From contig NC_134030.1 in the NCBI RefSeq assembly GCF_964204645.1, positions 6,074,278-6,138,277 on the forward strand: a stretch of 64,000 nucleotides of DNA, given 5' to 3'. The DNA comes from Tubulanus polymorphus. Taxonomy: Eukaryota; Nemertea; Palaeonemertea; Tubulaniformes; Tubulanidae. The position numbers were made by a program, and so were the translations under genes. Of the stretch, positions 1 to 64,000 are shown in pieces (positions within the stretch are counted from its first letter, which is position 1; every line of letters starts with the position of its first letter). Below the pieces are notes generated by a model. It ran no database searches, was not told where the DNA came from, and saw nothing but the letters and a program-made list of their open reading frames with translations.

Positions 1-3000
1 TCTATGGCGTCGCCACGAAACGGCGAACGGGTAGACGGTGGATTCATTGAGCCGGCAGTCTAAATGAGCAACGCTCCCGTTCCGAGCCGGTGACGTCGAT
101 GTTACATCTACGGAATACAAGGTCGCCGCAAAACCTGCAAATATATACATGAGAATACATATGAGCATTGAGAAATGATGTTAGAGACTATTATAGCGAT
201 GACTCAGTGAAGATGATGATGATGTAGTGGATTAAACGATATTCGTAATTATTTCGATCAATCCCCGCAGAGTTAGAGAAAACAAATAAATCGAACGTCG
301 CTTCCGCCATCATCTTTATGAATCAGATGAATCGGATGAACTATATTATAGATGGGTTATCGTTTTAATTGATTGATACAAAGATATTGGTATTGACTTT
401 CTTTCATAATTAGAGTAAATGACCGTGAAATGAAAGGCTTAAGGATTTGGAAGTTTCAGAATTTTCCCAATATACTGATTGGACTGGGTCCATATTTGTT
501 CTGCTGTGTGACGTAATCTGAGTCGTCTGCAATTGCGCGTAACGTCTGAAATCGGATAAGCTATGCGATATCAAATACTGATCCAAAAAAATATTTGAGT
601 CTATTTTTGTAATCAGATGGTAATAAATGTAGTTTTATATATATACAGTCAAGAAGCCGTATGAGATGTCAGATGAACGCTGTAGAAGCATCTAAACATG
701 TTTATAACTAATTATTAGGATATTTATTATTAATATATATACTTCGTTTTTCTTTCACAAAATGATCAGTTGGTAAACTTGCAGACATCAAAAAGCGATG
801 CGTTTAGAATGTTTTCCATTTTGTGTATAATGCACGCTTTGTAAATTACAAAGCCGAAAGTAATAAAATCAAGATCAAAAGGGACCGATCTGCAAATTGT
901 GGCTTAAGAGATGAGATAAATTTTGCACTATAAGAACGGTGAGTCAATAACCATTTTTTCCTCACCATTGTCGGAAGTCATTACCTTCACATCACACGTC
1001 ACTTACGACGTACGAAGTCTCGCATAAATGACGAGAACAAAGTAATTAAATGAATTAATCGTGGAAATTAGCAATTACTCTAACCAGGTTCACCTGAGGT
1101 CAGTCTCTCTCTAAACCTCGGTAAGCTATTGTGTTTCTAACCTTACAGTGACCCCCATCACTCGGGTTTACTTGACCCGGCGGCCATTTTTTTATTAGCT
1201 CTACCTCAGAGATATTTACTTCGGAATTGATATCAAAGCACTGCATTAATAAGGAGAGATTTCGCCTTATACTTGATGAGATGATACAAATAACTTTCAT
1301 CGGTGCTGCACTGAATATATCTTGGGATTTTGGGCAAAATGTAACCACAATCTAACAGGGTTTCATTAAAACGCTTGTATCTTTTAGGTTGCCGTGACTA
1401 ACCACAAGTCCATTCATCGCACCGACTAAAAAAGAAGTTTTCTGCCCCATGTAAACATGCGCGCAGGACGACAATCGTCCCTGTGCGGGGTATCAGTACA
1501 TCCCTCTCTAAGTTCCCTCGGGTGAAGTTTCACAATGCAACCACTCACGAGAGAATTATAGCTCCTTCGTGAACACGTTCTTCATTAGTCATTCATTGTA
1601 CATTTAATTAATTGAGTGAAGACGTGCCGTACCTCAGAACTGGCTAATAACATAAAACTCTGATCATTTCAGTATGAGGTCAGTTGTACTTCGACAGCGT
1701 TATTTCGATTTTACTGCGGAAATCACAGTAAAAAACCGAGGGCCATCTATCTGACGGAATGAGAAGTAAATCCGTGTGCATTTAACACGAAGGTAATGAA
1801 ATCAACGCGCCGGGGTCCGAAAAGTAGAACCAAATAAGTTCGTTCGTATTCACATGCGGAATGGAATCGATTTCGCTGCAGCATTTTTAGGGTTTTATGC
1901 CCCCTCGATAGAAACGCTATTGTTTTACCACTACAAAATGTATGAACCGGGTAGAATTATGTATAGCTGCACAACTTTGGTCATTAATTTTTTTCCGAAT
2001 GACGATTGTTTCATTCATGTGATTACATACGCTAGCAGCCGTATAGACATATACATAAACTGCATCTAGCATTTAATCCTGTGAAATGGGCGCATCTCCC
2101 AACCGTGGTATATCAGTGCCGGCAAATAGTTGTCATCTGAACCATTCTAATGACAGTTTATTGCAGCTATTAACCGTAGAAAACAGACGGATTAGCGAGC
2201 ATTAAGTCTCGTGATTGGACGGCGATGGGAAAAAGTTCACCGTATATATCATTCTATCGACAGAATGCTGAAGAGATCTCTATATGGTTTATATACGTGT
2301 TTATGAGATGGATCGTGATAATTTACGATCTAACAAGCGGTCGATGTTTTGTACAGCCGATCAAACGACGTGATGGAGAGACCACCGTTTGCGTGCCAGG
2401 CTTTACATATCGTCGATTCCTAGCGCTTTGAAACATTGGCAGCACTAATCATCGTTTTTCGCTAATATAATACTATACAATACCATACATTACAACACAA
2501 AACAATACAAAAGTATATTACTCTCTGGCCAAGTGATATGTAGAGGATACGATATTCCATATAAAGATTTAAAGATTGAAACATAAAAATCAACAATATG
2601 TACCGAGATAATTACATTTGCATGAAGGGAAAAATACAAATTCTATGGAGAACTGGGGCCACGGGTTCAAATAGGAAACTCTTGCTGACTTGACTGCAGC
2701 ACAATAGACCATCGACAGCGCACGCGTTGAGGTGGCCATTGTCTCGGGGACTGTGACATCGAAAAAAGGAACTACTCCCGGGTTTCCGTGATTAGCAGAT
2801 GCAAATACGTCCATTCATCGACCACAAACCGGAAGTAGAAACAACGCGCCGTTTTAATGTGAAAGCAAATCGACGCTTTTTTTTAAACTGATTGTTTCAA
2901 ACCGACTGAACAAAATGGAAACCATGTGACCTGAGAATGCGATAAAAGAAGAGGATACAGTCATGTTTGCATTGTTGACGATGTTTGCGCGAGCGAACGC

Positions 3001-6000
3001 GCTAATATTTATCAATGCCATTATCAAAGTGAACGCTACTTCTGGGCGATGGTTAAATATTGTAAGCTAAGCAAACCTATCGGTCCTTTCGTGAGATTAC
3101 AAATCCAACAGCGACACCAAACAGCGCAGTACCTGATATATCAGCTGATTGAGTTATCGGTGAATGTCGTGGAAGGGCCCGACAAGTAGCGGTGTGGTTC
3201 GGGTCAATGATGCGACTGCCTTGGTCAAGTATACATGCCACACTTGCACTTGTTCTCGGTCCCACCACGGAGGCGATGCAATTCTCGGTTAATTGCTCTA
3301 AACAAAAATACTCCATCCCCGCCTTACGTCGACATCGTAAAAATATGAGGCTAATAGCGGACAAATCAAATAAGTACATACGCTTTATTTTGCGATACGA
3401 ATAGAGGTGACATGGATGGATTACGATATCTTTATGGGTATTAAGCAACTGCCTTATTCATAGTAAAATGAGGTGACATTTTGATTTCCATAAGACAAGT
3501 GACTGACTTAATGAAGTAAAAAACCCACGATATAATGAAGAACTTGATGAGAATTTGACGTTTCGGCCCAATTCTATGGATTATTTTCAGTTTTTGAAAA
3601 TAGACTATAGAATTTGACCGATACGTCATCTTGTATTTCATTGTGGGTTTTTACCTCATTTGCGAAGTGGTATGACTGAAAGAATCGCCACGATTCAGCA
3701 GATAAAACGGACAACCCGAGGACATAGTAGGGATGACTGTAATAGGCGAAAATTATGATAATCAGACACTGTACTCTTAGAACAGAGAGATGCTATGTAG
3801 AACACCTTTCGATTGTCGCTTGGGACCGATTTGGACCTATATAATTATACTAATGAAGTGCTAATTCATGTAAATGAGGTATTAATGATAAAATTTCAAT
3901 TATCGCTTGATTAGTAATTGCAGACAACGATAACAGATGAACTCTGAACGCGATGATATAAGTTACACGGAAGTTGCTCTTTCTGAACCACATTCAGACT
4001 GTCAGAACTTGGTTGGGCGAGTATCTATCATTTTATCCGAGCGAATATCTCAATCTCAGAGGATTAGTAGTAATATAGTAATGGTTAAATGGTAGCTCAT
4101 ATACTCACCACGTCAACGGACCCCTGATAAATATATAATCACATTACCCAAAGAAGTTAATTCATTACAGAGCAGTTTAATGCATGATATTTATTTGTAA
4201 TTCGATTACTGATTCAATGACCGAGTTGAGTAGGACTCATGCTCTAATTAAAATTTTTACTCCCTACCAATAATTAGGTCGAATCCCGAACGATCCATAA
4301 ACTATTCACTTCAAACATTTCCACTGGGGGTTTATTCCATCTGACAACAGAAGCCACAAGTGATGTATGATTGTAGAAAATGTGCAGCTCTAATTTGGAA
4401 CCAGGAGAAAATATACGATGTCAGTACCATGAACACTGTTACAATGACCATACAAGCTTTCCAGTTGACAAAAAACCGGATCTGACCGAGCTTTCACACA
4501 ATCACACAATAAATGATCTTCTTTTATGCGCCGTGATTTTCCTAAATCAAATATCACCCAGTTTGACATGGCAGACGGTTTTTTTCGCTTTATGGTCAAC
4601 ATAATGTTCTTGACCCGGCTCCATCTCTTACAATAGTTACAACAATAACAATAATCAAGTCTGAGATTTACTGAATCACTCGCCTTAGAGTAAAACAGAA
4701 ATCCCACCGCCGTCAATAAACGTGTTACAAAGGTTTCCAGCATTTCAATGTGAAATCATTCGTTATTGAGGCTTGACCGAACGTCTCGTAACAAAATACG
4801 ACATCTGTTGCCCCATAAGAAAATGGAACGCATAAGCCAAAATACCTCAGTGTTTCATCATGAAAGAATTGGTTCGTAAATTCTCTTAGTTGGGGAGCTG
4901 CCGTATAACTTAATTCCCTTCTTGGGGTTATGACCAGGCTTTCATCAACGCCCTCTATCATTCGCTCTTCACGTGTAGCCACAACATGGATTTTTCAATA
5001 GTGATGTCCATGAAATATGTATGTAGCTACAAAACAACACGTGGTTAATGATTCCAACCGAACCGAACCGATAATTCAATGAATTAAGAGCCTCTTGAAT
5101 GCATTATAATGAATTAGAGAATGAGTTGTAGTTGACCCAATATTTTGTCAGATCCAGTCTCAATTATTTCGTTGTACGTTAATTAGACATTTGCATTAAA
5201 CATTCACAATTTCCAAGTCGTTTTTAACGGAATGAATCAATTATCGCGATGTTTCCCGATCAAAAGGTATAAATTCATATTGTACTGAAACATATAGTGC
5301 TCCATCCTTTCGCTTTACGGGGCTCCATAATCTCACGAAGCACATATTTTCCCGCTTTGGATCCTTCCACAGTTAGTTCATTTTCAATGAGTTAACTCAG
5401 AGTTGAATCTTAACTCGGAACTGTGGAACTAGACCCTGGTTTCGAAGTTCTGACAGCGACCGCCTTATATAAGACCCGTCGTTAAAAACACTTCAATGAA
5501 GCATATAATACATTTATTGCCTTGATACATGAAACAAAGGAAATATATATGCAATGGTGAAGAACATAATATGCACCAGTGGGATGAACTTTTTATACAG
5601 TTCGCGCGAACGAGTGACACAAGATGATAAAATATCTTATTTCATTCTTGAGATTATCATTTTCTGCGAGGATCGAGATATCATTTGGCAAGAGTGTTGA
5701 TAACTTCTGTATCCTGTATATACACCGCGAGTGCGTTTATCATTGAGTTATCGCAGGTCAGACCACAAAATATCATACATAGGAAGAACAATTTCAGCGA
5801 ATGTGACAGAAAATCAGATTAAACATCAGACCGACTCAAGAAATAAGCAAATTCTTCTAGTATGAGAAAGCAATTTCATTAGAATCCTAATAAGATTATT
5901 CTCTATAAATGTGTAATAAGAATAAAATGTTCGGACTTTGATACACGTCATATGCCAATCCCTAAAATGATCCCTAAAATGGACTCCATGTTGTATACAA

Positions 6001-9000
6001 TGAAGGAGATTTTGCAGCGCAATGAATACTTATTCGAAATTCGATCTAGTCTGAGAACGTCTTTCTGTTGCAGATGAAGTGCTCAATGAGAGCTATTGAG
6101 ATGAAAAGATTATATGGTCAATATGAAACCATATTGACGGATACTCTCGACCATTGAGAGGTTATATCCGTCCACTTGCCGAATAATAGAGATGAAGTGA
6201 AATCTGTTTTAATAGAAGTACGCATCAAGATATTTATAGATGGAAATAGGGTTGCTTGCCATAATGGCCGAATATATGTAGCTCTAGAATCGAGGAGACA
6301 CTTCAAAAACCATTTAAGCCCTCTTCTTGTTTTATGTTCAATTGGTTCTTTCAGCAGAAATCCTCATCATTAATATCCCATGCCAGAGATTTCGTCATGT
6401 CATATATACACGCCAACAAAGAAGACGCACACGATTAAGCCCATCGCTCATTTGGGATTTGGAAGGAGAAATGTTTTTTGAGTGCATCATTACGGTGAAT
6501 TTTATTTCAGAAACGTATATCCCTAATAGGACAAAAAGACGCGTAACATATCGCAATTCCGCTCAGTTTTGGGACTATACCCACCGGAACTTGCCTAAAA
6601 GACAAATAGAAACAGCGGAAACACAATGAATAGACCCAATTAGAGGGAACCTGTCCACGCGCCGATCAAACAATGCAGATTTAATTCACAGGGTTGTTGC
6701 GTAACTTAGTCGAGTGGGCTTTATTTGTTTTTCGGAATAGTCGATCGCGTTAACTAATGACGTCACAGTCAGGAAACGAAGACCCCCATTGTTTCAAACC
6801 GCGACATCTGTCCCCTCAGAAGAGAACTGCGAAAATATAGCACGTGACACCCGGTTTATAGATTCCCAGGGACCTCGGTTTGACCACGTGTTTGCAGTAT
6901 CCTTCTGGTTTCGCGATTCGAATTTGGAAGAATTTGTATAGCGGTTCTCGTGTTAGACATTCTATCAGCGAACGACGCAATAAGAGCTGTTTATACACGA
7001 AGAACATAAGTATTTATAATTAATAATTAATAAAGATCCCGCTGTTTCGAGCTAAAGGATATATAATAACAGGTTATTATTATCAATGATTAACTGATAT
7101 ATGAAATATACCGCCGAATAACGCTAATCAGCCTGATTCTCACCACAAATACCTGCACCCCTTATGATTAGTATACTCTATATATAAATATTATTTCCAC
7201 TGCTTTCAGAAAGAAAGTGTTCAATCGTGACTGTGGTGAATCCCTTTCCCTGGAACGTAAAAGCGAGGAGAAAATACCCAAATCAAGCGCAGATTTGGGG
7301 GTGCGTTAGGTGCTAGAATGGGGCATGACCAGCAGAGAATCCCTTTGAAAATCCTACAAATACAGCAATATGAGCTGAATACCAAAATACAGCAATATCA
7401 TCACTCCCTCCTATGTAAAATGAGCTGAATAGGGTTTGCCGCCCGTATGCCCTTCCCTGAACACATCTACACACACGGGACACACACGTGTTGATTCGTT
7501 CGTCATATCGATACACTATAAACGTCGCATTAACCAATCCCCAAAACTAATATTTGTTTTCAGTTATCCTACACTAAAGAAACGTAAATATTAATTTTCA
7601 GCCAGTTACAAATAAATCTTTAATCGTGTATGCGTACGTTAAAGCAAACATAATTACAGGTGACAAAGAATATATCAATCTAAGTTTATTGAGCAAAACA
7701 GCGCATTCCAAGAAAGGCCGCGGAGTCGAATGTTAGCGACAGAAATATTCTATCTATTAATAGCGTAACTACATCGAGTATTGCTGTTATTCGAAAAGAG
7801 CAAAACGAAAACCGAACATATAATAATATTTCAACACAAGCGTCAAGATTTGTAGAACTCAAAATTACGTATTTTTGTGTCATTCATAAACCGGCATATT
7901 CATATTTCAATATCATTATAATATCAGTTTTGTGTAATGACAATGCATTTGAAAATAATATATATTTGAACTTTTCACCTAATGGTGTATTATACGTCAT
8001 TTAATTATTGCTATAAAATGTATAGATATCTCGTTTCAATTCAAACAGGTGGGGAATTTGGACTGATAAAATGTGGGTTTACCACAGTGTGATAGGACGT
8101 GTTTTTATCTGGTTCTCCTCGTATCCGTCGTCGGCGGATCTTCGTTACGACGAACTTCAGGGGACAAGAAAATACGTTCGTTATCTTCTATTTCGGACAA
8201 AATTCTTGCTCTGCATACCGATGAATCTTTCTATTCGAGAGCGTTAGAACGGGCTTCCACTGTCGCTTGCATGACAACGACGAGATAATTGAAGAGGTCT
8301 TCTTTTAAGAAACGACACACGTTTCGGATTTTTTCATTCGATTTTAAACATTTCTAATCGCTGACTCTGACTTTTTTACGGGGATATTGTATGACTTCAT
8401 TCATTCGATAACTCGCCGTCATATTGCCAAATCTACCGGATGCTGGATAATATATTCAGGATGCTGTCAAATCGAGATAACATTTCCATCCAGGGAAGAT
8501 AAATGCCAGGAGGCGATTGTAGCGATGAAATGTTAATTCATTATATTTACGAAAATCGGACCTTTTCAACCATGGACAGGGGCTCTATAGATCAATACTC
8601 TTATCTCGAAAGGTTTTCGTGGTTAAATATTGGTTGCAATTCTTTGAAAACTTCAAGATGTGTTACTCAAACACTTCCCCCTAAAACCATACATTGTGGG
8701 ATTGGGGGCTTTGGATTTTGTTTGCCGGCGCGTCATCTGTCAAATACTCTCAAACTCTCAAGGCTGGTATTATATACCTTGTTATGCCTTATATGCTATG
8801 AAAATAAAATCATGATTTGTTAAGCCGCAAATGTAGTTTCGACAAGAAGAGTTCCATTGCCCTCATGTGAGACGAATCATCTGCTCCAGATAGAAAACAC
8901 AATCAAACAGATTGTCCTCTTTTGGAAACAACGACGTTCGTTTCATAAAGGAGGTCTTATGATATAACTGGCGAACAAACAGGTCAAAGAAAACCCTTTC

Positions 9001-10642
9001 GATTATTGGAACGCTTTGAAACATGATCGAATTCTTCTTCAATATTATTTTTGTTGTGTCACACCTGCCTTTGTGAAGAATAAGGGTGTCGTATTGTCAG
9101 AATGCCAAGAAGTTTAGTCCATTCAGGGAAATGGTCCATTTGATAACTTCCCCGGGCCATCATCGATCGAATTATGATGTTATATCACACCGAATGCCTT
9201 TAAACAGTTTGTGTGGGAAATTGTCACACTAAACCCCCAACACTTCAAGACAAGTAAATACACAGCCAGATGACGTTTAATAAGAAGCAAACATCGTTAG
9301 AGACGGGCTTACTATTTATAAACGCACGTTTCGACAATTTCAATAGTTGTTTGAACAATCTAATTATTGCACGTACAAATATACACTTCGAACGACCGCC
9401 AGGTTTCTTTTTAAATTCACGAACGTTTGTCATCAATTGCTCTTTCTGGCTGATTCAAACAGACGCGCGCTATGAGAGATCACACAAAAATACTTGATAT
9501 ATCTCATGTCACATTTTCAAGTGGTTGTATGGACGAATGATATATTATGTAGTCCCGCTTATTGGAGTCGAATTCCAGATGGAATCGCGTGTCCCATCAA
9601 CACTAAGGATGTGACACACGTGTCACAGGATATACTATACATAATCATCAATATACAACTAACATAGCCCTGGCATTGATACGTGTTCATTGCCTTCGTG
9701 CTGCGAAACGCAATTCTAACATCCAATACAGCTACAGTTTGTTTGTTCGTGCGTATAAGGGCCTAGCTATCTGTTATGTAGATCCATAAGATAAGACCAA
9801 TTATGTCCATCAACAACATAATGACATAATTTACACGGTATTCTTTTGTAGGGGAGCGATGGGTTTGGACCCTCCTTCGTTTTAAGGATGCGAGCGTATT
9901 ACTCGTATACATCGACGTTAAACACTGGGCGTCCCCCATTCATGCTGCCTTTGAAATAGCGACTAATACTAATTAATATGAACCCTTGATGACCTCATCG
10001 GAAAAAATTGCTGTATATTATCGACATTTATCTACACTTCAGCATCGACTCTGAAGTATCTCCTAAATATTGTTTCCATAATACCTCCAAACGAACGAGA
10101 ATGACGGCTTTCAAATATAATTAACTCATATACAGGAAACGATACGTATACTAAAACTAATATATAGGCGTTTCTAATTGATTTATGGATAAAATAATTA
10201 CACTACGTAGGTAAATATTTGATAAATTGTGTCACACGTTGGAACAGGCTAACGTTAATATCTCAGTCAATATTTTACTTGTCAACATATGAACCAAGTA
10301 AACGCTTTCAAACCGATACAATCATCTGATATTTCAATGCTCCCTCAATTTCTATTGTTTCGTCTCAGGAGTATTATCGATCTTTCTTCCTCGTTCAAAA
10401 ACCTTTACGTAGACTACTAGAGAACCAGTTCACAGTGCCCATTGATAACACAAATTATCTGATTTTCTACAGACAGTAAATAGAAATATATATATCTTGA
10501 CATGATGACTGACAGGTGAGAAATTGCAATATACAATTTGCAAAGTTCCATATTAGAAAAACTTACCCTGATAAACTGCGGTAGAAAGTAAAACCACTTT
10601 GATGAAGAAGCTAATCTGAACTGAGATAGATACGGGCTTCAT
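1..10642 (-). CDS. Immunoglobulin-domain secreted or surface protein, first two coding exons (partial)
   Basis: Two exons can be joined. The first (10642 down to 10567) starts with ATG and encodes a 25-residue signal peptide with hydrophobic core SFFIKVVLLSTAVY. It ends CAG G followed by a GTAAGT donor. The second begins at 134 after a TTTGCAG acceptor and runs off the window at position 1. Joined in phase 1 it reads GFAATLYSVDVTS, then the B-strand region GSVAHLDCRL, then FAVSWRRHR. The Cys and the Trp about 15-16 residues later are the usual core of an I/V-type Ig fold, and NES in the loop is an N-glycosylation sequon. The rest of the protein is outside the window, so the family (lachesin-, neurotrimin- or Dscam-like, for example) cannot be named. 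The intron is 10.4 kb, far longer than its neighbours'. The splice call rests on the matching phase and good donor and acceptor sites. Confidence 0.72.
135..10566 (-). other. Long first intron of the Ig-domain gene
   Basis: This 10.4 kb AT-rich stretch holds no open reading frame that I recognise. All frames are short and broken, and none shows a domain signature. It contains one foldback element (3516-3654). First introns this long in cell-surface Ig genes often hold regulatory DNA, but nothing here proves that. A frame at 8073-8288 with a hydrophobic stretch is listed only as a finding. Confidence 0.6.
3516..3654. repeat. Short foldback element with GTAAAAACCCAC-type ends
   Basis: The left end reads GTAAAAAACCCACGATATAA and the right end is its approximate reverse complement, finishing CATTGTGGGTTTTTAC. 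About 110 bp lie between, including a second imperfect inverted pair (TGACG / CGTCA). The same kind of ends occurs at 45866-45995 and 52006-52297, which suggests a dispersed non-autonomous family. Confidence 0.55.
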
Positions 10643-11200
10643 TTCAAAATTACTGTCACTTTCACTTCAACCAAACGATTAAGAGTTTAGACTTTGAGAC
10701 AAGCGCTCAGGTTAAATCCGGCTTGACCACTACAGCACTCCGCGGACAATAGTCCAAAAGTGGACACTGTCTTCACTGACGCAGGAATAACACGAATGTA
10801 CTTAACACTTCTCTGAATTGTCACATCTACAGATAGATAATACCCAACATTCATAACAGCTGCAGGACACGGCGCTGTAAGTGACAGTAACAACTGCGTT
10901 TGCAATAATAAGTAACTTGGTGCGTATAGATATACGTAGTATGGATGACGTTTCCCAGATACTGTCGTGATTCTAATAATCCTTCAAGTGATTCCCAGGT
11001 CTCTAACTGTATGTCCAGCCTCCTAGTAGAATTGAGCCGACTGTAGAGATGTGTCCTCTTCGGTGACAAACGACGCGAGCGACACAATGAGCGTACTCGA
11101 GCACACACACACACACGCGCAGTACCACGATCACGCACACTCGCGCTCGGCTACGATTTGAATCGCTCGTGTAGTTGCGTTATCGTCGAATCCTGCCGTA
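10643..11200 (-). promoter_or_regulatory. 5' leader and presumed promoter region of the Ig-domain gene
   Basis: This lies directly upstream of the signal-peptide exon. It becomes GC- and CpG-richer toward 11040-11200 and holds a CA microsatellite at 11102-11116. Minus-strand reading frames of 72 and 95 codons here look like leader sequence or chance frames and carry no recognisable domain. The transcription start cannot be placed. Confidence 0.35.
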
Positions 11201-13066
11201 CCCGACTCTAAACCCTGGAGAGAACGTATATGTACCGCGATTCATAGCAAAATTATCTTCGTAAATTACAGTTACACTGTCCATTATAATATGCATCAGT
11301 AGTGCGACACAATACGCCCATTAGTACGTCACCTAAATATCTATCTTATTTATAGACAAATTCCCGTTAATGCGAGGAACATTTATAGATCAAATGTATA
11401 TATTTTTACCATTCAGGTGAAGAAGAGTCGCTTGGAAATTACAAAATACAAAATGCGCGGAACAATAGTTCCACCAACAATGTAAACGTAATCGTATCAA
11501 CGTATTACGTCACATCCTCATTGTCACAGCTGTACGTTACGGCGTTGTGATTTATAATCGCTAGCGCTAATATTAGCTGTTTTTCCTTTAAAAATTCGCT
11601 CCAAAAATCGGATTTCACACTCATTCCTTCGTATATATCATCGATCGAAATGATAATTCAATTCGCTATGTACATCCTCACCAGTGCTTCCATTGCAGCC
11701 AGCATCCATTAGTGGTGGTCCAGCACAGCTGACACCTATAACCCGTATTATATTCCGCACACTAACCGCACACGATTCTCGATGTCGGCTCTATTCATTC
11801 TGATTTATCAGGGCCAATTCTAGCGACAGTCCCCCGATTTAGAACGGGTATTGTCTGGTGTTTTACATCGACGCTCATTCGACTCTACACTGAAGCAGCC
11901 ATTGTCCCCATCCATCGCAGATGTCGCATAATGCGCGTGCGCACGTGGCTAATGGGCACTGCAACCGGAATATGAGCGCGAATAAACCGAGGAGCTGGAA
12001 CTAATGAATTATTAGAAAACAGGTAGCAGACGTTAATATATTACATCACATCTGCATCAATTTATAATGTAATGAGATGTGCATCCACCCCCCCCCCTCC
12101 CTCCGTGTAACGCTATCGAACAAAAGCTATTAGATTGGATGCGCTCAGAGAATTGATGTCCTTGTATCTGGAGGTCCATCCGATGTCGTAACTTTTCATA
12201 GGGGCGTGGGAGAGTACTTCCAGGCTTCAACGATGAAACCAATTTCCCGTAAAATGACGGACAGTTCGGCTCATTCCATAGGCGTTTAACAGATCAGAAT
12301 TTTACATACATCGCAGATGATCATTGTAGTTTTAGAGAACTAGTAAATAAATTATTTTTTATTTCATCAGTGTGAGGGTCAACAAAATTATGAAATCCTA
12401 CAATGAACAAAAAGAACATTATTATGTCTTCTAGACATTACATGTATTTTTGAAATCCAGTATATATTGTAAAATATACTTTCGAGAGGTGCGAAATACA
12501 TATTCTCGACTTTTCAGAGTTTAAATCATTAACCAATTAGCATACAAGTTAATTTTTGTGTACTTCTGATTCAATGTCATACAAATATGACAAAAATCAT
12601 GTCTTGGAATAATATGCATTGCTACCGTCATTTATTTCCCGCGCAACGTAAGTTTCCACGTGCCACCAATGCGCCATCTAGTGTTATATATGCGCGTGAA
12701 AATTTCCCATCCCATGATGACAGGTTCGAGTAAAGGACGTACGGAATAATGGCACCTCGTTATACTGATATCGGATACGACGATTTATCGGTTATAACAA
12801 TCTTTGAATTTCGTCCCAAATAGAACAATTTCATTAGTTTCATACAGGATATATCGGATAATCTCACAGTTATAACGAACATTTTTCCCGGTCTTGAAGT
12901 TTGTTATAACTAGGACCTTCCACTGCAGCAAAGAACTGAGACTCTATAATTCGCTGCTCCTTCTGCCCCTTGAAACAATTTCAAAAAAAAAAAATGATGG
13001 CATTTCAAGCCCCAAAGATACCTCTAACAAGAATATATGAAGCATATAACTATGATTTATTAAATA
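11201..13066. other. Intergenic region between the Ig-domain gene and RABIF
   Basis: No gene is recognisable. It contains a C-rich run near 12087-12100. At about 12750-12921 a stretch with GTTATAAC motifs ends CTTCCACTGCA and resembles a decayed pogo/Tigger-type element like the one at 24679-24809. On the minus strand, an AATAAA signal (TTTATT at 13056-13061) fits the 3' end of RABIF. Confidence 0.5.
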
Positions 13067-13824
13067 TTATGGTACATGGTTAACACGGTCTAAAGCTATA
13101 TAGAAATCAGTTTGTTTCTCAGTGTCCATCAAACCAATTGGTCCCATTTCACAATCCGCGCATGTCAAATATTTTATAGTCCCAACATTTTTCGTAAATC
13201 CGACATTTTCGAATGTATACATATCGTGTACGAGCCAATAATGGCATAATTCTTCAAATTCTGTCTTATCTCCATCAGCCGAATCCTTCTTCTGTTTCAT
13301 ATGAGGTAACGATATCTGTAATAAATTTTGAAAATTCGAATAAAATCAAGATAACAGAATAACTCCTTTTGTTTAGGAAATGTTCATTATTGGCAAACTG
13401 CCTACCAGTACCTGTTTTTGAATGTATTCAGCTTTTTTAGCTAGGAGAACAGTACTTCCACATAGCGTACACAACAATTTGGTCACATTTGTTCCATCAT
13501 TGATGAAGTCAGCGTGTCTGGACAAATGAAAAAAAAAACGACAAATTATCAATCATGGCAAAAATACATGTATTTTTGATATAAACAGTCTCACAACCCA
13601 GAAATTTTCGAACCCGGAAGTAAATGGAATTTTCGCATTTCGAGCCGATTCTATGGTCAATGCGAAGGAAACTGATGCAAAGGATAACAACAGCTCATCC
13701 TCGTAACTATTTCTACACAAAGTGATAATTTTGACGCAATTTATATGACGATTATAGGAAGATAGGCTCACTTTTGTGAAACTTGATGGTCCAAATTTTG
13801 CTCGGCGCCGCTGCTGTCCGCCAT
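13067..13824 (-). CDS. RABIF: RABIF/MSS4, Rab-interacting guanine nucleotide exchange chaperone
   Basis: Three exons: 13824-13772, 13517-13412 and 13315-13067, together encoding 135 aa (about 123 in mammals). MSS4 binds nucleotide-free exocytic Rab GTPases (Rab1/3/8/10 type) in the cytosol and stabilises them. The diagnostic features are all present: the first zinc-ligand pair in CTLCGS (residues about 35-38), the YWLVHDMYTFENVGFTKNVG block, and the second pair in CADCEMGPIG. The Trp-His usual after GPIG is Leu-Met here. The N-terminus begins MADSSGAEQ. Introns lie in phases 2 and 0 with clean GT-AG borders. It sits head to head with COPZ1, both secretory-pathway housekeeping genes. The assignment is secure from the C-terminal half; the first exon is supported by frame continuity. 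Confidence 0.93.
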
Positions 13825-14054
13825 TTTTATTCGGGCTAAATATTAATTCCTTTTATTAGCTGAAATCTAATTACGGTGACGATGATTACTTAAAATATAT
13901 TCTCAAATATATATAAAATATATTTGACTCGACAAATTGAAGAATTTATTCACCCATTCAACAGAATTAAACAAATGTAATCAGGCTGTTAGACCAGATT
14001 TAGATATTTTGTTGATTATTTCGTCACTGCGAACTTCAAAAGTTACACGTCAAA
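13825..14054. promoter_or_regulatory. Shared divergent promoter region, RABIF / COPZ1
   Basis: Only 230 bp separate the start codons of RABIF (minus) and COPZ1 (plus), so both transcription starts and any 5' leaders must lie here. The stretch is AT-rich with an ATATAT-rich core around 13895-13925. No strong known site stands out apart from a CGTCAC motif near 14022. Confidence 0.6.
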
Positions 14055-16114
14055 ATGGATGCTCCATACCCGGTAAGTAAATTGCTGACGTTATTTCAGC
14101 GAATTTTGTACATTTACCGTCGAATATCTTAAAAATCGACGTGTCATCTTTAAGTTCGTTATGATTTGTGATTTGTACTAAGATTTCGAGGTATTTCAAT
14201 GAATAGAAGGCGAGTATTTTGTCGACGAAATAACAGAATTTTCTTATCAATTCAAATTTATTTATTACACACAGGAACCGTCATTGTACACAGTAAAAGC
14301 CATACTTATCCTCGACAATGATGGGAAAAGGCTAATAGCCAAGGTAGGAATTACTTAACCTTTAGAGAGCGACTTTAGGTGTTTCAACTGGTAATGTTGA
14401 AGTGTTAGGCCTAGGACCTCATTAAGGCGTGAATCATGTGGGCGAAATATGAAATAATCGGATTAAATCATTAGTTCATATAACAATGACTGATCAGGTT
14501 TCGATATCCAAATCTTGATCGATATAGATATATTAGCTGGGACATGCTGGAACTCATTGAATATACGGATTTTATCTCAAGCTGAGTTTTATTAACTGTA
14601 CTATCCTTCTACTCACCTGAGGCTCAATATAGGGGGGAAAAAAGCTTCTACTTATCCAATGACATGTGACATAGATGGGAGAGGCTGTAGCAGACTTGAA
14701 CCTGCAGTCAGTGGAAATTACTTGAAATGTAATGTGATGAAAGAATTGAAATAGGCTATTCAATAATGTTTGTTTTTGCAGTATTATGATGACACTTATC
14801 CAACGGCCAAAGAACAGAAAGCGTTTGAAAGTAATCTATTCAACAAAACACACAGAGCTAATGGTGAGTTAATTATTTTGAGGGCATTTAGAGTTTTCAT
14901 CATAAAAGCTAAGATTATAAGAAAAACTCTATTGAAATTATGCCTTCCTTGAATGAACTTTTTTTTTGTTTCAGCTGAAATAATTATGTTGGAAGGTTTA
15001 ACTTGTGTATATAGAAGCAATGTAGATCTGTTTTTCTATGTTATTGGTAGTGCTAATGAGAATGAGGTAAGTAAAGTTGACAGGGGAGGATCAAAGGGAA
15101 CTTATGAAACTTTTACAAGACCATCAAATTTTTTTTTGAGTGCCCTTTTCCATTTTATCATTGATGGTAAATCGATTTATTTCTGTGCGGGAATACACTT
15201 TATATTGCCTTTTTGGACATCAAAGTGCCCTTTTGATATGTGACAAGCCCTTCAAAATTGGCCTCTGGATCCCCCCTGGAAGACCCCATTGAAGTTCATG
15301 CACTGGAAGAAATGTCTCTCATTCTGACCTATGGATATTTACATTGCAGTTAATTTTAGTCAGCGTATTGAACGCATTTTACGACGCAATCAGCCAGATG
15401 TTACGCAAAAATGTAGAAAAGAGGGCGCTATTAGATAATTTAGATGCAATATTCCTGGCTATGGATGAAATATGCGATGGCGGGTATGTACTGGCTTTTC
15501 AACAGATGAGCTGAGCATGACTTACTGAATATTCTATCTCTCAAGATGGCTATCAATTTATGTTTGTAGAATAATAATGGAAGCCGATCCATCTATAATT
15601 GCTCAGCGAGTAATTATTAGAAATGACGACATTCCTCTCGGAGAACAGACAGTCGCGCAGGTAAATACTGCACCCGTTCGCCCCCTACTGTCTAACTTGT
15701 ACACTAGCTCTATCAACCTCACTCATTTTCGATGAATCAACTCTCTTTCTTCCTTCTTTGCCATTCTCGAAAAAATTCATGATCTGTATCTCTTATCTCT
15801 TTACTTGTATTTGAATCTCTATAGCATCTGAGTAGAGCTATCCCCGAGGTAATATATTACATACTTACATTGTTGTAGCTAATTGCCAGTTTATGAATTG
15901 TGAGTTCCTATCGATTTTCTATCTGATTTTCATTTGTCAACCTTTTTCTTATCGGATGATAGGGGTGCTGCCTTGGAATAGAAGCCTGTAGGAAACCTCA
16001 AAGACCACAGATTTCTTTAAAAAAGATATAGGTTCACAGTTGATTAACTGAGATATTTCATTTCAGGTCATCCAGTCGGCTAAAGAACAGATAAAATGGT
16101 CTCTCCTCAAATAG
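14055..16114 (+). CDS. COPZ1: Coatomer subunit zeta (COPI zeta-COP)
   Basis: Seven exons: 14055-14072, 14275-14343, 14782-14863, 14975-15066, 15350-15483, 15570-15660 and 16067-16114. They encode 177 aa, the same length as human COPZ1. Zeta-COP is the small, longin/AP-sigma-like subunit of the COPI coat, pairs with gamma-COP and acts in Golgi-to-ER retrograde transport. Recognised blocks are [17 protein letters not shown] (start), [16 protein letters not shown], the [10 protein letters not shown] / DLFFYVIGS core, [13 protein letters not shown] and the C-terminal [13 protein letters not shown]. All introns are GT-AG and phases agree. A possible 24-nt cassette exon lies in intron 6. An AATAAA at about 16528 could serve as the poly(A) signal. 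Confidence 0.95.
15825..15848 (+). other. Candidate 24-nt in-frame cassette microexon of COPZ1
   Basis: Within intron 6 of COPZ1, a pyrimidine-rich stretch ending CTCTATAG is followed by 24 nt and then a GTAATA donor. Both flanking exons meet in phase 0, and the 24 nt contain no stop, so inclusion would insert HLSRAIPE between TVAQ and VIQSAKEQ. Transcript data would be needed to confirm use; chance splice-like sites remain possible. Confidence 0.35.
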
Positions 16115-16624
16115 TTCGAATATTCATCAGCTATCATTATTTCATCACCATCAAGGAAATGTATCAAAACGTGTTGCCCTCTACATTGGAATAGAGAAAC
16201 TATTTGCTGATTTGCCTCATCGATGAAGTGTAAATAGAAAGTCAAAATATATTTATCATTTATCCGTCAATTGAAATCAAGTAGTTGTGTCAGTAATTAC
16301 GGAATATGGGAAACAAATTTCTCCTCACACAAACCAATAATACAAGTACACGTATTTATACAAATGCAGTTTAATAATCATAATATAAGTTATAACTAAT
16401 GTATACAGTTATATATATATTGTAAACTTTGTATAAATATAGTCTAAGATTATTAAGATATCACAGCATCTACGTTACAACAGAGCATAAATTTGATATA
16501 TAAAAAATCTTACGTATAAATGTACATAATAAAAAAATTTGGGCAAAAATTGGCAAGTGTCTCCGGGGGAGGTATTTAATGCAGGTTAAATGAGCTCATC
16601 GATTTCCTAGAATTCGAAAACTGT
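16115..16624. other. Convergent 3' region between COPZ1 and the SOCS-box gene
   Basis: Non-coding, very AT-rich. It should contain the 3' UTR of COPZ1 (plus) and that of the minus-strand SOCS-box gene. Several ATATAT runs are present and no other feature is visible. Confidence 0.6.
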
Positions 16625-17902
16625 TCAAAGTTTGTATTTGAGATATGATTTTATAATTCGAGGCAATGGAAGATCATCGATGTTTGATTCGCGGCCGGTG
16701 ACTTGACGAATTACCGAACGACACATTTCCTGTAAATTCACCCGCAACAGAGGCAGTTTGTATACGCGGATAGTCCGATGTGAGTCAGTATTACGCATAA
16801 CAGCTATCGTACGATCACAGGCAGAAAACTGTGGAAAGACAACTGAATTAACGGTTTCAGTAAACGGCCAGTACGGACCGCCGGCTGATACGGTCAGTAG
16901 AACTCGCAATTTCAAAGCGTCGATCACATATATTTCGTTGATACTGTATTTAACGGCGCGTTTCGGGAAGACGCACCTCGCGGCGAGGTACGCACCGGTC
17001 CAGCTCGATTTGATCTGAGTAACGTCCGTACTGAGAGACAGGTCGGAAAACGCGACCGTACGAAATTTCTCGTCCAAATCGATTTTCGCGATCGATTTCT
17101 GACACCCGATGAATAGATATCGGTTTCGGTGGCGATTGTCGAACGCGTAACACTCGCCGGGGAAATTATCTCGCGCGAAAATAACATCGATTCCGTTAAA
17201 ATCGTGGCGAGAAAACTCGTACGGGCTCGAGGTTTCGTTGCGTGTCATAACTCTGCCTCTAGGGGGCGGTGTTGCGGGTAATATTAATATCCGACTCGTA
17301 TCCGGAGATATATACGATTCGTAAATTTCTAAGAACGTCGTCGGATCGGACAGTTTGAATACGCACGATTTATCGTCGACGTTGAGACAGTAAAATTCGG
17401 GTCTGAAACATTCTTCGTAGTTAATGACCTCGACGACGGCTAACGGATGACGAAATCCGATTACTCGTATTTCATCGCTGTCGCGGTAATCGTAGTGATT
17501 CGACCACGTTCGATGTCGTAATCGCTCCTGAAACAACGATTCGATACGGCCGCCCGTAAAGAATCTCGGAACGTCGAACTCGAATCGACGACTCGATTCG
17601 TCTATCAAAGTCAACGATTTCTGGGAATTCTTCACCGCCTTAAAATGTCGACCGTTTTGTAAATCGGGTTTTACCAAGCCGAGGCGTCGATAGAACGACT
17701 CGTGGCCCCCTCTATAGCAGACATTATGATTATCGAAGCCTATTTTCTGATAAACATCTTTCGTCCAATAGTTATAATCGCAGAGTAAGACCAGTTGGCG
17801 ATTTTCAGCTTTCGTCAAGATTTGATGATATGATTGATTTTTCAGGTTCGCTCGGTATTCTCGAAGTATTTCCTTTTCGAGTTGTGCCTGTTTATTTCCC
17901 AT
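16625..17902 (-). CDS. SOCS-box protein with an unrecognised N-terminal region
   Basis: An uninterrupted 425-codon frame starting MGNKQAQLEKEILREY. The last ~40 residues match the SOCS-box consensus: a BC-box (NLQEMCRSVI) for Elongin B/C and a Cul5-type box (LPLPRIIKSYL). SOCS-box proteins are substrate receptors of Elongin-Cullin ubiquitin ligases, so a role in ubiquitylation of an unknown target is inferred. Residues 40-380 show no ankyrin, SH2, SPRY or canonical WD40 motifs, but alternating hydrophobic and charged strands with recurring aromatics would suit a divergent beta-propeller. The coding region has higher CpG and GC than its surroundings. A TTTTTTTACAG acceptor just before the ATG indicates a spliced 5' leader, so the gene has one coding exon but is probably not a retrocopy. 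It converges on COPZ1 and diverges from COA3. Confidence 0.7.
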   Translation of the reverse strand: MGNKQAQLEKEILREYRANLKNQSYHQILTKAENRQLVLLCDYNYWTKDVYQKIGFDNHNVCYRGGHESFYRRLGLVKPDLQNGRHFKAVKNSQKSLTLIDESSRRFEFDVPRFFTGGRIESLFQERLRHRTWSNHYDYRDSDEIRVIGFRHPLAVVEVINYEECFRPEFYCLNVDDKSCVFKLSDPTTFLEIYESYISPDTSRILILPATPPPRGRVMTRNETSSPYEFSRHDFNGIDVIFARDNFPGECYAFDNRHRNRYLFIGCQKSIAKIDLDEKFRTVAFSDLSLSTDVTQIKSSWTGAYLAARCVFPKRAVKYSINEIYVIDALKLRVLLTVSAGGPYWPFTETVNSVVFPQFSACDRTIAVMRNTDSHRTIRVYKLPLLRVNLQEMCRSVIRQVTGRESNIDDLPLPRIIKSYLKYKL

Positions 17903-18790
17903 TATTTCTCAATTCTCTGTAAAAAAAACAATTACCTGGATGAAAGATTTATCTAAAGAGAATCATGTGTTTTATTATCTCTGCCCTCAAAACCCATATT
18001 TCAGAGGTCTTACATTACCATACAGTTATCTTGATCGGACACTGGGAATATCCACCAGCAGATAGTAATGATACTTATTTCGCTATCAAGAAAATGGATC
18101 TATATTCAGTAATGCACTTCTAGTGTCCTCGGTGAATCGGTAATACCAGAAATCAATACATGTACCAATACCACCACAGGAGCTGAATGGCTGATCACTG
18201 CATGCAAATTATGCAAACATCTGATGCAGTTACATTAGTCAAATAAACCGAAGATATCAAAATCAAGAGAAATTCAACATCTAGGGATTAAAACATGGAT
18301 GACAATAGACGGTCTACAACACTTTAGCTCGATATCATTCTATGTTGTTAAAAATGTCATTTCTAAATGTATACAGGCTAGTGTCAATAAAAATTCCTAA
18401 AGATAAACCCTGAAATGTAAGGATGTGATGTTAGGTAAGTTAACTACATAATGACTCTGTAATTATGTACGTAAGCATTACCAGTGCTAATCTATTGCCG
18501 TTGCTCCGAAGCACGTCATTTATTCTGTGTTTCTAGATAAGCTAAAAACACGTCATTTATTCTTGAAAAGCCCTTTTCATAGAAAAGACCCAGATATAAA
18601 ATCGAGGTTAGGTACACACGCACAATACGTGATACCGTTGAAGAACTTTTTATTAATACACTCATAACAACGGCTAAATATATAGTGACTCTAACGAGTC
18701 TCGTTCATTGCATAGCACAACGTCAACGTTGTCGACCGGACTGAGTGATAAGTCATGTGACTACTGTCACATGATCACCCACAAGACAAG
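17903..18790. promoter_or_regulatory. Divergent upstream region of the SOCS-box gene and COA3
   Basis: This 888 bp stretch holds the 5' leader intron and promoter of the minus-strand SOCS-box gene and the promoter of COA3. An acceptor close to 17913-17923 on the minus strand marks the leader intron, but its first exon could not be placed. A perfect inverted repeat adjoins the COA3 start. Confidence 0.45.
18753..18774. promoter_or_regulatory. Perfect 9-bp inverted repeat of M-box/E-box type at the COA3 start
   Basis: TCATGTGAC, a 4-nt spacer (TACT), then GTCACATGA. Each arm contains CATGTG/CACATG with the flanks typical of MiT/TFE or USF bHLH-Zip sites. It ends 16 bp before the COA3 ATG, near the expected transcription start. 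Binding is inferred only from the motif. Confidence 0.45.
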
Positions 18791-19635
18791 ATGGCGGATG
18801 ATCGAATGCCGAAAGTCGATATGAATAAAGAATTCCCTAGACTGGGCGAATCCGACAAGCATTACATCAGAAAATTAGAAAGAATGAATCTTCAGAGAGC
18901 GACTGAGATGAAAGGCTTGCGGAATAGAAATTTATTGACAGGCGCGCTCCTCGGCGCCGGCGTTTTAGGAATATGTATCCTTCAAAAAGTCAAATTGCAA
19001 TCAAATTAGCTTTATTCTTATTCATTATGGAACAGAATTACGTCAGATTTCGATGCATGATGTCAATCAATAGATTTCGCCCCCGATTCTATCTTAGCCA
19101 TTAATCTCATGTGATATGACAATGTTCAATATCTGTGCTGATTCTATTGTTATTGATAATAATTACAGTGCTTTCTCAACACAAGGTCCCAAGGAGGAAT
19201 CCAAATTTAATAAGTCCTAACTAAACTCAACTATAGGAATGAATCAATGGTCAGACCACCTGGTAATTCAGCAGATTCCCTTTGTCATTACTATTGATTA
19301 AACGCTGTCCATGTTGTGATGATAATATAGAGAATCCCACACACAAAATCAAGTCCAAAACATGTTTCCTTGAGCTGATTGCTTTCAACATTTCAACTTT
19401 ATATCCCAATTGTCCCATTGCCATAAGAAATATGGATTAATTGGTGTAATTTCATAAGGCTGAACACTCATCCATTCAAACACTGTCCTAGATATCCCAC
19501 TTCATTATAAATGTACTTGTAATTAATCCTTAACCTGGCAATTGCACAGATTTTTATTCAATGTTTGCAGTCAAACAAGAGAAATTCCTGGAGGGATTCG
19601 ACGAGTTGCCAGCTGAACATTCGAAAAATGCCTAG
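18791..19635 (+). CDS. COA3: Cytochrome c oxidase assembly factor 3 (COA3/CCDC56)
   Basis: Two exons, 18791-18974 and 19550-19635, give 89 aa. COA3 is a single-pass inner-mitochondrial-membrane protein that stabilises newly made COX1 and supports its translation and complex IV assembly. Visible features are the charged N-terminal segment (YIRKLERMNLQRATEMKG), the RNRNLLTG entry to the membrane helix, and the helix completed across the splice (GALLGAGVLGI then YFYSMFAV). A short tail, KQEKFLEGFDE, matches the family's QERFL motif. Reading straight through the donor would give a 72-residue product with a foreign tail and a truncated helix, so the spliced model is preferred. The intron is phase 1. 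AATAAA at 19793-19798 is the likely poly(A) signal. Confidence 0.88.
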
Positions 19636-20760
19636 CATTTGATAGGATGTTTCAAACTGTGAAAAACTCATGATGAGAATCCAATTATTTGACGAAGTGA
19701 CTTAGTGATGACGTGAATAACATTAGGCCTACACGAAATTGGATTATGTTTGTAACTACATGTCATAGTTGTTAGTGATATCATAGTTGTACAATAAATA
19801 AAAGAAATGTTTTCTATTCTAAATCAAACTTGGAATTTATTTGCTCTGATTGAAGAAAGATGCATTTAAAAGATATCTATCAAAAAAGGCTCATTCTGAT
19901 ACCAACCTTGAGAGTAGCTCCGTCTTGTATTAAACCAGAAGTGTTTTGGGGTAAATGAAAGCATTCTGAAGGAATATTGCAATATATTTACATACCCTAC
20001 ATCACCAATCTTTTCTTGAAATTCTTGATCTTTAAATAGGATATTAAGAAACAATCATTGAATCGGGCTACCGGGTCACACTAATTCAAGACTACTTAGT
20101 ATCGTGTACATTTATTATTCTGAAAATGTCAAGCCATGCTATAACGGGAAGATCAAATTTATTTCAGGCGGTTATTGAGAAACTGGTTAGTTTCAATTAT
20201 TCGGGCTCGTATTTGAAGTTTGGGGGAAACATCTGGGGCCGGTTGCTCAAAAGTTGGTTAGAGTTAACCAGTGGATAGTTGATATGGTGACAATTAAAAT
20301 TTCATTTTTACTATGGTATTTAACGGCCGGTTATCTTTAACCAACTTTTGAGCAACTGGCCCCTGGTCTTACTGAGTCCTGGTCTTACAATACTATAAGG
20401 AAAAAATCGTATCAGGGGGACGATCTAGCTAGAAGCGACATTTTATCCCCTTACTTAAAATACGAGCCCCCAGCGGGAAATTATGAGATTAGTTACGTTG
20501 GGTCTTTCAGTTTCGATTTTTTTCACATTATGGATAGATTTTCACTTCATATCATATGATATATTCAGCCTTTTTTCAAATTTGTTCGTAGAACTGAAAC
20601 CTGGTGTCACCTTGAAATGCCACCTACAAATCTCTGGAAAATTCTCTTGGAACGAACTTGTCATAACTTCCTGGATAAAAGCCAGTAAATTGGATGATAC
20701 AGCTAGTAAGGGGTTAAAGTGGGATTCCACGCATTTGCTCGCACCTGTTCCCACGCTACG
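19636..20760. other. 3' region of COA3 and spacer to HSC70
   Basis: Non-coding apart from the MITE at 20235-20363. A 124-codon plus-strand frame (20483-20857) crosses the HSC70 promoter and shows no domain, so I treat it as chance. Confidence 0.55.
20235..20363. mobile_element. 129-bp MITE with ~35-bp terminal inverted repeats
   Basis: The left end GGGGCCGGTTGCTCAAAAGT continues TGGTTAGAGTTAACC. The right end is GGTTATCTTTAACCAACTTT followed by TGAGCAACTGGCCCC, its reverse complement with few mismatches. About 55 bp of AT-rich filler separate the arms. No coding capacity and no clear target-site duplication. Confidence 0.8.
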
Positions 20761-20950
20761 ATTGGTCGGACTCGCTCACGTTCGAAACTGTGATTGGTTA
20801 GAAGCGATCACGTGGCCCTGCTCGTCTAGAATATTCGAGAAGCCGTCCTCTCTGTAAAAGCTTCCGCGTGGTGTAGACGTTCTTTAATAAACTCCGAGCG
20901 TTTTAACACCGATCACGAAACAATTAGCTCTCTTCATCAAGTAAAAACAC
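20761..20950 (+). promoter_or_regulatory. HSC70 promoter (CCAAT boxes, E-box, heat-shock element) and non-coding exon 1
   Basis: Two reverse CCAAT boxes (ATTGG at 20761-20765 and 20793-20797), a CACGTG E-box (20809-20814) and a consensus heat-shock element, GAATATTCGAGAA, at 20829-20841 (three alternating GAA/TTC units). An imperfect fourth unit precedes it. A weak TATA-like AAAAG lies about 20 bp downstream. Exon 1 ends at 20950 before a GTAAGT donor. HSF-responsive transcription is inferred from the motif; the layout is typical of hsp70-family genes. Confidence 0.75.
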
Positions 20951-21077
20951 GTAAGTAACTAACATTTTTAACGTATTAGACTCACATTTAGGTAACCGGG
21001 TATCTGTGGGCTTAAAATTGTAAGAATATAGCCGTTAAATTCGGAGGTGGTTACGTCCTACGCCATTGCGCGTGCGA

Positions 21078-21091
21078 TGAGTCATGAGTCA
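21078..21091. promoter_or_regulatory. Two abutting TGAGTCA (AP-1/CNC) sites in HSC70 intron 1
   Basis: TGAGTCATGAGTCA is two directly adjacent AP-1 heptamers, inside the near-palindrome GCGA...TCGC, 128 bp after the donor of non-coding exon 1. It is a plausible stress-response element; binding is inferred. Confidence 0.35.
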
Positions 21092-21825
21092 TCGCCATGG
21101 ACTGGACAACCTCGAGCTCAAATTATTTCGAGATCCACGCAGTTATTACGGATTTTCTTCTTTTAAATCATCAGGTGATCGATATTTTCCCTACAAGTAA
21201 CGTTTGTTCTAATTTGAGGGTCGGAATTCGGGAAATTCCGGCATTCGAAATTCATTCTTCACGAATCAGTCGAGCAATTGAATTATGATAATCTATTTTT
21301 GGGTACCCAATTGCGATGTTTAATCCGTCTGTAAGATCATGACTTAATAACTTATTTTTGTCCTCACAAGGAAGTTAACACAGGTCATTGTTGAAGTTTA
21401 AGTAAAATGTTGGTTCAGTGTAGGGAGGGTCCGATTTTATGTCACGTGTAACATTCAACACAAAGAAAGGGATGGGTGGATCATTTTATTGTCTAATTAT
21501 ACATCCTACCCAGATATTGGATCCTATTGGGAACACAGGGTTCCTACAGCTCCACAAATTTTGAGTGTTTTGTGGTAACAAGATCCCTCCCAATATTAGT
21601 CCTTGACCTTGGCCCTTCAAATTTTGATTATGTACTTGAGAAGGGTTATGTACTTTGAAAATATTTATTTCATAAATGATAATATTTATGAAAGATATCA
21701 ATTCTCATTCTTATCCTTTTAATCTTTCTTTTAGAAAGAATTATGAGCAGTTGCATGTTGGTATTTTGCAAAGTGTATGTATTAATTTCTCTTTGCCTTT
21801 TTATTTTGTAGATAAGAAAACAAAC

Positions 21826-24800
21826 ATGTCAAAGAACGCAGTCGGAATCGATTTGGGAACAACCTACTCCTGCGTTGGTGTATTCCAACACGGCAAAGTA
21901 GAAATCATCGCCAACGATCAGGGAAACAGAACCACGCCAAGCTATGTTGCATTTACAGACTCAGAACGTCTTATTGGTGACGCCGCTAAAAATCAGGTGG
22001 CCATGAACCCTTCGAACACTGTGTTTGGTGAGTTGCGTGTCCGTGAATGGTATTATAAGAATCAATTGTTCAGGATGGCCACGTGGATTTTGTAGAAAAG
22101 CCAAAAAGCAAGTGAAATTTGTTCGAGAACTTATCCGAATTTGTCCTTTTCCCAATAAGGTGACGAGTTCACCCCTTCAAGTAAGCCTAATCACAAATGC
22201 ACTAGTTTAGAAAATAATAACGTTACAAGTTTGTAGTAAATCCTTATATATAAACACACTCAAATACCCTTCAAATTTGAAAATTGTGGTCCAGTTAGGA
22301 ACCCCTCGATGCATAGGTAAGCCGTTATTTGTGAATACATTCTTATCGATATTTCATCCGTTTTTCAGATGCTAAACGTCTTATCGGACGAAAGTTCGAC
22401 GAGCCCGCCGTGCAAACTGACAAACAGACTTGGCCGTTCGAGGTCATTAACGAAGCCGGAAAACCAAAAATTGAAGTCATGTACAAGGGCGAAACGAAAA
22501 CGTTCAACCCCGAAGAGATCTCATCGATGGTATTGAATAAAATGAGGGAAACCGCTGAAGCCTACCTCGGAAAGAAAGTCACAGATGCCGTCGTCACAGT
22601 ACCCGCCTACTTCAACGATTCACAGCGACAAGCGACCAAAGATGCCGGAACAATTTCCGGTATGAACGTCCTTCGTATCATCAACGAGCCGACCGCTGCC
22701 GCCATTGCTTACGGTCTGGACAAAAAGGTACGTCCTTGAAATCGGTGGACACTTGTGAGGGTCTATTATTGTAGCTCACGAGATAAATTGACGATGATGA
22801 AGCATATTCCATATTCGCGGTTTCCACCAGAAAACTGAGAAATCGGTTTGAAGATGGTCAACATTACGCCTTCCTTGGATGTCTGAGTCAATTAAAAATT
22901 CTACGCAATAGACAAATGTTGTGGATGCCACAAGGAACCTCATGATAATGAGTTTCTTAGATGTCTTATGATTCATTTAGGAAGTTTTTTGTCAAAGTAT
23001 TCGGAGCATTGTGATTCCCTGATTTGTAAGATCATCGATAAGTAATCTAATTGAAATTTTGTAGGTTGGAGCTGAACGAAATGTGTTGATCTTCGATCTC
23101 GGAGGTGGTACATTCGATGTGTCGATCTTGACGATCGAAGACGGTATTTTCGAAGTGAAATCCACGGCCGGTGACACTCATTTGGGAGGCGAAGATTTCG
23201 ACAATCGTCTGGTGAAATTCTTCATCGCCGAGTTCAAGCGTAAATTCAAGAAGGACATCTCGGCGAACAAACGAGCGATCCGACGTCTGAGAACGGCCTG
23301 TGAACGAGCCAAGCGTACGCTGTCCAGCAGCTCGCAAGCAAACATCGAAATCGATTCGCTGTTCGAGGGTCACGATTTCTACACGAGCGTCACCCGCGCG
23401 CGTTTCGAGGAGTTGTGCGGCGACTTGTTCCGCGGCACATTGGAACCCGTTCAGAAGGCGTTGACCGACACGAAATACGACAAGTCGCAGATCCACGACA
23501 TCGTCATGGTCGGCGGTTCCACTCGTATCCCCAAGATCCGAAATCTTCTGAAGGATTTCTTCGGCGGTAAAGAATTGAACATGAGCATCAACCCCGATGA
23601 GGCTGTTGCGTACGGTGCCGGTACGTGTTTATTACTAATTCATGTATCAGATTCATTTTCAGGTCGTTAAGTTATGATGAAGCATATTCCATATTCGCGG
23701 TTTCCACCAGAAAACTGAGAAATCAGTTTGAAGATGGTCAACATTACGCCTTCCTTGGATGTCTGAACATTCTGCGATATGACATCTTTCAGTCTCTGGT
23801 GTGCTGTATACAACAAATCTGCATAATCATTGTTTCTCTATTTTTCAGCCGTACAGGCCGCTATTCTCTCCGGAGATAAATCCGAAGAGGTGCAAGATCT
23901 GTTACTCTTGGACGTAACGCCGCTGTCTTTGGGTATTGAGACCGCCGGTGGTGTGATGACTGCCTTGATCAAGCGTAATACGACCATTCCGACTAAAGCT
24001 ACGAATGTTTTCACTACGTACAGTGACAATCAACCTGGTGTACTCATCCAGGTCAGTTTGATTTTCAGTTCTTATAAGCGATTGTGATTTCGCGATGATG
24101 AAGCATATTCCATATTCGCGGTTTCCACCAGAAAACTGAGAAATCGGTTTGAAGATGGTCAACATTACGCCTTCCTTGGATGTCTGAGCTAAACAACCTC
24201 TATCGACTGGAAATCTGAATAATGTAAAAACCTTTAAAAAATTTATTTATTTTGATTGGCCTTTTCAGATTAATGAAGGTGAACGTGCTCTAACAAAGGA
24301 TAACAACCTGTTGGGAAAATTCGAATTATCGGGAATCCCACCGGCACCGCGAGGTGTTCCCCAGATCGAGGTCACATTCGATATCGATGCTAACGGTATT
24401 TTGAATGTGTCCGCCATCGAGAAGAGTACCGGTAAAGAGAACAAGATCACGATCACCAACGACAAAGGTAAAAACATTTCAAAAGGATTTATGATGATTA
24501 GTCGAGTTGTTGAACTGGTTTCCAATTTACATATGATCAATGATGATATAAGTTATCCCTGTCAGACAAAGTCAATGGTGACAACTTCTGTTCTGAGACA
24601 TAAGTCTATTAACTGCAGATAATAATTAATAAGTTAATTAACTGCAGAAGATTCTACCTTAATTCGCCCTTCATGATACAGTGGAACCTGTTAAGTTTAA
24701 GTACCCATAAATCAGCAATACCTCGTTATAGTCGGTATCGATTAACTGATATTTTAGGATAAAATTATTTTTAATTAAGGACGAATGGTTATTGTAACGG

Positions 24801-25708
24801 GTTCCACTGCATGGGTCACTATAAACTTAACTTGAAGAAGCTTAATATGTGCTTTCAATGATGATACAAGTTATCCCTGTCAGACAAAAATGTCTGTGGT
24901 GACAACTTTTTAAGCTGACGCACGATTATTTTACTACCTAACTTACCTGTTGCCTCGTAAGTGAGCTGGATGTTTATGCTTATGATTATATATCTATAAT
25001 AGGTCGCCTGTCAAAGGAAGAAATTGAACGCATGGTGCAGGAAGCCGAAAAATACAAGAACGACGACGCCAGTCAGCGTGAACGAATCCAGTCGAAAAAC
25101 AATCTGGAGAGCTACGCATATTCGATGAAACAATCCGTAGAGGACGAGAAAGTGAAGGATAAGATCAGCGAAGAGGACAGAAAGAAGGTGTTGGATAAAT
25201 GCAAGGAAACAATCGAATGGTTGGATCATAACCAGGTTAGTAATGGGTGAAATATAATTCTGGGATGGTCAATAATTTGTTAAAGATCTGGGGTTAAACT
25301 GGTTGGGTGCGTGGTTTCAATGATGAAGCATTTTCCATATTCGCGGTTTCCACCAGAAAACTGAGAAATCGGTTTGAAGATGGTCAACACTACGCCTTCC
25401 TTGGATGTCTGAGCTAACCACGATAATCTAAAATCTTTTTCCTGTGTTCATATGGTTGTTTAGATTTGTAAATGGATGTTTGTATTTATCATTCGTAGAC
25501 TGCTGAAAAGGAAGAGTTTGATCACCAACAGAAAGAACTCGAAGGCATCTGCTTGCCAGTGATGACCAAGCTGTACCAACAGGGTGGTGGCGCGCCAGGT
25601 GCTGGAGGAATGCCCGGCGGTATGCCAGGTGCCGGAGGAATGCCCGGAGCTGGAGGTGCCCCACCATCGGGTAACGCTGGTGGACCAACTATCGAAGAGG
25701 TCGATTAA
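21826..25708 (+). CDS. HSPA8: Cytosolic heat-shock cognate 70 kDa chaperone (HSC70/HSPA8 type)
   Basis: Seven coding exons: 21826-22027, 22369-22727, 23065-23620, 23849-24051, 24269-24467, 25003-25235 and 25499-25708. A non-coding exon ends at 20950. The product is 653 aa (human HSPA8 is 646). It is an ATP-driven chaperone of cytosol and nucleus. Signatures are [13 protein letters not shown] (about 7-19), [14 protein letters not shown] (about 195-208), [12 protein letters not shown] (about 333-344), the linker [15 protein letters not shown], then the substrate-binding and lid region. The C-terminus has GGMP-type repeats and ends IEEVD, the binding site for TPR co-chaperones, which marks the cytosolic rather than ER or mitochondrial paralogue. 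GGMP repeats suit a cognate gene, while the heat-shock element allows induction. Introns 3-7 host six C/D snoRNA copies. AATAAA at 26114-26119 fits its 3' end. The symbol denotes the family; one-to-one orthology is not proven. Confidence 0.96.
22786..22893 (+). ncRNA. SNORD14: U14 box C/D snoRNA, copy 1 (HSC70 intron 3)
   Basis: Box C ATGATGA at 22794-22800 and box D CTGA at 22883-22886, closed by a perfect 7-bp terminal stem (AATTGAC / GTCAATT). The 5' element TTCGCGGTTTC complements the 18S helix carrying GAAACCGCGAA (U14 domain A). The element GCCTTCCTTGGATGT abuts box D and complements 18S ACATCCAAGGAAGGC (domain B). The fifth base above box D pairs with the C methylated by U14 (C462 in human, C414 in yeast). 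Vertebrate HSPA8 also hosts U14. Confidence 0.93.
23671..23768 (+). ncRNA. SNORD14: U14 box C/D snoRNA, copy 2 (HSC70 intron 4)
   Basis: Box C at 23674-23680 and box D at 23763-23766. Both rRNA-complementary elements match copy 1; one internal base differs (AATCAGTTTG instead of AATCGGTTTG). The terminal stem is weaker than in the other copies, which may affect processing. Confidence 0.9.
24089..24193 (+). ncRNA. SNORD14: U14 box C/D snoRNA, copy 3 (HSC70 intron 5)
   Basis: Box C at 24095-24101 and box D at 24184-24187. The sequence between the boxes matches copy 1. Flanks TTTCGC / GCTAAA form an imperfect terminal stem. Confidence 0.92.
24532..24604 (+). ncRNA. Second-family box C/D snoRNA, copy A (HSC70 intron 6)
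   Basis: Box C ATGATGA at 24540-24546 and box D CTGA at 24593-24596. An internal AGTTATCCCTGT (24551-24562) is followed by a CAGA D'-like box and a GGTGACA C'-like box. The 12-nt element complements ACAGGGATAACT, a highly conserved 28S stretch near the peptidyl-transferase centre. It is not U14. SNORD60/snR48 guides act in this rRNA region, but I cannot confirm the family. Confidence 0.7.
24679..24809. mobile_element. 131-bp pogo/Tigger-like MITE between the two intron-6 snoRNAs
   Basis: Terminal inverted repeats CAGTGGAACCTGTTA and TAACGGGTTCCACTG flank AT-rich filler with a CCTCGTTATA motif. A TA dinucleotide precedes the left end and CA follows the right end, a possible degraded TA duplication. 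It is non-coding and lies between the two second-family snoRNA copies. Confidence 0.7.
24849..24923 (+). ncRNA. Second-family box C/D snoRNA, copy B (HSC70 intron 6)
   Basis: Box C at 24858-24864, guide AGTTATCCCTGT at 24869-24880, CAGA, a GGTGACA C'-like box, and box D CTGA at 24915-24918. GTGC/GCAC form a short terminal stem. The guide and box regions match copy A exactly, while the spacer before box D differs. The first guide therefore appears to be under constraint. Confidence 0.7.
25312..25420 (+). ncRNA. SNORD14: U14 box C/D snoRNA, copy 4 (HSC70 intron 7)
   Basis: Box C at 25320-25326 and box D at 25409-25412, with a TGGTT / AACCA terminal stem. It differs from copy 1 at two non-guide positions (GCATTTTCC, CAACACTACG). 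Both 18S-complementary elements are intact. Confidence 0.92.
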
Positions 25709-26736
25709 TCCATTCATTCCATCGAGAAACGTAACGCGGATGCGCAGCAGTGATAGCAGGAATAGATCGGAATATACTCGTGTAACAAATCAGTAACAAC
25801 AGTACTCGCGTGTTTCTATTGTGAATTGTTTTGAAAACTGGCTTGTTAAATATGAATATGAAGCAATATGAGTATAAAGTAATTCTTAGGTTTACACATT
25901 TCAATCGGATTTTGGTTCATAGTAGAACTGAATCGACAAAATAATGCATTTGTTAATTTTCTTGCTTGTTTTTTCATTAATAATTCAGTGAACATGTACA
26001 TTGTATTTACTTTCTATTTTTGTGGTCATTGAATTGTTGGATTTATTTACTCTTCAATAATCGCTGTTGCAAATTCTTTAAGAGCTTAGAAACAAAAAAA
26101 GAAAACCTTGATGAATAAAGTAACAACTGAGAGCTAAATATCCGAGTAGCCTTCTGATTTTTTTTTTGGTTCAATGATGGAAAACGTTGAAGAGGAGGTG
26201 TTCCATTCGTATATCATCCATGTCACTAATTTAGAAACCGAAGTGAAGTTAATTAAATGGGATAGATATAATGGATTAGATATTGACTTGAACTAATTTG
26301 CATTACAACTTGAACCACATCGCAATCGGGTCCTGGAACGAGGATACAGATTACCCACAGTATGAACAATTCGTTCCACAAAAGTAACATGCAATTAATA
26401 ACGATATAGACACATGATAGCTTCATATACACAGTTATCATATTGCTCTAAATACTTCAGAAGATTTCTTAATGAAGATTGCAACACGCCCTTTTACACA
26501 AAGCGCCTTCAATTATTCATTAGTGACGTAGAAGCCGTTGTGAACTGAATTGCGTAATACATGTTCTGTCTAAAAATCAGTTGTCATATTGATTTTTACA
26601 GTTAAGAAAATAACAAAGAATCCGAACTAATAGTAATAATAATAATAATGCCGTATAAAGTATAAGTTAAGAGAGGAGGAATGCTCCAATATAAAGAAGG
26701 AAATTGAATTGAATTGGGTGTGGAGCTCTATCCATC
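25709..26736. other. HSC70 3' UTR and spacer before MCM6
   Basis: Non-coding, AT-rich, with AATAAA at 26114-26119. No other gene is recognisable. An (ATA)n-like run lies at about 26632-26648. Confidence 0.6.
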
Positions 26737-26753
26737 ACTTCCGGCGCGCGAAT
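26737..26753 (+). promoter_or_regulatory. ETS and E2F-like sites upstream of MCM6
   Basis: ACTTCCGG (ETS core) runs directly into GCGCGCGAA, which on the other strand reads TTCGCGCGC and resembles E2F sites. The pair lies 51 bp before the MCM6 start codon. E2F control of MCM genes is established in animals; its use here is inferred. Confidence 0.4.
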
Positions 26754-26803
26754 TTGACCCTATTTTTCACGTAAGAATTGATTTAGCCCAAATATTTATC
26801 AAT

Positions 26804-35105
<8,302 letters not shown>

Positions 35106-35948
35106 AAGCGTTCGCAAGCCCCACGCGGTAAATTACTACTCCCACTTGTACTACTGGTTAGATGCATTTATGTTTAGTACTTAATTTGTAAATATAATCT
35201 GTACATCTGTATTTCAAATAAATGATTCTTACATTTACTATTATAATATAATGTTTGAGTTAAGTTTAATTCACGGAGAGGATCATCGGAAATCTTCCAA
35301 GTGACAATTCAGTGGTGTTCGATGACTTTATCAAATCTTCCTTTGGTATACGAGTTATATCAATGGTTTGCAGTCCACAGTAACTACTCCACTGTATCAG
35401 TTGTACCAGTATTACTCGCACAATATGGAATTCTTAACAGTCAAGTGCCTCCTATAAGTAATGTTGGTGAATTACCCACACTATTTATTACACGTACTCA
35501 CATGCCACAGTTAGAATACTAACTTGGAGTCAAGTTAAACATTTACCATAAATCATTTTTAGAGGCAACAATTAACGGTTAACATCTGACACCACTCAGG
35601 CAGCAGGCCAGGCACACCCACCGTATAAATTTCGCAAAAAACCAATACTGTGATCAATATCTTTGTAGAGCTGTGAATAAGTTCTAGATTAATAGAATAA
35701 TCGACAGAAACATATTTCTTGTAATGATAAATCTTTATTTGTTTCTATCAAATTCATAAAATATGACAATATTATTACAACTTGGGTGGGGACAGGATTT
35801 ACAAAATAAAACAGAATAGTGGGTATTATATACATACATTTAGAGAATTATAATTGATATGGAATTAATTAATTCATGAATATAAAACAATTGAATCATC
35901 CTCATTGATTGTTTTATTAAAACTCTATAACATATACATATATATTAG
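35106..35948. other. Convergent 3' region of MCM6 and cubilin
   Basis: MCM6 and cubilin converge here. Poly(A) signals are AATAAA at 35217-35222 (plus) and TTTATT at 35734-35739 (AATAAA on the minus strand). A 73-codon plus-strand frame at 35301-35522 has no recognisable content. Confidence 0.65.
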
Positions 35949-38900
35949 TTACGTGCTGGAATAAGTTGCCCGGAATCCGCGACCAGATCCGATTTTATTT
36001 GTTACATACTTCACCCATAAAACATTAAACTTTGCTTCTGATTTTTCCTGAAATGATAATAATATGAAATTCAATGCGTAATACATTTGTTAAGAAGATA
36101 TCAGCCATGTACGTCATCATTAAAAGAAGAAATTTACCTGTCCACAGAGTTTGTTAATCAATGGACCTGTAGAAGACAATCTTCTTATTTCTACGTAATT
36201 ATCACCGCAATCGCCGATAGTTCCTGGTAAATCGAAATCGCTGAATTTCAACAGAACATTATGTCTCGGTTGCGCAACGATAGTCCATTCACATGAAGAT
36301 GGTGTGTCCATTGTCGCGTTCTCGTGGTAACTTCTCGGGTAACTGGGACTCGTGAAACTTCCATTCTTTGAAGTGAACTTTCCTCCACAACCTTTGGTTC
36401 CAAATATAAAACAAATCCAAGTTCAGAGAAGAGTTGGACAGGTTTTCAATTTACAAATAACCATAAACTAACTAGAAATGTACATCAACTATGACTTATT
36501 TCCCCAATATACAATTTCATTTCTTCAAACTTTATGTGAAATTTAGTTTCTTCATCTCTTCTACTTTTCTGCTTAGACTCAAAGGATCGCAGACAAGGAG
36601 TTAGAAATAGATTTTCTAGTGAGTCCGTCACTTACCGGTAAGAGACGCTATGTACGAAAAGTCAAATCCGGCGTGAGATATCGAATTATCAGTTTCAAAT
36701 CTCAATTTCAACTCATTCGATTGAGTAAACACCGGCTCTGGTAACACTAATCCACAAAGTCTTTGTAGTTCGGTCGAATTACCTGTCTCCTCATCATCAA
36801 CTGATACCTAAACAGTAAATGATACAGACCATATGACTTTTACTGCAATCTGGCGATGAAAAATCAGTATATGTATATACAGGGGTAGATTTAGGGCGTG
36901 GTCTTGGTGTCAGGACCCCTGCCTTCCCATTGAGGGTGCCTTTTTTTCAAGACTTAAGATTGCCAAACCCCGCAAAGTTGAAACTCCAAAATTGTTTATT
37001 TTCAGATGGATTTCTTCAAAAATATCTAAAACCGAACGAGAGAACCCTTCATAGTCCATTTGACACAGCTGCTTTATCCGAGGGAAATACCTCTCCTTTT
37101 TTTCTGGATCCGCGATTTTCTCTAGATCCACCTATGATATGGCAGAATCCATGAGAGATTCATAAAGACTTTATCCGATTGTATCTAATTAAAAGGGGCC
37201 GCATGCTAGAACTAAAGGGTAACTCTCATGAGAATGTAGAATAATGATCGATATAAATGCTGATGATAGTTTTGGATAACTCACCGATAGAAAGTCGTAG
37301 TTACATTTGTTATGTGGTTCGATCATAAAAGTGTTAAAGAACAAATTGATTTTGTAACCGGCCGGGGCTTGAATTGTCATCTCGCAGACGACATTTTTAG
37401 GATAAACAGACGGCCATCCAGGGCTAAACACGAGTCCATTAGTACCGGTGTAGGTTCTGTTACAAGCTGTAAATAAACGTCAAAATGTAGAAAGCATATT
37501 CATATCGGCAGAAATGGACAATGATTAGGATTCACACTTACTGGCGATTTCATAGGTGAGTTTGAAACCACGACCACGAGAATTTGCATCCGACACAAAG
37601 TTGACCTGCAGCGTGCGTGACGTCGAGAAGTAATCCTCTTGTGAGGTATTATTACCGCAATAGTAAAGAGCGTGGTGTTCGCTTATCTAGAAATACCAGT
37701 AATAAATATATACAAACATGAAAAAAACATACAATCAGCTACATATAACATATATAATTTGCAATAACGACTGATATCAAGTTATAAAGGCCTACGTTAC
37801 ACTCAGGATTCCTTTTACCCTGAAGTTGATAACATATTTTCTATAAATATGTATCTATTGTGATAATGCCCCATCCCTACTACGACTGTTCATGTACCTC
37901 CAAGAGAATTTATTGGTTCTTTATTGAGTCTACAGTCCCTTTTAATATATCTATTAGTCCTGCAAGATCTGAGGTAAGCACATTACAGTGTATTGCATTT
38001 TTAAAGGTGTCAATGACCTTTTAAGTTAGTTTTCTTGTATATTCCTATAGGATTAGCTGGTCGTTAAAACTGGTTAGTCAGTCATTTATACAAACTAATC
38101 AGACTAGTCACTCACCAGAGGATAGGGTCGAAGTTCTAAATAATCATAGGCACATCCGGTAGTTTTTTCGATGTCTAAGTCTTCTATATGAATTCGTAGA
38201 TTGTGATCTTCAGGGGCATCGATGGTCCACCGGCAGCGCATATTGTGTGGGTATGATTTCGGATATTTAGGCGATGTCAGAGCAGTCGGTTCATCTTCCG
38301 CATATAACACAGTGCTCGAACCACAGACACCTACAATTAACAGTACATTATGAGAAATCAGAGAAAATGTCCAACAGGGTGGTCACTTTCCACAAATTAA
38401 CAAATTCACTTTTTATAAATCATGTATTGATGAAGCAATGCGCGGTCAATTACATATCTAAATTCTCTGAGCTATCCAGGTTTTTTGCTAAATTTGTCAA
38501 ATTCCCTGATTTATTCTACTTTTCTGATTCCCTAAGTTTCCCAGGTCATTGGCCACCCTGTCCTAATGATTAGCTCCAAATGAGAGAATTTTCTAAGTTC
38601 GATATGTATACGGGATATACCAATGACAGATCAATGACACTTACTGTCTATTTCAGTAAATGTAGCATTGAATCCTCGTTTATTCGAACTCCCGTCGGTT
38701 TTAAACTGAACCCACAGATGATTCGATGATGATTTTATCGGTAAAACACGTTCGTACCCGCAGAATTTACCAATTACGGCGCTCGTTTCGAAAAATCCGT
38801 CACGAACCTGTCAAGAACGAGCAAAACATGTAACTGGTGAATACACGTCAAGAGAATCAGTAAGATCACAATATCCGTGATGAAACAATAAATGTACTGT

Positions 38901-41900
38901 AGAATCCCACAATTGTTGAATGACTAAAAAGTTTATTCAAAATACCAGAAATATTGATGGTGGTTGCTACCACCCTTCTTCAGTCTAATGAGATGTTTTA
39001 GACCAAAGAAGGGTGGTAGCAACTGCCAGATTGGTATCCTCGTTATGGCATCGAGACTAGTTTAAAACCCATGCCATGGTAGACTGAGACGCAACATAGA
39101 AATACTTACGAGCACATAATCCCACGTACAGGCGAATTTCGATCGCTCGAGTTCCCAATCGGTGAAATTCAACAGCACCACCTTACCGGGCGTAGTTTGA
39201 ATTCTCCACGTGCAGACGAGATACGGTTCGTATAAACCATCCCCATCTGAGTCGATTGATTGGAACGATCCGGACGTGCTGTTCAATAACCCGCCACAAC
39301 CTTGATGGATGCCTAAATTTATTTGAACCAAAGACGTCGTTTATCGGTCACTTCTGCTACAACAAATTTTATTTGCCCTGCGTGTGACACTTACCGTATG
39401 TGGTTGTATATCTAGCGAGAAAACCTTCGCCGACTATGCTATTGTCAGACGCGAATTTGACCAACATGCTGCGTCCGGTAGTCTGTATCGGTGTCGGTAT
39501 TTCCTTGCCGCAGTATTTTCCCAGTAACGGAGCGTCGGTCGAATTGCCGTCGAAGACAACCATGTAATCGAACCTACAGCTCGAGTGAGTTTCCAAACCG
39601 AATTTCTTAAACCTGTTCGAGATATACGAATGCGATACAAATATCACTCACAGTCTACGAGTTCTTGATACGCACTTATTCGTGGGGAATACAATGAAAG
39701 TAAAATCCATCAATTCAGGCGTGGATCCAGGATTCTTTCCGGGAGGGGGTTCATAAAGAAAGTTAATGTTAAACTGCAGACTAGAAATCTCTGATAGGGG
39801 GCCTTTACGGCATATTGTTTGTCCAAACATAAGATGATATAGTACCGATTATCTTGGAGTACATTCCTTCAAGAAAATGATTAAAAGAGTTTTGGTAGCT
39901 CAGCAGGGGGTCACGACCCCTGAAACCCCTCTGTGGATCCGCACCTGCAATTAACCCTTTCAGTGCTGACTTATCAATACCCAAAAGAGCTGGAGATAAT
40001 TTGACAATTTTTGAAAATTCCACCCCAGTGTGTTGAATAATGGGCATACTGCTTTAGTGCGTCTAGACGATGGTGCGGTGTATTGTTAGTTACTAATATT
40101 TCACTACAACCATCATCAGGTGGAATGATGGCCGATCGGAAGATAAATCTGTAGTTTTGTTTCAGGGAAATGAACAACTTACGATAATTTAACAACTCTG
40201 TCCTCGGCAACAGTTATCGACCAGGTACAGTTAGCGTTGTTGTGATATACTGTTGGATGTTGCGGAGTTCGAATTATTCCTGAAGGTTCCGTAAAAACAC
40301 CTCCGCATTCTACAACGAAATCGAGAATCTTTCTAACAACCATAATGTTTCTGTAGTCATGAACAGAACAGGATCACTACAGAAGTTTGAATAAGAACAG
40401 TGTCTAGATTGGATCACACAGTCAACTGGTCACTTACCGGATGTGATAAACTTTGCCTTGAATCCGGCAGCTGTTAAATGAGGATCTGATTTGAAACGTA
40501 CAGACATCACGCCTAGTGAACTTACTGGTTGTGGAGCTGTTTTACCGCAGAACTGACCGAGCAGACGCCCAGTTCCAGTCTGATTCGAAGCGTAAACTGA
40601 TACCGAATCATAAATACAGCCTATGAATATATATATATAACACATCTTAGTTATAACACCAACTGAAGGAGCAAATATGTTAAGCGCTGTAAGCAGCCTG
40701 GCTTGATTTGGCCCTATCGAAAGATCTAAGGCATGATAGCTAAAAATGTGTCTTGTGACTAGCGCCATAAATTCCTGAACTCTGATAGACTTAAGTAGAC
40801 CTTACCTGATTTTCGATCACTTGTGTTGGTCGCTAATGGTATTTCTATTGAAAAAGGTTCCTCTTCAAATCCCAGCAGAATGAATCTCTCCGGATCAGAG
40901 ATAATTGTATAATTACAATCTAAATTGTCAGCATAGTTATCCGGATACCCGGGCGATGTTATTATACCGGTTTCCGTTGTGAAAGTGGCGCCACATCCTA
41001 GAATCAGCAAACAGATATTGTATCATCAATCTTAGAAAAATCTGTCGTTGGATCACTGTGAAACATAACTTTGTATAATATATCACTATGAATGGTTATT
41101 GGTATGGATTGTAATAGCTTATGTACAGGATCAAACTTCACCAAAAATTAACTTAAGCCACCCCATTGTTGGCGGTCACTGCAATGATTTTTAACAACCA
41201 TGTCATCAATCCTAAATGTTTGTAATCAATCCTAAACGGTTTTCATAGGGCAAAAATATATCTTCAAAATAAAATATTTTTATTACCGACTGTCCAGTTT
41301 GCCACAAAACCTCGCCCTATGGTGCTATCATCCGATCTGAATTTAACCCGAAGACGATTAGACGTTGACTGCATCGGTAATGGTGCTTCACTACCACAAA
41401 AATGACCTAACGTTGTCCACACCTCTCCTTCTTTCATCTTTTTATAATCAATAACCTGAAATGTATGTTTTGTTGATCGTAATAGAAATGAGCGAAGCCT
41501 AAGGTCAGTTGCAACTTAAGACCATTCTCAAGTTCCTCTAATCAGCTTAACAACTCAAAACGGTTTAAAGATTCAATGAAGTCCTGAGCTGAAACCTTCC
41601 GACGCCAGAGAAGCGGTAAAATGAATACTCACCTCGACATAATCATTTTCGCATCGATCATGAGCTTGCATATCTAACGGTGGTAAAAACGATAGAGTAA
41701 TATGGTATCCTGGCTGAACATTGATATCCCATAAACATTCCGTATTGTGCGGATAATAGTTAGGGTGTCCAGGACTGGTAAAGCGACCAGTTTGTCCGTG
41801 ATATAATCCACCACAGCCTCCGCTGATGAACGAATATCTTAACGAAAATCCTCGCCTCACTAAACTACCGTCTGTGTGAAATTCTAGTCGTAATTCATTA

Positions 41901-44900
41901 CTCTGCGACCGGAACGTTTCGCCCGTTTTGTTACTGCAGAATTTGCCAATAGATGGCGCCGTCGCTTCTCCGCCGTTGAATATTTCCAGGTAGTCGAACG
42001 TACATTTCTTGTGGTCTTCAATATTCATATCGACCCAAACCAACTACAACACAAACAGCACAGTAATTAACGTATGTAATGAGTATCATGATGAACTAAG
42101 AAAATTTGATAAACTAACAAAATTTTGGTTTTCAAATTCATGAACCGCTACATTAACAATATTCTAGTCCACAACTATGAAAAAAGTTCCTGGGAAAAGT
42201 TGCACAGTCATGATGTAGGTCAAAAATAGATCTTTTTAAATCTTACGACTGGTCTTAGGGTGCTAGATGGTTTATAGAACTAAGATGGTCTTCTTAGATG
42301 GTCATGGCTTTGCAAGTGACTCCTCGTTCTTGGCACAGGCACCTACCTCTATTTGTTGACCCTCTGGAGCACGTATAATCCACGCACATGTATCGCTCGC
42401 CCTATAAGCGTTCGGATATCCGGGACTGGTAATCGTACCTCCGTCCTCCGTTAATATTCCTCCACAGTCAGTAACCTGATATTTGATATGGAATCCACGA
42501 CCTTCAGTCGAGCCATCAGAATGAAACAGTATAGATATGGCACTACTAGGCGACGCTAAACGGATCGATGTCATGTTACCGCAATAACGACCCAATGATT
42601 TAGTTTCCGAATTCACAGCTGAAATCAAAATTCATTCATCAAAATGCATGTTTCTCCTTTTTTCAATATTTTTTGGGTGTATAGGCTTTTACTATGCATA
42701 ACCATATAGTTTTGTTATATAAAGCATCACTCTGTTATATCAATGTCACGAAGTAAACTTACCCGGTATATGCAAAATGTTTTTTAGTAAACTACAGTCT
42801 AGACTTACTTTCTGTAATCAGCACGTAATCAAAGTTACAATTGTCCTCCATATTCAAATGTTGAAAAAACAGTCCAATCGATGTATTTCCAGCTTTCGAA
42901 TTCTGTAACACCCACACACACTCTTCACTACTGTTATAGAATCCTTCGTCGAAATGCGGTGATTTCAATTCACCGATTCTTGAAGTTCCTGAATTCAGAT
43001 CTATCAATCCCCCACATCCTGGAAGACGGACAATTCCGGATATTTATCAATTTCATCTGCTTGTGCTAAGTTTACTGTTCGCAACAGATCTGAAAATCTT
43101 TCTCGCTAATGTCGTAAATGTAACCATAATCTATTAAGTGCACTTACTGGATGGATTATTGGACGTGTATCTCGCCTTGAATCCACGTCCGGAGAACGAA
43201 CGATCCGCTTTAAATCGTAGCGTCATCCCATTACCGGATGATTCAATCAGTCCTGGGTTATCTTTCCCGCACAAACGAGTGATGGTCGGCGACCTCATCG
43301 GATGATCATAAACACCATTCAATATCTAATAAACATTTTCACAAACATTCAATTCCTCCATTTAGATTACATTACTACTCTATCAAAAGAGGCACCTCTA
43401 TTTTTCAGCATTCAAATGAACTTTGTGGTTGATCGTTAGCAATTAAAAACAAATTTTCTCTCAACATATCTATTTGAATTGTTACCTGTATGAAGTCGTA
43501 GAAACAGCCAACTCCAGTTTCCAAATCGAAATCATCAAACGTCAAACTAACGCGGCGACCCATTTGAACTTTAATCTTCCACGTACATTCTCGCAGGTGG
43601 GCGTAATGGCCAGGGTAATTAGGACTCGTTATGACACCGGTTGGCGTGTCTAGTTCCCCTCCACATGCTAAAATTCAAGTAAAATTTAAGAACAAATTCT
43701 CCATATCGGAGCAATGCGGACTGAAATCACTCCCTCCATGCACGGTGGCATCTTACAGGGGCGGATCTAGGATATTTTATGGGGTTGGGGTCCAGGGAAG
43801 TAAAAAGGGACTATATGAAATGTTACTGTAATGACGGCATAGCCCTTATAGCCAACGACCACGAGTGGGTACTAGACAATAGAAATATTTTGAAATTTGA
43901 TGGGATTTCCACAGAGTTGAATAATGAAATTAATCATAAAATACACAACCACAATCACAAAACCATTGTATATTCATCATTTTGTATGAGAAAACACCAT
44001 TTCTGTTTGTTTTATATTCACCTTAATTGAAAAATATATCACTTAGCATTTCTATGAGGGACCTTCAAATTTAAGGGGGGTCCAGTCCCCCTTGGACCCC
44101 CTCTAAATCTGCCCCTGTCTTAACATTCATGGGAACCTACTGTCAATGCTGGACTCGAATCTAAACTGGAATCCTGTGTCTGTTCCTGAATTATCCGAGT
44201 GGAATTTGATATACGCATAACTGTCCCCTGTATCACCAATTTCTGTTCCGACGTCTGAGAGGTCACCACAATATTTACCAAACAACCGTCCTTAAAATAT
44301 ACGTAAATCATCATAACTTACCTCAAGCCATGAAATCAGAGTATTGACGAATGTGTTGCCCGAAAATATGATTTGGCTTAAGAGTCATCCTAGATCCAGA
44401 TACGTGACCTAGGGATCTAAATCTTAGGTCTAGTCTTCAGTTGTTAGATTGGTTACAGAACACAGATAGGCTTAGACTGGTCTTCAATATAAGCCATGAC
44501 TGTGTAACTGGCCTCTGATACTATATGTGATATCCAGATTTTCAAATGAGATAAGACATTAGGAAAATATATCATCAAATACCTGTTGCGTTACGTTCTC
44601 GGACTTCTAAATAATCGCCGGTGCAGTTTGCCTTTGAATTCATCTTCAAACTGACGAACGATAATGTAAGATAATGTCCCGTTAAACCTTCAACGAACCA
44701 CTCGCAGTCGGTGTTCACTGGATAATTGTTCGGATAGTTTGGACTGCTTATAACACCTCGAGATGCTCGAACTAAGCCTCCGCAAACACCTACGCATTAG
44801 AAATACAATTATTACGACTGTGTCTTAATTAACCAGGGTGGCCACTTTTATTTGACTTGCTTTTTCCCTAACTTTCCTGACATGTATGTTGTTTTTTTCC

Positions 44901-47900
44901 CTGACTTGATCTGCTAATCGATTAACACAGTCAAATATGTAAGACATGACAGAAACTGTTTGATATTACGCACGCACGATCTAGCGATCTCAACAAATTA
45001 CTTTTTCCCAATTCATAGCTTTTTTACAAAATTCCCTGACTTTTTAAAGAAATGAAATTCCCTGACTTTTCCCCTGAATTTCCAGGTAAGTGGCGTCACC
45101 CTGTAACCAGTCTTGAGCCCCTAGATGACTTTCTCTTACCCATACGATACGTGGCCTTGAATCCTTTATGAACGACGCTGCTATCCGTGCGGAACTTCAC
45201 AAACATTACATTGCCCCTGGAGATGCGGGTGCCCGGGGCCGTCGCGCCGCAAAATCTACCCAACAATCGTGAATTCCACGTTCCTCCGTCGCGCACCTCG
45301 ACGTAATCGAATTTACATCTGAAAATATCGAAACTACGTGACATAATTGTGAGTATGAATTAGTAAGTTTCTATCGGAGACCCTTTTAGCATACATACTC
45401 TCTTGGATGAGTCTCGATTTGGAATTCGTTGTCGAAATCGATTTGTATTCGTTCGGTCGCCGGCGCTGTTATCGTCCAGATACATTCCACATTATGCGGA
45501 TATTTTTCGGGATAATTCGGCGATTTAATCACACCCGACGATACGCTATCGGAGAGGTACATCGTTCCGCCGCACGCGACCGAAAGCTCGCGATACGTCA
45601 GGCGAAATCCGGGACGTCCGATGCTGCCTTCAGCCGAGACGAACTGCACAGTCAAACTGTTACTCGATGATCCGATACTACCGACTGGAATCGTGTTGCC
45701 GCAGTATTTATCACCGAGTGTCGGAGAAGTCAGCGAATCGCCGTTATAAAACTGGATTACAAATTCAAACATGTATACAGTGAATAATATACATCCCAGT
45801 ATTAGTGTTCGGATCCACAGGCAAATTTTGAAGGACTTGTCACATCCAAAAAGGGCACAAAGCACAAAAAAACCCACAGATGATGATTTAACGATGTATT
45901 TTCTGACAGTTTTTCATTTCTCCGATGATGAGGTTTAGTCAAAACTTCGAAATTGTCAGAAAATTAATAGTAACATCATCAACTGTGGGTGGGTTCATCA
46001 ACTCAATTCAGTATCCCGGTACCCGGTTTGTGTATTTCATGTTTTCCCTATTTTTGAGCTAGTGGAAACAAACCTGTATATAGTCATTCTGACATTCACT
46101 TGTAGCTAGAATATCCAATGATTCAAATGTGATGTTTACAGTTCGACCGGGTGTTACAGTTATCGTCCACGTACAGTTCGATTCCGGAGGATAGTTCTGC
46201 GGTTGGTTTGGACTTTGAATTTCGCCAACAGGACTAGTGAATTGGCCACCACAAGCTGAAATGAAATTCCATCAGTCCATAACATTTATGAATTAACGAA
46301 GCTGCCAGTTAAAATGAGATGAGACGCATATAGAAAATTGTACCTGTTTTGAAAAGAGCCATGAATCCAGTTCCGTTGATACTGTGATCCGATTTGAAGC
46401 GAACAGTTAAATCTTTTGTACTGGAGAAAAATGAATCTAAAGGTGGGTACCGGCCACAGAAAGTACCTAATTTTGATGCTGATATGCTATTGCCTAAAAT
46501 AAGAAATCAAAGAGAGTAGTGAGACAAGAGGACAAACTGGTTGAGGAATGGACTTCAAATAGAGATCCTAAAATGAATTCTGACGATGGACATACCATCA
46601 TAAATCTCAACACGATCGAAATTACAAAGTCGATGTCCTTCCGTAAAAACTTCCGTTACGTTCAAAAAAACTCGAAAGCCTTCATTCGCGACGATGTTCC
46701 AGATGCATTCCAAGCTTGGACCATAACCGTAGGGATAACCGGGTGAGGTAAAATTAGACAGTTCATCACGAGCAAATAACGTTCCACCGCAACCTACGTC
46801 CAAAACAAAAACAAGCCCGTTTTAAAGAACAGTTTTAACTTAAACTATAGGATTGATTCAACTGTTAGTCAACGGGTGAATTAGTACCAGTCACGTTCAG
46901 CAGTGGTTGCCCTGATGGAGGGACAGTAGCTGGTAGAACATCAATCGCTTTCCATTCTAACAAAAATCCGTCACCTTCTACGCTGACATCCGAGTAGAAT
47001 TTGATCGCCATCTGACTACCTGTACTGACAACAGGTTCGGGAATTTTGTCTCCACAAACTGTTTTCAAGACCGGTGAATCTGTATCACCACCATCGTAAA
47101 ACTACAAAACAACCGAGCAATTGTATCAAGGGCCTAATTCAGCTTAGATTCTACATTATCCAGACCAAATAGCATAGTTATATAGTTTCCATATCAAGAC
47201 GGGATGAAATTTCCATGGGTTACAATTGATACTGTTATATAATAGCTCATTCTAGTGCGATATTTACCTTAAGGTAATCATAACAATTATCACTGAATAC
47301 AGTATAAGCGACACCAAACGGTTCTGTTTCCAAAGTCAATATTCGAGCGCGAATACGTTTATTCATATCCACAGTTATCGTCCATGTTACATCCATTTTA
47401 TTCGGGTAATTATGTGGATATTCGGGTGATGCAATTTCACCATACGTTCCTTGTAATTGTCCACCATAAACTGCAAATGATTAGCAATTTAGAGATCAAG
47501 TTGTCGTCTAGGCAAAAATGAAAGTTTGGAACTCCCCAAACATCTCAGATCATCATCGAAGATGATGTAAAAAACACACAATTATTCTTTAAATCAGAAC
47601 TTGAATCAAAAGTACTGGTGACTTACTTATAGCGTAGTTGATGTAGAAACCGGTAGCTGTGCCACTACCGTCAGATCGGAATCGAATCCACAACTCATTT
47701 TCTGAGAACGTTAAATTTTTCGACGATATTTCCGAGCCGCAGAATCGACGCACGTCGCGACTACGTTCTCCGCCGTTACGAATTTCGAGAAAGTCTAACG
47801 CGCAATGTTCGTCAGTTTGTACATCGAACGAACTAGAATATAAGACCGCAATTTCTGAATCATGCACATGTTCGTGGAAAAATCGGGAAGAAAACCCTAT

Positions 47901-50900
47901 TAGTGACAAAATCGTACCTAACATCAAGTTGTATATGGTTTCCTTTTGGTGCGGTGATAGTCCAAACGCATTCATAATCTGGAGGATAGGCATCAGGATA
48001 ACTGGGACTGACGAATGTCCCTTGAATGGATGTCATTTTACCTCCACAAGCTGTCAATAAATAAGATTCGATGTTTACTCATAGGAATAGTACAAGTAAC
48101 TATGCCACGGTGACTTTTTTTGTGACGTGACATTTTCTGTCACCCCGCCCTACCTTCGTAAACACTCTTCTACACATTTCACATTCGTACTAACCTCGTG
48201 AGAATGTTGTATACACAGCACGGAAACCGTGATTCGACCGAGGTGATTGTTTACGGGACGACTGAGGAAACGTCGCCTGGAAAACTATCGTCATTTTCGA
48301 ACTCAACGAAACGATAGATGCTGGAACTGAATACCCGCAGTACCGGCCGTACGGTTCGGCACCGCTGTCAACCATGTCAGCTCCGCCCATATATATCGAT
48401 ACGCTATCGTACATACAATTATCATCGGCGCTCATATCTATATAGGTGAACGTGAAGGTTATCTTTGAAGCTGAAATGACAAGAAATGAATTCAGCAACT
48501 CTCGATCTAACACTACAATGTAACACTACTTCTACTCTTCAATTTTCTAAACCCTCTACACCATGTATATCTTTTCACCTAATAGAACTAGCGCAACACT
48601 ATTCAACTATGGAACCGGCGCTAGATTAGTAAACTTACCCGGGTCACCAGCATTTAAAGTCCAAATACAAGTTCCATTTTTGTGATATTCATCTGGATAA
48701 TTCGGTGAAAATATCTGTCCATCTTCACTAGCATCGCGTACACCACCACAAACTACACGAAAATATATCATAATATTGCTTAATCTTTGGAGCTATTTCT
48801 CGTTAAAATCAGTTACACGAAATCTAGGGTACTTACCCGTACGATAAGATGCTTTGAACCCACGCGCGCTGACTGAGCCATCAGAAGCCATTCGAAACAT
48901 CACTTCATTATTAGTTGCTGTATACACCGTCTGATTAGGCATTTTATTACCACAATGTTTCAATAGGGAAGGTGCAGTGATCGAGTTTCCATCAAATATC
49001 TGGAAGAATTATCATCAAAAACTGTTAAAACTGTTTCATGCACAAATTAATTCAGAAATTCATCGACGAATTCCATCACCCTCAACTTACCTGCAGGTAG
49101 TCATAGTTGCAGTTGTCATGGGTACCTTCGATGTCGAAATCTTCGATTGTTATCTGAACGACGTAATTTTCGTCGACTGTAACCTTCCATTCGCAGTCGA
49201 TATTGTGTCCGTAGTTACCGGGGTAACCTTGAGACGTAATAGTTCCAGACTTTGCCGTGAAGTTTCCACCACAACCTTCCAAAAGGAGGAAATCAATGCA
49301 ATTGTTTATTCAACAACTCGCAATACCTACTAATTGTTGAATTCTTTCGGATTTTTGAAACTGCCAAAAAACTCAGCAGTATAGTAGCAATATGATGTTT
49401 TTTCAAATTATCATCAGACATTTAACTTTATGTGATACCTAATACATGGAATAAGATATACAGTGAACAATACAATTACATATAATATCACCCAGCCCAT
49501 TTAGGACTTACAAATCATGGAGACTACAAAAATTAAATGATAATGGAAAAATGTCAAAATTATGTTATTCACTTATTGAATGAATAATTATGTCTTATAA
49601 CCCCTAAGCGTTGTATAAATGCTGTAAGTATGATATTTTCATACATTAGATTAACTGTCTTTAACTAATGATAAAGATAGAATACCTCCATCTATAACTT
49701 GATACGTGGCCTTGAAACCTTTTCCCGACTGCGAACGATCGCTCTTGAAACGAACGTACATATTATTCCCCGACGTCATGATCATTTGGCTTTGCGTCGT
49801 TTTGTGACAGAGTTTTGATATCAGAGGTGACGTCATATCCGGGCCTCCAAATATCTGAAATCGATGAAGAAATTCCAGCTTTCAAAGCGATCTCACATTT
49901 CTAGACCTGACTACCTTAGTATCTAACTTCGTGAGTAGTTTTTACCATAGTTTGATATCTAAAATAGTAGTTTAATTGAAAAACCATTCTGATTTTGAGC
50001 ATACTTCGATATTTCTTGGAGTAGAGTTCTTAAAAGGATAGTAACTACTCTCAAATAGTAATAGTGAAGTCGTAATAATTACCTCAATAAAGTCGTACTT
50101 GCATTCGGCGTTGTTTTCCAAATCAAGACCAAGTAAAGTGAGTTCAATTCTGCGTCCGAGTGATGTAGCAACGGTCCAAACACATTCGTGATAACTGGGA
50201 TAATAATCCGGATAACCAGGCGTCATGAACGTGCCCGAGTCACTCGTAAAATGACCTCCGCATCCTGAAATATTACGTATCAGTCAGGTCAATGAAAAGA
50301 TCGTAATCCAGGCGTAATTAATTAAGAACATACCATCAGTGATCCATTCTAAGCGGAATCCTCGATCAGCCACAGAACGATCCGATTTAAAATGAACCCA
50401 CAGTTTTTCGCCTTTCGAAGCGAACGGCGACGGCAAACTTCTGCCGCAATATTTTCCGATCAAGGCTCCATCACTTGAACCTTCTTTCAGCTATAAAAAA
50501 TATCCGTTCTCACAACATGAACAACATAAATTTCTAATACCACATGCACACGACTGATAGAAACAGAATAACATAGAGTCAAATATGTTTCATCTCAGAA
50601 ATAATGTTTAATTCTCGTAAATGCACAATGAACAGGGAAAATGCTCGGAAACATGTTTCTATCTTCTGTTTCCATGTTTCCCTGTGTCGTACATAATGCT
50701 CCTTCTTACCTCGAGATAATCCATATCGCAATCGCCGGTTTCGAGGGCGAAATGCGAGAACGATACGTTTAATTTGTTACCGAGCGTCGTTTGAATTTCC
50801 CACGTACATTCTATATTCGGTGGATACGGATTTGGAAATTCCAGACTTTCAATGACTCCGTAATAACTCGTCAGTTCGTGATTACAATCTGAAGATAAAA

Positions 50901-53900
50901 AGAACAATTTTTATGAGCTTATTACATTCATTTTGAGATAATAATCACTAATATCAATTCATATCGATTTATACCGGCGTGGTAGACGGCGTGGAAACCG
51001 CGACCGTTGTTAGATCCATCGGTAAAGAATTTCACCCACATTCGATTTGTTTTAGATGTAATAGGTTGAGGAGGGCTCGATCCGCAGGCTCTCTTCAGGA
51101 GTATGCCGTGAGCATTTGTATCGCGCACCTAAATTGCAAAAAGTTATCGCTTGAAATGTTTGTTAGTTTAATTTGATAGCACAATTTCTTTTAAAAGCCA
51201 TTGATAAAACACTCTGTCCATCTAGTCATAATATAAATACCACACTAAGAATGAGAATGAGTCCCAAATGTTTCCTTGATGAAGTTTCGCCCAGATGCTG
51301 GCCTCAAGAAAATTTGAGCATGCGTTACAAAAGAGTCACTCATTCATTACACTTTTTGATTCATCTTTGTCTAAAATATGCATATGATTCCATAATAACT
51401 TGCCAAATTGTCGAAGTTGCGAAATTCCTCCACTTTGCAACTAATTTTCAAAAACATAGCAACTTTACAAAAAGTTCCACTCTCAAACCCCCTCAAAGAA
51501 ATGGCTAGCTATGGGCTTGTTTTCACTGAAGGTCTACTCAATTTTTCATTATCATTGTGGGATTATGCACATTAATATAAGCTCTATCAAAATATATCTT
51601 GATATCTTGAAGTATTTGTAAACGTCTACCTCGATGTGGTCGTATTTGCAAGTTGATGAATCTTCTAAATCCATATCCGAGAATATCAGTTTAATACGGC
51701 TTCCGCGAGCGACCTGTATGTTCCAGAAGCATTCGGTAGAATGGCTGTACGGTAACGGGTAATTCGGGGATACGAATGTACCGGTAGACGAGGTAAGATC
51801 AGCACCGCAACCGGTCGACGCGCCGTCGTAGTGAATACGAAATCCTTTCGCCGAGTTCGAATTGTCTGATTTGAATTTGATATAAAGACGGTTGCTATGC
51901 GATAGAATCTGCGAATCGATCTTAGTGCCGCAATACCGTCCAATCAGCGGCGACGATGGGTAACCTCCGTTTCTAAAATAATGTACACAATCATTAATGA
52001 ATTTTGATAAGATAAAAACCCACTATTTACAAATTATAAGAATTCTAAAATCGAGAATTTATTTATTGCTACAATCTAAAATATAAGGACACAATGTTTC
52101 GATCTCATCCTAAGGATCATCGTCAGGTGTGAGATATAGACTACAAACAGGGGTATATAAACAGAAGAGAATACACCCGACGATGATCTCTAGGGCGAGA
52201 TCGAAATGTCGTGTCCTTATATTTTAGATTGTATCAATAAATAAATTCTCGATTTTAGAATTCTTTTAATTTGTAAATAGTGGGTTTTTATCTTATCATC
52301 TGTTCACCACGTTTGAGTGTGGTTGTCGTGCTATTATTGAATTTTGTTGATGTTTTCCTTAATACTAAACTGAACAATAGAAAACTACCTGATTTCTACG
52401 TAATCATATCTACAATTAGAATGACTCTCCATCCCAAAGTCAGTGATATTCAAAACAATCTGGTGACTGCTGGGCAACACTATCGTCCAGACGCATTCCC
52501 GGGTATGCGGATAATTGGAGGGATAATTCGGACTGGTGATTTCTCCGACCAAAGTTTGTAATTGTCCTCCGCACACTATACAACGGAAAAACAAACTTAC
52601 AATTTCAATAATGCCCCTCAGTCAAGCTCAGTGGGTCGAGGTATTTTAGGCTAGTGTTATACTTACAAAGAGTAGCATTAAGAGCCACGTATGACGCAGA
52701 GAATCCACCATAGGCTACAGTTCGATCAGATGCAAACTGTAAAGTCATTGTATTCTCAGTAGATGTCATCGATGGAGGTAAACCACTACCACAATATCTG
52801 TATTTAAAAAACAATAAAATAAGTTCTGATACATAATTATCGTTATCATTCTAATATCATTCCGGATCTTCAAAATATCTAAGATATATCCTTTAGTATA
52901 CCGGTATATGACACATCGATTATACAGGGTGGCCCCTTTGTGTCCATTTACAAATCTCCTGAGTTTTTCCTGATTTTTCTATGCGATTACACCAAATTCC
53001 ATTAGTGAATCTTGAGAAATTTCTCAAATTCATTCATTTGTCAGTGAATCATATACTGATAAAGGAACGCATGGTCAGCAGCATTATCCAAATTTCCTGA
53101 GTTTTCCAGGTTTTTGGTAAAATTTGTCAAATTCCATTAGTTATCCCTGATTTTGTCTAGATTCCCTGAGTTTTCCAAGTCACTGGCCACCCTGTAATAT
53201 GTCTCTTCTTATCTATTTTTCTATCCAGCACATGAGAAAACAGTTTGAAACTTGTGGGATCGTCCCGGTTGGAAGGTGTAAAGAATTGAGTAATTACCTG
53301 CCAATTACTCCACCAGTGTCCGTGAACGTAGAATTATCCATCACCAACACATAATCGTATTTACAGTTTCGATTTTTTTCGATGCTGAACGTGTGGAATG
53401 TAAGTTGTATGATCAGCCCCTCGTCGACGTGAATGCGCCACTCGCAGAACGCTCCATGCGGGTAAACCTTCGGGAATCCAGGACTGCTGACTGTTCCATA
53501 TGGAGCCGTCAGTGTACCACCACAATCTGCGCAGAGTATCAGAACAATGTACGAAGTGTATCATTTCAGTTAGCTTACTATAACATCTATCACTTAACAC
53601 TCATTCCACTCATCTACCAAAACTACTATGCATTAGTAGTGAAAGCTCATATAAACTCAAATAAAATAGCTAACCTATAAAGTACTGTCTCTATATTTTA
53701 CTGATATAACATCTGTTGAAAGAATAGGAAATTGTAAACATCGCATCTAAAATGCCACATTATACTTTTTTGGAGCTCTTAAAATTGAGGCCAAGTTAAA
53801 AGTTGTCTATAAAACTGGTTCCAGTAAATTAATTCAAACAAAATCAGTTTAAAAGAAATAATCAAGATGATTGTGGCAATTGTACAGGGTGGCCAGTTTA

Positions 53901-56900
53901 GATTAACTTTGTTTACCTGACTTGATCTACTAAGATTCCAATCCATTAACACAGTCAAATACGTAAGACATTGACATAACTGTTTGATTTTACGCATGAT
54001 GTACCGGTAGCAATCTCAACATATTTCTATCACTTTTCCCTGATTTTTCTGCTTTTTTTTGTACAAAATTCCCTGGTAAGTGGCCACCCTCTGTTGCAAT
54101 ATCATTGATAAGATTCCACATACCCCCAGTACTGCTAGTTGTTGTGTATTTAACTTTGAATCCTCTGTTTTCAGTGCTGCCGTCCGTTTTGAATTTCATA
54201 TATAATCTATGGGTACTGGAGTCGATCGCGCCAGGCATTTCACCTCCGCACAATCGTTTCAACATCGGAGAATTCGAAGAACCTCCATCACGAACCTTTA
54301 AATATAAACATGGCATTATTTCCGCATGCAAATCACCGGTAGATAAAGATACACGTAATGCCTAATAATAATCACAATCTAATCAGTGTTTAATAGCATA
54401 TTGACAATGCTACTGGGGCAGGATTCAAGAATAATCCGCCAGGGTCAATAGCGGTTACTGGATTACGACGCTTCTACATTTCAATTAAATTCAACTTCTC
54501 TCATTAGTAGATGAATTTTTATTGAAATCTATACCATAGAATGAGAATGTGAATCTCATATCTATCTGATGTCTGGTGATTTTCGGTTTTAGAACCCTAA
54601 AAGTCAAGTTCAAATCTAATTTAAAATGAACTAATTGTTACTATGAGGCAGTGAATTTTTGCACCATCTCGCGTGTGCAGTACCCTATTGCATAAATATA
54701 ACTTCTACTTTCAGCAGTCAAGTGATAAGTTGCGCGCCCAATTTCTCAAAGAAAGGTTATGAATGATTTCCAGGGGTAGTTAGGGTTGCAATTGCTCAAA
54801 GAAAGGTAAGGGTTGATTTCCAATCACTCCGCTGTTGTCACTTTACCTCAAGATAGTCGAATTCACAATCTACATCGCCTTCGACGTCGAATGCTTCAAA
54901 TGTGAGAGTAATACGAGACCCGATTTCTTGTTCGATTAGATATACACACTCAGTGTTGCTAGGATACGATTCGGGATAATACACCGACTGAATCACTCCT
55001 GTAGGATTTCTATAAGTTCCGCCACAAGCTACGAATAAAAAAAAGTTCTTAATTTCTTCAAACAAATCTATCGGCCCATCGAAAAAATAAGAAACTGGAT
55101 TTTAAATGGTGCTCACCTGTTGTGTAATGGATTTTGAAACCTTGACCTTCTGTCGATTCATCCGCGCGGAAGCGAATAAGTACGTTGTTACTGGTCGACA
55201 TGAATGGTGCGGGTTCTTCATTACCGCAATAACGACCAACAAATGGAGAAGATCCTAATTCTCCATCTCTCACCTGAAAAAACACATATTTCAGACCTTT
55301 CACTCAACTGTTCAACTGTTCCTTAATTATCTACAGGGCAGTGATAAGACTAAGCAAAAGTTTGATTTTTCTTATCGGCTGAAGCAGTATCATTTCGAGT
55401 TGCGAGTGTTGGGAAATTTTATAGCGAGTCCCTTTACAGCTTACAGATTATTATCCATCTTAAAAAATCTATTTATTGCGTGTGTAGCTCGCAGAGTCTC
55501 TTCAATTGTTGGAAAATGTCCAAGAATTTACAATAGATAGATGCATCCAGATATATGACTAACTGCAATCATCAAAATTTCTTAAATGATTAACAGCCAG
55601 GGACTCATGAATCTCTATCATTTAGTCATTTAGATATAAATTTCGAGTTAAAATACTCATGGTGACATCTTGCAGGGCCATTCATAAATATCAAGTCAAT
55701 TTAGCAATGCATGTGTGAATATACACACTCTGATGATTCCTTCAGTTGTAAATTTTGCCCGTTCCAGATACGGACCAAAATTAGTTACTAGTGGTATAGT
55801 GAATGCAGCTATTACAATTATTATCTTTGCAGAAAATAAGCCTAAATGACATCCCTGTATCTGACGCAAGTCTAGGTGATCTTTATAGAACTTAGAAAGA
55901 AATGGTAAAATCATCTACCTCGATGTAATCCCATATACAATCAGCATGGCCTTCTATATCAACGTCTACGAACGTGATGTTAACTCTTTCACCGACCGGT
56001 GCCGTAATCACCCATTCGCAGAATATCTGTCTCGTGTAACCTTGAGGATATCCGGGAGATGTAACGGTACCGGTGTCAGCGGTTACACGTCCTCCGCAGT
56101 TCGTTCCAGCTACAAAAAACGTTCAGATTTATAACAGGCTAGCACGGTGGCCATTTTCCCCTGATTTTTACATATGGTTTCATAAAATTACCCGAGTGAA
56201 TGTAAACAAAATGTTGAAATTTCATATCATTGAATCACATACTAGTGAAGAAACAAGATCAATAGCATTATCCAAATTTTCCAGGTGTTTGGTAAAATTT
56301 CCTGAGTTTTCTCTGATTTTTCTGATTCCCGAAGTTTTCCAGTTCAGTGGCCACCCTGGTTAGTGAAAGGCCAAGGTTCGAGAGCTAATAATGAGGGCAA
56401 GTAGGGTTTTAATTACCAGACACAGCCGCATAAGTGATCATAAATCCGCGATCAGAAGCGTTAGCATCCGAATGAAATTTGAGCCATGCAGTTTTTCCCG
56501 AAGTTGATATCGGCAATACTGTTCTCGTACCACAGAATTTTCCCAGCAAATTACTAGAAGCTTCTCCACCATCACGAATCTGAAATCATGATGACATAAT
56601 CCATTTGCATGCAGTGATTACTATTTTCATGATTATCGTTATCATTATTCATTATTTTGTTAAGGGAGTTATATACATATTGTACCAGTGATTTGGCTAT
56701 GTAATGTTGTACTCATTGCTTTTATTACGGCACTAATTATCTCCAATTAGGACCAGTATTGTATAACATATTTGTGCATATATATCACACATCATTATTC
56801 ATATAATCAAACTTCTGTATAAAAAGAATTACCTCAAGATAGTCATTCGTACAATTATTCTGTGAGAGTTCGATATGAAGCGATGCAAAAGTGAATAAAA

Positions 56901-59900
56901 ATTTTTTTCCAGGGTCGGCATTGAAGAGCCAAACGCAGTCAGAATTGTGAGGATAATTTGAGGGATATCCAGGACTCATCACCGTACCAGAATTCGATAC
57001 GAACGACCCCCCGCAGCCTGAAAATATCAACAATTATCGACCAACTTCAACAGATTGTGATTGAACATGAGATTAACCTACAGAGAATCCCAAAATATTA
57101 ACAAAAATATTTTACAGCTGGAAAATGTTTCCTTGAGGCAATAGTATTTTATTAGTTTGGTTTAGTAGTTTATCACTAGCAGTTTATCATCAAGGAAACA
57201 TTATCGGACTTACATAAATAATGATACCATAAAAATTGATACCTTATTTCTCCTAATCACGTGGAACATTCTGTAAAGTGCGATACAATTTGTAATCTGG
57301 TTCATTTCTACAACTGACGGGTCTGTTATGGTAAAATTAACCGTGATTTTTAAAAAAGTAATGTACAGGGTAGATAGGTGGCCGGCTGGGGCAACTTCCA
57401 ACTTCATTTTCATTATCATTGTGGGGTTCTCCATAGATTATCGTAATAACCTGGACTATAGTAGTTCTTATCAATACTTGTCGAACATGAGAACATTTAT
57501 AGATCTCAGAATCATTGAGAATCAACTCGGAAAATTATCTTACCTTCATCGATCGTATTCCAATTGAAAGCGAATCCCTCGTCGCTGGTCGACGAATCAG
57601 ATTCAAACTTGATTCGCATAAAATTCTGCGTCGTGTTGATCGGATTGCCGTTATTCGGTATATCCGTGCCGCAATACTGACCGATTACACGCGAGTTTAC
57701 GGTTGAACCATCGTAAATCTTGATATCGTCGTAGTCGCAATCTACATCATCTTCCAGGGCAAATTTAGTGAATTTCAATTGAATGATCTGTACAATGACA
57801 ATAAAAACAAACAGTTATTTAATAGTGCAACAAAGTAACTGTAATCACACCTGACAATGATCTCTAGGGTGAGAGGGTCGTGTTCTTACATTTTAGATTG
57901 TATCAATAAATAAATTCTCGATTTTAGAATTCTTTTAATTTGTAAATAGTGGGTTTTTATCTTATCATCTGTTCACCACGTTTGAGTGTGGTTATCGTAC
58001 TATTAACTGTAATCAGTATAGAATTTACTCAGGTAAGTGGGTACAAACGGACTGGTTACCACAAAGTGTTTGAGCTGGTAGTTTAATCAAAGTTTTGACT
58101 CTTCCGGAATACTGAGATACAAAAATTGTACAGAATTTGTGAAATGTATATATACATGTGATCCAGAATGACCTAGTTTTATTATTTTCTCATGTTTATT
58201 GTGGGATTCTTGTTATGTTATCGTCTCAACACGGATAGTGTTTTATCAATGGTGAACATTGTCCTTCCCTATATTATTCAATAACTTTTACAAAATGTCG
58301 AATCTTGGGGGCAAGTTGTATCGATTTGTATTTTGACGACAGTTTTTAATCATAGCTGATACACTAATATTGCATTTGAAATGTGACATACATCGGTATA
58401 GGGCGAATAATGCATTGATTTTGGGTCAATTTTGCGATAAACGGATTACAAGCACTGGAACAATTACAGAGTTTTCCAACAGATAAGGTTTTCATACGCT
58501 ACTTGCCATACTGCACGAACAGCATTGAAAATGCTCCAGGTATTCTTATTGCCATATATGGGATTACCATTAATTACTCTATTAATCGGAGTGGTCATAC
58601 TAGTGATACAGAAAAGCTTTTACAAAAGAAATGACGGCATACCAGCAGATATTCTGCGTCGAATGGGTGAGTATGAAAGTGATTGTATCTCATTTAAACA
58701 AACTTCGATTCTTCACGAAAATGCTCACACAATTTGCCGATTGTATTTTCACTTACTCCACAGGTAAAACTGGACGAAAGCTAGGAAAACAAGAACTACT
58801 CTACGTTTATGAAATAGAGTTTGAAAATAATCTTCTTGATAGTAACGCCATATTCCTCGAATCAAAAGTCGAACTAACTGAAAGAATCGTCGTTCGTTCG
58901 TTGGAGTTTCTATGGAAACGACATCCAATGTTACGAATGAAAATCAACAGTTTTGTCAACAACAGATGCCGTGAAGATGTTTACTTTTTTCAAGAAATTG
59001 GTGAAACACCGATTTTAGATTTTGAAACAGAAAACACTAACGATTGGATGCAAGTTCTTTATGATGAATTTAAGAGAAAGTTTGATATAAAAACTGGGCC
59101 ACTGTGGAGAGTGAAAATGTTACCAGGAGCGAAACAGGAGAATGGGAAATTTCAACATATTTTTTTATTTACATTTTTCCATTCAATCATTGATGGCACC
59201 TCAATCATTCACATATATCGAGAATTCATTGAGAATTTAGAAGTTTTATTGAGTGGATCTGAACCAATTGTGAAAAGTCTCCCAACTCTACCGTCAATAG
59301 AGGAAATATTCGCTGATGAGTTACGACCCAGTTTCACTGAAAAACTCATCAGCATTTTTAGGTCTGCAAACAATTACTGTTTCCCGCAACAACCGAGTAA
59401 TAATCAAACCGAAATAAGCAAAGATTTTGTTGACGCGTTTAAAGTGAATAAACCGCGATCAAGTCGGCTTTATCCAATAGAATTTGATGAAAATGAAACA
59501 GCTTTGATAATCAAGAAAAGTAAGAATATGGGAATACGTATACATTCCATCGCCACAGCAACAGCAGCAGTTGCTTTACGGAGACTGATGAACAAACACA
59601 GCGTCAAAGTTGGACAGAGTTTTAATCTGAAGACCAACAATCCAGTTTCACTAAGGAATGTCCCTCACAAGAGAATCAAAAATGATTCGATTGGATGCAT
59701 GATTCTCCTAGGACTAAATATTAGTGCATCTATACCACTAAATCCTACAGAATCAGATTTCTGGAAATTAGCATCACAGTTTCAAACGAAACTTCAAAAT
59801 GCTATAAATGACGGGGGCCACCTTAGAACGAAAAAACAGATGGATTTATGTAATGTTCTCAGTAAAGAGGCATCAATAGCGGCTCATCAACCTCGAGAAG

Positions 59901-62900
59901 ATTGGCAACGTTCAACGGATATAGTCATTTCTAACAGAGGCTCACATGAAGTCGTGCCTAAAAGTTCCGAAGGCAAAAACATAAAATTCCTGAAAACATT
60001 TTACGGAATAGGAACCTGCTACCACGACTACTATTGTTTGATGAGTATGTTTTTGTGTACGATTGATGGCAGACTTTCGTGGACGTTGCAATACCGTTCT
60101 CAACTGATGGCAGAAGATGTAGCAGCTGATTATTGTACAATGATCAAATCAGTAATCGCTGAATATTGTCATCAAAGTTAAATCTAGCACTACTATAATT
60201 ACAATTGCTGCCTGGCTATTCCTCGGCTTTGTTACCTGGCTGCATATGATGAAACTCCAGACTTATAAAGAAAGATTAAGTCGAAACGCTAAGATACATT
60301 GAATTTCATTTTTATCGTGGGATTTATTAGTTGGTAGTTGGTAATTTAGTATTATTAAAGATTTTTAATTTAGATAGTAAGAGGATATTAGATAAAAATT
60401 CTGAAAAGAGATAAAAGATATCTAATTTATATAGTAATATTTAACTAATAACATAATGTATTATAGTTCATATTTCTGATAATGAAATGTATGATTAGTC
60501 ACTTATTTGCAAGTTACTTATCATAATTATTACTTATAATTCATAACTAAACAATTAGCTTATATTATCTGTAAACTGTTTTAATTCTACTCTGATGCAC
60601 GGACGAATAAATACTGATCTGACAACTGTATGTTATTTGAATTTGTCTATTTCTTTAAAGGAGCTAGTTCCCCTCGCTCTGCAGCAAGCAACGGCAAACG
60701 AACACCCCGCACGACACATACCTTGCCGATAGTAGTAGATATTGTCCATACACAATATTTATCAGGTGGATATAAACCATTTAATGGGAATCGCACAGTT
60801 CCACTATTACCAGTCAAAGTACCACCACACGCTACAAATATATGATATTCACTCACATCATGCTCGCGTTTATAACCATTAAGATTATTGCTAATGACCG
60901 GCAATTTCAGCTTAGTTTAGTTTATTTCGCTCAGCAAAAAGACATTTGCTTAGAGCATAGAAAAATATTACAATACATCCGTAAATACATAAATATGTGT
61001 AGGATAGACAATAATATCACTTACATAAACATATATAGACATGGCTACAAGTTATACTATAAATTCAATTCACTTTTCCCATTTGCCCTTTCGGCACTAC
61101 TAGTACAATGAAAGTGTGAAGCTTACTTAAGTAGTAGGCTCGCCTTTTTAAATGAAGCAAATTCATCAATTCATATTAAAAATGTTACACGGAAGATTAT
61201 CGAGTCATTCCAAAAAATAATTTCATGCAATATACCATACTTACATTGTTGTTCTTCTTCGCAGAAGCGTCCGATGTAGTTGTCACGGCACGTGCATAGG
61301 AACGAAGATGAATCTAACGACAGACATGTTCCACCGTTCTGACACGGGTGGCTGTCACACAACAAAACACGCGTTTCACAGCGGTCTCCGGTGAAATGAG
61401 GTTTACATCGACAATAGTAACTAGCTCCGTTGTGCTGTTAAGAAATGAATATCAACACATTGTTTACAGGAAGATCTCGATTATTTTTACTTTGACTACA
61501 CTACACCACCATGGGATTGGACATCTTGTCTCATTTGGCGTGAACGAATGTCTCTATACCTTTGTTTACGTTTTTAATTCACAAATAGCTGCACTTACGA
61601 TACAAGATCCTTGGTTAAGACAAGGACTTATGTTACACTGATTGCTCGGAGCCTGGGTCACACTACCGCCAGTAGATCCACCATCGTGAGGTAAACAACC
61701 GAGCTGGCCTTCGCCATTCCCCACATAACCTGTAGGACACTGACATGATCGTCCAGAAATTCCTGCAAAATCGAATAAACAATGACGGCATTTGCTCAGG
61801 TCCATATTTACTGTTCATGATGACTTAGATAAATCGTTAACTTTGACTTAGAAACCTCCATCAATTATTCTCAACCCTGGAGTCTTATCTTCCGGATAAT
61901 AACACTTTTACTGTACCTGGAGCTTCTCTGCAGGTCGCTCTGGGATGACAACCTCCATTGTTCGTGCGACAAACTCCTTGCCAGATACAACTCTTTCCAT
62001 TACCGCTGAAACCTGCAATTTGTCATCACAACTATTCAACATAAGCTCATACTCTATCAAACTGAGGGATTGAAACTGAAGATAGAGCATCACACATACC
62101 AGGTGGACAATCTCCACATCTGAAAGATCCTATAGTGTTAATACACTCCACTCGGGGCGCTAGCGAGCAACCTCCGTTCATGTTTTCGCATTCGTTGATA
62201 TCGTAACAATGTACTCCGTTACCAGTGTAACCTGTTTTAACGTAGAACATAGCAGATAATAAATAAAACACATTCTCACGATTGTTTAAAGTGCAAATGT
62301 TCGGAGTGCGAACCTGGAGGGCAAGCTGCACAGTGATACGATCCAGGTAAGTTAATGCATTGAACTCGTGGATTCTGCGAACAAGGCGGATGATTAGAGG
62401 AACATTCGTCAACATCTTCAGTACAAGCAGGGCTTCCACTCCTGGTCGTCCATCCAACTTCGCATAAACATTTATATTTTGCCTGAAAGCAACGCCAAAA
62501 ATTCATTAAGAGTTTGTACATCCTTTTTACGGTAGTTTAGATCAGGGGTTCTGCACTAGCTATTTTTTACCTGTCCTTTGACAATTCGTTTTAGGTTGAT
62601 GCAAGTTCCGTGACCGCACATTTCTGCGTTCGATGATGATGTACAGTCATCATGGGCGGACGTACAGTGAACGCCGAACCAATTAGACGTGCAATCGCAT
62701 CGATACGATCCTGGTAAATTCCTACAGGTGGCGCCATTCTGACAGCCGAGATCGGTGTTTGCGAATCGACCGCATTCGTTGACATCTTGTTCACAATTCT
62801 TTCCCTGAATAAAAGGACAAATTATGGTAAACATTGTGTAAATTGAGACCGGCAAAAAAAGTTACTTACTGAAACAAATTCAACGAAGGAAATAAGAATT

Positions 62901-63967
62901 AATATTGAACCTTGCATAAAGGATGTCTTAGTTAATCATATCGGATTGCCTTCAAGGGAGAAAACTAATTTACTGTCGACAGGCAACTGTCGATCATTTG
63001 ACAAATTTTGAACTGTTTATCTATGTCCGAGTAATTTTTCTCTTTTCTTTGGAAATGATAACAATTCGCCCGACTTAGAGAATGGAATCCACTTCATTTT
63101 AGGCATTTTGGGATGAAATATTTGTCAATCCAAAATCAGGAAAATGAATAGAAACTTACGGTCGAGATTCCTTCCTAGCCAATTTTCCGACTTACAGCGA
63201 GTTCTACTGTACATGTTTATTTTTTGAGTAAAATAGATGGAAAATCAAGAGAGTGGAGTTTTATTTACCTCCCAGTTCGGCAGACATTGGCAGACATAAC
63301 CGTTGTAAGAATCGATACACGAACCTCCGTGTTGACACGGCGAACTATTGCATTCATTCTGATTCAACAATGTCCATAATCGAGTCACCTTAGTCTCCAA
63401 CGCATTTATCTAAAATTCGAAAAAATGAATGGCAGTGACCAATACAGATCCAGAAAAAATCACCAACGGATAGAGCATTTTTCACCATGAACCCAAAAAT
63501 TGAAACATGTCATATACATTTAAGCCAATCATATATCGATAACCTTGTATTAAGAAGAGTCTTAGAATAACATAGTACATAGTGCAAATAATAGATGAAG
63601 TGTTATTATCGCCATAATTGTCGAATACAATGTATTTAGGTGTATTGCAATTGTGCAATCAAATTTGCGTGAATGTCAAAAAGAAATTGGGTAAGTAAAA
63701 GTAGTAAAAGTGTAGATTATTTCAATATTTGATTCATCATGATTTACTACATCGATTATAGACTTACCTCTGAAATTCCTTGATTGTTTTACTTTTCAAA
63801 CACTAGATAAATGCTTTAGATGGTCATGCATATTGTCGATATATTATAAACATATGTATTAAAACTCATGCGGTAGATTATATTTGAGAACTATGATGAT
63901 ATACCCTAGATTTCAGCACTCTTATTTTACCACCACCACCAGTAGCGGGTGCAGAAGTTGAGGACAC
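35949..63967 (-). CDS. CUBN: Cubilin: 8 EGF and 27 CUB domains, 5' end outside the window
   Basis: A peripheral endocytic receptor. In mammals, with amnionless and megalin, it takes up intrinsic factor-B12 and filtered proteins; cubilin and amnionless also serve insect nephrocytes. In total 58 exons join without a frame break into 3599 residues (human protein about 3620). Domain order matches the mammalian protein: a GKIRVL segment and short coiled coil, EGF1-8, CUB1-27, stop. One-to-one markers include CUB13 lacking its first cysteine pair, the proline-rich linker between CUB13 and CUB14, NP in place of GYP in CUB8, CNR with SPGWP in CUB26 and DGxxTGCG at the CUB6/7 junction. There is no transmembrane segment, as expected. 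Signal peptide and first residues lie beyond 63967. A coiled-coil exon between 63410 and 63904 may be missing from the model. Exons are listed in the domain entries. Confidence 0.95.
36880..37136. mobile_element. hAT-like non-autonomous element, CAGGGGTAGAT-type ends (degraded)
   Basis: The left end CAGGGGTAGATTTAGGG is matched by an imperfect inverted right end CTCTAGATCCACCTATG. Flanks ATATA and ATATG form a 4-of-5 duplication. It belongs with the copies at 39716-39947 and 43756-44117. It lies in the intron that splits CUB26. Confidence 0.55.
38375..38560. mobile_element. CAGGGTGGCCAC-family MITE, copy 1
   Basis: Begins CAGGGTGGTCAC and ends ATTGGCCACCCTG. The filler has repeated TTCCCTGATTT-type motifs. 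Cubilin intron between CUB24 and CUB25. Confidence 0.75.
38963..39023. repeat. Perfect 18-bp hairpin in a cubilin intron
   Basis: GTTGCTACCACCCTTCTT (38963-38980) is exactly inverted at 39006-39023, with GTCT/AGAC continuing the stem into a short loop. It lies in the intron that splits CUB24, inside a longer AT-rich imperfect foldback. Probably the core of a foldback element. Confidence 0.7.
39716..39947. mobile_element. hAT-like element, CAGGCGTGGATCC ends, 5-bp duplication
   Basis: Left end CAGGCGTGGATCCAGG and right end CTGTGGATCCGCACCTG are inverted copies, flanked on both sides by CAATT (39711-39715 and 39948-39952). 232 bp, non-coding, in the intron splitting CUB23. Confidence 0.8.
43756..44117. 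mobile_element. hAT-like element, CAGGGGCGGATCTAGG ends, 5-bp duplication
   Basis: Left end CAGGGGCGGATCTAGG, right end CCTCTAAATCTGCCCCTG, flanked by identical TCTTA on both sides (43751-43755 and 44118-44122). 362 bp with no transposase. It lies in the intron between CUB17 and CUB18, directly after the CUB17 donor. Confidence 0.82.
44834..45103. mobile_element. CAGGGTGGCCAC-family MITE, copy 2
   Basis: Starts CAGGGTGGCCACTTTT and ends AAGTGGCGTCACCCTG. 270 bp, in the intron between CUB16 and CUB17. Confidence 0.72.
45866..45995. repeat. Foldback element with AAAACCCACAG-type ends
   Basis: AAAACCCACAGATGATGATT at the left and CATCATCAACTGTGGGTGGG at the right are inverted, as is an internal ATTTTCTGACA / TGTCAGAAAAT pair. 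Related by its ends to 3516-3654 and 52006-52297. In the intron splitting CUB15. Confidence 0.6.
52006..52297. repeat. 292-bp foldback with >100-bp inverted arms
   Basis: The left arm begins GATAAGATAAAAACCCACTA. The right arm (about 52179-52297) is its near-exact reverse complement through AGAATTCTAAAATCGAGAAT, the TTTATTTATTG run and the GATCATCGTC stretch. A short spacer with a GGGGTATATAAA motif separates them. In the intron that splits CUB6. Confidence 0.82.
52925..53194. mobile_element. CAGGGTGGCC-family MITE, copy 3
   Basis: Begins CAGGGTGGCCCCTTTG and ends AGTCACTGGCCACCCTG. It shares TTCCTGAGTTTTTCCTG-type filler with copies 1 and 5. In the intron splitting CUB5. Confidence 0.75.
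53885..54091. mobile_element. CAGGGTGGCC-family MITE, copy 4
   Basis: Begins CAGGGTGGCCAGTTTAG and ends TAAGTGGCCACCCT. Its filler (CTTGATCTACTAA, AACACAGTCAAATACGTAAG) is shared with copy 2. In the intron between CUB4 and CUB5. Confidence 0.75.
56143..56358. mobile_element. CAGGGTGGCC-family MITE, copy 5
   Basis: The left end is slightly damaged (CACGGTGGCCATTTTCCCC); the right end is intact (CAGTGGCCACCCTG). In the intron between CUB2 and CUB3. Confidence 0.72.
57849..58011. repeat. Single-arm copy of the 52006-52297 foldback, with shared flank
   Basis: From ACCTGACAATGATCTCTAGG onward this matches the right arm of the 52-kb foldback, through GTGGGTTTTTATCTTATCAT, and continues into the flank CTGTTCACCACGTTTGAGTG. 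The left arm is absent. In the cubilin intron that also holds the acyltransferase gene. Confidence 0.75.
58531..60181 (+). CDS. Membrane-anchored HXXXD-type acyltransferase, nested in cubilin
   Basis: Two exons, 58531-58666 and 58764-60181, joined at phase 1 (CGA ATG G | GT AAA), give 517 aa. Residues about 6-27 ([20 protein letters not shown]) form an N-terminal membrane anchor. The rest looks like the chloramphenicol-acetyltransferase-like fold of condensation-domain, wax-ester and alcohol acyltransferase proteins. The catalytic motif is HSIIDG (about 185-190) in a hydrophobic [14 protein letters not shown] context, and the C-terminus has [12 protein letters not shown], akin to the closing strand of that fold. 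The DFGWG motif of BAHD enzymes was not seen. An acyl-CoA-dependent transfer at a membrane is inferred; the substrate is unknown. A longer frame from 58631 reads through the 97-bp intron and loses the anchor, so the upstream start is preferred. It lies antisense in the intron that splits CUB1. AATAAA at 60606-60611. Confidence 0.78.
60182..60721. other. Acyltransferase 3' UTR and remainder of the cubilin CUB1 intron
   Basis: AT-rich, non-coding. AATAAA at 60606-60611 probably ends the plus-strand acyltransferase transcript about 115 bp before the minus-strand CUB1 exon. Nothing else is visible. Confidence 0.55.
61245..63967 (-). other. CUBN: Cubilin N-terminal segment and EGF domains 1-8
   Basis: Exons (high to low): 63967-63905 ([20 protein letters not shown]), 63409-63269, 62804-62571, 62482-62314, 62231-62100, 62012-61917, 61762-61599 and 61434-61245. 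The second opens with a heptad-like [17 protein letters not shown], the trimerisation region. EGF1 follows; EGF2 (DVNEC), EGF4 (DVDEC) and EGF5 (DINEC) carry calcium-binding signatures. EGF3, 6, 7 and 8 lack that signature; EGF8 begins [14 protein letters not shown]. Each domain shows six cysteines. Confidence 0.9.
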
Positions 63968-64000
63968 CTGGAAGCAGTATACGGCAAAAATATTTCACAC

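Follow-up and report, generated by a model that had tools for sequence, protein, structure and literature searches.

The window analysed here, a 64-kb stretch of DNA, contains an HSC70 gene whose exons, joined across GT...AG introns, encode an intact protein of 653 amino acids with the C-terminal end GGPTIEEVD. Two box C/D units, read directly from the sequence, lie together in one of its introns, where the earlier note had placed them, and four copies of U14 occupy four other introns of the same gene (Table 1). The intron with the two units interrupts codon 507, after coding-sequence nucleotide 1519. It does belong to HSC70, as the earlier note had it, but it can be called intron 6 only if a putative intron in the 5'-UTR is counted. 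The introns carrying U14 appear to match the U14 intron positions of vertebrates and are presumably homologous to them; the intron with the two units appears to occupy what we take to be the position of vertebrate HSC70 intron 7. Elsewhere in the assembly, an HSP70 paralogue with 72% identity (G000:C5:22027143-22029005) runs uninterrupted over residues 3-623 and is probably an intron-poor inducible HSP70.

Table 1. Positions of the HSC70 gene and of its intronic snoRNAs in the window
Feature	Position	Strand	Basis
HSC70 host gene	21826..25708	+	coding exons joined
HSC70 coding exons	21826-22027, 22369-22727, 23065-23620, 23849-24051, 24269-24467, 25003-25235, 25499-25708	+	exon joining
HSC70 intron (GT...AG) hosting both snR38 units	24468..25002	+	exon joining, giving intact HSC70
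U14 (SNORD14)	22789..22890	+	intron 22728-23064; RF00016 56.9 bits
U14 (SNORD14)	23669..23770	+	intron 23621-23848; RF00016 51.7 bits
U14 (SNORD14)	24090..24191	+	intron 24052-24268; RF00016 52.5 bits
U14 (SNORD14)	25315..25416	+	intron 25236-25498; RF00016 49.6 bits
snR38/snoR38 box C/D snoRNA, copy 1	24531..24603	+	RF00213 43.4 bits, full model 1-91; boxes
Copy 1, box C	24540-24546		ATGATGA
Copy 1, guide	24551-24562		AGTTATCCCTGT
Copy 1, box D'	24563-24566		CAGA
Copy 1, C'-like box	24577-24583		GGTGACA
Copy 1, box D	24593-24596		CTGA
snR38/snoR38 box C/D snoRNA, copy 2	24851..24925	+	RF00213 39.6 bits, full model 1-91; boxes
Copy 2, box C	24858-24864		
Copy 2, guide	24869-24880		
Copy 2, box D'	24881-24884		
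Copy 2, box C'	24898-24904		
Copy 2, box D	24915-24918		

At the Rfam gathering thresholds no match is reported anywhere in the window. The matches described here were obtained at relaxed thresholds, the gathering cut-off being 45 bits for RF00213 and 64 bits for RF00016. All six snoRNAs of the gene score below these values, and routine Rfam annotation would therefore miss them. In a genome-wide search with RF00016, the four HSC70 copies of U14 nevertheless rank first. Another weak match in the window, to the mir-5681 family at 38958-39028, is found on both strands (E 0.02 and 0.075), far under the family cut-off, and is consistent with a palindromic hairpin.

Anatomy and family of the two units

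Boxes C, D', C' and D follow one another in this order in both copies, and each copy has a short terminal stem. The 12-nt guide begins four bases after box C, and the D' box, in the variant form CAGA, is immediately 3' of the guide. The elements listed in the earlier note (box C, a shared 12-nt element followed by CAGA, a C'-like GGTGACA and box D) are thus all present in both copies. Its estimate of about 75 nt agrees with the covariance-model matches, which span 73 nt in copy 1 and 75 nt in copy 2 with the terminal stems included; from box C to box D the copies measure 57 nt (24540-24596) and 61 nt (24858-24918). Thermodynamic folding, with z = 0.77 and -1.56, tells little about the two units, as was to be expected of box C/D RNAs.

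The model RF00213 (snoR38/snR38) matches both units over all of its 91 positions, with scores just under the cut-off. When the entire 267.8-Mb assembly is searched with this model, the two units rank first and second (E 7.5e-4 and 5.9e-3), so that the covariance search proposed in the earlier note as a check returns full-length matches that are the top two of the genome. The third-ranked candidate (G000:C7:10355429; 27.4 bits, E 3.7) was considered as a further snR38 copy and, being devoid of the guide AGTTATCCCTGT, was judged to be noise. The description of the units as different from U14 holds, as both match RF00213 and not RF00016 and lack the 18S-complementary domains of U14. The earlier note gave the guide family no name and thereby treated it as potentially new; this reading has to be amended, because the full-length match of both units to RF00213, a family with a known target, rules out a new guide family.

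RF00213 takes in yeast snR38, human snR38A and Arabidopsis snoR38Y, and its guide is common to plants, animals and fungi (PMC3511168). Yeast snR38, human snR38A/B/C, plant snoR38Y and Dictyostelium CD6 have in common box C, a guide AGUUAUCCCUGU adjoining D', boxes C' and D, a terminal stem and the 28S site, which is also that of the present units. The latter differ from the family in having CAGA instead of CUGA as D', in being shorter than the 91-position model, and in being hosted by HSC70, two in one intron. The U14 copies are likewise intronic box C/D snoRNAs of this host gene; they differ from the two units in their guide and target (18S rRNA) and in their greater length (93 nt from C to D).

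These observations make it very probable that both units are the conserved guide snoRNA snR38, a proposal that, taken as a whole, includes their processing, the methylation of the target and an old duplication. The anatomy of the units, the family match and the complementarity to the target are observed directly; expression, processing and methylation are expected by analogy with the family. The points against this assignment are the two scores below 45 bits, the variant D', the pairing, which at 12 bp falls a little short of what the family consensus guide would permit, the 406-nt distance of copy 1 from the 3' splice site, and the fact that the pairing was observed with a rearranged 28S fragment. 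A fortuitous similarity or an unrelated repeat of the intron could also give such low scores. Such an origin is, however, exceedingly improbable: the assembly contains precisely two instances of the 17-mer AAGTTATCCCTGTCAGA, both in this intron and 318 nt apart (the reversed-pattern control gives 0), the two units lead the RF00213 matches of the genome by orders of magnitude, and the box C/D architecture, although defined after the fact, is present nowhere else in the window. The shorter pattern GTTATCCCTGTCNGA, which would reveal further copies even with a CTGA D' box, matches only these two units in the assembly outside runs of N and withheld stretches, and the viral and prokaryote contigs, scanned for eukaryotic strays of the pattern, give zero matches. 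Chance was rejected on the counts of the 17-mer and of GTTATCCCTGTCNGA together with the genome-wide RF00213 ranking.

The predicted 28S rRNA target

All 12 nucleotides of the guide pair with a 340-nt 28S segment from this genome, at about -19 kcal/mol; elsewhere in the segment, no position allows more than 9 of 12 pairs. The complementarity to 28S ACAGGGATAACT noted earlier therefore exists in this species, as 12 bp with a 28S fragment present in the assembly. An exact ACAGGGATAACTGGCTTGT occurs just once in the assembly, within this fragment, which is rearranged (G000:C2:28953084). A full rDNA unit was not found in the assembly. As the fragment is the sole 28S match to the target region, the true rDNA array appears to be missing or withheld from the searched assembly. 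The short rearranged fragment (L006 about 1200-1560; G000:C2:28952995-28953133 and flanks) adjoins a GPCR-like open frame.

Counting five nucleotides from D' leads to the second G of the GGG in ACAGGGAUAACU, i.e. ACAG[G]GAUAACU, as the predicted methylation site. Yeast snR38 directs the formation of Gm2815 (PMC8307265, PMC8817022), which is located in the peptidyl-transferase centre (PMC8307265). In the literature, human snR38A/B/C are assigned to Gm4362, plant snoR38Y to Gm2805 and Dictyostelium CD6 to Gm3148, all of them the same site; the identity of the yeast, human and Dictyostelium positions is given in PMC8817022. It would follow from the shared guide that the G in ACAGGGAUAACU is the equivalent of yeast 25S Gm2815 and human 28S Gm4362. 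A second guide, located before box D, was also considered. The sequence there differs between the copies and pairs weakly with 28S (-7.4 and -5.7 kcal/mol, a partial test confined to the 28S fragment), which disfavours it.

The proposed pathway can be described as follows. The HSC70 pre-mRNA would be transcribed and spliced, and the intron lariat debranched and then trimmed, while snoRNP proteins bound to the C/D kink-turn would shield an RNA of about 70 nt. The guide before D' would then pair with 28S ACAGGGAUAACU, and the snoRNP would 2'-O-methylate the G paired five nucleotides upstream of D'.

Proposed duplication and processing within one intron

Both copies of snR38 would stem from an old local duplication. 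As the earlier note had observed, the guide is identical and the spacers have diverged: the columns of boxes and guide agree in 34 of 34 positions, compared with 13 differences in the 30 remaining columns (Fisher p = 9e-6, a test with some circularity, the boxes having been picked out by motif). The flanks of the two copies align no better than shuffled sequences. An old duplication followed by selection on function fits the identical boxes and guide, the diverged spacers and the unalignable flanks. The copies also share a near-identical 5' block of 34 nt, the retention of which could alternatively be due to gene conversion.

Between the copies lies a transposon-like inverted repeat, CAGTGGAACC...GGTTCCACTG (24676-24812). 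The surrounding 151 nt are matched nowhere else in the assembly; the repeat, if a mobile element at all, would thus have to be old or solitary. Just 3' of copy 1, two near-identical 20-nt direct repeats (ATAAGT..ATTAACTGCAGA; 24600-24648) are found 29 nt apart.

The distance from box D to the 3' splice site is 84 nt for copy 2 and 406 nt for copy 1; for the U14 copies it is 82, 81, 86 and 178 nt, the last in intron 22728-23064. Work from the Steitz laboratory reportedly indicates that a spacing of some 70-80 nt promotes the splicing-coupled assembly of C/D snoRNPs. By analogy with this preference, the snoRNA is more likely to come mainly from copy 2; processing of copy 1 may be less efficient and may rely on the terminal stem of that copy. 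Taken further, the spacing of copy 2, similar to that of the three U14 copies at 81-86 nt, might mean that copy 2 alone works and that copy 1, far from the splice site, is a poorly processed or decaying duplicate. This is somewhat unlikely, as copy 1 retains every box, the entire guide and a short terminal stem, its RF00213 score is the higher of the two, and the U14 of intron 22728-23064 is also distant.

One snoRNA per intron is the predominant rule in animals, and pairs of snoRNAs in one intron can give rise to sno-lncRNAs (PMC11028025). An intronic pair of C/D snoRNAs being a known sno-lncRNA arrangement (PMC11028025), the two snoRNAs here might cap the intervening piece of the intron and produce a sno-lncRNA of about 379 nt, besides or instead of the single snoRNAs. 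Only the arrangement, known from sequence, is matched here; the joined transcript is hypothetical. The intervening sequence shows no sign of conserved function, is mostly single-copy in the assembly and contains the transposon-like inverted repeat, and such an outcome is quite unlikely. Rated lower still is a molecule of this length derived from the doubled snR38 (24540-24918) with identical guides at both ends. Were it to exist, the chaperone gene would be tied to both a guide for methylation of the peptidyl-transferase centre and a stable long RNA.

HSC70 as a likely host of snR38

The residence of U14 in HSC70/HSPA8 has been reported for mouse, rat, human and chicken (PMC7277114; PMC2653536). 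In chicken, HSPA8 introns 5, 6 and 8 are listed for U14, and snR38 is found in intron 2 of ENSGALG00000001886, an entry separate from HSPA8 (PMC2653536). No earlier report of snR38 in an HSC70 host, or of its doubling in one intron, was found in the open-licence papers searched, in which U14 is the one snoRNA recorded from HSC70/HSPA8. As snR38 snoRNAs the two units are ordinary, the family being very old and well known; the possible novelty lies in the HSC70 host and in the presence of two copies in one intron.

The HSC70 gene of an invertebrate is likely to be a further host of snR38. Its intron represents a case of two snoRNAs together, as opposed to the one-per-intron arrangement predominant in animals. 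One chaperone gene would thus serve both ribosomal subunits, with U14 as the guide for 18S and snR38 as that for 28S rRNA, and both guides would depend on the transcription of HSC70.
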